Assembly: GCA_944392655.1 (NCBI GenBank)
Contig: CALXXL010000017.1
Span: 1-45,589 of the forward strand
Reading direction: 5' to 3'
From: an uncultured Victivallaceae bacterium
GTDB lineage: Bacteria > Verrucomicrobiota > Lentisphaeria > Victivallales > Victivallaceae
Length of the DNA stretch: 45,589 nt
A program made the translations under genes and the position numbers. The notes beneath the pieces were generated by a model, which ran no database searches, was not told where the DNA came from, and worked only from the letters and a program-made list of their open reading frames with translations. Positions 1 through 45,589 of this stretch are shown here, in pieces; position 1 is the stretch's first letter, and each line of letters starts with the position of its first letter.

Positions 1-23
1 CCCGTGTCGGGTTGCCGGTAATA

Positions 24-69
24 TCGCCTTGAAGGCGTGGTGCATACCACCGGCTTAGCCGGTGGTTTT
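24..69 (+). repeat. REP-like double-hairpin element
   Basis: Two adjacent palindromes lie just past the stop codon of the heparinase-like gene. The first is CGCCTT-G-AAGGCG (about 25-37). The second is ACCACCGGC-TTA-GCCGGTGGT (46-66), followed by TTTTG. The linker reads TGGTGCAT. A related layout (TGAAG-centred small palindrome, linker ending CATACC, CCGGC/GCCGG hairpin, T-run) occurs on the opposite strand at the far end of the window. This resembles the paired palindromes of REP elements or the subterminal hairpins of IS200/IS605-type elements, but no transposase is visible. On the heparinase strand the hairpin is not followed by a T-run, so it is not a standard terminator for that gene. 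Confidence 0.5.
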
Positions 70-86
70 GATTATAAGCGGCAAAA

Positions 87-3000
87 TTATTGCAGACTGT
101 AATCGAAAGCGGTAAAGCTGTCGCCCTCTTTCATAAAACAGCCGTCCACCGGGTCGAGCTTCAACCGCAGGCGGTTTTCACCCTCGCTTGTGCTTTCAAG
201 TATCCGGCAGGCGCCATCGCGCCGGTCAAAGAAAATATAGTTGCTGGAAAGTCCGGTCGCCGGAGCGGCCAATTCTACCACAATTTCATCTTTTTCCGGC
301 TCAAGCGCAATCACTTTACCTGTAATGTCCGGCAGATTGCGGAAGGTGAAACCGTTTTCCCCCGTCCGGATAAAGGTGTATTTTGAGGTGATTTCCAGTT
401 CCGGCATTGAGACAATCTTCAAACTTTCTCCGGAGTATTTTATCGCTGCAATATCCTTATTCCCCGCATAGGTGATTAAGAGCGCCGCACCGTCGCCTTC
501 CACCGCCAGACGTTCAATCTTTATTCCATCAGCATTTACCGCTATAACGTTGGCCAGGTCGCTGTAACCGCCGGCACTGTGTGCTAAAAATGAGGTGCCG
601 CGGGCTTCACGATCCGGCTTGGCTCGATTGCGGGTACTCGGCGTTTTGCCCAGCATGATGGTTTGCGGATGCGATTTTTCCACGCTCCAGAAGAGTGATG
701 TAAGATTGTTTTTCGGCGACAGCCACTGGAATTGCAGAATAGCGTCATCGGTAATTGACGCTTCCCGCATAGCAGTGTAGTTTTCCGCTCCGGTAAAGAA
801 GCCGCTGCCCCAGTTGAGCGGTGTCGCTTTGGGCGTTCCGAAATCTTCATTCTGGAATTTTCCCATAACCTGCATCGAGTACAAGTGCTCATTGCCGCCT
901 TTGACCCGGAAAAATTCCACTAAATAGTGTTTATCCTGAGACGCAGAAACCAGAAAGAAGGTACGCTGCTGGAATTCGCAGTTTTCAAACGCCTTCAGCT
1001 CTTCCGCAGCGACTGTCTGCACATATTTGCTCTGCCCCAGCGTAAGCAGCTTGCCCTGGCGTTTGGTACTCGGGAATGCACCGTCGATCGACAGCATATT
1101 GTGCGCCAGCGGCGTTGTCTGCCAGTCGCGCAGCTCATCGGCAAAACCGAGATAGCCGTAGTCGAAAATCAGCTCTTCCTTATTGTCGTAATAGACAAAG
1201 TTCAGATTGCTGTTGTGCGTATGGCCGTTGTTTACAAAGCCATAATCAAAGATGAGTGCCGTCGCTGCCGGATTCAATTCCGGACGTAGAATAGCCCAGT
1301 TCGATCCCGCAATAATGGCAGTGGAGAGAAAACGCTTTTCTTCCTCCGGTGCCGCCGCCGGAAGCGAGGCATCACGCTTGAATACCGAATAATCTGAACC
1401 CTCAGTTTTGGATATCGAACGGTTCAGCAATGCAAGATTGCGTTCGCTCGGAAAATGACAATAGGTCAGCTCTGCAAAATCCGGAGTAAAATGGTCGCCG
1501 CAGTTGGAGTCGTTCAGCGCCGGCAGACAGCCGTCCGGCATTACCTGATATCCAAGAGAAGCAAAAATGTTGCGGTACAGGGATTTATCCAACAGTTTGC
1601 CAGATTCGTCGCCGTTGATGATCGTTTCAATCAGCTTGGGCAGCGGAGCTGTACTCATGTGTGAATACGAAGCGGTATTTTCACTCCATACCCCGTCACG
1701 ATAATAGAATTTTTGGAGGAACGGAATTAACGAGCCTTCTCCATTCAGCACATAGTTTTTCATCAGATCCTGATTGCCGGTGAGGTCCGCACACAGCGCT
1801 GCTGCCGTAAGATGCGCCGGTACGGCGTTCGTGGTTACATCCGCATTGGGGCGGTGTGCGGTAATCATATTGAGATATTCCCGGAATATACCGTTTTCTA
1901 TCTTAACCTTGTCCTCATCGGAATAGACCCCGCTGTTTACAGTGAGGTCGTATGCCACCGCAAACGAGGCTACACGGACGCTGTCACCATATTTCCAGCC
2001 GCCAAGTTTGCCGGCCATGTAGTTGAATCGCGGAGATTTGTACGCCTGAGTCCGGAATTTGAAGGCGTAGTTGGGATATACTTCAGCTATCCGCACCAGA
2101 ATGTCACGAACCTTCTGCGCATAGGCCAGGTCGTCGGTTATCGCGTAGATGTAGGCTGCGTATTCAATCCAGCTGGTGCGGCCGAATTTACGGTTGTTCA
2201 GCATGGCGGTGAGATAATAGTGCGTGCCAAGCTTGTCATCCCCAAGCTCCATCTCTTTGCCCAACGCATATGTGAGAGTTCTGGTCATGCCGGGTTTTGG
2301 ACCGGGAATCGTTTCGGTGTATTCTTCTTTCAGTTCTTCAGATGGGAATACTACATGACATTTACGGCATTCAATCGACTGTTTGTCGCTCCGGAGTATC
2401 CAGGTGTTGTCCAGCGCACCGCATTTCGGGCAGTTTACATGGTCAAATATATCGCCTTCAGAGATATCTCTCTCCGGGTCGATTTCCATAATGTCTTTGG
2501 CACGATAAAGGAAATATTCAAAACGTTTCTTCGCCCACTCCTGTTCCTTGTAGTTGCGTTTCGCCCGTTCAATATCTTCTGCTGAAAACGGCCCCACCGG
2601 GTGTTTGACATTGGCCGGAGCATCCGCATATTCTACTATCGGACTCCAATTCTCAAGTTGGGGACGGTCGGGAAAATGCAGATTGGATATCGTCGCATCA
2701 AACTCCGCCAGACTGACGGTTGAACCAAAACAGAATTCAATCCGGTCAATCCTGTCCGCCGGCTCCTCCGCCAGATTCACCGTTGCCCACTGAATCGGCC
2801 AGGTACTCGGTTTCTCCGGCACCAGTGTATACTCTACCGGCTTTGCCGATACAGGCGACGCCCACGATACAAAACCAAGGCAGGGACGCTCGCTGCCTTC
2901 ATTGTAGCAGTACACTTTTAAACATTGCCAGCTCTTCGGCGTTGAGGTTACCGGCGTGAAGGCAATAGATTTTTTACTGAGATCCACCGGTTCGTTGAAT

Positions 3001-3206
3001 TTTACAAAAACCGAGACAAACTTGTTCTCTTTTGCCTCCGGAAACACCCCTTTTACATATAATGTGTCAGCTTTCAACTCCGCCGTTGTATCCGGCAGTG
3101 AGGCGGATACTGTGGCGGTTTTTTCCAGATCAATTCCAGCGGCCAGTGAAGCCGCCGCCAGTGCCATAATGCCGGCAGCAGAAGATAAGAATTTTTTACT
3201 GTTCAT
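87..3206 (-). CDS. Secreted heparinase II/III-like polysaccharide lyase
   Basis: The 1039-residue protein begins with a Sec signal peptide (lysines at 4-5, hydrophobic stretch to about residue 23). Residues about 200-600 look like the alpha-helical toroid of alginate/heparinase lyases, including WSENTASYSHMS (507-518) with a candidate catalytic Tyr. From about residue 630 the heparinase II/III C-terminal domain follows, with the marker HTHNSNLN (662-669) and AHN (701-703). An extra CxxC-x17-CxxC element (Cys259, 262, 280, 283) between the N-terminal beta region and the toroid looks like a zinc ribbon. The likely role is eliminative cleavage of an acidic polysaccharide in the periplasm or outside the cell; the substrate cannot be told from sequence. 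The start has an AAGGG ribosome-binding site. It lies downstream of the dapA terminator, so it probably has its own weak promoter, which I could not place. Confidence 0.82.
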   Translation of the reverse strand: MNSKKFLSSAAGIMALAAASLAAGIDLEKTATVSASLPDTTAELKADTLYVKGVFPEAKENKFVSVFVKFNEPVDLSKKSIAFTPVTSTPKSWQCLKVYCYNEGSERPCLGFVSWASPVSAKPVEYTLVPEKPSTWPIQWATVNLAEEPADRIDRIEFCFGSTVSLAEFDATISNLHFPDRPQLENWSPIVEYADAPANVKHPVGPFSAEDIERAKRNYKEQEWAKKRFEYFLYRAKDIMEIDPERDISEGDIFDHVNCPKCGALDNTWILRSDKQSIECRKCHVVFPSEELKEEYTETIPGPKPGMTRTLTYALGKEMELGDDKLGTHYYLTAMLNNRKFGRTSWIEYAAYIYAITDDLAYAQKVRDILVRIAEVYPNYAFKFRTQAYKSPRFNYMAGKLGGWKYGDSVRVASFAVAYDLTVNSGVYSDEDKVKIENGIFREYLNMITAHRPNADVTTNAVPAHLTAAALCADLTGNQDLMKNYVLNGEGSLIPFLQKFYYRDGVWSENTASYSHMSTAPLPKLIETIINGDESGKLLDKSLYRNIFASLGYQVMPDGCLPALNDSNCGDHFTPDFAELTYCHFPSERNLALLNRSISKTEGSDYSVFKRDASLPAAAPEEEKRFLSTAIIAGSNWAILRPELNPAATALIFDYGFVNNGHTHNSNLNFVYYDNKEELIFDYGYLGFADELRDWQTTPLAHNMLSIDGAFPSTKRQGKLLTLGQSKYVQTVAAEELKAFENCEFQQRTFFLVSASQDKHYLVEFFRVKGGNEHLYSMQVMGKFQNEDFGTPKATPLNWGSGFFTGAENYTAMREASITDDAILQFQWLSPKNNLTSLFWSVEKSHPQTIMLGKTPSTRNRAKPDREARGTSFLAHSAGGYSDLANVIAVNADGIKIERLAVEGDGAALLITYAGNKDIAAIKYSGESLKIVSMPELEITSKYTFIRTGENGFTFRNLPDITGKVIALEPEKDEIVVELAAPATGLSSNYIFFDRRDGACRILESTSEGENRLRLKLDPVDGCFMKEGDSFTAFDYSLQ

Positions 3207-3243
3207 GTTATATGCCCTTAAGTTTTTTATATCAGAACCATGT

Positions 3244-3278
3244 AAAAAAAATGCACGACCTGTTTTTCAGGTCATGCA
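3244..3278 (-). terminator. Rho-independent terminator after dapA
   Basis: Read on the minus strand, an 11-base arm TGCATGACCTG, a loop of five A and the arm CAGGTCGTGCA (one T-G pair) are followed by eight T. It begins 15 bases past the dapA stop and separates the valS-dapA unit from the heparinase-like gene. Confidence 0.88.
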
Positions 3279-3293
3279 TCAGCAATCGGTAAC

Positions 3294-4166
3294 TTAAATG
3301 AGTTTCAGACCTTTTAAGGTCGCGGTCAGCTTTTCCCGGTGCGCCTGAGACAGCTCGCACAGCGGCAACCGGTACTCTTCCTTGATCAAGCCGCAGATCG
3401 CCATCGCCGCTTTGATCGGAATCGGGTTGGTCTCGATAAATTGATCCCGGAAAAAAGGATAGAGGCGGCGGTTCAACTCCAGCGCTTTACGCGTTTCGCC
3501 GGCTTCAAAAAGTTTTACCAGTTCACTCATCTCCGCCGGCAGCAGATTCGAGGTTACACTCACTACCCCGGTCGCTCCAACCGACATCATCGGCAGCGTC
3601 AATGCATCGTCTCCCGACAATACTGTAATGTCGCATCCGTCAAGGATCGCCGATACCCGCTCAGCACTGCCGGCCGCCTCTTTTACCGCCGCAATCAAGG
3701 GATTCGCTTGACGCAGACGGATGATCGTATCAATATTAATCGGAATTCCACTGCGTCCCGGCACGTTATACAATACTACCGGCAGCTCCGTCGCTTCCGC
3801 AACTGTCATGAAGTGACGGTACAACCCTTCCTGGGTCGGCTTGTTGTAATACGGAGTAACCTGCAGCGAGGCATCAGCACCCATCGCTTTGGCCTTAAGT
3901 GTCATCTCCACCGCTTCATGCGTGGAGTTCGCTCCGGTTCCGGCAATGATCTGGCACCGTCCGTCAGCCGTCTTTATGGTCTCTTCTATAACTTTTAAAT
4001 GCTCTTCGTAGGTCAGGGTCGGGGATTCGCCTGTGGTGCCGACCGGAACTATACCGGCTACACCACCGTCTATCTGGCGGTTCACCAGTTCGCGCAACTT
4101 GCCGTAGTCAACCTCGCCATTCGAAAACGGGGTGATTAACGCGGTATATACGCCTTTGAATTCCAT
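3294..4166 (-). CDS. dapA: 4-hydroxy-tetrahydrodipicolinate synthase
   Basis: The 290-residue cytoplasmic TIM-barrel aldolase condenses pyruvate with aspartate semialdehyde, the first committed step of lysine and diaminopimelate synthesis. Key residues fall where the E. coli enzyme has them: Thr44-Thr45 in GTTGES, Tyr107 in TPYYNKP, Tyr133 and Arg138 in YNVPGRSG, and the Schiff-base lysine Lys162 in VKEAAG. The length is typical of the family. The start is supported by AAGGAG eight bases upstream. It lies 51 bases downstream of valS on the same strand and is followed by a strong terminator, so the two are probably co-transcribed. I see no lysine riboswitch in the short spacer. The N-acetylneuraminate lyase relatives are less likely given the Thr-Thr pair and Arg138. 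Confidence 0.95.
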   Translation of the reverse strand: MEFKGVYTALITPFSNGEVDYGKLRELVNRQIDGGVAGIVPVGTTGESPTLTYEEHLKVIEETIKTADGRCQIIAGTGANSTHEAVEMTLKAKAMGADASLQVTPYYNKPTQEGLYRHFMTVAEATELPVVLYNVPGRSGIPINIDTIIRLRQANPLIAAVKEAAGSAERVSAILDGCDITVLSGDDALTLPMMSVGATGVVSVTSNLLPAEMSELVKLFEAGETRKALELNRRLYPFFRDQFIETNPIPIKAAMAICGLIKEEYRLPLCELSQAHREKLTATLKGLKLI

Positions 4167-4217
4167 AATGAAGCTCCTTGGATTATATTGAATTTTTTTC
4201 TATATCGCTAAAACAAA

Positions 4218-6875
4218 TTAACTTAAAGAGTCGATAAGTTCATTCACCCGGGCCAGCTTTTCTTTCAATTCCGCCAGGTGAGCTTTCGCATCCGCAACAA
4301 CCTGCTCCGGCGCTTTGGCCAGAAAACGTTCGTTCGACAGCTTCGCTTCAGAGGATTTTATCCACTTTTCGTAATCTACCCGCTGTTTTTCCAGTTTGAC
4401 CTTTTCCGCTTCCACGTCAATCAAACCAGCCAGCGGCAGGTAGATGGTGCCAAGATTACTCAACGCCGATGGCGCCGCACCCTGGCTGCGGTCATAGTCT
4501 GCCAGAGAAATTTCCACTTCGCTCGCATTCAACAGCGTCTTGAGCGAATCCGCCTGCGAATTCAAAAATGCAAGTTTTTCCTCATTTACCGCACGGATAT
4601 AGAACTTGACCTTCTTGTTGTCGCCAATATTGCAGCCGGAGCGCAGCGCACGGCCGGCGGTTACCATGGCAAACTTGTTGTCTACATCCGCAACGATCTT
4701 TTCACCTTCGGCATCGGCTTCGTTATACTGCGGATATTCGGCATTCATAATGCTGGCATCTTCCGCAACATAACCCATGGCGTGCGCCAGTTCTTCCGTA
4801 ATGAACGGCATGAATGGATGCAGAAGACGCAGTACTTTGAATAATATGTAGTCCACAACCGCCAGCGCCCGCTCTTTCGCTTCGCCGCCGGCACGGAACT
4901 GCACCTTTTCCGCTTCAACAAACCAGTCGCACACATTGCTCCATACCAGGTCGTAAATATCGTGCGCCGCTGTGTGGAACCGGAACTCTTTAAGCGAAGT
5001 ATTTACGCTGCCGACCACATCGTTAACTTTGGCGATAATCCACTGTTCATCAGCTGTAAGCGCAGATTTATCCAGCCCATCCAGCGATTTATAATATTCC
5101 GTCGGCCCGCCCTGCATCTGGCGGAAACGGCAGACGTTCCACAGCTTGTTGGCAAAGTTGCGCCCGAGTTCACACCGCTCGTTGCTGTAACGGATGTCCA
5201 TACCCACCGGCGCAATGTAGATGATGGAGAAACGTAATGCGTCGGCGCCGTATTCGTCTATTACATCCAGAGGATCCGGCGAGTTACCCAGCGATTTGGA
5301 GAGCTTGCGCCCGATCTCGTCACGGATAATACTGGTGAAATAGACATTCCGGAACGGTATCTCCTTCATAAATTCGCAGCCGGCCATGATCATGCGCGCA
5401 ACCCAGAAGAATATGATATCCGGCCCGGTTACCAGATCCGCCGTCGGATAGAAATATTTCAATTCTTCCGTCTTTTCCGGCCAGCCCATTACCGAGAACG
5501 GCCACAGCCACGAACTGAACCAGGTGTCAAGCACATCTTCCTCCTGACGCCAGTTGCCCGGAGCCGTCGGAGGTTCCATGCCGACATATACTTCACCTGT
5601 GTCATCATTATACCATGCCGGTATCCGGTGCCCCCACCAGATCTGACGGCTGATGCACCAGTCCTGAATATTCTCCATCCAGTGGAAATAGGTCTTCGCC
5701 CAGCGTTCGGGATAGAATTTGATTTTGCCTTCCCGAACCGCCGCAATCGCCGGTTTTGCCAGCTCTTTCATGTTGCAGAACCACTGACGGCTGATCAGCG
5801 TTTCAATCGGCACATCGCCGCGTTCGGAAAATCCCACCGCGTGACGGATAGGTTCAATTTTGGTCAGCAAGCCGAGCTTATCCAGCTCTGCAACCACCTT
5901 TTCCCGCGCCGCAAAACGGTCCATTCCGGCAAACTCCGCACCGGCTTTGTCGTTCAGCGATGCGTCAGCATTCATTATGTTGATCATCGCCAGATTGTGC
6001 CGCTGCCCGACCGCAAAGTCATTCGGGTCATGCGCCGGTGTGATTTTTACACAGCCGGAACCCTTTTCCGGGTCGGCGTGCTCATCGGCAATAATCGGTA
6101 TTTCCCGGTCGGTCAACGGCAGTTTTACCATCTTGCCGATCAGGTGTTTGTAACGCTCGTCCGTGGGATGAACCGCTACCGCGGTGTCCCCGAACATCGT
6201 CTCCGGACGCGTTGTCGCTACTTCCAGAAAGCCCGAACCGTCAACCAACGGATATTTGATATGGTAGAACTTGCCGTCCACCTCTTTGTAGATAACCTCT
6301 TCATCCGACAATGCGGTCCTGGATACCGGACACCAGTTGATCATACGCTGACCGCGATAGATGTAGCCTTTGTTGTAGAGTTCAACAAATACTTTGCGCA
6401 CCGCATGCGAGAGACCTTCGTCCATCGTAAAGCGTTCACGCTCCCAGTCGCACGCTGTACCGAGCTTGCGCAGCTGGCGGATGATGGTGCCGCCGTACTG
6501 TTTGCGCCACTCCCATACCTTTTCAATGAATTTTTCCCGGCCGAGTTCATCCCGCCCGGGTTCGCCTTTCTGACGGAGCGTCTTTTCCACCTTGCTCTCC
6601 GTCGCAATCCCCGCGTGGTCGGTGCCGGGAAACCACGATACTTCGTAACCCATCATCTTATGATGACGGATGAGGATGTCCTGCAGAGTGTTGTTCAGAA
6701 TATGACCCAAATGGAGTATCCCTGTTACATTCGGCGGCGGAATTACTATGCTGTAAGCCGGCTTATCCGGGTTGGGCTTCCCGTGAAAAAGATGATTGTT
6801 CTCCCACCAGGCGTACCATTTCGCCTCGGTATCCGCCGGAATATAGGCCTTCGGCAGCTGATAATACTCGCTCAT
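4218..6875 (-). CDS. valS: Valyl-tRNA synthetase
   Basis: This 885-residue class I aminoacyl-tRNA synthetase charges tRNA-Val. The HIGH signature is HLGH at 55-58, preceded by PPPNVTG. The KMSKS signature is KLSKS at 524-528. The region between them holds the editing domain (for example TTRPETMFGDTAVAVHP). The C-terminal 70 or so residues are a charged heptad-rich helix, the coiled-coil arm typical of bacterial ValRS. The start MSEYYQLPKAYIP is supported by AGGAG ten bases upstream. It is first in a unit with dapA and is divergent from the lipoprotein gene at 7079. Confidence 0.97.
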   Translation of the reverse strand: MSEYYQLPKAYIPADTEAKWYAWWENNHLFHGKPNPDKPAYSIVIPPPNVTGILHLGHILNNTLQDILIRHHKMMGYEVSWFPGTDHAGIATESKVEKTLRQKGEPGRDELGREKFIEKVWEWRKQYGGTIIRQLRKLGTACDWERERFTMDEGLSHAVRKVFVELYNKGYIYRGQRMINWCPVSRTALSDEEVIYKEVDGKFYHIKYPLVDGSGFLEVATTRPETMFGDTAVAVHPTDERYKHLIGKMVKLPLTDREIPIIADEHADPEKGSGCVKITPAHDPNDFAVGQRHNLAMINIMNADASLNDKAGAEFAGMDRFAAREKVVAELDKLGLLTKIEPIRHAVGFSERGDVPIETLISRQWFCNMKELAKPAIAAVREGKIKFYPERWAKTYFHWMENIQDWCISRQIWWGHRIPAWYNDDTGEVYVGMEPPTAPGNWRQEEDVLDTWFSSWLWPFSVMGWPEKTEELKYFYPTADLVTGPDIIFFWVARMIMAGCEFMKEIPFRNVYFTSIIRDEIGRKLSKSLGNSPDPLDVIDEYGADALRFSIIYIAPVGMDIRYSNERCELGRNFANKLWNVCRFRQMQGGPTEYYKSLDGLDKSALTADEQWIIAKVNDVVGSVNTSLKEFRFHTAAHDIYDLVWSNVCDWFVEAEKVQFRAGGEAKERALAVVDYILFKVLRLLHPFMPFITEELAHAMGYVAEDASIMNAEYPQYNEADAEGEKIVADVDNKFAMVTAGRALRSGCNIGDNKKVKFYIRAVNEEKLAFLNSQADSLKTLLNASEVEISLADYDRSQGAAPSALSNLGTIYLPLAGLIDVEAEKVKLEKQRVDYEKWIKSSEAKLSNERFLAKAPEQVVADAKAHLAELKEKLARVNELIDSLS

Positions 6876-6937
6876 GTTCGTCTTGCTCCTGAAATATCGC
6901 TGTATAATTATTATGCTTTTTTACATCTTAACCAATT

Positions 6938-6965
6938 AATATACACCCCAACAGCAACTTTTAAA
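6938..6965 (-). promoter_or_regulatory. Candidate sigma-70 promoter for valS
   Basis: On the minus strand TTTAAA, a 16-base spacer and TATATT lie about 65-90 bases before the valS start. The -10 matches other candidate promoters in this window; the -35 matches consensus at only four positions. This is a pattern match only. Confidence 0.35.
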
Positions 6966-7078
6966 ACCCGATGACGGCAACACTGCGTTTTTTTACCGGA
7001 TTTTTCTTGATTTTTACATGGTTTTACCCGGTTTAAGTGCTACATTATCCGGAAAGTTCAACATACAGGAGTTTGATT

Positions 7079-7474
7079 ATGCGCTATTTTATGATAATGG
7101 TTCTGCTGGCGGCGCTGACCGGATGCGCCACCGCACACGTTCAGATTCAACGCCCGAAAGAGAAGAAAGTTCTGCCCGATGGCCGCGAAGTCGTGGCCGA
7201 ACTTAAGGGCGACAATACCTGTTACTACCTCTTCGGCTTTATCCCGTTGTGGTGCGGTAACTCCAATCGCCCCAACACCGGCGATTATGATATATTCCGC
7301 GACCGCCTCTCGGAAATACGCAACGACGCCATGCTTAAGGATTTTGCCGCAAAGCTCGGCGCAGATACCGTAATCAATATCAAACATGAGCGGCATTCTG
7401 CCGGCGCATATTCACTCTGGATCGTCTGTACCGAGGCGATAACCTCCACCGGTACTGCTGTGGCAAAACCTTAA
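7079..7474 (+). CDS. Small lipoprotein of unknown function
   Basis: The 131-residue protein starts at the ATG preceded by AGGAG at 7067-7071; an in-frame GTG at 7037 lacks such a site. It opens with a lipoprotein signal peptide: a hydrophobic run and the lipobox LTGC (13-16), giving a lipidated Cys16 followed by Ala, which suggests outer-membrane sorting. The mature part has a Cys-containing segment YYLFGFIPLWCG (about 49-60), an acidic and basic helix-like stretch, and a C-terminal segment GADTVINIKHERHS that resembles the strand pattern of small lipoproteins that assemble into rings or bind metal. I do not recognise the family with certainty. It sits alone between divergent valS and the folE operon, with no terminator seen after it. 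Confidence 0.75.
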   Translation: MRYFMIMVLLAALTGCATAHVQIQRPKEKKVLPDGREVVAELKGDNTCYYLFGFIPLWCGNSNRPNTGDYDIFRDRLSEIRNDAMLKDFAAKLGADTVINIKHERHSAGAYSLWIVCTEAITSTGTAVAKP

Positions 7475-7490
7475 TACAAGCCGGTTGTAT

Positions 7491-7519
7491 TTGGATTTAC
7501 CGGATTTGAGTGGTATATT
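7491..7519 (+). promoter_or_regulatory. Candidate sigma-70 promoter for folE operon
   Basis: TTGGAT, a 17-base spacer and TATATT lie about 50 bases upstream of the folE start, directly after the lipoprotein gene. Four of six -35 positions and five of six -10 positions match consensus. The folE start itself has AAGGAAAG upstream. Confidence 0.55.
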
Positions 7520-7567
7520 ATTGCTTTTGATTCAATTTAAGAGAAAATGTAAGGAAAGAAAAATACT

Positions 7568-8119
7568 ATGGATATACAGAAGCAGATCACCCATATCTTA
7601 CGGGAGATCGGCGAAGATCCGGAACGCGAAGGACTTTTATCCACTCCAAAAAGAGTGGAGAAAAGTTATGCCTATTTAATGCGCGGGTACAATCAGAATC
7701 TGAAAGATGTAGTTAACGGCGCGGTATTTACCTCCGATGCGGACGAGATGGTGATCGTGCGCGATATCGAGTTCTTCAGCATGTGCGAACACCATATGCT
7801 GCCGTTCTTCGGTCACGCCCATGTCGGCTATATTCCCAAAGGGAAAATTATCGGAGTAAGCAAGATCGCCCGTATTGTGGATATGTTCGCCAGACGGCTT
7901 CAGGTGCAGGAACGGCTCACCGGACAGGTCGCCGAAGCGCTGATGGAGGTGCTGGCACCGGAAGGCGTAGGGGTGGTGATGGAGGCACGTCACATGTGTA
8001 TGCAGATGCGCGGCGTGGAAAAACAGAACTCCGTAATGACCACCAGCAGTATGCTCGGCTCGTTCCGCGACGAGGCCGAGACCAGAATGGAATTCCTTCA
8101 GCTTATAAGAGGCGCATGA
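7568..8119 (+). CDS. folE: GTP cyclohydrolase I
   Basis: This 183-residue enzyme converts GTP to 7,8-dihydroneopterin triphosphate, the entry to folate and tetrahydrobiopterin or queuosine-type pathways. The zinc ligands are visible: Cys73 and His76 in [10 protein letters not shown] and Cys144 in RHMCMQMRG. The core motif [20 protein letters not shown] is also present. It has the short N-terminus seen in many type IA enzymes. It is the first gene after a candidate promoter and its TGA overlaps the dtd ATG (ATGA), so dtd is probably translationally coupled. No other folate gene is nearby; folK or folP would have to be elsewhere. Confidence 0.97.
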
Positions 8120-8559
8120 GAGCTTTGGTTCAACGTGCGGCACGCGCCGCAATAACTATAAACGGTACTCCGGCCGGGACTATGGGAGCCGGACTGGTGG
8201 TGCTTCTCGGGATTACTCACAGCGACAGCGAAAAAGATGTGCGCTATCTGGCCGACAAGTGTCTCGGATTGCGCATTTTCGCCGATGAAAACGGCAAGAT
8301 GAACCGCTCTTTGCTGGATGTGGGCGGGGATTTGATGATTGTCTCGCAGTTTACCCTGTACGGCGATTGCCGCCATGGCAAACGCCCGGGATTTACTGAT
8401 GCGGCAAATCCGGTTCATGCAATTCCGCTTTATGAGGCTTTTATCGCCCGCTGCCGCGAAGCGGTGCCGGGATTGCTGACCGGAGAGTTCGGCGCAGATA
8501 TGCAGGTTGAACTGGTCAATGACGGTCCGGTCACTTTGATGCTGGAGAGCGAAAAATGA
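8116..8559 (+). CDS. dtd: D-aminoacyl-tRNA deacylase
   Basis: The 147-residue cytoplasmic protein removes D-amino acids (and Gly mischarged on tRNA-Ala) from tRNA. Both active-site signatures of the DTD1 fold are present: SQFTLYGD at 77-84 and the Gly-cisPro motif NDGPVT at 135-140. The length is typical. The open frame extends much further upstream over folE, but homology begins at MRALVQRA, and the ATG at 8116 overlaps the folE stop. Its own stop overlaps the dxr start, again as ATGA, so it is embedded in a coupled operon. Confidence 0.96.
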
Positions 8560-9695
8560 AAAAAAAGGGGGTCGTGGTTCTCGGCGCAACCGGTTCGATC
8601 GGTAAAAGCGCGGTCGCGGTGCTGAAAAGCCATCCGGAACGCTTCCGGACGGTGGGACTGGCGGCCAGGAAAAATGTGGAACTGCTCGCCCGTTATGGCG
8701 AAGAGCTCAATGCCGGATGGGTGATCTCAACCGACCTCCAATACAATGATAAACTGACACAGCTTTCTCCGCGTACCGGAAGACCGGAGGAGTTGTGCGA
8801 ACTCATCTGTTCCGATGAGGTGGATGTTGTTCTCTGTGCAATTGTCGGCACCGCCGGGCTGCCGCTGGTAGTGGCGGCGCTGAAGGCCGGTAAAACTGTT
8901 GCTCTGGCCAGTAAAGAGGTGCTGGTAATGGCCGGAGATTATATTATGGATATTGTTCATTCCGGCTACGGGAATATTGTACCGGTGGACAGCGAGCACA
9001 GCGCGATATTCCAGTGTCTGGCTACACGGGAGCGGGCTGAGGTTGAACGGCTGATCCTGACCGCATCCGGCGGCGCGTTGCGCAATGCGTCCGCGGAGGA
9101 GATCGCCGGGGCAACGCTTGAGCGGACTTTAGCGCATCCAACCTGGAATATGGGGCGTAAAGTTACAATCGACTCGGCGACTTTGATGAACAAGGCGCTG
9201 GAGTTTGTCGAAGCAGGGCATCTCTTCGGCTTCCCTGCGGAGAAGATTACCGCGGTGATTCACCCGCAGTCGATTGTTCACTCGATGATTGAAATGATCG
9301 ACGGTACGGTAATTGCACAGCTTGCCATGCCGGATATGCGTTTTGCCATCGGCTACGGCATGAGTTATCCCGACCGGCTGCCGGGCAGGGCGCTGCCGAA
9401 GATGGACTTTGCCGCTCTCGGCGGACTCGAGTTCAGCGAAGTGGATAACCGCCGCTTCCCGTCGCTCGAATTTGCCCGGCAGGCGTTTACGGTACGCGGA
9501 ACAATGCCGGCGGTGATGAACGCTGCTAACGAGATAGCGGTGGAGCGGTTTATAAAAGGTGAGCTCAATGTGCCGGGAATATGGCGGATTGTAGAACAGA
9601 CGATGGCGGCACATCAGCCATGCGCGGTAACTTCCCTGGAGGCGGCGTATCAGGCGGATGCGTGGGCAAGGAGTTTCGCCGCGGATTTGAAGTAG
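8556..9695 (+). CDS. dxr: 1-deoxy-D-xylulose 5-phosphate reductoisomerase
   Basis: The 379-residue NADPH-dependent enzyme performs the second step of the MEP isoprenoid pathway, making 2-C-methyl-D-erythritol 4-phosphate. The nucleotide-binding motif GATGSIGKS is at 10-18. Metal and substrate residues are seen in VDSEHS (Asp145, Glu147) and in MNKALEF (Glu216), and the flexible loop HPTWNMG is at 194-200. It starts in a 4-base overlap with dtd and is 30 bases upstream of rseP, a common neighbour in many bacteria. Together with ispG two genes downstream it shows that this organism uses the MEP route. Confidence 0.97.
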
Positions 9696-9725
9696 ATAAT
9701 TTTTAGATAGAGGAGAAAATAATAT

Positions 9726-11450
9726 ATGGAGATGTTCTGGGAGATTCTGCGGATTGTCGGCGCAGTGGTGTTCGCAATATTTTTTCTGGGAATGTGCGTA
9801 TTCGTTCATGAATTGGGACATTTTCTGGTGGCAAAATGGCGCGGACTACATATTATCGCTTTTTCGCTCGGATTTAAAAAGGCGTGGGGAAAGAAGATCA
9901 ACGGAGTCGATTACCGTATCGGGTGGATTCCGGCCGGCGGATATGTCGATCTGCCGCAGATTGATACGACCGATGTCGCCAAAGATGAGGACGGCAATGA
10001 ACTGCCGCCGGCCAAACCGCTTGACCGGTTGTTGACTGCGGCGGCCGGACCGGTATTTAACATCCTGTTCGGACTGCTCCTCGGGTGCGTGGTGTGGTAC
10101 TTCGGTATGCCGGCGGAGACGCCGCGTTATGAGTCGATGGTGGTTGAGTCGCTGATCGTCGACTCTCCGGAATACCGCGCAGGCTTGCGCCCCGGCGATG
10201 AGATTGTGAAATTCAACGGTGAAAATTTCAATTATACCTGGAACGACCTCAAAAAAGAGATTATGCTGGCCATAGGGGAGGTTACGCTGACCGTAAACCG
10301 GAATGGCGAAACGCTGGAAATTACCTATCAGCCGACCCCGAATCCCTACGTTGCCCCCGAACTCCGGCGCGAAAATATCGCTATACCATTTTTTGAGCCC
10401 AAAGTTCCACTGGCTGTTCGCCCGATGGAAGATTCTCCGGCTGAACGGGCCGGTATTATCAACGGTGATGAACTTGTAAGTGTAAATGGTATCGAACTCA
10501 AAGATTTTTCCCAGCTCGCATTCTTCGTGGCAGAACATGGCGCCAACGAGCTTACTCTTGCCGTCAAGCGCGGAAAAGAGATAAAAACCTTTACCCTCGT
10601 TCCGGAAAAACTGGCGCTTAATCCAGCGGCGCCGGACGGCGAATGGAATTCAGGGTTCCTGATTTATGACAATCCTGAGGACAAATCTGTAAAAGTCGGT
10701 TTTGTGGTTGCCGGATCCCCGGCCGATAAGGCAGGAATTACCGAGGGCGATACGATTATAGATATTGACGGACAGCCCGTATCCGGAGCAGTCGGCCTGT
10801 TTGAAAAAATCGCCGGCGCAGGCGGCGTGGAACATCAGTTGAAAATCAAACGCGGCGGAGAGACGTTTGACGTTACCGTTACCCCGGTTAAACTTGGCGT
10901 GTATGGCGTGGGAGTGCAGCTGGGGATGCTGGAGTATCCGTCACCGTTCAGACAGTTCGCTTATGTCTGGGAGATGTCGTTCCGCAGTCTGCGCAACATC
11001 AGTATCAGCCTGGCCAATAAGCTGAATCTCACGGAACAGCAGAGTACCGTTTCAGCCAGAAATCTCTCCGGACCTTTGGGGATTGTCTCCATGATGTACA
11101 AGACGGCACACTACTCTCTTATTACCGGAATATATTTTGTGGTGTTCGTCTCATTCGCTCTGGCGATATTCAATCTGCTGCCGCTGCCGGTACTCGACGG
11201 CGGGCACATATTCTTCGCGGCAATTGAACTTATCTTCCGCCATCCGGTACCAAAGTGGCTGGTCAAGAATTTGTCGCTCATCTTTATTGTACTGCTCTTC
11301 AGCGCGATGGCGTTGTTGACCATGCTGGATGTTATGCGCCTAGTTCCGCCTGAAGAGGTGGAGCTTAAAGAGCCGGTGATTGTCTCGATTGACAATCCAG
11401 AACCGCCAGCCGATGCTGCTGAAGGAAGTGAAACGGAGGCGCAGAAGTGA
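9726..11450 (+). CDS. rseP: RseP-family site-2 zinc metalloprotease, three PDZ domains
   Basis: The 574-residue intramembrane protease has the zinc motif HELGH (28-32) in its first membrane segment and the third ligand in LDGGH (490-494) near the C-terminus. Between them I count three PDZ-like modules at about 136-205, 227-295 and 322-390. Each has the typical 'SPAxxAGxxxGDxI..xNG' core: SPEYRAGLRPGDE, SPAERAGIINGDE and SPADKAGITEGDT. E. coli RseP has two, so this protein is longer. Family members cleave anti-sigma factors and remnant signal peptides in the inner membrane. The C-terminal membrane segment is followed by an acidic tail. The start has GGAG upstream, and its TGA overlaps the ispG start (GTGA). 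Confidence 0.95.
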   Translation: MEMFWEILRIVGAVVFAIFFLGMCVFVHELGHFLVAKWRGLHIIAFSLGFKKAWGKKINGVDYRIGWIPAGGYVDLPQIDTTDVAKDEDGNELPPAKPLDRLLTAAAGPVFNILFGLLLGCVVWYFGMPAETPRYESMVVESLIVDSPEYRAGLRPGDEIVKFNGENFNYTWNDLKKEIMLAIGEVTLTVNRNGETLEITYQPTPNPYVAPELRRENIAIPFFEPKVPLAVRPMEDSPAERAGIINGDELVSVNGIELKDFSQLAFFVAEHGANELTLAVKRGKEIKTFTLVPEKLALNPAAPDGEWNSGFLIYDNPEDKSVKVGFVVAGSPADKAGITEGDTIIDIDGQPVSGAVGLFEKIAGAGGVEHQLKIKRGGETFDVTVTPVKLGVYGVGVQLGMLEYPSPFRQFAYVWEMSFRSLRNISISLANKLNLTEQQSTVSARNLSGPLGIVSMMYKTAHYSLITGIYFVVFVSFALAIFNLLPLPVLDGGHIFFAAIELIFRHPVPKWLVKNLSLIFIVLLFSAMALLTMLDVMRLVPPEEVELKEPVIVSIDNPEPPADAAEGSETEAQK

Positions 11451-12532
11451 ACGCCCGCCGTATTACCCGTAAGATCAAGGTAGGCAATGTGGAGATCGGC
11501 GGCGGCGCACCGGTCTCCATCCAGTCCATGACCAACACAGATACCCGTGATGCGGCTGCAACTCTCCGGCAGATAAATACTCTGGCCGCCGCCGGGTGCG
11601 AAATTATCCGTTGCGCGGTTCCGGATGATGCGGCGGCTGAAGCATTGCGTGAAATCAGCGCATCTTCACCTATTCCGGTTATTGCCGATATACACTTCGA
11701 TTATCGTCTGGCGCTGAAATCGATAGAGTCAGGTGTTGCCGGCGTCCGCATCAATCCCGGTAATATCGGCGAACCGTGGAAGGTTAAAATGGTGGCCGAG
11801 GCGGCCGGAAATGCCGCCGTGCCGATCCGCATCGGCGCCAACTCAGGCAGTATCAGCCCTAAATTGAGAGACTCTCTCCCTCCGGGCGAAGAGGGAGTGC
11901 TTGAAGGGCTGGTATGCAGTGCGGTAGAACAGTGTGAAATGCTTGAATCATACGGTTTTAAAGATATAAAAGTTTCGCTCAAGGCCTCCAGCGTGCCTGT
12001 GACGGTTGAGGCGTGCCGGCGTTTTTCCCAGAGAAGCGATTATCCACTCCATCTGGGTGTTACCGAGGCAGGAACTCCTGAACGCGGTATTATAAAATCT
12101 GCCGCCGGAATCGGATGTCTGCTGCTTGAAGGCATTGGTGATACCATAAGGGTAAGTTTAACCGCCGATCCGGTCGAGGAGGTATATGCCGCACAGAAGA
12201 TTCTCGAATCCATCGGTTTGCGCGACAGTGCGCCGGATATCGTATCATGTCCAACCTGCGGCAGAACCGAAATTGACCTCATTGCGCTGGCGGAGACGGT
12301 TGAGCGTTATATCTCCCAATGCAAGGCGGCCGGTAAAAGGTTTGATTTGAAAAAGATCGCTGTGATGGGATGCGTGGTAAATGGTCCGGGGGAAGCTCAC
12401 GATGCCGCACTGGGGATTGCGGGGGGTAAAAACCGCGTGATTGTATTCCGTTACGGCAAAGTTATTGCCAATCTTCCGGAATCCGAGGGGTGGGCGTTTT
12501 TCCAGCAGGAGCTGGATAAGCACCTGATTTAA
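11447..12532 (+). CDS. ispG: 4-hydroxy-3-methylbut-2-enyl diphosphate synthase
   Basis: This 361-residue Fe-S enzyme performs the seventh MEP step, reducing methylerythritol cyclodiphosphate to HMBPP. The N-terminal TIM barrel carries SIQSMTNTDTRD and the C-terminal part binds a 4Fe-4S cluster through Cys268 and Cys271 (CPTCGRTEIDL) and Cys309 (GCVVNGPGE). It is the compact two-domain form, without the insert seen in plants and some bacteria. It begins with GTG in a 4-base overlap with rseP. Its TAA shares four bases (TTAA, 12529-12532) with the stop of the convergent gene, leaving no room for a terminator. Confidence 0.97.
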   Translation: MNARRITRKIKVGNVEIGGGAPVSIQSMTNTDTRDAAATLRQINTLAAAGCEIIRCAVPDDAAAEALREISASSPIPVIADIHFDYRLALKSIESGVAGVRINPGNIGEPWKVKMVAEAAGNAAVPIRIGANSGSISPKLRDSLPPGEEGVLEGLVCSAVEQCEMLESYGFKDIKVSLKASSVPVTVEACRRFSQRSDYPLHLGVTEAGTPERGIIKSAAGIGCLLLEGIGDTIRVSLTADPVEEVYAAQKILESIGLRDSAPDIVSCPTCGRTEIDLIALAETVERYISQCKAAGKRFDLKKIAVMGCVVNGPGEAHDAALGIAGGKNRVIVFRYGKVIANLPESEGWAFFQQELDKHLI

Positions 12533-13302
12533 AATATCGCGTACTCCACCATGCCCAGAAGTTCGTAGACGAGAATACTTAAATCACTGAAATCCTGACC
12601 GCTGGGAATGAAAGATAGCGCATTGAAGTTTTCCGGCAGAACCGATCCGGCAGGTGCCGGCACCGCCGCAACATCATACTTTCTGGCCAGCATCATGAAG
12701 CGCGGCAGGTGATAGGTGGATGTGACGATGATTTTCTGGCCCGGCTGCTCTTTGAACCACTTGATTTCATCACGCGAATTTTCCGCTTTCGTGTGAACCG
12801 TGATTTTATCCACCGGAAGATTCAGCGATTGAAAGAAATTTTTTACCGCCTGAGTTTTTATCTCTTCTGACGCATCCGGATTGCCTACTGATACTGCCAC
12901 AGAATAGGGTATATTGTGTGTGGCAAAATAAGCCGCCAGCCGCGCCGCTTCCAGAAGCCGGATTTGCGCCTGGTCGTTGAAGCTGGCAAAGAGCGTTTCA
13001 TTATCCGGGACAAAACCGCTGCCGGCTACGCAGATGGTGTAACTGCTCTCCGGCAGGGGAAGTTTTTCCACCTGAAGCGTTGGATACTGATTGGCAAAAT
13101 GATAAAATAGCGGAGAGCCGAGAACTCCGGCAAGATAGTATAATCCAGCGGTAATTATCAGAATTATACGGCCAGCTTTACGCAAACTCTCTCTTTTACA
13201 GAATACCGCAAGAATGATTCCGGCAAGCAGCAGTATCCCGATTACCGGCACCGGAAATGCAATTCTGGCAATGCATTTTTTTAACAATAATCCCAACGAC
13301 AT
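12529..13302 (-). CDS. YdcF/ElyC/SanA-family (DUF218) membrane protein
   Basis: The 257-residue protein has two N-terminal membrane segments (about 12-33 and 41-66) followed by a DUF218 domain facing the periplasm. The domain signatures are VAGSGFVPDN near residue 92, the helix RLLEAARLAAYF, and the late motif VTSTYHLPRFMMLARK, which matches the VTSxYHxPR pattern of the family. E. coli ElyC and SanA act in envelope integrity and peptidoglycan or polysaccharide precursor handling; the biochemical activity here is unknown. It is a single gene, converging on ispG with a 4-base stop overlap. No conspicuous promoter was found. Confidence 0.8.
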   Translation of the reverse strand: MSLGLLLKKCIARIAFPVPVIGILLLAGIILAVFCKRESLRKAGRIILIITAGLYYLAGVLGSPLFYHFANQYPTLQVEKLPLPESSYTICVAGSGFVPDNETLFASFNDQAQIRLLEAARLAAYFATHNIPYSVAVSVGNPDASEEIKTQAVKNFFQSLNLPVDKITVHTKAENSRDEIKWFKEQPGQKIIVTSTYHLPRFMMLARKYDVAAVPAPAGSVLPENFNALSFIPSGQDFSDLSILVYELLGMVEYAIF

Positions 13303-13313
13303 AAGATGAAATG

Positions 13314-13353
13314 AAAAAGCCGCTTCCAGCCATATTGTGGTGGAGCGGCTTTT
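13314..13353 (-). terminator. Rho-independent terminator after Gfo/Idh gene
   Basis: Arms AAAAGCCGCT(T)CC and GGAGCGGCTTTT pair around a loop of about 14 bases. On the minus strand the stem is followed by five T. It lies 9 bases past the oxidoreductase stop and ahead of the YdcF-like gene. Confidence 0.8.
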
Positions 13354-13362
13354 ATAGCAGAA

Positions 13363-14499
13363 TTAACGGTTCAGCGATTTCCAGATGGGTTCCATATCAA
13401 TGAGTTTACCGGTGGCAGCCGCTTTGTCAAGCGCCAGAGCAACTACGGCGCTTTCCAGCCCTTCGTTGCCGCTGCAGGCCGGATCTTCACCGCCGCACAT
13501 CACATTCTGATAGAGTTCTTTCATGATATAATCATCACCACCGCCGTGACCGTCGCCCATGAAGTCGTAAATCTGGGTTGAGGCCTCCGCCAGTTTGCGG
13601 CAGGTCAGCTTGCCGGAGTAAAGTTCGGCTACGATATTGCCTTCCGAGCAGCTGAACGACATACGGCGTTCCGGAATGGCATTGGACATGGTGCACTGGA
13701 ACTGTACACGGATGCCATTACGGTATTGCATGATGGAAACTTCATTGTCTTTCAGATCTTTGTCGGATGTGAATGGCGAGGCAACACGGTGCGGGTCATC
13801 CCATGCGGTAAAGTAGTCGGCTCCATATTTATCCGCCAGCTTCTGGTTTTCCGGAATGAAGAAGTTCAATCCACCGAACGAGGCGACTTTACTCGGGAGC
13901 GAACCGCAGAACCAGTTCAGCAGATCCAGGTCATGCGTGCACTTTTCCAGAATGTGCGGTCCGGCGTATTTGGTCAGACGCCGCCAGTTCTGCATAATAT
14001 AGGCACCGTGCTGCGGGGCGATGTTTTCATTCGCATCAACAGAGATAATATAACCGTATTCGCCGGAATCCAACAGCTCTTTCAATTTACGGTAGATCGG
14101 CGCGTAACGAAGAACAAAGCCGGTCGCAAATTTGACATTGGTTTTCTGATGCGCCTGGAAAATCTGCTGGCAGTCGGATATTTTGGTTGCCAGCGGCTTT
14201 TCAGAAAATACATGTTTACCGGCGGCAAAGCCGGCTAAAATGTGTTCCTTGTGATAGGCGTTCGGCGAAAATACCATAACCCATTCCACTCCTGGGAAGT
14301 TAATGGCCTCTTTATAGCTGCGGCAGATCTTGCTTTCCGGGCTGTTCCACTCTTTCAATGCGCGTTTTGCGATTTCCCGGTCCGGATCATATACTGTGAG
14401 AATTTTTACATTCCGGTTTGAATCTTTGAGCAGATGCCCCATAACACAGCGACTGCGGCTGCCACAGGCTATAACCGCAACATTGATTGTCTTTTCCAT
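13363..14499 (-). CDS. Gfo/Idh/MocA-family oxidoreductase
   Basis: The 378-residue cytoplasmic protein has an N-terminal Rossmann fold (VAVIACGSRSRC, about 7-18) and the EKP signature in FSEKPLATK (Glu100-Lys101-Pro102), which positions the NAD(P) nicotinamide. The C-terminal beta-sheet domain includes EKCTHDLDLLNW (185-196), with a His and two Asp typical of sugar-oxidising members. It has no Tat or Sec signal. Such enzymes oxidise or epimerise sugars, inositols or sugar acids; the substrate is not clear. It stands alone with its own promoter, an AGGGGA ribosome-binding site and a terminator, so it is probably independently regulated. Enzymes of this type are often found with polysaccharide utilisation genes. 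Confidence 0.88.
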   Translation of the reverse strand: MEKTINVAVIACGSRSRCVMGHLLKDSNRNVKILTVYDPDREIAKRALKEWNSPESKICRSYKEAINFPGVEWVMVFSPNAYHKEHILAGFAAGKHVFSEKPLATKISDCQQIFQAHQKTNVKFATGFVLRYAPIYRKLKELLDSGEYGYIISVDANENIAPQHGAYIMQNWRRLTKYAGPHILEKCTHDLDLLNWFCGSLPSKVASFGGLNFFIPENQKLADKYGADYFTAWDDPHRVASPFTSDKDLKDNEVSIMQYRNGIRVQFQCTMSNAIPERRMSFSCSEGNIVAELYSGKLTCRKLAEASTQIYDFMGDGHGGGDDYIMKELYQNVMCGGEDPACSGNEGLESAVVALALDKAAATGKLIDMEPIWKSLNR

Positions 14500-14553
14500 A
14501 ATAAACTGTTCCCCTATAAATATGAAAAATTGATATTTTTATAAACGCTTTTT

Positions 14554-14581
14554 AATATAAACCGGAAATACAAAAAGTAAA
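14554..14581 (-). promoter_or_regulatory. Candidate sigma-70 promoter for Gfo/Idh gene
   Basis: On the minus strand TTTACT, a 16-base spacer and TATATT lie 55-82 bases before the start codon, in an A/T-rich spacer. Confidence 0.45.
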
Positions 14582-14631
14582 ATTAAAAACTAGGTTTTAA
14601 CGGCAAAAGTATCTGATTTTTAAATCGATAT

Positions 14632-14670
14632 AAAAAAACGGCATCCTCCTTATCCGGACGCCGTTTTTTT
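14632..14670 (-). terminator. Terminator of the lptD-to-SGNH operon
   Basis: AAAAAAACGGC-A-TCC pairs with GGA-C-GCCGTTTTTTT around a loop, with one mismatch. On the minus strand the hairpin ends in a T-run. It lies 15 bases beyond the SGNH hydrolase stop. The A-run at the other side would also allow it to work on the plus strand. Confidence 0.82.
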
Positions 14671-14685
14671 CTTGAATTGATAAGC

Positions 14686-15537
14686 CTATTGTTCAATATT
14701 GGCCAGAGTTTCCTGAAACAGACGGTTGAGATACTGGTCAATTGTGAGGCCTTCTTTTGCAGCTTTGCTTTCCAGTATGAGCCACTGGCCGACACTGATA
14801 TCCGCCTGACCGCGCACCGGCCACGCCGCAGGCATTGCCTGCCACTTTTCAACCGTCTCTGCCATATCTTCATCTGTAAATCCGATGGTTTTCAGAATGC
14901 CCTCAGCCATTATCATATTGCCGGCCGGGTTCATATGAACACCGTCCACCGTCAACAGCGTTCCGGGAGTACGGCCTTTGGCTTCCAGCGCATTTATACG
15001 CTGTTTCATGACGGAGTTGAGATCGACAAACGGCAGATTCTTTTCCGCCGCAAGAGTTTTTAGGAAATCATTGTATTCATTCAATTTGCGGTTGTTGTCT
15101 CCATTGAGATCCTCGCCGATCAGAGTGCTGGCAAGAATAATTACATTTACTCCGGCAGCCTGAGCCTTTTCCACCAATTTGGTGATGTTTTCCTTGTACT
15201 GCGGCAGCGGTACACCATTTTCGCCGTGCCATACATCATTTACGCCACAGGAAAGAAACATCCACTGCGGTTTGTGCGCCAGAACATCGCGATCCAGCCG
15301 TTCCAGCATCTGATTCGACTTGTGTCCGCTGATTCCGGCGTAGACCATATCGCACTTTATCCCCTTCCATTCCAGAGCTTTCTCCACCAGCCGGCAGTAG
15401 CCGGAGGGATAGACCGCTCCGAGATAGGTTATTGAGTCGCCAAGAAATGCCACTTTGTCGCCGTTTTTAAACGCAATATCTGCCATCGCGGTGATTGAAA
15501 ACAGCATTGTCACAACTAAAGAGGTCAGAAATTTCAT
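14686..15537 (-). CDS. Secreted SGNH/GDSL hydrolase
   Basis: The 283-residue protein has a signal peptide (to about Ala19) and all four SGNH blocks: GDSI with nucleophile Ser35, Gly70-71 in ISGHKSNQM, GVND (97-101, oxyanion Asn100) and DGVH (Asp198, His201). It should be a periplasmic or secreted esterase, for example removing acetyl groups from carbohydrates or envelope polymers; the exact substrate is not readable. It lies 7 bases downstream of tyrS and is the last gene of the operon that starts with lptD, followed by a terminator. The pairing with tyrS looks like simple operon crowding, not a functional link. Confidence 0.87.
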   Translation of the reverse strand: MKFLTSLVVTMLFSITAMADIAFKNGDKVAFLGDSITYLGAVYPSGYCRLVEKALEWKGIKCDMVYAGISGHKSNQMLERLDRDVLAHKPQWMFLSCGVNDVWHGENGVPLPQYKENITKLVEKAQAAGVNVIILASTLIGEDLNGDNNRKLNEYNDFLKTLAAEKNLPFVDLNSVMKQRINALEAKGRTPGTLLTVDGVHMNPAGNMIMAEGILKTIGFTDEDMAETVEKWQAMPAAWPVRGQADISVGQWLILESKAAKEGLTIDQYLNRLFQETLANIEQ

Positions 15538-15544
15538 TGTATGT

Positions 15545-16834
15545 CTACTCCATTACTATCCGTTTAATGTTCTTTTTACCGGCTTTTAAAATCAGCGCAC
15601 CGTCCTTAAAGTCGCCTGCGGTAATATTGCGGTTCGCATCACTTATCCGTTCTTCATTGATATAGGCGCCGCCGCCCTGAATCAGGCGCCGTGCATCGCC
15701 GTTGGAGCCGGCCATTCCGGCTTCCACCAGGAGTTTGACTATCCATATACCATCTCCATCAAACAGCGATTGCGCCAGTTTGACCGTCGGCAGCAGTTCT
15801 GCCGCGGCCGCGGTTGTATTGATTGCGGCAATCTTGCTCGAAGTCTTTATCTTGTTCTCCGGATCGGCAAAACCGAATTTGTTGCCTGCCGCGAGATAGG
15901 CTTTGCGGGCCTCGTCTTCGCCGTGCGCCAGAACGGTGGCTTCGTACGCCAGTATCTCTTTGGCACGGTTCAGTTCCGCCGCATTTTCTGTGTCGGACAG
16001 GCGGATGCATTCATCGGTCGGCAGTGTGGTGAAGGTGAACAGCAGCTTGCGCAGCTGACCATCTTCACAGTTACGCCAGAACTGGTAGTAGTCAAACACG
16101 CTGGTGCGCGTGCTGTCAAGCCACACATTGTTGCCGCCGGCGGTTTTGCCGAACTTCTTGCCGTTGCTGTCCAGCAACAATGGGAAGGTCATGGCAAACA
16201 CTTCGTTCTGGTTCATTTTGCGTACCAGTTCCACGCCGGCAACCATATTGCCCCACTGATCCTGACCGCCAAACTCCATTTTGCAGTTCAGCGTCTGGTT
16301 CAGATGATAGAAGTCATAGGCCTGAAGTATCGAGTAGTTGAATTCGAGGAAGCTCAGTCCGTTCTCCAGCCGCTGTTTTACCGACTCCTGCGCCAACATC
16401 CGGTTGACGCTGAACCGGTGGCCGATGTCACGCAGAAATTCGATGTAGTTTAATTTGCAAAGCCAGTCGGCATTGTTGACAAAGTGACATTTGCCAGCCT
16501 CGGTGTTGATAAAACGCGAAAGCTGCGCCTTTAAACACTCAACATTGTGGTCGATCTCTTCAATCGAAAGAATCGGCCGGGCACTGATTCTGCCGGACGG
16601 GTCGCCGATCCGCGCCGTCGCTCCACCTACCAGCACGATCGGAGTATGACCGTGCATCTGCAGCATGCGCATTGCCATAATCGGCAGAAGATGGCCAACA
16701 TGCAAGCTGTTGCCGGTGGGGTCAAAGCCAACGTAAAAGGTAATTTTTTCAGTGGAGAGGAGCTTTTCAATATTCTCCGCATCCGTCTCCTGATAGATGA
16801 AATCTCTCGCTTTAAGTTCCTGATAAATACTCAT
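15545..16834 (-). CDS. tyrS: Tyrosyl-tRNA synthetase
   Basis: The 429-residue class I synthetase charges tRNA-Tyr. HIGH is HVGH at 45-48 within FDPTGNSLHVGHLLP. KMSKS is the KFGKT variant at 227-231, as in TyrRS of the E. coli type. The C-terminal S4-like RNA-binding domain covers about 355-429 (LLVEAGMAGSNGDARRLIQGGGAYIN). The length fits the bacterial TyrS class. It follows rsmB by about 40 bases and precedes the SGNH hydrolase gene by 7. I see no T-box-like leader in the short upstream gap. Confidence 0.97.
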   Translation of the reverse strand: MSIYQELKARDFIYQETDAENIEKLLSTEKITFYVGFDPTGNSLHVGHLLPIMAMRMLQMHGHTPIVLVGGATARIGDPSGRISARPILSIEEIDHNVECLKAQLSRFINTEAGKCHFVNNADWLCKLNYIEFLRDIGHRFSVNRMLAQESVKQRLENGLSFLEFNYSILQAYDFYHLNQTLNCKMEFGGQDQWGNMVAGVELVRKMNQNEVFAMTFPLLLDSNGKKFGKTAGGNNVWLDSTRTSVFDYYQFWRNCEDGQLRKLLFTFTTLPTDECIRLSDTENAAELNRAKEILAYEATVLAHGEDEARKAYLAAGNKFGFADPENKIKTSSKIAAINTTAAAAELLPTVKLAQSLFDGDGIWIVKLLVEAGMAGSNGDARRLIQGGGAYINEERISDANRNITAGDFKDGALILKAGKKNIKRIVME

Positions 16835-16874
16835 TTATAATAGTTCTCCCAATATGGATATTTTATTTGATTTC

Positions 16875-18122
16875 TTACTGTATATTCCTGATCATCAACG
16901 CCGTGTATGCTCCGTCACAGTATCGGTCAGGATAGCACTGGCGCTGTTTTATAAGAGAAAACAATCCGTGACTCTTTAAAAATTCCGCCACCAGCAATCC
17001 GTTTTCATCCGGATCAATACTGCATGTTGAGTATAACAGCCGACCACCCGGCTTCACCAGTTTCGCCGCATGGCCGAGTATCTTCATTTGCAAAGCAGTC
17101 AACTCTTTTAAATGTTCTTCCGTAAAACGCCACAGCGCATCCGGACGCCGCCGGAATACCCCCGTGTTGGAGCAGGGGACGTCACACACGACAACGTCAA
17201 ATTCTCCACGCACATCCAGCGCATCCGCAACGCTTATTTCATAAGGAATAGTGACTTTCAGCCGGTCAAAATTGGCTCTGGTCTGCTCCTGACGCCTGGC
17301 TGAACGGTCATTGACCAGCAGGAAGCCTCTGCCGGATAACTTTTCTGCAATCATAAGCGTCTTCCCTCCCGGCGCAGCACAGAGATCGCACACCTTTTCG
17401 TCGCCGTTTAATTCCAGCATTGAAACGGGGAGGGCGGTCGCCGGATCCTGAATATAGATCTCCCCGTTATTTAGCTCATTGGAGTCTAAAAGTTTTCCAG
17501 GCTCGCCAATCCGGTAGAAACGGTATGGCGCAGTAAATTCCAGTTCTACCGGTTCCGCCTTGAATTTTCCGGCGTCAAGTCTGAAATCACCTGTATCGCG
17601 ACAGGTGAAAGCCGGAGTTGACATAAATTCGCCGGCCATAAGATTGATCTTTTTCGGCATCAATTGCTTCCAACGGTGAAAGATCGGTTTCGGCAGAACA
17701 TTTTTAGGTTCAATTATAAGCCGTGGAGCCTCTTCAAGTATCCTGCGCAGTACCGCGTTGACCAGACCAGCCGCCCCTTTGCCGGATTTCATTTCCGCCG
17801 CATCAACCGCTACGCTTACCGCCACTTCAGGAGCAATCGAAGTTGAAAAAAGCGCTTGAGTCAAGGCGATTCTTAATATATGGAGAAGCTCCTGGCGCGG
17901 TCTCTGCACCAGTCTGCGCTTAAGCAGCCGGTCAATAAAAAGTTTATTCCGGAAGTAAAGAAACACCGTTCCGGCAATGCTGCGCCGGTACTCCTGTAAC
18001 GCGGCGTCGCTCTCCAGAAAATCATCAATACTTAAGTTTTTGCTCTCCCACCACTCCAATGCCGTAACCGAGGCTTCCAGAATCGCCGCGGCGGGAGTGG
18101 CGGCCATCCCCGGAGTCTTCAT
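16875..18122 (-). CDS. rsmB: 16S rRNA (cytosine-5) methyltransferase, RsmB type
   Basis: The 415-residue protein combines an N-terminal NusB-like RNA-binding domain (about 1-140) with a C-terminal SAM-dependent NOL1/NOP2/Sun methyltransferase. The SAM motif is CDLCAAPGGKT (about 244-254). The two catalytic cysteines are in DVPCSNTG (about 315) and YSTCSIDPDEN (about 360). RsmB methylates C967 of 16S rRNA in E. coli. The start overlaps the hldD stop by four bases, so it is coupled to hldD. The NusB-like N-terminus favours RsmB over RsmF-type relatives. Confidence 0.92.
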   Translation of the reverse strand: MKTPGMAATPAAAILEASVTALEWWESKNLSIDDFLESDAALQEYRRSIAGTVFLYFRNKLFIDRLLKRRLVQRPRQELLHILRIALTQALFSTSIAPEVAVSVAVDAAEMKSGKGAAGLVNAVLRRILEEAPRLIIEPKNVLPKPIFHRWKQLMPKKINLMAGEFMSTPAFTCRDTGDFRLDAGKFKAEPVELEFTAPYRFYRIGEPGKLLDSNELNNGEIYIQDPATALPVSMLELNGDEKVCDLCAAPGGKTLMIAEKLSGRGFLLVNDRSARRQEQTRANFDRLKVTIPYEISVADALDVRGEFDVVVCDVPCSNTGVFRRRPDALWRFTEEHLKELTALQMKILGHAAKLVKPGGRLLYSTCSIDPDENGLLVAEFLKSHGLFSLIKQRQCYPDRYCDGAYTALMIRNIQ

Positions 18123-19096
18123 TCGTCACCCAATAGTTTTCCGGGGATCTGATAGTTCACATAATAGTCGTATATCGCCTCTTCCAGACTCATCGGCTCT
18201 TTGTTCCAGCCCAGCTTGTGCAGCTTGCTCATATCCGCACAGGTGTAATACTGGTATTTAGGCCGGAGTGATTCCGGCATATCAATATATTCGATATTCT
18301 CCGGCTTATTCAGCGCTTTAAACGCCGCTTTGACCATCGAATTCCAGGTTTCAGCTTTCCCACTGCCGATGTTGTAAAGCCCGGTAGCTTTTTTGTCAAA
18401 TAGAAACATCAGCATCTCTACCGCATCTTTTACATATAAAAAGTCACGCTTCTGTTCACCATCGGCATACTCTGGTTTGTAGGAGCGGAAAAGCCGCATC
18501 TTACCCTCGGTTGAAATCTGTTCGTAGGCACGCAGCACCACCGAACGCATCTCCGCCTTGTGGTGTTCGTTCGGCCCGTAGATATTGGAGAATTTGCAGC
18601 CGCAGATCTTATCCAGCAACCCATTCCGGCGCGCCCACAGGTCAAACATCTGTTTGGAGTAGCCGTACATATTTAATGGACGCAGCTTTTCAATGCTTGA
18701 TTCGTCATCCTTATATCCCTGAGAACCGTCACCGTAAGTCGCACAGCTGGAGGCATAGATTAAAGGAATATTATGGTTTACCGCAAACAGCGCCAGCTCT
18801 TTGGTCGCTTCAAAATTATTGTGTATCAAATAAGTTGCATCCTTTTCCGTAGTGGCGGAACAAGCCCCCAGATGGAAAATCCCATCTATTTTTACATTGT
18901 CCAGACCGCCGTCTGCCAGAAGGTCGCGGAAATCCTCTTTTTCCATATAATCAGCGTATTCCAACGCACGCAGATTACGCCATTTTTCGCTGCAACCAAG
19001 ATGATCCACCGCCAGAATATCACCGGCTCCACGCCGGTTTAATCCCCATATTACACTGCTGCCGATCAAGCCGGCCGCTCCGGTTACAATAAACAT
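18119..19096 (-). CDS. hldD: ADP-L-glycero-D-manno-heptose 6-epimerase
   Basis: The 325-residue SDR-family epimerase makes the L,D-heptose donor for the LPS inner core. It shows the Rossmann glycine motif GAAGLIG (6-12), the Ser116-Ser117 pair and the catalytic Tyr144-x3-Lys148 (YGYSK). The segment FSNIYGPNEHHKAEMRS and the length are typical of HldD. It lies 22 bases downstream of the LptD-like gene and overlaps rsmB by four bases. Its presence beside lptD points to an outer membrane with heptose-containing LPS. The other heptose genes (gmhA, hldE, gmhB) are not in this window. Confidence 0.93.
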   Translation of the reverse strand: MFIVTGAAGLIGSSVIWGLNRRGAGDILAVDHLGCSEKWRNLRALEYADYMEKEDFRDLLADGGLDNVKIDGIFHLGACSATTEKDATYLIHNNFEATKELALFAVNHNIPLIYASSCATYGDGSQGYKDDESSIEKLRPLNMYGYSKQMFDLWARRNGLLDKICGCKFSNIYGPNEHHKAEMRSVVLRAYEQISTEGKMRLFRSYKPEYADGEQKRDFLYVKDAVEMLMFLFDKKATGLYNIGSGKAETWNSMVKAAFKALNKPENIEYIDMPESLRPKYQYYTCADMSKLHKLGWNKEPMSLEEAIYDYYVNYQIPGKLLGDE

Positions 19097-19118
19097 TTTT
19101 TCACACTCTCAATTCAAT

Positions 19119-21755
19119 TTACAGGTTAAATCCGCTGGACCCGCCGCGCTGCATTTCGCTGAAGCCCTGCATTACCGCGCTCTGCGCCTGCTGCGCAGGA
19201 CCTAACAGCCCCGTAAGATAGGCGGTAACCATGAAGGAATAATCATAACTGCTGTCGCCATCGTCATCGTAATCCTTTTCAACCATGAACTCTCCGGCAA
19301 TCTCCCAGCAGTGCAGGGTTTTGACCAACCGCACCCGCTGTTCTCGGATCGTACCTTCTTCAAAGTCATAGTAGATATCATACGAACCGCGGAATGAGTT
19401 GTCCATCGACAGCGGCAGGGAAATCCCAAAGCGCAGTTTCTGGGAACGGTCATTGTAATATTTATCAAAATAACTGCCGTTCTGAAGCATCGACAACGTA
19501 CTACCCATCGAGTAGGCTGAACGTGTTGCATATTCGTCGTTATAAATATAACCGACTGTGATCTGGCAGTTCTTGAATAGCTCGTAGCGTAAATTGATTT
19601 CCCACATATTGAGCCAGCTGTTATCCATACCAGGACGTCCGGCAAAACGTCCGCGCCGGTTGGCTTCAGCTTCGTGGTCGTTGTTGTTGCCGGCGTCGAT
19701 AGAGATCAGCGAATCGATCGAGAAGCCGTTGCCAGGCGTGAATTCCAGCTTGGTACAGAAGTCGCCAATCGAATTCATGCCGTCTTCCGGCTGAAGATGC
19801 AGATCCCAATAGTTTTCCATCCGGAATATTTCATAAATCTCTTCGTTGCCGAAGCTGCCGCGCCGGGTCTGCAAACTGTTGCGTACACCGAGACGGAAGA
19901 AGTTCTGCTTCTGAATCCGGTCTATATCGTCAAAATAGTAGATGTGTTCACGGTTTACCGACGGCGTGGGAATAAACGTGTAGTTGACATAGGGTTCAAT
20001 TACATGACGCAAACCGTCGAGCCGCCAGAAAGCGTTGCGTACGTTCTGCCATGAACGGGAGAACTTGGTGTTCGCTTCCACCCCGATTTCACCAATGAAA
20101 CGGGCTACTGCATCACCATCGTTATCATACTGGTTGAATCTCAACCGGTATAACCCTTCCGGACGGGTCGTTACGAACATTGAGTTCAAATCTTCATTTG
20201 TAACACGTCCTTCAGAGGTATTGCTGTAAACCGTCATCCGGCCTCCGGCGCGCGGAATGATGTTCAGACCGCCAAGACGGATCGGATAGTAAAGAAAATG
20301 TACCGTGTCAAAACGGAAAGATTCGTAATTGTCCGGATCGTACCAGCCCTTCGGCGGACGCTTGTCAAATTCACGCCAGCGCATCCGCAGATAGTCCACC
20401 GAACTTTCACTCTGATAATAGAGATTGGTTCCGAAGACCTGCTGCCGCGGTACGTCGATCCGGAACTCCGGCAGACGTTCAACCGTAGTGAAGAAGTCGT
20501 TTACCCGCGGACGTACATAGAGCGCCGTGGATAACCGGTCAAACTGATATTCCAGCGCGGCAAAAGTCGCCGGCTCCGGATTGTTGTTGAACTTGTAACG
20601 GTAGAAGTCATCCAGGAAATACATATCGCTTAAAAGCTCAAAATGTCCACGGAAGTCCAGGCGCGGTGTAACGTGCGTAACATTGCTGATCCGGAAGTCA
20701 TATCTGGCATGCGGAATTTCCAGACGGTCAACATCCTCAATATCATTGCTGTGATAAGGATGCAGGTCGTAAATCCCGTAGGCGAATACTTCGGTTTTTG
20801 AGTCCGGCGCAACAACTTCCAAATCCGCACCGTAGCCGAAACCGCGCATTGTGTAGTAGTCGGCCAGAATCTTGACCGACGAGTAGGGATTGTCCGTCAG
20901 GTCAAAACGTTTATACATAAGGAAGTAGAAGCCCCAGTCGCTGTTGTCGCCCATCTGGATGCCGAACAATCCCGGACTTTCATCTTTCGGTTTGTAAAAT
21001 ACCGGCACCCACATTACCGGCATGCCGTAAACTTTCAATTGTACATTATATGCCCAGAAGCTGTGTTCGCCTAAGTCACTGTCCTTGTTGCTGATTCCCA
21101 TAGGCGCCGTCTCATGCGGGAAAATATTGACCTTACCCGCTGCAAATGAGTAATGGGCATTGTCATCTGTCATATACGAACAGCTGGTGACTTCGGCGTC
21201 TTCCAATGTGATCGCACCGCCCGGCTTGCGCACTGCACGCGCCGCTTTAGCCACAAAGGTCTGAAACAGAATTTCAACATCATTGAACTCGATAACCCCG
21301 GTGTCCAGATTCCCCGCCAGCCGCTCTGCTTTAATATGGTCGCCGCGATGGAATGCGGTGACTTTAACTTTCTGCACTCCCAGTGGATCGGTGGTGTAGC
21401 CGTCGATAACCACATTGAAATCGGGGTTGGTCTGCAGCTGAATCAGTTCGTCAATCGTCAGCGTCATCGGAATCTTGCGGATCTGATAGGCGCGGATGTT
21501 TCCGGTGATTTCCGCATCGCGGCTGTCCATATCTATCACCGCATTGTCCGCATAGACTATCATGTCGCCGAACGGTATGTATACATTGCCGCGGATAACC
21601 ACTGTTTTTCCGAAAACACTCCAGTTGTCCGCCCGCGCATCTTTCAGTTCGCTCAGGGACTCCCGGTCAACCTTCAGCCCCTCAAATGCCTCCGCATAGT
21701 ATGATAAACAGACTGCGGCGACGATCATCGCCGTCTTTTTTAATACGTTTTTCAA
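19119..21755 (-). CDS. lptD: LptD/OstA-like outer-membrane LPS assembly protein
   Basis: The 878-residue protein begins with a signal peptide (about 1-23, ending AEA). An OstA/LptA-like beta-jellyroll region covers about 35-190, with repeated short strands such as VVIRGNVYIPFGDMIVYADNA. The rest is rich in alternating aromatic strands typical of a large beta-barrel (about 230-870). The role would be to insert LPS at the cell surface. The start codon is TTG, with GGAG seven bases upstream and no better ATG for the signal peptide. A strong sigma-70-like promoter lies 41 bases upstream. It leads the operon lptD-hldD-rsmB-tyrS-SGNH. The paired cysteines that form disulfides in E. coli LptD are not obvious. 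Confidence 0.8.
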   Translation of the reverse strand: MKNVLKKTAMIVAAVCLSYYAEAFEGLKVDRESLSELKDARADNWSVFGKTVVIRGNVYIPFGDMIVYADNAVIDMDSRDAEITGNIRAYQIRKIPMTLTIDELIQLQTNPDFNVVIDGYTTDPLGVQKVKVTAFHRGDHIKAERLAGNLDTGVIEFNDVEILFQTFVAKAARAVRKPGGAITLEDAEVTSCSYMTDDNAHYSFAAGKVNIFPHETAPMGISNKDSDLGEHSFWAYNVQLKVYGMPVMWVPVFYKPKDESPGLFGIQMGDNSDWGFYFLMYKRFDLTDNPYSSVKILADYYTMRGFGYGADLEVVAPDSKTEVFAYGIYDLHPYHSNDIEDVDRLEIPHARYDFRISNVTHVTPRLDFRGHFELLSDMYFLDDFYRYKFNNNPEPATFAALEYQFDRLSTALYVRPRVNDFFTTVERLPEFRIDVPRQQVFGTNLYYQSESSVDYLRMRWREFDKRPPKGWYDPDNYESFRFDTVHFLYYPIRLGGLNIIPRAGGRMTVYSNTSEGRVTNEDLNSMFVTTRPEGLYRLRFNQYDNDGDAVARFIGEIGVEANTKFSRSWQNVRNAFWRLDGLRHVIEPYVNYTFIPTPSVNREHIYYFDDIDRIQKQNFFRLGVRNSLQTRRGSFGNEEIYEIFRMENYWDLHLQPEDGMNSIGDFCTKLEFTPGNGFSIDSLISIDAGNNNDHEAEANRRGRFAGRPGMDNSWLNMWEINLRYELFKNCQITVGYIYNDEYATRSAYSMGSTLSMLQNGSYFDKYYNDRSQKLRFGISLPLSMDNSFRGSYDIYYDFEEGTIREQRVRLVKTLHCWEIAGEFMVEKDYDDDGDSSYDYSFMVTAYLTGLLGPAQQAQSAVMQGFSEMQRGGSSGFNL

Positions 21756-21795
21756 ACCGGAACTCCGTTATGTGTTTATACATGTATCAATTTTT

Positions 21796-21825
21796 ATAAT
21801 ATGGCACAATTTCGGGTGTTGTCAA
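21796..21825 (-). promoter_or_regulatory. Sigma-70-type promoter for lptD operon
   Basis: On the minus strand a perfect TTGACA (-35) is separated by 18 bases from TATTAT (-10), about 41-70 bases before the TTG start of the LptD-like gene. It is the closest match to consensus seen in the window. Confidence 0.7.
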
Positions 21826-21841
21826 ACTCAACTGCCATTAA

Positions 21842-22390
21842 TCACATGGTTTTTTGACGCAGAACACAGGCCATGGAGATGTTGAAAATTCCGAACGCCA
21901 GAAGATATATTCCGATAACGACTCCAAATATCTCCAACGCCGCCCCCGGCAGAAACAGCATGAAAAGCCCCGCAATCACCGCCAGTATGCCCGACAGCCA
22001 CATGTGACCCGAGAGCATCGGCAAATGCCGGGCAATCATAATTTGATTCACTCCGGACAATAAAGTAAAAAATGCCAGTATCGCCACCAGGAGAAAATTG
22101 GCCGCATCCGGCGCAATCGTCATAAATGCTCCGGCGGCAACCATTACCACACCAGTCAGCATTGCGGTTCCGCGCAGCGCCTGCCCGGCAATCCGTCCTG
22201 AGCCGATCAGCGCCAGAATCCCGCCGATAAGAACGATCACCCCGAAAAGCCAGGTGAGAAAATGAACCGTGTGCCCCGGCGCTCCAATAAAGCAGACCGC
22301 GATAACCGTTATTATAACCCCTTTTAACATCAGCGCTTCCCAGTTAGAGGAAAATAACGCCGCCTTACTCCAGTTGAATAAATTAATCAT
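21842..22390 (-). CDS. HdeD-family membrane protein
   Basis: The 182-residue protein is almost wholly hydrophobic, with about six membrane segments in three pairs, each pair joined by short loops such as GAPGHT and PDAAN. This repeated pattern and the ending 'GxxIGIYLLAFGIFNI' match the HdeD/DUF308 family, named for an acid-resistance protein in E. coli; the molecular function is unknown. I chose the ATG at 22390 because AAGGA lies upstream; the frame continues 19 codons further without a better site. It is a single gene, divergent from tsaD and upstream of the lptD promoter. Confidence 0.8.
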   Translation of the reverse strand: MINLFNWSKAALFSSNWEALMLKGVIITVIAVCFIGAPGHTVHFLTWLFGVIVLIGGILALIGSGRIAGQALRGTAMLTGVVMVAAGAFMTIAPDAANFLLVAILAFFTLLSGVNQIMIARHLPMLSGHMWLSGILAVIAGLFMLFLPGAALEIFGVVIGIYLLAFGIFNISMACVLRQKTM

Positions 22391-22479
22391 AAAACCAATC
22401 CTTTCCGCTTCACAGAGGTAATTTAGCCCGGAAAAGACGCTTGTCAATCTTTTGTTATATATATTTTACTGAAATACGG

Positions 22480-22507
22480 TTGTTTTTTGGCTATCCGTCA
22501 CTATATT
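22480..22507 (+). promoter_or_regulatory. Candidate sigma-70 promoter for tsaD operon
   Basis: TTGTTT, a 16-base spacer and TATATT end about 43 bases before the tsaD ATG. The -10 matches those proposed for folE, rpmA and the Gfo/Idh gene. Confidence 0.45.
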
Positions 22508-22549
22508 AAATGGAATCAATAAATTTTATAAATACAGGTTTTGGTTATC

Positions 22550-23623
22550 ATGAGTTTGATATTGGGTATAGAATCGAGCTGCGACGAGACCGCTGTGGCT
22601 CTGGTGCGCGACGGTTATGAGGTGGTCGGCAGTGCTGTAGCCACCCAGATCGCCAAGCATGCGTGTCACGGCGGCGTGGTGCCGGAGCTGGCGGCAAGAG
22701 AGCATCTGATCGCGTTGGACTATGTGCTGGAAGAGGCATTGAAATCGGCCGGATGCGGTCTGGACGAGGTGAATGGCATTGCTGTTACCCAGGGACCGGG
22801 GCTTATTCCGGCGCTGCTGGTCGGTATAAATTATGCCAAGGGGCTGGCGATTAATCTGCGGCGGCCGATTACCGGAGTCAACCACTTCATCGCCCATATT
22901 TACGGTGCATTTCTCAACAACGGCAAGGGAGTGTTGGAGGATAAAAACAGTTATCCGATTCTGGCGCTTGTGGTTTCCGGCGGACACACTTCGCTGCTGC
23001 TTATTACTGAGGATGGTTCGGCGCGGCATCTGGGGTGTACAATCGATGATGCCGCCGGGGAGGCGCTGGACAAGGCGTCCAAACTGCTCGGACTCGGTTA
23101 TCCCGGCGGACCGGCGGTGCAGAAAGCGGCCGCAGGCGGCGATCCGGCACGCTTCCATTTTCCGCGTCCTTTGACCGGATCGGCAGGGAAAGCGCTCGCC
23201 GCCGAACACAAGTTTGACTTCAGCTTCAGCGGAATCAAGACCGCACTGCTTTATCAGGTGGAAAAACTTCAGGAGGAGTACGGCACTCTGCCGCCGGATT
23301 TGCTGAGCGATGTGGCGGCTTCGTTCCAGCAGGCGGTAGTGGATGTTCTGGTGAAGAAAACTATGAGTGCGGTAAAAGAGTTCGCTCCGAAAACCGTGGT
23401 CGCGGCAGGAGGCGTTGCCTGCAATGCCCTGCTGCGTGAACAGCTGGCCGCCGCAATGCCCAAGAAGATTAATCTGCGGCTGGCCGAACCGAAGTTCTGC
23501 ACTGACAATGCGGCAATGGTTGCCGGGCTCGGGTATCACTACTACAAGAGAAGAATTTTCAGCGAACTTGATTTTGACGCGTTCGCCCGGCTTCCGGCCA
23601 TAACTGAAGTGGTTTTTGTTTAA
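22550..23623 (+). CDS. tsaD: tRNA N6-adenosine threonylcarbamoyltransferase
   Basis: The 357-residue ASKHA-fold protein transfers the threonylcarbamoyl group to A37 of ANN-decoding tRNAs, with TsaB and TsaE as partners. It has the opening GIESSCDET (6-14), the metal ligands His112 and His116 in NHFIAHIYG, and the late CTDNAAMVAG with a third ligand Asp. The start at 22550 (MSLILGIES) fits the family; the frame extends three codons to a TTG. It leads an operon with proA, a membrane protein and mtaB. MtaB acts on the t6A base that TsaD helps make, so the ends of this operon belong to one tRNA-modification pathway. Confidence 0.97.
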   Translation: MSLILGIESSCDETAVALVRDGYEVVGSAVATQIAKHACHGGVVPELAAREHLIALDYVLEEALKSAGCGLDEVNGIAVTQGPGLIPALLVGINYAKGLAINLRRPITGVNHFIAHIYGAFLNNGKGVLEDKNSYPILALVVSGGHTSLLLITEDGSARHLGCTIDDAAGEALDKASKLLGLGYPGGPAVQKAAAGGDPARFHFPRPLTGSAGKALAAEHKFDFSFSGIKTALLYQVEKLQEEYGTLPPDLLSDVAASFQQAVVDVLVKKTMSAVKEFAPKTVVAAGGVACNALLREQLAAAMPKKINLRLAEPKFCTDNAAMVAGLGYHYYKRRIFSELDFDAFARLPAITEVVFV

Positions 23624-23645
23624 TATTTTTATACATGGTGAGGTT

Positions 23646-24938
23646 ATGACAAAATTACATAGCGCCGACGAGGCGAAATTTGAACAGGAACAGCATAAAC
23701 TTATCGAAATGGGCGAAAAGGCCAAACGCGCTTCGCTCAAACTCGGCTCTATGGAGCCGGGAACGAGAATAATATGTCTGCATGCTATCGCTCATGCGCT
23801 TGAGGCCGCTACGGACGATATTTTAAAAGCCAACGAAATAGATATGACCGAAGGAGAGGCCAACGGACTCTCTGAAGCCAAACTGGAACGGCTGAAACTC
23901 ACACCTGCCAGAATCAAGGCTATGGCCGACGGTCTGCGTCAGGTGGCGGCTCAGGATGAAGTGGTCGGTCGGGTGCTCTCCAGCGTTACCCGTCCGAATG
24001 GACTGGTGATCGACAAAGTTTCGGTGCCGATCGGGGTTATCGGCATCATCTATGAGTCCCGTCCCAATGTTACGGTTGACGCCGCCGGAATATGTCTCAA
24101 GGCCGGCAATGCGGTTATCCTGCGCGGCGGAAAAGAGGCGATTCACTCCAACCGCAAACTGGCGGAGATTATGACCAGAGTCGGCGAAACCGCCGGTTTG
24201 CCCGAAGGGGCGATTCAGCTTATTCCGTGGATATGCCGCGAGGCGGTGGATAAGATGCTTACCATGGATCAGTATATTGACCTTATAATTCCGCGCGGCG
24301 GCGAGGCGCTGATCCGTAAAGTGGTGCGCGACTCCACTATTCCGGTGATCAAACACTACAAAGGGGTCTGCCACATTTTTGTCGACGCTCAGTGCGATCA
24401 GGATATGGCGCTCGATATTATCGAAAACGCCAAGTGTTCGCGCCCGGCGGTGTGCAATGCGGTGGAGACCATTCTGATACATAAGAACATCGCGCGCGAA
24501 TTCGCTCCGAAACTCTACGCCAGAATGAACGCTGCCGGAGTGGAAATGCAGGGCGACAAGGAGTTCAACCGCATTACCGGCAACAAGATTTCTGCGGTCG
24601 AAGAGGATTATTATACCGAACATATGGCACTGGTTATGGCGGTGAAAATTGTCAATGACGTACACGCGGCGGTAGAACATATTAACCACTACGGTTCACA
24701 TCACAGCGAGGCGATCATCTCCAGCGTAGCTGAAAATGTCAAGTACTTCTTTGCTATGACCGACTCTTCCACTCTCTATCACAACGCCTCCACCCGGTTT
24801 ACCGACGGCGGCGAATTCGGTATGGGGGCGGAAATCGGCATCTCCACCGATAAACTTCACGCCAGAGGACCGATGGGCGTGGCTGAACTGACGTCAACCA
24901 AATATATCGTTCATGGCACAGGGCAGGTACGCAAGTGA
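23646..24938 (+). CDS. proA: Gamma-glutamyl phosphate reductase
   Basis: The 430-residue NADPH-dependent enzyme reduces gamma-glutamyl phosphate to glutamate semialdehyde in proline synthesis. The aldehyde-dehydrogenase-like catalytic Cys270 is in the segment RPAVCNAVET, and other signatures are YESRPNVTVDAAG and GGKEAIHSN. The ATG at 23646 follows GGTGAGG closely and gives the normal N-terminus; the frame runs upstream into tsaD. The usual partner proB is not adjacent. Its stop overlaps the GTG of the next gene (GTGA). Confidence 0.96.
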   Translation: MTKLHSADEAKFEQEQHKLIEMGEKAKRASLKLGSMEPGTRIICLHAIAHALEAATDDILKANEIDMTEGEANGLSEAKLERLKLTPARIKAMADGLRQVAAQDEVVGRVLSSVTRPNGLVIDKVSVPIGVIGIIYESRPNVTVDAAGICLKAGNAVILRGGKEAIHSNRKLAEIMTRVGETAGLPEGAIQLIPWICREAVDKMLTMDQYIDLIIPRGGEALIRKVVRDSTIPVIKHYKGVCHIFVDAQCDQDMALDIIENAKCSRPAVCNAVETILIHKNIAREFAPKLYARMNAAGVEMQGDKEFNRITGNKISAVEEDYYTEHMALVMAVKIVNDVHAAVEHINHYGSHHSEAIISSVAENVKYFFAMTDSSTLYHNASTRFTDGGEFGMGAEIGISTDKLHARGPMGVAELTSTKYIVHGTGQVRK

Positions 24939-25957
24939 TAAGTCAATCCGCCATTATCCGTTTAAAAGTCGGCGGCATGATCTTTGCCGGAGCGTTCGCC
25001 GCGCTGGCGGCATATACTCACCGGATGTCGCCGGAGTTCTTTATCGGAGTTAACAGCGGCTGGTACGCGCAGGCGGTAAAGATATCGACCGCAGTATGGG
25101 GGGAGGGCGCATTGATCGGCTACTCATTCCCGACTGTCGTTGCCGGAGCTTTGACGGTTTTTCTGATATATTTGCTTGCGGCGAGGAGCAATCTTTACTG
25201 GGGGGTATATTCAGCGGTGCTGATGCTGACCTCATACCGTTTTTTCTGCGCGGCGCGATACGGTGACGAGGCGGTGATTATTCTCGCCGGAATGGTTCTG
25301 GCGGTTTATCTTCTGTCATGGATAATTCCGGTGCGATGGCGGTCGGCCGGACTGCTGCTTTACGGCGGAGTATGGGTTATGATCGGCTGGGACGGCTATC
25401 AGTACTACCGGACGATGGATTTATGTTATTATATGCCGGCGCTGGTGATCTCTCTGATCGCATCTGCCGCGGTATTTGCCCGTATGATTACCAGTAAGCG
25501 TCCGGACTGGCGGATGCTTCTGTGCGGCGCAGGAATCCTGCTTGCCGTTGCTCCGGACAACGTGCTGTTTTTCGCCTGGCCGGTGGCGGCGTGGAGCGGC
25601 GGATATGTGCTTGCCAACGCCGGGCGCGACCGCTGGTTCCACCGGGTTGGGGGATGGCTTTTCAAACTGCTGTGGCTGTTCCCGCTGCTCGGTGCGGTGA
25701 TGATGGCGTGGGGACACCACTATCTGAAGCAGATCCATCCGGATTTCGCCATGCCGCTGGTTATTCCGGGCGTGATGTATGCTACGCTGATTTTCGGTAT
25801 ACTGGCGGCTAAACAGCTTAAGCGCAACTACTATCATGCGGCTTTGGCTGTGGCGGCGGCGATCAGCATGGCCACCGCGGTGGTGATGATACTTGAACCG
25901 CCTCAGCAGTATGAGATTATGCAGAAGGCGGCCGCGATGGAGAGCCAGACCGAATGA
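24935..25957 (+). CDS. Polytopic membrane protein of unknown function
   Basis: The 340-residue protein has roughly nine or ten membrane segments (about 11-28, 64-82, 88-104, 112-132, 138-152, 167-184, 193-222, 242-260, 273-292, 300-320). I do not recognise a family. The segment YRFFCAARYGDEAVIIL (101-117) is loosely reminiscent of the arginine/tyrosine-containing second region of GT-C (ArnT/PMT) glycosyltransferases, but the acidic catalytic motif expected near the N-terminus is not evident. The start is GTG overlapping the proA stop, and its stop overlaps the mtaB ATG. It is therefore translated as part of the tsaD-proA-mtaB unit, though nothing shows a shared function. Confidence 0.8.
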   Translation: MISQSAIIRLKVGGMIFAGAFAALAAYTHRMSPEFFIGVNSGWYAQAVKISTAVWGEGALIGYSFPTVVAGALTVFLIYLLAARSNLYWGVYSAVLMLTSYRFFCAARYGDEAVIILAGMVLAVYLLSWIIPVRWRSAGLLLYGGVWVMIGWDGYQYYRTMDLCYYMPALVISLIASAAVFARMITSKRPDWRMLLCGAGILLAVAPDNVLFFAWPVAAWSGGYVLANAGRDRWFHRVGGWLFKLLWLFPLLGAVMMAWGHHYLKQIHPDFAMPLVIPGVMYATLIFGILAAKQLKRNYYHAALAVAAAISMATAVVMILEPPQQYEIMQKAAAMESQTE

Positions 25958-27195
25958 GCCGTAGCGCGGTGATTGTCAATCTGGGATGCCGGTTGAATCA
26001 GGCCGATGCGGCGTTGATGACCGACCGGTTGCAGCGGAACGGCTATACGCTGGTGGAGCCGGGTTCTGCGTCGGCGGTCGATTTAGTGATAATCAACAGC
26101 TGTGCCGTTACCGCAACTGCGGTATCCAAGAGCCGTCAGGCGGCGGTGAAATACCGGAAACTCTATCCCGATGCCAGAATAATCGTCACCGGGTGCGCGG
26201 TGGAGATCGACTTTGACAAATGGCGGGATCTGGCCGCCTGCGACGGCGCGCTGACCAATGTGGATAAACGCTCTCTGGAGATGATGCTGGAACCGGATGA
26301 ACCGCATTTCAGTTTGAATGAGCCGGTTTCCGGATTTGAAGAGCATGCCGCCGGGCGTTTTCCGTTCCGGCACCGCGCTCTGGTAAAGATTCAGGAGGGG
26401 TGCAACAACTTCTGCACCTATTGTATTGTTCCTTACACCCGCGGTCCGGAAAGATCGCGTTCGGCAGAGGAGGTTCTGCGGGAATGTGAAGCGCTGGCGG
26501 CGGCCGGGATACCTGAAATTGTGCTGACCGGAGTCAATACATGTGCGTATTCCGACAGCGGTTATGACCTGGGGCAACTGGTTAAACGCATTGCCGCCAT
26601 ACCGGGCGACTTCCGCATCCGCCTCAGTTCAACCGAACCGAAATTTGACAATCTGAAACTGCTGGATTCGTTGAAAGAGTGCGGCGGAAAGGTGTGCCGT
26701 TTTCTCCACCTGTCTCTTCAGCACGGCAGCGATGAAATACTCCGGAAGATGGGACGCAAATATACCGCAAAAGAGTATGCGGAGTTCGCCGCTTACGCCC
26801 GGAGTCTTTGGCCGGATATCCATCTGGGTACGGATGTGATAGTCGGATTTCCCGGCGAGACGGATGAACTCTTCAATGAAGGCGTTGAATTTGTCAAGTC
26901 AATGAACTTTGCCAATATCCATATATTCCGCTACTCGCCGCGCCCCGGTACTCCGGCGGCCGGGTTTCCGGACCGGGTTCCGGGCGAAGTTGCCAAAGCC
27001 CGCTATGATATAATGGCTCAGGCGACAGAGGAGAGCAGGAAGAGGTTTTACGCTTCGCAGAAAGGCAAGATTCTCCCGGTGATATTTGAAGAGGAAAAAA
27101 ATGGCCTTATTCACGGCTGGAGCGACAATTACTTACAGGTCAGCCGTCCGTCCGGATACGCTCAGCTTGGGCGGATTGTGAATGTCGAATTCTAA
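25954..27195 (+). CDS. mtaB: tRNA t6A37 methylthiotransferase (MtaB-type radical SAM)
   Basis: The 413-residue methylthiotransferase has the N-terminal UPF0004 domain with three cluster-binding cysteines (Cys12, Cys50, Cys81) and the radical-SAM motif CNNFCTYC (Cys150, 154, 157). The segment [11 protein letters not shown] after it is typical of MtaB and distinguishes it from RimO. A short C-terminal TRAM-like region (about 350-413) follows. It adds a methylthio group to t6A at tRNA position 37, the base made by the TsaD pathway. MiaB is the main alternative, but the length and N-terminus favour MtaB. The stop overlaps the ruvB stop by four bases (CTAA). Confidence 0.9.
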
Positions 27196-28256
27196 TTCTG
27201 CGGGATATCGTCTTTACCGGAAAAGAGATCGTACGCATCCTGGGAATCCGCGGCCGCCGATGCCGGCGGCTGAAGCTCCAGCTTTTTCCACGCTTTGCCT
27301 GTCGCCTGACGGCCGCGCGGCGTACGGACAATATACCCCTCCTGGATCAGGAACGGCTCGTAGACCTCTTCAATGGTGCCGTCCTCTTCTCCAACTGCCA
27401 CTGCAATATTCTTGATCCCCACCGGACCGCCGTTAAAGTTGTAGATGATCGCCTCGAGAATCCGGTTGTCCATCTCGTCCAGTCCGTTGCGGTCGATATT
27501 CAGCATCTCCAGTGCATCGGACGCTACCTCTCCGGTAATCACGTTGCCGGCTTTCACCTGGGCAAAATCCCTGGCCCAAGCCAGAAGTTTATTGGCAATA
27601 CGCGGCGTGCCGCGGCAGCGTCCGGCAATTTCCATTGCGCCTTCAGGTGTGATCTCAATATTGAGTATTCCCGCCGAACGGGAGATGATTCTGCTCAAAC
27701 TATGGTGGTCGTAGTAGTCGAGCCGGCAGGATAAGCCGAACCGGGAGCGCAGCGGTGCGGAGAGCATTCCCTGCCGCGTGGTTGCCCCGATCAGAGTAAA
27801 TTTCGGCACATCAAGCCGGACTGAACGTGCCCCCGGCCCCTGTTCCAGCATGATATCAATGAAAAAATCTTCCATTGCGCTGTACAGATACTCTTCCACC
27901 GTGGTGTTGAGCCGGTGGATTTCGTCAATAAAGAGGACGTCTCCCTCTTTGAGCGAAGTTAACAGTCCGGCCAGATCGCCCGGCTTTTCAATCACCGGAC
28001 CGCTTGACGATTTTATTGAAGCGCCCTTTTCCGCGGCAATAATATAAGCCAGGGTGGTTTTGCCCAGTCCAGGCGGACCGGAAAGCAGAATATGGTCGAG
28101 CGGTTCGTTGCGCTCTTTTGCCGCTTTGACAAAGAGTTCCAGCCGTTCTTTTATTTTTTGTTGACCGGGAAAATCGGCGAATTTATCCGGCCGCAGTTTG
28201 ATTTCACGCTGCTGGTCACGCTTGTTAAGGGTTGAAGTTATGAATCGCTCGCTCAT
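27192..28256 (-). CDS. ruvB: Holliday junction branch migration ATPase RuvB
   Basis: The 354-residue AAA+ motor drives branch migration with RuvA during recombination repair. Walker A is GPPGLGKT (60-67), Walker B is FIDEIHRL (Asp111, Glu112), and the RuvB-specific beta-hairpin and sensor region includes [19 protein letters not shown]. The C-terminal winged helix ends in [13 protein letters not shown], followed by an extra polar tail of about 25 residues. ruvA and ruvC are not adjacent. It is divergent from tkt and ends tail-to-tail in the mtaB stop codon. Confidence 0.97.
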
Positions 28257-28285
28257 CTTTACAATCTATTTATAGTGAAATGTGC

Positions 28286-28313
28286 TTGTTTTTTTATTAA
28301 AATGTGATAGATT
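28286..28313 (+). promoter_or_regulatory. Weak candidate promoter for tkt operon
   Basis: TTGTTT, a 16-base spacer and TAGATT lie about 80-108 bases ahead of tkt in an A/T-rich spacer shared with divergent ruvB. Matches to consensus are partial. Confidence 0.3.
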
Positions 28314-28393
28314 AATTTACCCTTATTATTAGAACGCTTAATGCGTTTTTTGCAAGTCGCAAATTAAAAAAAGTACGAAAGGTTTGATTGAAA

Positions 28394-30391
28394 ATGGAGC
28401 ATTTACTTGAAGCGCAGCTTGCCGCGAATACCATTCGCGCCCTGTCTGCCGATGCAATTCAGAAAGCTAAATCAGGTCATCCGGGATTGCCCTTGGGCGC
28501 TGCCGACTTTGCTTTTCTGTTGTATTATAAGTATTTGCGCCATAATCCCGCCAATCCCGCCTGGCTCGGTCGCGACCGTTTTATTCTCTCTGCCGGTCAC
28601 GGCTCAATGCTGCTGTACAGCTTGCTGCATCTCTTCGAGTACGGTATAACCATGGATGAAATCAAGGAGTTCCGCCAGTGGGGCAGCCGTACCGCCGGTC
28701 ATCCGGAGCTTTTGCAGACTCCGGGCGTGGAAGTTACCACCGGTCCTCTCGGCAGCGGATTCGCCTCCGCTATCGGTATGGCGCTGGCTCAGAAGCGGTT
28801 CAATGCTGTTACCGGATTGGATAAGAGCGGATTATTCAACAACCGTTACTATATTCTGTGCGGTGATGGCTGCCTGATGGAGGGGTGTTCTTATGAAGCA
28901 GCGGCATTGGCCGGACACCTGAAACTGGATAATATTATCTGTTTCTATGACAGCAACGCCATTACCATTGACGGCGGAACAGATTTGACCTTTACTGAAA
29001 ATGTCGCCGCCAGATTTGCCGCCTGCAACTGGCGGGTTATCGAAGTGGCCAACGCCAACAATCTGGAAGAGTGCGACGCGGCATTGGCTGAGGCGCAGAA
29101 GAGCGACGGCCGTCCGACGCTGATTATCGGACATACCGTTATCGGGCTCGGTTCTCCGAACAAGCAGGGAACCTCATCATGTCACGGCGCGCCTCTCGGC
29201 GAAGAAGAGGTTGCGCTTCTGAAACAGAATCTCAAATTGTCGCCGGAGTCCTTTTATGTACCGGAAGAGGTCTACGCATTCTGTTCCGCACGGGTGCGGG
29301 AGCTGAAGCGCGAGGCCGCCGAGTGGGATGCGGCTTACCGCAAATTGCTCGATTCCGACTCATCACTGGCTGCGAAAGTGGAAAGTTTCCTGAATCCGGT
29401 AATGCCGGAGAATCTCAAACAGCAGCTGCTTGAGGCGGCGCCGATGGACAAGGCGGTCTCCACCCGGGTTGCCGGCGGGGCGGTACTGGCCAAGGCGGCG
29501 GAACTGTTGCCGGCGCTGGTCGGCGGTTCGGCGGACGTGGGCGGATCAACCTGTACCATTTTGAAGAATGAAAGCCGGTTTTCAGCAGATAATTACGCCG
29601 GCAGAAATATCTACTTCGGTATTCGCGAGCTGGCGATGGGATTGATCGCCAACGGTATGGCGCTTTCCGGAGTTGCAATTCCTTATGTTTCGACCTTCTT
29701 TGTCTTCTGTGATTATATGAAACCGGCCATGCGTCTGGCTTCTCTGATGCGGCTTAAGGTTATTTACGTCTTCACCCATGACTCGTTCTATGTCGGCGAG
29801 GACGGAGCGACTCATCAGCCAATTGAACATGCTACAATGCTGCGTACTATTCCCGGATTTACTGTAATCCGTCCTGCCGATCCGGCTGAGACCGCTCAGG
29901 CGTGGGATTACGCGCTTAAAAACAATGGTCCGACGGCTCTGCTGCTGACCCGGCAGAATCTTGAGCTTCTTCCATCTGGCGCAGTTCCGGAAGATGGCGT
30001 AAGCAAAGGCGCTTATGTAGTATCCAGCGATCCGGATTACCGGTACTTGCTGATTGCCACCGGTTCGGAATTGACACTGGCGGTTAAAGCGGTTGAGCTT
30101 ATGCGCGCCAAGGGCGCCCGGGTTCGACTGGTCTCCATGCCGTCCATGGAAATATTCAACCAGCAGAGCGAAGAGTACCGCAATTCGGTCATACCTTTGG
30201 ACGGGGATTTCAACCGTGTCAGTATCGAAGCCGGCAGTACAGTGATCTGGCGGCAGTATGTCGGCCGGCTCGGACTCTGCATCGGTATCGATCACTTCGG
30301 GGCATCGGCTCCGGCCAAGGTTCTTACAGAAAAATACGGCTTTACTCCGGAAGCGGTCAGCGAACGGATTCTGAGCCATTTTGCCGATTGA
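28394..30391 (+). CDS. tkt: Transketolase
   Basis: The 665-residue thiamine-diphosphate enzyme moves two-carbon ketol units in the pentose phosphate pathway. The thiamine-binding segment runs from GDGCLMEGCSYEA to DSNAITIDGG, with the usual GDG...N spacing. The N-terminal KSGHPGLPLGAADFA carries the conserved His, and the pyrimidine-domain segment FGIRELAMG carries the catalytic Glu. Length and domain order are standard. I prefer the ATG at 28394, eleven bases after AAAGG; a TTG two codons earlier is possible. It leads an operon with the Minf_1886-like gene, an M16 peptidase and a small membrane protein. Confidence 0.96.
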   Translation: MEHLLEAQLAANTIRALSADAIQKAKSGHPGLPLGAADFAFLLYYKYLRHNPANPAWLGRDRFILSAGHGSMLLYSLLHLFEYGITMDEIKEFRQWGSRTAGHPELLQTPGVEVTTGPLGSGFASAIGMALAQKRFNAVTGLDKSGLFNNRYYILCGDGCLMEGCSYEAAALAGHLKLDNIICFYDSNAITIDGGTDLTFTENVAARFAACNWRVIEVANANNLEECDAALAEAQKSDGRPTLIIGHTVIGLGSPNKQGTSSCHGAPLGEEEVALLKQNLKLSPESFYVPEEVYAFCSARVRELKREAAEWDAAYRKLLDSDSSLAAKVESFLNPVMPENLKQQLLEAAPMDKAVSTRVAGGAVLAKAAELLPALVGGSADVGGSTCTILKNESRFSADNYAGRNIYFGIRELAMGLIANGMALSGVAIPYVSTFFVFCDYMKPAMRLASLMRLKVIYVFTHDSFYVGEDGATHQPIEHATMLRTIPGFTVIRPADPAETAQAWDYALKNNGPTALLLTRQNLELLPSGAVPEDGVSKGAYVVSSDPDYRYLLIATGSELTLAVKAVELMRAKGARVRLVSMPSMEIFNQQSEEYRNSVIPLDGDFNRVSIEAGSTVIWRQYVGRLGLCIGIDHFGASAPAKVLTEKYGFTPEAVSERILSHFAD

Positions 30392-30393
30392 TT

Positions 30394-30786
30394 ATGAATG
30401 CAGATGCTGCGGAAAAGATAAATTCAATTATTGCGGGCGACCGCCGGTATAAGGCGGACGCCTACAGTTTTGTTCTGGATGCGCTGGCCAATGCTTCGCT
30501 GGAGCAGGTGGCTCCGCGTCATCTTTCCGCGGCGGAACTTTTGGCGTCGATGCGGGATTTTGCCCGCAGGAGCTTCGGTGAGTTTGACCGCGAGATATTC
30601 AGCGAATGGGGCGTGAACTCTGCTTCGGATTTCGGTAATATTGTATATAATCTTATCGATGCAGAGCTGCTTTTCGCCAATGAAAACGACCGGCGCAGCG
30701 ATTTCGATATCGATTTTGAACTGACTCTGCCGCCGGTCGAAGAGTATCCGGATCCCGGAAAAATGGAGATTCCCACCATTGAATAA
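30394..30786 (+). CDS. Minf_1886/TIGR04138-like conserved protein
   Basis: The 130-residue soluble, acidic protein has the hallmarks I associate with the Verrucomicrobia/Planctomycetes-restricted Minf_1886 family. These are an N-terminal helix ending in a DRRYKADAYSFVLDAL segment, a middle ARRSFGEFDREIFSEWGV segment, SASDFGNIVYNLID, and an acidic strand-rich tail ending with proline-containing residues. The function is unknown. The start is ATG 30394, two bases past the tkt stop; an overlapping TTG at 30388 is an alternative. Its end overlaps the M16 peptidase start by eight bases, so the three genes are very tightly coupled. The family call is from memory of the pattern and needs an HMM search. 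Confidence 0.75.
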   Translation: MNADAAEKINSIIAGDRRYKADAYSFVLDALANASLEQVAPRHLSAAELLASMRDFARRSFGEFDREIFSEWGVNSASDFGNIVYNLIDAELLFANENDRRSDFDIDFELTLPPVEEYPDPGKMEIPTIE

Positions 30787-33313
30787 TTCGTCGTTTAACG
30801 TGGAGACCATGCAGCTGGATTGCGGCGCCCGGGTTATTGTGATTCCGATGCCGGAGAGTCCCACCGTTGCGATGCAGCTGGCGGTGAGTACCGGCAGCGT
30901 TCATGAGGAGGAGTATCTCGGTTGCGGACTGTCGCATTTTCTGGAGCACATGCTCTTTCAGGGGACACGCAACTATCCCGGTTTGAGCGGTAGCGACCGC
31001 ATTAATGCGCTTGGCGGCGACAATAACGCATTCACCTCTTATTATCAGACGGTTTATCATCTTACTGTTCCGGCGGCAAATTATACCGAGGCGCTGGATA
31101 TTCTCTCAGATATGGCCTGTTACCCGCTCTTCCCGGAGGATAAGTTCAATTCGGAAAAGCAGGTGATTCTGCATGAGCGGGCAATGCGTCATGACGATGC
31201 CAACAGCCGGTTGGTGGAAGAGGTGTTCAGCCTGGTTTTCCGCGAGCATCCGGCGCGTTATCCGATCATCGGTTATCTGGATAAGATCAACAGTGTAAGC
31301 AGAGAGATGATGGCAGACTATTTTTGCCGGAGATACCGCCCGCATCTCAGCGCATTTGTAGTGGTTGGTCCGGTAACCCCGGAGGAGGTGTACGAATTTC
31401 TGCAGCGGAAGCTCGCCGGCTGGGAGCGTGGCGTATTGAAACCGGTTCTGTTGCCGGAAGAGCCGCCACAGCGTTATTTCCGCGAAAACACCTGTTATTT
31501 CAACGATCCGTTGTCGCGGTTGGCAATCGGGGTAAGAATTCCGCCCGCATCCAGCAGTGAAATTCCGGCTTTGGAGGTGCTTTCCGGTGTAGTCGGCGAG
31601 AACACCAGTTCTTATCTGGTACGGGAACTGCATAAGAAGAGCGAACTTGCGCTCAATGTCGGTTCGGCGATTTTTCCGATGAGCGGCGATGGCGTACTGA
31701 TGTTCAGCGGGACGGCGAATCCGAAAAAATATCCCCGTATGTGCGAAGCGATGTTCAAATGTCTGGAGGATATCGCCGCCAACGGCGTCAAGCCGGAGGA
31801 GGTTGAGCTGGAAAAGAACCAGCAGATCGCGCTTACACTGCGTGAGATGCGTACAGCTGACGATCTTGCTTCGCAATTGACTCAAAGTCTGGTCAACTAC
31901 GGTCAGGCGGTCTCTCCTGAAGTGTTGCTGCACGGTTACGAGGCGGTCAGTTGCGACGATGTCAACCGCCTGGCGGAAAAGTATCTGCAACGCAATTTAA
32001 TGAGCGCGGTACCCCTTATTCCGGAGTGCCGTAAAATAAAGACGCGCCGTTCTGAACCGGTGAAAAATGATGCAGAGTTTGAAACGGTTGCAGGCGGGAA
32101 TAAATTATCCGGAGTGCTGTTGCCGCAGAGCAGGGTGCCGCTGATCGATGTATCTGTAATCATGCCGGGAGGGGTGGCATTTGAGAATGAAGAGAATTGC
32201 GGAGTAAGCCGTCTGATCTCCAATGTAATATTTTCCGGAACCAGAGAGTTCGGCGAAGAGCGGCTTATCGATTATCTGGATAATTACGCCATAGAGACCT
32301 CCGTTACCTGCGGCGTTAACAGTACGGTCTATAATTTCAATGCACCGTCGCGTTTTCAGGACAAACTGTATTATATTGTCAAGGCGATTTTCAGTGAACC
32401 CCGCTGGAGTGCCGGAGCGTTCCGGCGTGAACGGGAGAATTTTCTGGAACAACTGCACAGTAAAGAGCTTTCTCCATTGCAGCGGGCGCTGGATGAGGGG
32501 CGCAGAATGATTTATCCCGGGCAGACGCTCGGAATGTCGCGGCTGGGCAGTGCGGCGGCGGTAAAGGCGCTTACGGTAAAAAGCACTATGGAATTCTATA
32601 TGAATATGCTTGCTCCGAACCGGGTCTTTGCCGGTGTAGGCGGTGATTTTGACCGCAACGCCGCATTGGATTTCATGGCTGATTTTGCCGCGGCGTTGCC
32701 GTGGAGTGACGCGGCACCGGCAATGGCCGGAACGGCGGAGTTTGTAAATGAGCCTGCGCACCGGGTTGTTGAACTGCCGCGGGAACAGTGTGCCGCGGTT
32801 TACATGGTACCGGGGTGTGATAATCTGGATGGAGACAAACTGGCGTTTGAACTTTTGAGTTATGTGGAGAACGGTCTGGCTTCGCGGGTGTTCAAACGTG
32901 TTCGCGAGGATAACTCACTGGCTTATTCAACCGGGATGCTGTCGAACCGCGGTTTTCATCGCGGAGTCTGTGCTTTCTATGCGATGACATCGCCGGAAAT
33001 GGCGGAACAGGCTCTTCAGCTGCTGAAGGAAGAGGTTGAGCATCTTGGGCGCAAAGGAATAACGAAAGAGGAGTTTTCCGCTGCGCTTGCGTCGGTAAAA
33101 CTGGCATGTGCGGAACAGATGGGGCAGCCGGAGAGCGCGTTGAAATCGCTGCTGTTGGCTCAGTATTACAATCTGCCGCTCAAGACGCTGGCTGGACAGC
33201 TGGCTGAATATGACGGTTTGACATTGGGTAAAGTAAATGCTATCTTAAAGCGGTATTTCGCCGGAGCTGTTGGCGTATCGGTATTCGCCGGAGGCGGCAA
33301 AGCGTTAAAATAG
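30779..33313 (+). CDS. M16-family zinc metallopeptidase, fused two-repeat form
   Basis: The 844-residue protein contains two M16 repeats. The first (about 10-420) carries the inverted zinc motif HFLEH (His53, Glu56, His57) and the downstream ligand Glu133, exactly 76 residues after His57. The second (about 425-844) begins similarly (GGVAFENEENCGVSRLISNVIFSG) but lacks the histidines, so it is probably the inactive clamp half, as in pitrilysin-like enzymes. No signal peptide is seen, so it may be cytoplasmic. It would degrade peptides or process small substrates. The start is TTG, ten bases after GGAG, and overlaps the preceding gene. A GTG or ATG a few codons inside is possible but has a poorer ribosome site. 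Confidence 0.9.
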   Translation: MNNSSFNVETMQLDCGARVIVIPMPESPTVAMQLAVSTGSVHEEEYLGCGLSHFLEHMLFQGTRNYPGLSGSDRINALGGDNNAFTSYYQTVYHLTVPAANYTEALDILSDMACYPLFPEDKFNSEKQVILHERAMRHDDANSRLVEEVFSLVFREHPARYPIIGYLDKINSVSREMMADYFCRRYRPHLSAFVVVGPVTPEEVYEFLQRKLAGWERGVLKPVLLPEEPPQRYFRENTCYFNDPLSRLAIGVRIPPASSSEIPALEVLSGVVGENTSSYLVRELHKKSELALNVGSAIFPMSGDGVLMFSGTANPKKYPRMCEAMFKCLEDIAANGVKPEEVELEKNQQIALTLREMRTADDLASQLTQSLVNYGQAVSPEVLLHGYEAVSCDDVNRLAEKYLQRNLMSAVPLIPECRKIKTRRSEPVKNDAEFETVAGGNKLSGVLLPQSRVPLIDVSVIMPGGVAFENEENCGVSRLISNVIFSGTREFGEERLIDYLDNYAIETSVTCGVNSTVYNFNAPSRFQDKLYYIVKAIFSEPRWSAGAFRRERENFLEQLHSKELSPLQRALDEGRRMIYPGQTLGMSRLGSAAAVKALTVKSTMEFYMNMLAPNRVFAGVGGDFDRNAALDFMADFAAALPWSDAAPAMAGTAEFVNEPAHRVVELPREQCAAVYMVPGCDNLDGDKLAFELLSYVENGLASRVFKRVREDNSLAYSTGMLSNRGFHRGVCAFYAMTSPEMAEQALQLLKEEVEHLGRKGITKEEFSAALASVKLACAEQMGQPESALKSLLLAQYYNLPLKTLAGQLAEYDGLTLGKVNAILKRYFAGAVGVSVFAGGGKALK

Positions 33314-33332
33314 AATAAGGAAGAGTGAAAAA

Positions 33333-33659
33333 ATGAAGAAACTGTTTGGCATTATGTTCGCAGGTTATGTGGCATTGTTGAACGCCGTTGCTTATGCACA
33401 GCAGGGTATGACACAGGAAATGGCGGATAATTTGAACGCCAGAAATGAAGATCAGAGTGCATTTATGATTATCTGGTTTATGATTTTGGAAAACTGGCTT
33501 CTGATTCTGGCCGTACTGGTTCTTTTGATTGTAGTATTGTTGATGATGCGCAGACACGACCGGATGAAAGCGGCACTGGCGGCGGCTGAATCAACTGGAA
33601 GTGCCGATGGCGATAATACGGCAGCTGAAAAACCGGCGGAAGACAAAGAAGAAAAATAA
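33333..33659 (+). CDS. Small secreted/membrane protein of unknown function
   Basis: The 108-residue protein has a signal peptide (about 1-22, ending AYA before QQ), a short polar stretch, one long membrane segment (about 44-72) followed by RRHDR, and a low-complexity tail rich in Ala, Glu, Asp and Lys. The predicted topology is a short periplasmic part, one membrane helix and a charged cytoplasmic tail. I do not recognise a family. AAGGAAGAG precedes the ATG. It is the last gene of the tkt operon, 19 bases after the M16 peptidase gene, and is followed by a strong terminator. The proximity suggests co-expression with the peptidase, nothing more. Confidence 0.75.
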   Translation: MKKLFGIMFAGYVALLNAVAYAQQGMTQEMADNLNARNEDQSAFMIIWFMILENWLLILAVLVLLIVVLLMMRRHDRMKAALAAAESTGSADGDNTAAEKPAEDKEEK

Positions 33660-33674
33660 TTTTTTCGGCTGAAT

Positions 33675-33723
33675 AAAAAAAACTCACAGAGCCGGGAATT
33701 GATCCCGGTTCCGTGAGTTTTTT
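33675..33723. terminator. Bidirectional terminator between M16 operon and clpB
   Basis: AAAAAACTCAC...CCGGGA pairs with TCCCGG...GTGAGTTTTTT around ATTGA, with a four-base internal loop. It has A-runs on one side and T-runs on the other, so it can end the plus-strand operon and the minus-strand clpB transcript, which stops 17 bases away. Confidence 0.87.
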
Positions 33724-33739
33724 CATTTATTATTTACGG

Positions 33740-36325
33740 TTATTCAGCTTTTTTGCACTTGAATGTGAGGGCGTTGTCGCCGGAATCGACTTCAAGCGTA
33801 CTGCCTTCCGGCAGATCTCCGCTGATGAGCAGACGGGATACCGGAGTTTCCAGCTCCCGTACGATTGCCCGTTTGAGCGGACGTGCGCCATAAGCTGGGT
33901 CGTAACCGGCTTCGGTAAGGAACTCCTTGCCTTTGTCGGTGATTTCAAATTTCACCCCGCGTTCATTCAAACGTGCGGCGAAGTTCTTAAGCTGAATGTC
34001 CACAATATTCATCAAGTCGCTCTTGGTGAGAGCGTGGAATATCAGAATTTCATCAACACGGTTCAGAAATTCCGGACGGAAATTCACTTTCAGTTCCGCC
34101 ATTACATCATCTTTAACCGCTTCCGGAGAATCAGGATGTTTCAGAATCTGCTGACTGCCGAGGTTGCTGGTCATGATGATGATGGTGTTCTTGAAGTTCA
34201 CCGTTCTGCCTTGCGAGTCGGTTATACGGCCGTCATCCAGCACCTGCAGAAGGATGTTGAAGACATCGTGATGCGCCTTTTCGATTTCGTCGAACAGCAC
34301 TACCGAATATGGACGCCGGCGAACCGCTTCAGTCAACTGGCCACCTTCGTCGTAACCGACGTATCCCGGAGGCGCACCGACCAGACGCGACACACTGTGT
34401 TTTTCCATATATTCGGACATATCTATTCGTATAATCGCCCGTTCGTCATCAAACAAATCTTCCGCCAGCGCTCTGGCCAGCTCCGTTTTGCCCACCCCGG
34501 TCGGGCCGAGGAAGATGAACGAGGCAATCGGGCGGTTCGGATCTTTCAATCCGGAGCGGGCGCGGAGTACCGCATCCGCCACGGCGTTCACCGCTTCGTC
34601 CTGACCGATTACCCGCAGATGCAGGTGGTCGGCCAACGCCAGAAGTTTCATCTTTTCACTCTGTACAAGCTTGCTTACCGGAATATGCGTCCAGCGGCTG
34701 ACGATTGCTGCGATATCCTCTTCATCCACATCCTCCTTGAGCAGACGTGACTCATTGTTTTCCCTGAGCGCGGTTTCCGCTTTCTTTATCTGCTCTTCCA
34801 TGCGCGGAATTGTACCGTGACGCAGTTCGGCCGCCTTTTCCAGGTCGTAGCGGCGTTCCGCATCTTCCAGCTGATGCCGGGCCAGTTCCAGAGCTTCACG
34901 CTGAGCACGCAGATCGGCAATCGCCTTTTTCTCGTTTTCCCATTTTGCGTGCAGTTCACTGGAACGTTCCTTGAGTTCAGCAAGTTCTTTTTCCAGATCT
35001 TCGCGACGTTTGATGGAAGCGGGATCTTTCTCCTTCTTCAGACCGGCGATTTCGATTTCCAGACGCATTGAACGGCGCTGAAGTTCATCGATTTCCTCCG
35101 GCGAAGAGTCGATTTCGGTACGCAATGTGGCGGCCGCTTCATCAACCAGGTCGATCGCCTTGTCCGGCAGGAAACGGTCGGAGATATATTTGTCCGACAG
35201 AACCGCGGCGGCAACCAGCGCACTGTCACGCAGCTTGATACCGTGATGTATCTCATAACGCTCTTTCAGCCCACGCAGAATACTTATAGTATCTTCAACC
35301 GAGGGCGGAGGCACCAGAACCGACTGGAAACGGCGTTCCAGCGCGGCGTCTTTTTCAATATATTTACGGTATTCATCCAGCGTAGTCGCGCCGATGCAGT
35401 GCAGTTCACCACGTGCGAGCAAGGGTTTCAGCAGATTGCCGGCGTCCATTGAGCCTTCCGAAGCTCCTGCGCCGACCACCGTATGCAACTCGTCAATAAA
35501 CAGTATAATATTGCCGTCGCTTGACGTTACCTCCTTCAAAACCGCTTTAAGCCGTTCTTCGAATTCGCCACGGTATTTCGCCCCGGCGATAAGCGCACCC
35601 ATATCGAGCGCAATCAACCGGCGGTTCTTTAACCCTTCCGGAACGTCGCCGCGGAAGATACGCCGGGCAAGTCCTTCAACAATAGCGGTCTTACCCACGC
35701 CAGGCTCACCGATCAGCACCGGGTTGTTCTTAGTACGCCGTGAAAGAATCTGAATGACACGCCGGATCTCTTCATCCCGCCCGATAACCGGGTCAAGTTT
35801 ATCCTGCTGCGCCATTTTGGTAAGGTCGCGGCCATATTTTTCCAGCGCTTCAAAGGTTGATTCCGGGTCAGCGCTCGTCACCCTCTGATTGCCGCGGATG
35901 CTCTGTAACGCCTTCAAGGCGGTTGCTGAATCCAGCCCCGATTCACGCAGTATCTCTCCGGCCTTGCTCGAAGAGTCGATCAACGCCAGAATAAAGTGTT
36001 CAATACTGATATATTCATCGTGCATGCTTTCAGCCTTTTTGGCCGCGCTGTTCAGCACTTCGCTGAATTCGCCGGACTGGTAGAGCTGACGGCTGCCACC
36101 GGATACCTTCGGCAGTTTTTCAATAGCGTTTTCCACTTTTCCGGCAACCCGGGTAAGCGGAATATCACTGCGTTTTAAGAGCGAGGCCGCCAGGCTGTCG
36201 TCCTGATCCAGCATCGCTTTCAGCAGGTGCAGAGTGTTAAGTTCCGGATTCCCGTTTTCCTGGGCGATGCTCTGCGCCGAAAGCAAAGCCTCACGGGAGC
36301 GGTTGGTAAGTTTTTCTATGTTCAT
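33740..36325 (-). CDS. clpB: ClpB disaggregase chaperone
   Basis: The 861-residue Hsp100 hexamer rescues aggregated proteins together with DnaK. It has an N-terminal Clp-N domain, a first AAA+ module with Walker A GEPGVGKT (206-213), the ClpB-specific coiled-coil middle domain (about 400-525, rich in Glu/Lys/Arg), and a second AAA+ module with Walker A GPTGVGKT (607-614). The ATG at 36325 has a strong AAGGAGG six bases upstream; the frame runs 13 codons further with no such site. No CIRCE (HrcA) element is visible upstream. Instead a near-perfect sigma-54 -24/-12 motif lies about 55-67 bases before the start. Confidence 0.97.
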
Positions 36326-36377
36326 AATCAATACCTCCTTCTTTACGTCATCAATTAGAGACACACTTTTTCTCTCA

Positions 36378-36392
36378 GCAAAATGCGTGCCA
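36378..36392 (-). promoter_or_regulatory. Near-consensus sigma-54 (-24/-12) promoter for clpB
   Basis: Read on the minus strand the sequence is TGGCACGCATTTTGC followed by T, preceded by C. It matches the known TGGCAC-N5-TTGC core at every core base, with the diagnostic GG and GC ten bases apart. The predicted transcription start is near 36366, giving a leader of about 40 bases ahead of the AAGGAGG site of clpB. No activator gene is present nearby. Confidence 0.55.
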
Positions 36393-36473
36393 GAATTTTA
36401 TCCAGGCGGAAAGGGGAGGGCTGGCAATAATAGTGCGTCATAATGGCTCAATTATCCTGAAAAGCTATATGTC

Positions 36474-36491
36474 AAAATGGCACATAAAGAA
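36474..36491 (+). repeat. Direct repeat of the rpmA start region (upstream copy)
   Basis: AAAATGGCACATAAA here is identical to the sequence spanning the rpmA start codon at 36600-36614, and 17 of 18 bases match when extended. The copy could encode a 12-codon peptide (MAHKEKITIFYN, stop at 36513-36515), but I see no good ribosome-binding site before it. The rpmA promoter candidate lies between the two copies. Confidence 0.6.
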
Positions 36492-36518
36492 AAAATTACG
36501 ATATTTTACAATTGAATC

Positions 36519-36546
36519 TTGATATTTGTTCAGTTGGCGGTATATT
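36519..36546 (+). promoter_or_regulatory. Candidate sigma-70 promoter for rpmA
   Basis: TTGATA, a 16-base spacer and TATATT end about 56 bases before the rpmA ATG. The match is reasonable (five of six at each hexamer, or close to it). Confidence 0.55.
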
Positions 36547-36602
36547 AAAAAATCTGATAATGGAAATATAAAAAAATTGTATATAAAACAGGAGAACATA
36601 AA

Positions 36603-36851
36603 ATGGCACATAAAAAAGGACAGTCAAGCAGCCGTAACGGTCGTGACAGTAATCCGAAGTTTTTAGGTATCAAGGCGTTCGGTGGTGAATATGTATCCGC
36701 CGGCAGCATCATCGTCCGTCAGCGCGGAACCCGTTTCCGTCCGGGCAAGAATGTCGGTCTGGGACGTGACTTCACAATTTTCGCTTTGATTGACGGCAAG
36801 GTTGTATTTGACAAAGCCAACCGCAGCGTAAGCGTAGCTCCGCTGGCTTAA
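36603..36851 (+). CDS. rpmA: 50S ribosomal protein L27
   Basis: The 82-residue protein of the large ribosomal subunit reaches the peptidyl-transferase centre with its N-terminal tail. The opening [19 protein letters not shown] and the segment [22 protein letters not shown] are diagnostic. The N-terminus starts directly at the mature sequence, without the processed Firmicutes-type extension. AGGAGAA precedes the ATG. In most bacteria rplU (L21) lies just upstream, but it is absent here. A terminator-like hairpin separates it from obg. Confidence 0.98.
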
Positions 36852-36870
36852 TCGGCGGGTGTGAGTAAAA

Positions 36871-36896
36871 AACCCGGGGGACGCCCGGGTTTTTTT
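36871..36896 (+). terminator. Terminator or attenuator between rpmA and obg
   Basis: AACCCGGG and CCCGGGTT pair around a five-base loop, and T-runs follow on the plus strand. It lies 20 bases after the rpmA stop and could end or reduce transcription before obg, 48 bases further on. Confidence 0.85.
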
Positions 36897-36943
36897 GTAT
36901 ACCGGCACCGGCGGGTGTAAATTATGGTCGAAAGGGAAATATT

Positions 36944-37957
36944 ATGTTTGTGGATAAAGCAAGAATTACTGTAAAAGCCGGCGACGGCGGCAACGGCTGC
37001 TGCAGTTTCCGCCGGGAGAAATTTATCCCCAAAGGCGGTCCTGACGGCGGCGACGGCGGCGACGGCGGCAATATCATACTTGAGGCGGTTGACAGCGAAC
37101 AGAGTCTGGTTGATTTTCTCTATACCCGTCATTATACTGCTGATCGCGGTCCGCATGGCAAGGGTAAAAATATGCACGGGCGCAAGGCGGACGATGTGGT
37201 GCTCAAGGTTCCTCTTGGCACTATTGTCTCCGATGCGGACTCCAATGAGGTTCTGGCAGATCTTGACAGTGCCGGTATGCGCGTGGTTGTGGCCAAGGGC
37301 GGCCGTGGTGGTCGCGGCAACACCCGTTTTGCATCCAGCACCAACCGGGCTCCGCGGCAGTGCGAAGCCGGAGAAGAGGGTGAAGAGCGCGAACTTGTAC
37401 TTGAACTTAAAACTATTGCCGATGTTGGATTGGTCGGTTATCCCAACGCCGGAAAATCGACTCTTTTGCGGGCGGTTTCGCAGGCACGGCCCAAGGTGGC
37501 GCCTTATCCGTTTACCACGCTTCAACCGGTGGTCGGAGTGGTTGAACTGGAAGATTTCGGCCGTTTAACGGTGGCGGATATTCCGGGACTGATTGACGGG
37601 GCGCATGCCAATGTCGGGCTCGGTCACGCTTTTCTGAAACATATTGAGCGGACCCATGTACTGCTCTATGTGCTGGATATGGCTGGAATAGACGGGCGCA
37701 AACCGTATGATGACTTCATTCATCTCAAACGGGAGCTGGAGCTCTATATGCGCGGGCTTTCCAAACGTCCGGCGCTGATTGCGGCCAATAAAATGGATCT
37801 TCCCGAAAGCGTGGAGAATCTTGCCGAACTGCGTGAGAAGCTGGCCAGTGATCCGATTGAGATTATTCCAATTTCCGCAGATAAAATTGAACTTAACGGC
37901 CTGATCGCCAAATTGGCTGAGAAGGTGAGAGAAAGTTCTAAATCCATATTCTACTGA
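36944..37957 (+). CDS. obg: Obg family GTPase
   Basis: The 337-residue GTPase acts in late 50S ribosomal subunit assembly. The glycine-rich Obg fold covers about 1-157 (KAGDGGNGCCSFRREKFIPKG, then repeated GGDGG). The G domain follows with G1 GYPNAGKST (165-173), G3 DIPG and G4 NKMD. The protein ends with the G domain; the variable C-terminal OCT or acidic tail found in many Obg proteins is missing. AAGGGA precedes the ATG. It sits after rpmA, the conserved neighbourhood, but behind a terminator-like hairpin, and 23 bases before the next gene. Confidence 0.96.
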   Translation: MFVDKARITVKAGDGGNGCCSFRREKFIPKGGPDGGDGGDGGNIILEAVDSEQSLVDFLYTRHYTADRGPHGKGKNMHGRKADDVVLKVPLGTIVSDADSNEVLADLDSAGMRVVVAKGGRGGRGNTRFASSTNRAPRQCEAGEEGEERELVLELKTIADVGLVGYPNAGKSTLLRAVSQARPKVAPYPFTTLQPVVGVVELEDFGRLTVADIPGLIDGAHANVGLGHAFLKHIERTHVLLYVLDMAGIDGRKPYDDFIHLKRELELYMRGLSKRPALIAANKMDLPESVENLAELREKLASDPIEIIPISADKIELNGLIAKLAEKVRESSKSIFY

Positions 37958-37980
37958 TACAGTTCTGGAGGAGTAGCGGC

Positions 37981-39738
37981 ATGAACCGGCTGAAACGGCG
38001 CGACTGGTTAATCTGCCTGCTGATAGTGGCGGCGGCACTGATTTTGCGCGTCGTCGGCGCGTGGCAGCTGGCGGGGGAAAATAACGGGATGAACGCGGTA
38101 TTTTCCCCGTCTCCGGAAACTGATATGGCAACTTACTGGAAGCTGTCAGGTGAAATTCTGACCGGAGCTTTCACCGGGGAATTCTATTATCAGCCGTTCT
38201 ACTATGCCGTCTGGCTGCCGGCGCTGCGCTGGGTGTGGAATTCAGCGTGGTGCGTAGTTGCGGCGCAGATTGTTCTCGGAAGTGCGGTGGTTTATCTCTC
38301 CATAGTTCTCGGGCGGCTTGCCGCCGGGCGCAACTGCGGGAGAATTGCCGGAGTGCTCAGCGCGATTGCCGCACCGCTTTTGCTCTATACTCCATACCTT
38401 ATCATTGCCAATGTGCAGACCTTCTTTCTCACCGGAGTCGCGCTTGCCGGGCTGATGATCGCCAGGCAGAAAAACCATCATGTGTGGCGCAGAGTGCTGA
38501 TTCTCGGTATTCTGCTTGGATGTGCGATATTGAGCCGCGGCAACGCCTGGTTTGTCATGCCTGGCGTGATAATGCTTTATCTTATTGTACTGGGCTGGCG
38601 GAGAGGAGCATTTGCTGCCGGATTAACTTTATTAGCCGTTATTCTTATACAGCTTCCCTTTATTATTCACAACAGTACGGAACTTGGGCGTTTGGCCGGA
38701 CCATCGACTGCGGCCGGACAGGTATTGGCATTGGGCAACACGCCTGAGGCGCCTCCCGGCGGACGGGATTTCAATTCGCTTGCCGGACCGATGGAGTATC
38801 CGCCGGCTTTTCATTTATGGATGGCTGAGGCCGGAGAGATATCGGTAGCGGAGCAGATTCTGCGCTGGGCTGAACAGGAACCGCTGGCCTTTGCCGAACT
38901 GCAGTTCCGTAAACTTCTATTATTCTGGGATTGGCGCGATATTCCCAATAATGTGGCATTGTACGGGGAGGGAGCGGCAAGTTTTATTGGCTCAATGGGC
39001 TTCACCACCGGGATACTCTTGAGTTTCGGGCTGGCTGGTCTGCTTTACGGCGTGTGCCGTGCGGTGCGGCGTCGCGACTGGGGGCTGTTATGGCTCTGTT
39101 ATCTGGCGGCGGGATTCTGTGCTGCTACGGCGATATTTTATGATCTCTCGCGTTTCCGTGCGCCGATACTGCCGCTTTTGGGTGTGCTTGCCGGATGTTT
39201 CATCATCTGGAGTTGCAGACGGATAAGACGGAACCGCCGCGCGGTGATGATATGTGCCGCGGTTATGATATTTTCAGTATTCATAGTCTGGAACGGATAT
39301 GACTTTTACAGCCGTAATTGCGAAGTGCATGTTATGAAGCTGGCCCGGCCAAACGGGGTGAACGTCGGCAACATGACCCTGGATAATGGGCCGATGAGCT
39401 TTGGCGGCTGGAGCGAATATTATCCGGCTGCCGGAGATGTGGTAAGCAAAAAACTTGTCGCCGACCCGGATTTGCCCGGAGAGGCGGAACTGACGCTGTT
39501 CTGCCGGGAATTGCCGGGAAGGATCTTCCTGTGCATCGACGGGAAACCATACTCATTTGCCATCTCCAAACCGGTGGAAACGGTAAAATTCCCGGTTCAT
39601 GGCAACAGTACCGTTATGGAGGTTGTCACCGTTTCGCCCGGTCTGGCATTTATTTATGATGCGCAGCGTGATTACGGGCGCACGCTTTTAAACGGCGAAC
39701 CACTCTCCGGAGAACTGGTCTTCCGGCTTTTCCAGTAA
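37981..39738 (+). CDS. GT-C-type membrane glycosyltransferase (ArnT/PMT-like)
   Basis: The 585-residue protein has about ten or more membrane segments in its first 440 residues and a soluble C-terminal domain of about 140. The first lumen-facing loop contains ETDMATYWKLSGEIL (about 46-60), an acidic motif like the catalytic loop of GT-C lipid-phosphosugar glycosyltransferases, followed by YYQPFYYAVWLPAL. Such enzymes add sugars from polyprenyl-phosphate donors to lipid, protein or glycan on the outer face of the inner membrane; the acceptor cannot be read from sequence. It lies 23 bases after obg. Its last 51 bases overlap the end of the convergent HAD gene, which is unusual. Confidence 0.78.
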   Translation: MNRLKRRDWLICLLIVAAALILRVVGAWQLAGENNGMNAVFSPSPETDMATYWKLSGEILTGAFTGEFYYQPFYYAVWLPALRWVWNSAWCVVAAQIVLGSAVVYLSIVLGRLAAGRNCGRIAGVLSAIAAPLLLYTPYLIIANVQTFFLTGVALAGLMIARQKNHHVWRRVLILGILLGCAILSRGNAWFVMPGVIMLYLIVLGWRRGAFAAGLTLLAVILIQLPFIIHNSTELGRLAGPSTAAGQVLALGNTPEAPPGGRDFNSLAGPMEYPPAFHLWMAEAGEISVAEQILRWAEQEPLAFAELQFRKLLLFWDWRDIPNNVALYGEGAASFIGSMGFTTGILLSFGLAGLLYGVCRAVRRRDWGLLWLCYLAAGFCAATAIFYDLSRFRAPILPLLGVLAGCFIIWSCRRIRRNRRAVMICAAVMIFSVFIVWNGYDFYSRNCEVHVMKLARPNGVNVGNMTLDNGPMSFGGWSEYYPAAGDVVSKKLVADPDLPGEAELTLFCRELPGRIFLCIDGKPYSFAISKPVETVKFPVHGNSTVMEVVTVSPGLAFIYDAQRDYGRTLLNGEPLSGELVFRLFQ

Positions 39739-40518
39739 TTTGTTGAGCACTTTTATTACGCCGTACTCATCATTGCTCAGAGCGAGCTGATAGTTGCAGT
39801 GCGCTTTCAGATCCGGATGGGCGTTTGCCACAGCGCAGGAGTAGCGGCACTCCTTCATCATCTCCAGGTCGTTCATGTAATCGCCGAAAGCCATAGTTTC
39901 ATCCGGCGTTATATTGAGCATGGACTGGATTCTGCGTATTGCGGTTCCTTTATTGACCCCCTTGCGCATGACATCAACCCAGTTTACTCCGGAAAGCGAT
40001 ACCAGGAAATTATTTTCCAGCTGTTTCATAACCGGCAGCACATAGTGTTCTGCATCGTTATGAAATACTGCCACTTTGCAGAATTCTTCGGAGCCAAGGC
40101 GGGCGAACTGTTCCGGAATCAGTTCAAGATGGGCATAATATTTGGCGGCATTGCCCATAAACTGCGGCTGATTATCCTGGGAATATGCAGCAAGGGTTCC
40201 GCAAATAAGGGTGTAGGCATCAGGTATTGAGCGTGCCAGATTGACAATATTACGGAGATCATCCGCCGGAATATTCTGGACAAAGAGCTCTTTTTCCCCC
40301 TCAAACACCATGCCGCCGTTTTCCGCAATAAATACCATTTTATCTTTTACCGGCTCAAAAAGTTTAAGCAGATTGTAATACTGCCTGCCTGATGCGGCGG
40401 CAAAACGGATGCCGCGGTCATGCAAACGGGTTATAAGCTCAAACAGCCCAGGTGGAATCTGGCTGCGGGAGTCGAGTAATGTACCGTCCATATCGGCGGC
40501 GATCAGTTTTATCGTCAT
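39688..40518 (-). CDS. Cof-type HAD-superfamily phosphatase
   Basis: The 276-residue cytoplasmic phosphatase has motif I DMDGTLLD with nucleophile Asp9 and acid-base Asp11, and motif IV GDYMND (212-217) for magnesium. A C2B-type cap lies between, as in the Cof/YbiV/YidA group, which dephosphorylates sugar phosphates, FMN or other small phosphates; the substrate is unknown. Lys190 is a candidate for motif III. It is 3 bases downstream of the DNA glycosylase gene on the same strand. Its last 51 bases overlap the glycosyltransferase gene tail-to-tail, so both reading frames are real across the shared DNA. Confidence 0.9.
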   Translation of the reverse strand: MTIKLIAADMDGTLLDSRSQIPPGLFELITRLHDRGIRFAAASGRQYYNLLKLFEPVKDKMVFIAENGGMVFEGEKELFVQNIPADDLRNIVNLARSIPDAYTLICGTLAAYSQDNQPQFMGNAAKYYAHLELIPEQFARLGSEEFCKVAVFHNDAEHYVLPVMKQLENNFLVSLSGVNWVDVMRKGVNKGTAIRRIQSMLNITPDETMAFGDYMNDLEMMKECRYSCAVANAHPDLKAHCNYQLALSNDEYGVIKVLNKLLEKPEDQFSGEWFAV

Positions 40519-40521
40519 ATA

Positions 40522-41037
40522 TTATTCTCCATTCAGATACGGAGCAATTTTACTCCGCCATATTTGCAGTTTAGTTTCAAAGTTCACTCTTGCGTTGGCC
40601 GGACTTGTGGATGGCAGCGCTTCGGCTTTGTATTCATTAAATATACACCCGAAAGCCCGTTTAAGATAGTTGTAAGCGGCATTTCCATTGCAGAAAATTT
40701 TTATTGTTTCCGGATGTCTGGCAAGCAGTTCATCTATGCGGTTGTATCTTGCTTCCCGGATAGCGCTGTCTAGACTGCCCTGCCGGATGCAGTTTTCCAG
40801 TACGTCCCACAGTGCGATCTGATGGAGTCGCAGTTTTTCAAGCCGTTCATGATATGGCAATCCTTCCGGGAAACCGCATATCCGGGCCATAATCGGCCAG
40901 AATGCGTTGCGCGGATGCGCATAATATTGTGCCGCCTGCAACGAGGCTTCGCCGGGCATGGATCCGAGAATCAGAATTTTCATCCGTTCAGGAACCACGG
41001 GCGGGAAAGATTTTTTTATATTTAAATCTCTATTCAT
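40522..41037 (-). CDS. Uracil-DNA glycosylase superfamily, deoxyinosine glycosylase type
   Basis: The 171-residue protein has the UDG-superfamily motif 1 GSMPGE (25-30), the segment YYAHPRNAFWPIM (38-50) and motif 2 LPSTSPAN (141-148). These match the family of hypoxanthine (deoxyinosine) DNA glycosylases (TIGR04274-type, UDG family 6), which remove deaminated adenine and sometimes uracil. Mug-type enzymes are the alternative but have different motifs. It would act in base-excision repair. The start could also be the ATG 18 codons in. It is the first gene of a two-gene unit with the HAD phosphatase. Confidence 0.85.
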   Translation of the reverse strand: MNRDLNIKKSFPPVVPERMKILILGSMPGEASLQAAQYYAHPRNAFWPIMARICGFPEGLPYHERLEKLRLHQIALWDVLENCIRQGSLDSAIREARYNRIDELLARHPETIKIFCNGNAAYNYLKRAFGCIFNEYKAEALPSTSPANARVNFETKLQIWRSKIAPYLNGE

Positions 41038-41094
41038 ATATGTTGTCCTGAATGTAATTCCTGTTAATTAAGCCGAAAAACAGAATATTTCAAG

Positions 41095-41109
41095 TTCCAC
41101 AGTATGGAA
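41095..41109. promoter_or_regulatory. Short palindrome in RND upstream region
   Basis: TTCCA-CAGTA-TGGAA, an inverted repeat with five-base arms, lies between the divergent DNA glycosylase and RND genes. It could be a protein-binding site; the short arms make chance likely. Confidence 0.25.
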
Positions 41110-41144
41110 AATTTTGGTAAATAACTTTATATACAATAATTTAA

Positions 41145-41168
41145 AAAAGCATATATTATGTTGCTTTT
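41145..41168. promoter_or_regulatory. Inverted repeat AAAAGCA/TGCTTTT in RND upstream region
   Basis: Seven-base arms AAAAGCA and TGCTTTT are separated by ten bases in the A/T-rich gap. The repeat lies about 20 bases upstream of a second inverted repeat (41188-41210), so both may form one regulatory region. Confidence 0.35.
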
Positions 41169-41187
41169 TGACAAAATATTTCAACCA

Positions 41188-41210
41188 TTGCAAACATATA
41201 TAATGTGCAA
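41188..41210. promoter_or_regulatory. Operator-like palindrome over a -10 box
   Basis: TTGCA and TGCAA are separated by 13 bases that contain TATAAT (41199-41204), 47 bases before the adaptor start. A repressor bound here would cover the likely -10. A convincing -35 at normal spacing was not found; a TTGACA at 41168 is too far (25 bases). No regulator gene is adjacent. Confidence 0.4.
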
Positions 41211-41256
41211 AACAGATTTATTGTGGAATAATCAATATGAAAGGTAACGGTATTAT

Positions 41257-42354
41257 ATGATGAGAAAGAAGTTTTTTACCGGATTGACCGCCGGAGCAAT
41301 GATACTTATGTCCATTGAAATACAGGCGCAGAATATGGCGGTTCCGGTGGTAGGGGTTGATAAGGTTGTCGCTGTTGAAAATATGGAATCCAGGCGTTAT
41401 ACCGGACTGGTTATGTCGCCGTCAGTGGTTAATGTTGTTCCCAGGGTTTCCGGCGAAATTCTTGAAGTTGGTTTTAAAGACGGCGACATCGTCAAAAAAG
41501 GACAGGTACTCTACCGGCTCGATCCGGTTCAATACGAAGCGGCGGTAAAAAATGTTGAGGCGCAGATTGCCGCCAGCAAAGCCAGACTCAATTATGCCCA
41601 GAATAACTATAATCGTAATGAGGCGCTCTATGATAAACTTGCCGCCAGTCTGGATACTATGGAGAGCGCCCGTTCGGCGCTGGAAGAGGAGAAGGCAACT
41701 TTAATGGCCGCCGAGGCGGAGTTGATAAGTGCGAAAGACAACTTGAAAAATACTACGATAGTCGCCCCGATGGACTCTCTGGCAGGGGTGAACAACTTTA
41801 CTGCCGGGAACTATATTACTCCGAGTTCCGGAACGTTGGTAACTCTTATACAAACCTCGCCGATACGGGTACGTTTTTCCATCAGTACTTCCGACTATCT
41901 TTCGCAGTTCGGGAGTTTTCAGGCACTGAAAGAAAACGGTGTAGTAAAAGTGACACTCTCCGATGGCAGTGTCTATCCTGAAATCGGCGAGATTGAATTG
42001 CTTAATAACGAAGCCAACGCAACTACGGACGCAATTCAGGTATTTGCCCGGTTTAAGAATGCCGACTATAAATTGATTACCGGCAGCACGGTCACGGTAG
42101 AGTTGTCCCAGAAGAGCGGGAAGAGTATGCCGGCAGTACCTCCGTCGGCGATAATGCACGACAGCGAAGGCGCCTATGTATATGTGGTTGACGCTGCGGG
42201 CAAGGCGGCAAAGCGTTATGTTGAATTGGGAGCTGTAACACCCGACTATCAGCTGATTACCGGTGGATTGACTGTGGATGAAACGATTATTTCCGAGGGG
42301 ACTCACAAGACGATGGACGGCATGACGGTCAAGAGTGTGGCAAGGGGGAATTAA
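41257..42354 (+). CDS. RND efflux periplasmic adaptor (MexA/AcrA family)
   Basis: The 365-residue protein has a Sec signal peptide (ending about IQAQN, residue 26) with no lipobox, so it is probably a soluble or N-anchored periplasmic adaptor. A barrel-sandwich (biotinyl-lipoyl-like) region begins around VPRVSGEILEVGFKDGDIVKKG (about residues 64-85). Next come an alpha-helical hairpin (about 95-165), the beta-barrel domain (VAPMDSLAGVNNFTAG onward) and a membrane-proximal domain. It would link the RND pump to an outer-membrane channel. A second in-frame ATG directly follows the first. It lies 3 bases ahead of the pump gene. The outer-membrane channel gene is not in this window. Confidence 0.92.
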   Translation: MMRKKFFTGLTAGAMILMSIEIQAQNMAVPVVGVDKVVAVENMESRRYTGLVMSPSVVNVVPRVSGEILEVGFKDGDIVKKGQVLYRLDPVQYEAAVKNVEAQIAASKARLNYAQNNYNRNEALYDKLAASLDTMESARSALEEEKATLMAAEAELISAKDNLKNTTIVAPMDSLAGVNNFTAGNYITPSSGTLVTLIQTSPIRVRFSISTSDYLSQFGSFQALKENGVVKVTLSDGSVYPEIGEIELLNNEANATTDAIQVFARFKNADYKLITGSTVTVELSQKSGKSMPAVPPSAIMHDSEGAYVYVVDAAGKAAKRYVELGAVTPDYQLITGGLTVDETIISEGTHKTMDGMTVKSVARGN

Positions 42355-42357
42355 TCT

Positions 42358-45300
42358 ATGTTTTCAAAGATATTTATTGAGCGTCCGCGTTTTGCCCTGG
42401 TTATAAGCGTAGTGATGGTGTTGGCGGGGATAATCAGTTTGAACAAGCTGCCGATTGCGGAATATCCGGAGATTGCTCCGCCAACGCTCCATGTTTCGGC
42501 CAGTTATCCCGGCGCCAGTGCTGAGGTCATTGTGCAGACTGTGGCGATGCCGCTGGAAGATGAGATTAACGGGGTGGAGGATCTGCTTTATTTTTCCTCC
42601 ACCAGCGACAACTCCGGGAATTATTCCTGTTCTGTAACTTTTAAAAGCGGTACAGATACTGATATCGCGATGGTAAACTTGCAGAATGCGGTAAAGCGCG
42701 CGGAGGTAAATCTGCCGTCTGACGTCACTAAAAATGGTATCCAGGTGCAGAAGCGTGGTGGCGATATTCTGGCCATGTTTGCCTTCATCAGCGATGGTAC
42801 CAGTATGAATCAGATGGAGTTGAACAACTATGTCGACTCTTATATCAAGGACTCAATAAGCCGTATTGACGGGGTATCCTCTGCCGATGTGATGTCATCC
42901 CAGGAGTATTCCATGCGTATATGGCTGGATCCGCTGCGTATGGCGGGGCTGGGAATATCAACGTCAGATATCACCGCCGCGGTTGAATCGCAGAATATCC
43001 AGGCGGCGGCCGGTTCAATTGGTACCGAGAACAGTAATAAATATGTCAACTACAAATTGAACGTAAAAGGTCGTCTCTCTTCAGCAGAGGAGTTTGAAGA
43101 TATTATTATCCGTCATGCGGATGACGGCAGCATAGTGCGGCTGAAGGATATTGGCCGTGTAGAGGTTGGGGCAAGCTCATATTCCGGCAAGACAATGTTC
43201 GACGGCAAGGAGGTGGTCGGTCTCGGCGTATACCGTACTCCGGAAGCCAACGCGCTTGCCACCGTAAATCTGGTAAAAGCCGAACTTGAAAAATGGAAAG
43301 AGCGTTTTCCTGCCGGTGTAAGTGTGGAGACGGCATACGACCCCACCGAGTTCATCACTGTATCGTTGAAGGAGATTGTCACAACGCTGGTGGTGGCGCT
43401 GCTTCTGGTGGTATTGATTACCTGGCTCTTTCTGCAGGATTGGCGGGCTACATTGATACCATCTATTGCCATTCCGATTGCTTTGATGGGGACGTTCCCC
43501 TTTATGCTGGCGCTGGATTACAGCATCAACGTGCTTACCATGTTCGGATTGATTCTGGTAATCGGTTCGTTGTGCGACGACGCTATTGTGGTGGTGGAGA
43601 ACTGCCAGGGATTGATGGAGCGTGAGGGGCTGTCGCCCAAAGAGGCCGCGTTAAAGAGTATGCGTCAGATTACCGGCGCCATTATCGCCACCACTCTGGT
43701 TACCGTGGCGTGTTACGCACCATTGGCGTTCTATGGCGGTATGGTGGGCGAAATCTATATACAGTTTGCCGTTACCATGTGTATTTCGCTCTGTCTCTCA
43801 ACCGTGGTGGCCATGACGCTGAGCCCGGCATTGTGTTCGATTATTCTGCGGAAGCCGGATGGACATGTTCCTTTCTACTTTAAACCGTTCAATGTGGTAT
43901 TGGACGGCAGCCGGAAAATTTATTCCGGGATGGTGGCGCTTCTGGTGCGCCGGGCGATTTTGACTCTGGTGCTGTTCGGATGTGCCGCGACGGCGATCTG
44001 GATGCTGTTTGACGATATCGAAAGCTCATTTCTTCCGGCTGAGGATAAAGGGGTGGTAATGTGCAATATTGAGCTGCCCAGCGGAGCAACGCTGGCGCGA
44101 ACCAACGCTGTGATGGATGAGTTTATCAAACTGGCTGAACAGATCGAAGGTGTACGTTCGACGATGGTGGTTTCCGGTTCATCTATGCTTTCCGGCAGCG
44201 GTGAAAACGTTGGTATGTGTATATTGCAGCTGGACAACTGGGATGACCGCAAGAGTCCGGAAACCCAGTTGAACTCAATTGTTGCGGAGATTCAGCAGAA
44301 GGCGTCCAACATTCCTGATGCCGAGGTGGTAGTATTTACTCCTCCTGCGATTATGGGGTTGGGTGTGACAGGCGGCGCCAACTTCCAGTTATGTATGATT
44401 GGTGATACCGACTACAATAAACTTGCTGAAGTTGCGCAGCGTTTCTCCATGGAATTAAGTGCCAAGCCGGAAACGCTTTACGCCATGACCGCCTACAATG
44501 CCGATACTCCGCAGCTCTATTTTGATATCGACCGTATGAAGGCGGAAACCCTGGGGGTCAGTACCTCCTCCATATTCTCGACCTTGCAGACCAAACTTGC
44601 GTCACTTTACATTAACGACTTCACTATGTTCGGCAACAACTACAAAGTTAAGATGCAGGCGACGGCGGATTTCCGTTCCACAATGGAGGACATCCGGGAG
44701 ATTCAGGTGCGCAACGATGCGGGCGAGATGGTGCCATTGAGTTCGCTCGGGACATTGCGTTATATGGTTGGTCCGCGTCAGATCACCCGCTTTAACAAAA
44801 TGGCCAGCGCGGATATGAATGCCCAGGCCGCTGCCGGGGTAAGCACCCAGCGTTTATATGAGGCGATCGAGTCGATTGAATTGCCGGAAAACTTTACAAT
44901 TGAGTGGACTGGTTTGAGCTATCAGGAAAAGCAGAATGAGGGGCAGATTGTCTATCTTATGATGCTGGCGCTGACCTTTGCCTATCTGTTTTTAGTAGCG
45001 CAGTATGAAAGCTGGTCGATTCCGGTGCCGGTTATGCTTGCCGTGGCATTTGCGGTGCTTGGTGCGCTGCTCGGGTTGATGATTACCGGCGAAACAATGA
45101 GTATCTATGCTCAGCTTGGTCTGGTCATGCTGATCGGGCTTGCGGCTAAAAACGCGATATTGATGGTGGAATTTTCCAAACAGGAGCGTGAGTCGGGTAA
45201 AAGTGTATTTGATGCGGCGATGAGCGGTGCTAATCTGCGTTACCGGGCGGTGTTGATGACCGCATGGAGCTTCCTTTTCGGGGTGTTCCCGCTGGTCATT

Positions 45301-45474
45301 GCTTCGGGTGCTGGTTCCGGAAGCCGCCGGGCGATCGGGATCACGACATTTTCGGGGATGGTGCTGGCAACTCTGGTCGGGATAGTCTTTACTCCGGCGC
45401 TCTACGCGGTATGCCAGCGGGTGCGTGAAAAGGTAAAACATCTGCTGCACATGGATAGAAAAGCATCAGAATAA
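42358..45474 (+). CDS. RND multidrug efflux pump permease (AcrB/MexB, HAE1 family)
   Basis: The 1038-residue inner-membrane proton-driven pump exports drugs or other hydrophobic compounds. The proton-relay acids are Asp407 and Asp408 (GSLCDDAIVVVENCQG, the same numbering as E. coli AcrB), and the partner lysine is Lys931 (GLAAKNAILMVEF). The topology is twelve membrane segments with two large periplasmic loops (about 30-335 and 560-870). The opening MFSKIFIERPRFA is typical. The length equals that of HAE1 pumps. It is 3 bases downstream of its adaptor and is followed by a terminator. The drug specificity cannot be told. Confidence 0.96.
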   Translation: MFSKIFIERPRFALVISVVMVLAGIISLNKLPIAEYPEIAPPTLHVSASYPGASAEVIVQTVAMPLEDEINGVEDLLYFSSTSDNSGNYSCSVTFKSGTDTDIAMVNLQNAVKRAEVNLPSDVTKNGIQVQKRGGDILAMFAFISDGTSMNQMELNNYVDSYIKDSISRIDGVSSADVMSSQEYSMRIWLDPLRMAGLGISTSDITAAVESQNIQAAAGSIGTENSNKYVNYKLNVKGRLSSAEEFEDIIIRHADDGSIVRLKDIGRVEVGASSYSGKTMFDGKEVVGLGVYRTPEANALATVNLVKAELEKWKERFPAGVSVETAYDPTEFITVSLKEIVTTLVVALLLVVLITWLFLQDWRATLIPSIAIPIALMGTFPFMLALDYSINVLTMFGLILVIGSLCDDAIVVVENCQGLMEREGLSPKEAALKSMRQITGAIIATTLVTVACYAPLAFYGGMVGEIYIQFAVTMCISLCLSTVVAMTLSPALCSIILRKPDGHVPFYFKPFNVVLDGSRKIYSGMVALLVRRAILTLVLFGCAATAIWMLFDDIESSFLPAEDKGVVMCNIELPSGATLARTNAVMDEFIKLAEQIEGVRSTMVVSGSSMLSGSGENVGMCILQLDNWDDRKSPETQLNSIVAEIQQKASNIPDAEVVVFTPPAIMGLGVTGGANFQLCMIGDTDYNKLAEVAQRFSMELSAKPETLYAMTAYNADTPQLYFDIDRMKAETLGVSTSSIFSTLQTKLASLYINDFTMFGNNYKVKMQATADFRSTMEDIREIQVRNDAGEMVPLSSLGTLRYMVGPRQITRFNKMASADMNAQAAAGVSTQRLYEAIESIELPENFTIEWTGLSYQEKQNEGQIVYLMMLALTFAYLFLVAQYESWSIPVPVMLAVAFAVLGALLGLMITGETMSIYAQLGLVMLIGLAAKNAILMVEFSKQERESGKSVFDAAMSGANLRYRAVLMTAWSFLFGVFPLVIASGAGSGSRRAIGITTFSGMVLATLVGIVFTPALYAVCQRVREKVKHLLHMDRKASE

Positions 45475-45490
45475 AACGTGATATTATTTA

Positions 45491-45522
45491 AAGGCGGCCG
45501 GTTATCCTGCCGCCTTTTTTTT
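45491..45522 (+). terminator. Terminator after RND operon
   Basis: AAGGCGGC pairs with GCCGCCTT around a ten-base loop and is followed by a run of T. It lies 17 bases past the pump stop, so no outer-membrane channel gene is co-transcribed directly from here. Confidence 0.9.
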
Positions 45523-45542
45523 ATATAGCTTAAGCGCAAAAA

Positions 45543-45589
45543 AACTACCGGCTGCGCCGGTATGTAGCCGAATAGCTTCAGCTTAAAGG
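45543..45589 (-). repeat. Second REP-like palindromic element
   Basis: On the minus strand a small palindrome AGCT-GA-AGCT is followed by TCGGCTACATACC, a CCGGC/GCCGG hairpin (arms TACCGGC/GCCGGTA at 45546-45562) and a run of T. This is the same layout as at 24-69 (TGAAG palindrome, linker ending CATACC, CCGGC hairpin, T-run). The copies are diverged in length. The window ends within or just after this element. Confidence 0.45.

Follow-up and report, generated by a model that had tools for sequence, protein, structure and literature searches.

We find that clpB in the 45,589-nt window (the whole stretch of DNA that was analysed) is preceded by a conserved sigma-54 −24/−12 promoter, and that clpB and the dnaK-groES-groEL genes, in this genome and across its order, probably form a chaperone regulon under sigma-54 and a two-component system, in which an NtrC-type activator is predicted to act at paired enhancers. 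Control of clpB by sigma-54 had been proposed in an initial annotation of this DNA, and is supported here by conservation of the promoter, by the presence of rpoN, candidate activators and enhancer-like sites, and by the failure to detect HrcA, RpoH or CIRCE. Our analysis goes beyond that proposal in two respects: dnaK-groESL appears to share the sigma-54 system, and a likely activator can be named. In the open-access papers searched, we found neither a description of sigma-54 controlling clpB in this group nor one of the present arrangement.

The elements of clpB and its proximal promoter region are the following.
33740–36325, minus strand: clpB, encoding the ATP-dependent disaggregase ClpB of 861 aa (NCBIfam TIGR03346 above cut-off; Pfam domains).
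36333–36340, minus strand: clpB ribosome-binding site AAGGAGGT, assigned from the sequence.
36366, minus strand: predicted transcription start (+1), placed by sigma-54 promoter geometry, counting 12 nt from the C in the GC at −12.
36377–36392, minus strand: sigma-54 −24/−12 promoter TGGCACGCATTTTGCT, an exact consensus match with invariant spacing, conserved upstream of both clpB and dnaK within the order.

The 15-mer TGGCACGCATTTTGC at 36378–36392 (minus strand) is followed by a T, has its GC at −12 and carries GG and GC exactly 10 bases apart (TGGCAC-N5-TTGC), so the exact match to the −24/−12 core claimed in the initial annotation is confirmed. The leader and ribosome-binding site described there are also found: AAGGAGGT lies upstream of the ATG at 36325, and the predicted leader, from 36366 to this ATG, is 41 nt long. 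We take the ATG as the start codon of clpB; ORF tools give a GTG at 36364 instead.

Taken on its own, the motif is not proof of a promoter. The clpB site is the single exact match to TGGCACGN4TTGC in the window, but when up to two mismatches were allowed there were 17 consensus matches where 16.8 are expected by chance, and the clpB element is thus weak on sequence alone. Genome-wide, exact TGGCACN5TTGCW occurs 5 times in 2.34 Mb, compared with 2 for the reversed control, and the looser pattern TGGCAYRN5TGCT gave 11 matches against 10 for its reverse; because this latter count is not above control, the motif by itself was not taken as evidence enough.

The significance of the clpB element comes from its conservation before both clpB and dnaK. 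ClpB was detected in all 60 relatives searched. Using the strict pattern TGGCAN7TGCW at 10–130 nt before the start codon, sites were found within the order, probably Victivallales, upstream of clpB in 46/68 cases and upstream of dnaK in 49/52 (counts that include the present genome). The opposite strand gave 2/68 and 0/52, and shuffled sequences averaged 0.03 and 0.01, respectively. Widening the search to 260 nt gave TGGCA-N7-TGCT in 48 of the 68 clpB and 50 of the 52 dnaK regions, with only 0–1 occurrences for spacers of 3–6 or 8–12 between TGGCA and TGCT; the initial annotation had suggested looking for such conservation in relatives, and it is evident. The aligned sites read TGGCAYG-N4-T-TGCT, in which GG and GC are invariant. 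The clpB site lies further away in L003, of the same genus (179 nt), and in L016 (205 nt) and L325 (246 nt), and around one fifth of the order's genomes (for example L004, L005, L007, L008, L027, L033 and L051) have no convincing site within 400 nt of clpB; dnaK retains its site in most of these. A chance likeness to the sigma-54 consensus, with an ordinary promoter driving clpB, would accord with the near matches in the window and the genome-wide count of 11 versus 10. We give this explanation virtually no weight, given that position, spacing and sequence are conserved in eight families at both chaperone loci, well beyond what shuffles or the opposite strand give, and that a matching enhancer accompanies the conserved element.

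This enhancer is a palindrome. Of 109 regions upstream of clpB and dnaK promoters, each 220 bp long, 32 contained the dyad GACA-N3-TGTC, where 0.4 would be expected, and de novo expectation-maximisation recovered a 17-bp palindrome, TGYGHCA-WWW-TGDCRCA, in ∼86% of the 109 regions, its copies lying ∼40–130 nt before the −24 element. To avoid circularity, the matrix used for testing was trained on dnaK regions only, with the genus of the present genome left out. It found matches in 39/57 clpB regions (0.5 after shuffling); conversely, a matrix built from clpB regions matched 49 of the 52 dnaK regions. Only two sites in the 45.6-kb window reached 7.5 bits with the dnaK-only matrix, both before clpB.
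36433–36451, no strand assigned: enhancer-like palindrome 1 (proximal UAS) GTGCGTCATAATGGCTCAA, 20.7 bits with the dnaK-only matrix, centred at about −76.
36467–36485, no strand assigned: enhancer-like palindrome 2 (distal UAS) ATATGTCAAAATGGCACAT, 12.4 bits with the dnaK-only matrix, centred at about −110.

Palindrome 1 was also recovered as a fit to the consensus by pattern search. The enhancer sites that the initial annotation proposed seeking upstream of clpB can thus be predicted at 36433–36485. Sigma-54 polymerase forms a closed complex that requires an ATP-driven activator, and the position of the two palindromes, 50–95 bp upstream of the −24 element, fits clpB to the layout of such an activator-dependent promoter. 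When 1.75 Mb (75%) of the genome was scanned, the clpB site ranked first of 14 matches of at least 11 bits. The second-ranked site, with 19.1 bits, is directly before the kinase gene of a kinase/NtrC-type regulator pair, and four relatives (L273, L280, L284 and L301) have strong sites at the matching end of their regulator locus. No −24/−12 element adjoins the enhancer before the kinase operon. The enhancer of the genome's own dnaK is weaker, at 12.7 bits. On the far side of the clpB enhancer region, rpmA (36602–36850 of the window, plus strand), with obgE after it, diverges from clpB. The gene rplU is usually found directly before rpmA; here rpmA is without it at that place.

In the present genome dnaK, groES and groEL are consecutive on one strand, and groEL stands just after dnaK across the relatives. 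One of the 11 genome-wide matches to TGGCAYRN5TGCT is ∼55 nt upstream of dnaK. Others precede glutamine synthetase, glutamate synthase and glutamate dehydrogenase-like genes (glnA-, gltB- and gdhA-like, identified by eye). Genes of these three kinds are classic sigma-54 targets, and the sites before them indicate that rpoN is at work in this genome. They include divergent −24/−12 sites between the glutamine synthetase and glutamate synthase-like genes (C11:52455–52703) and one before the glutamate dehydrogenase-like gene (C34:840–855), the C11 and C34 sites being covered by L054, L145 and L149. The chaperone enhancer was not found in these nitrogen gene regions.

A further −24/−12 site, at C12:6837 on the minus strand, faces another at 6974 on the plus strand. 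Behind the former, at L205:166–6797 (minus strand), are genes for an ankyrin-repeat protein, an enhancer-binding protein whose scores are to CARF-AAA-HTH models of the RtcR/PspF type, and two large proteins, of which one has SspE/HEC-06-like matches. This locus is possibly a sigma-54-controlled defence island.

The genome encodes RpoN (PF04552, E 6e-54) with an intact RpoN box, ARRTVAKYRE, and four true enhancer-binding proteins: two of GAF type, one of REC type and one with an unusual N-terminus. Both components that the initial annotation named as a check on its proposal are therefore present. The REC-type protein, at C1:199679–201031, combines a receiver, an AAA+ domain with GAFTGA at 219 and a Fis-type helix–turn–helix (PF00072, PF00158 and PF02954; HTH_8 match, E 3.8e-16). 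The gene for a soluble PAS-HisKA-HATPase kinase is directly upstream, completing the NtrC-family arrangement of regulator and partner kinase. The best NCBIfam models for kinase and regulator are AtoS and AtoC, both below cut-off. Orthologues of the regulator occur across the order, and the helix LGISRRTLHRKL (LGISRRT-type) is conserved in nearly all of those read. A protein of ∼305–336 aa, which is not the kinase and looks like a TIM-barrel (xylose-isomerase-like) protein, is encoded directly before the regulator in L274, L275, L279, L281, L295 and L300, an arrangement seen in many relatives.

The sequence evidence makes the C1:199679–201031 regulator most likely the activator of the chaperone promoters. 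In G003 and G034, which are 95–96% complete, its orthologue is the only enhancer-binding protein detected, and both genomes retain the −24/−12 element before dnaK and clpB, pointing to this regulator by elimination. Before dnaK they carry an enhancer of 23.7 bits; before clpB none of at least 9 bits was found. Two other types of candidate were set aside: L060 (C12:4778), the enhancer-binding protein beside the divergent −24/−12 pair on C12, which lies among ankyrin and DUF262-like genes and whose own region has no chaperone enhancer, and the GAF-type proteins, because they are absent from many relatives. If one of the latter (the GAF/NifA-like L057 and L058) nevertheless served a genuine sigma-54 promoter at clpB, chaperone supply would follow nitrogen or redox state and not protein damage. 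The four enhancer-binding proteins of the genome, the −24/−12 sites before the nitrogen genes and the RpoN dependence of groESL3 in rhizobia (PMC4842269) speak for such an arrangement. We consider it quite unlikely, however, since many of the relatives without GAF-type proteins retain the chaperone promoters, and the chaperone enhancer stands not in the nitrogen gene regions examined but before the NtrC-type pair.

The candidate mechanism that we favour is accordingly one in which clpB would be transcribed from the sigma-54 promoter at 36377–36392 and the NtrC-family response regulator would bind the two palindromes at 36433–36485. A signal, probably heat or protein misfolding, would cause the kinase to phosphorylate the regulator, which might then oligomerise at the enhancers and spend ATP on opening the sigma-54 polymerase that waits at clpB and dnaK-groES-groEL. 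The regulator probably also controls its own kinase/regulator operon. Binding of the regulator to the palindrome and the need of transcription for sigma-54 are what we infer; the signal is presumably heat or misfolded protein, as suggested by the nature of the target genes. The core chaperones would thus appear to be under an all-or-none, ATP-driven promoter that is silent without its signal.

Bacterial chaperone genes are known under the control of sigma-32, HrcA, CtsR or HspR, of which CtsR is known from Firmicutes. HrcA (PF01628) was found in 0/61 genomes. RpoH (TIGR02392) scored below the family cut-off in all 41 genomes searched; of 14 named genomes used as a control, two gave matches above it. 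No CIRCE-like site was present in the window with up to three mismatches, in agreement with the initial annotation, which had also noted none. The findings thus correspond neither to a sigma-32 (RpoH) regulon nor to an HrcA/CIRCE regulon. They also bear on the possibility that the −24/−12 element is real but that a sigma-70-type promoter provides most clpB and dnaK transcription, with sigma-54 giving a minor or developmental boost. Tandem sigma-66 and sigma-54 promoters are documented for Chlamydia hrcA-grpE (PMC7482065, PMC8762339), and a weak sigma-70-like match (9/12) lies at 36503–36532 on the minus strand. Such matches are nevertheless near chance in this region (3 versus 1.3 expected), and neither HrcA nor RpoH was detected that could regulate a promoter of this type, which leaves this division of labour unlikely. 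Sigma-54 as the main route to chaperone expression would offer a testable explanation of how heat shock is answered in bacteria that lack HrcA or RpoH, with a likely regulator and its DNA site named.

The system may reach beyond the order. Of 55 sampled genomes from elsewhere in the phylum, 27 carry an enhancer scoring 9 bits or more before clpB (shuffle mean 0.7), often paired with a −24/−12 element. We lean, with little to spare, towards an ancestral heat-shock system throughout the Verrucomicrobiota: ClpB, DnaK and GroESL would have as their main switch not sigma-32 and HrcA but sigma-54 with a sensor kinase and an NtrC-type regulator, and TGYGHCA-WWW-TGDCRCA enhancers would mark the compact regulon. 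The clpB leader of G123, from the same phylum, closely resembles that of the Opitutaceae Ereboglobus (L070), including the start MDFQKLTAMS, and this likeness points to Verrucomicrobiota as the phylum. A ClpB search among named genomes returned chiefly distant phyla, and a ClpB tree gave no resolution of the phylum. In the Opitutaceae-like L338, L340, L341, L344, L345, L358, L067 and L070, a −24/−12-like element ends 12–16 nt before the clpB start codon, so that the mRNA would be leaderless, starting at the start codon or immediately beside it.

The proposed regulon has the same targets, clpB, dnaK and groESL, as classical control by sigma-32, HrcA/CIRCE or CtsR; unlike there, RpoH and HrcA were not found in the order, nor CIRCE in the window. 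HsfA of Myxococcus xanthus is NtrC-type. The HsfA-HsfB two-component phosphorelay reportedly activates the heat-shock gene lonD (Ueki and Inouye 2002, cited in PMC9548883). This is likewise two-component activation of a heat-shock gene, with lonD as the target; a sigma-54 regulon of chaperones that shares a conserved enhancer is not known to us from that species. NifA is the activator of Bradyrhizobium groESL3. That operon, which is RpoN-dependent (PMC4842269), likewise places a chaperonin under a sigma-54 promoter. It is, however, one specialised copy of groESL, linked to nitrogen fixation in bacteria with sigma-32, whereas the present case concerns the principal dnaK-groESL operon together with clpB, and sigma-32 was not found. 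Neither clpB nor dnaK appears in a comparative study of sigma-54 (PMC3162934), and clpB is not mentioned in the Chlamydia papers searched.

In Chlamydia, two tandem promoters, one for sigma-54 and one of the sigma-66/CIRCE kind, serve the hrcA-grpE-dnaK operon (PMC7482065, PMC8762339). CtcB/CtcC (AtoS/AtoC) of Chlamydia trachomatis are likewise a kinase and an NtrC-type regulator that drive sigma-54 polymerase. CtcC is described as having no DNA-binding domain (PMC12282069) and would serve sigma-54 in general, whereas the regulator identified here has a conserved Fis-type helix–turn–helix (HTH_8) together with a conserved enhancer. Chlamydia also retains HrcA/CIRCE and the tandem sigma-66 promoter, while HrcA was not found here. 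The present results link the sigma-54 promoter of chlamydial hrcA-grpE-dnaK to what may be an older scheme among related bacteria.
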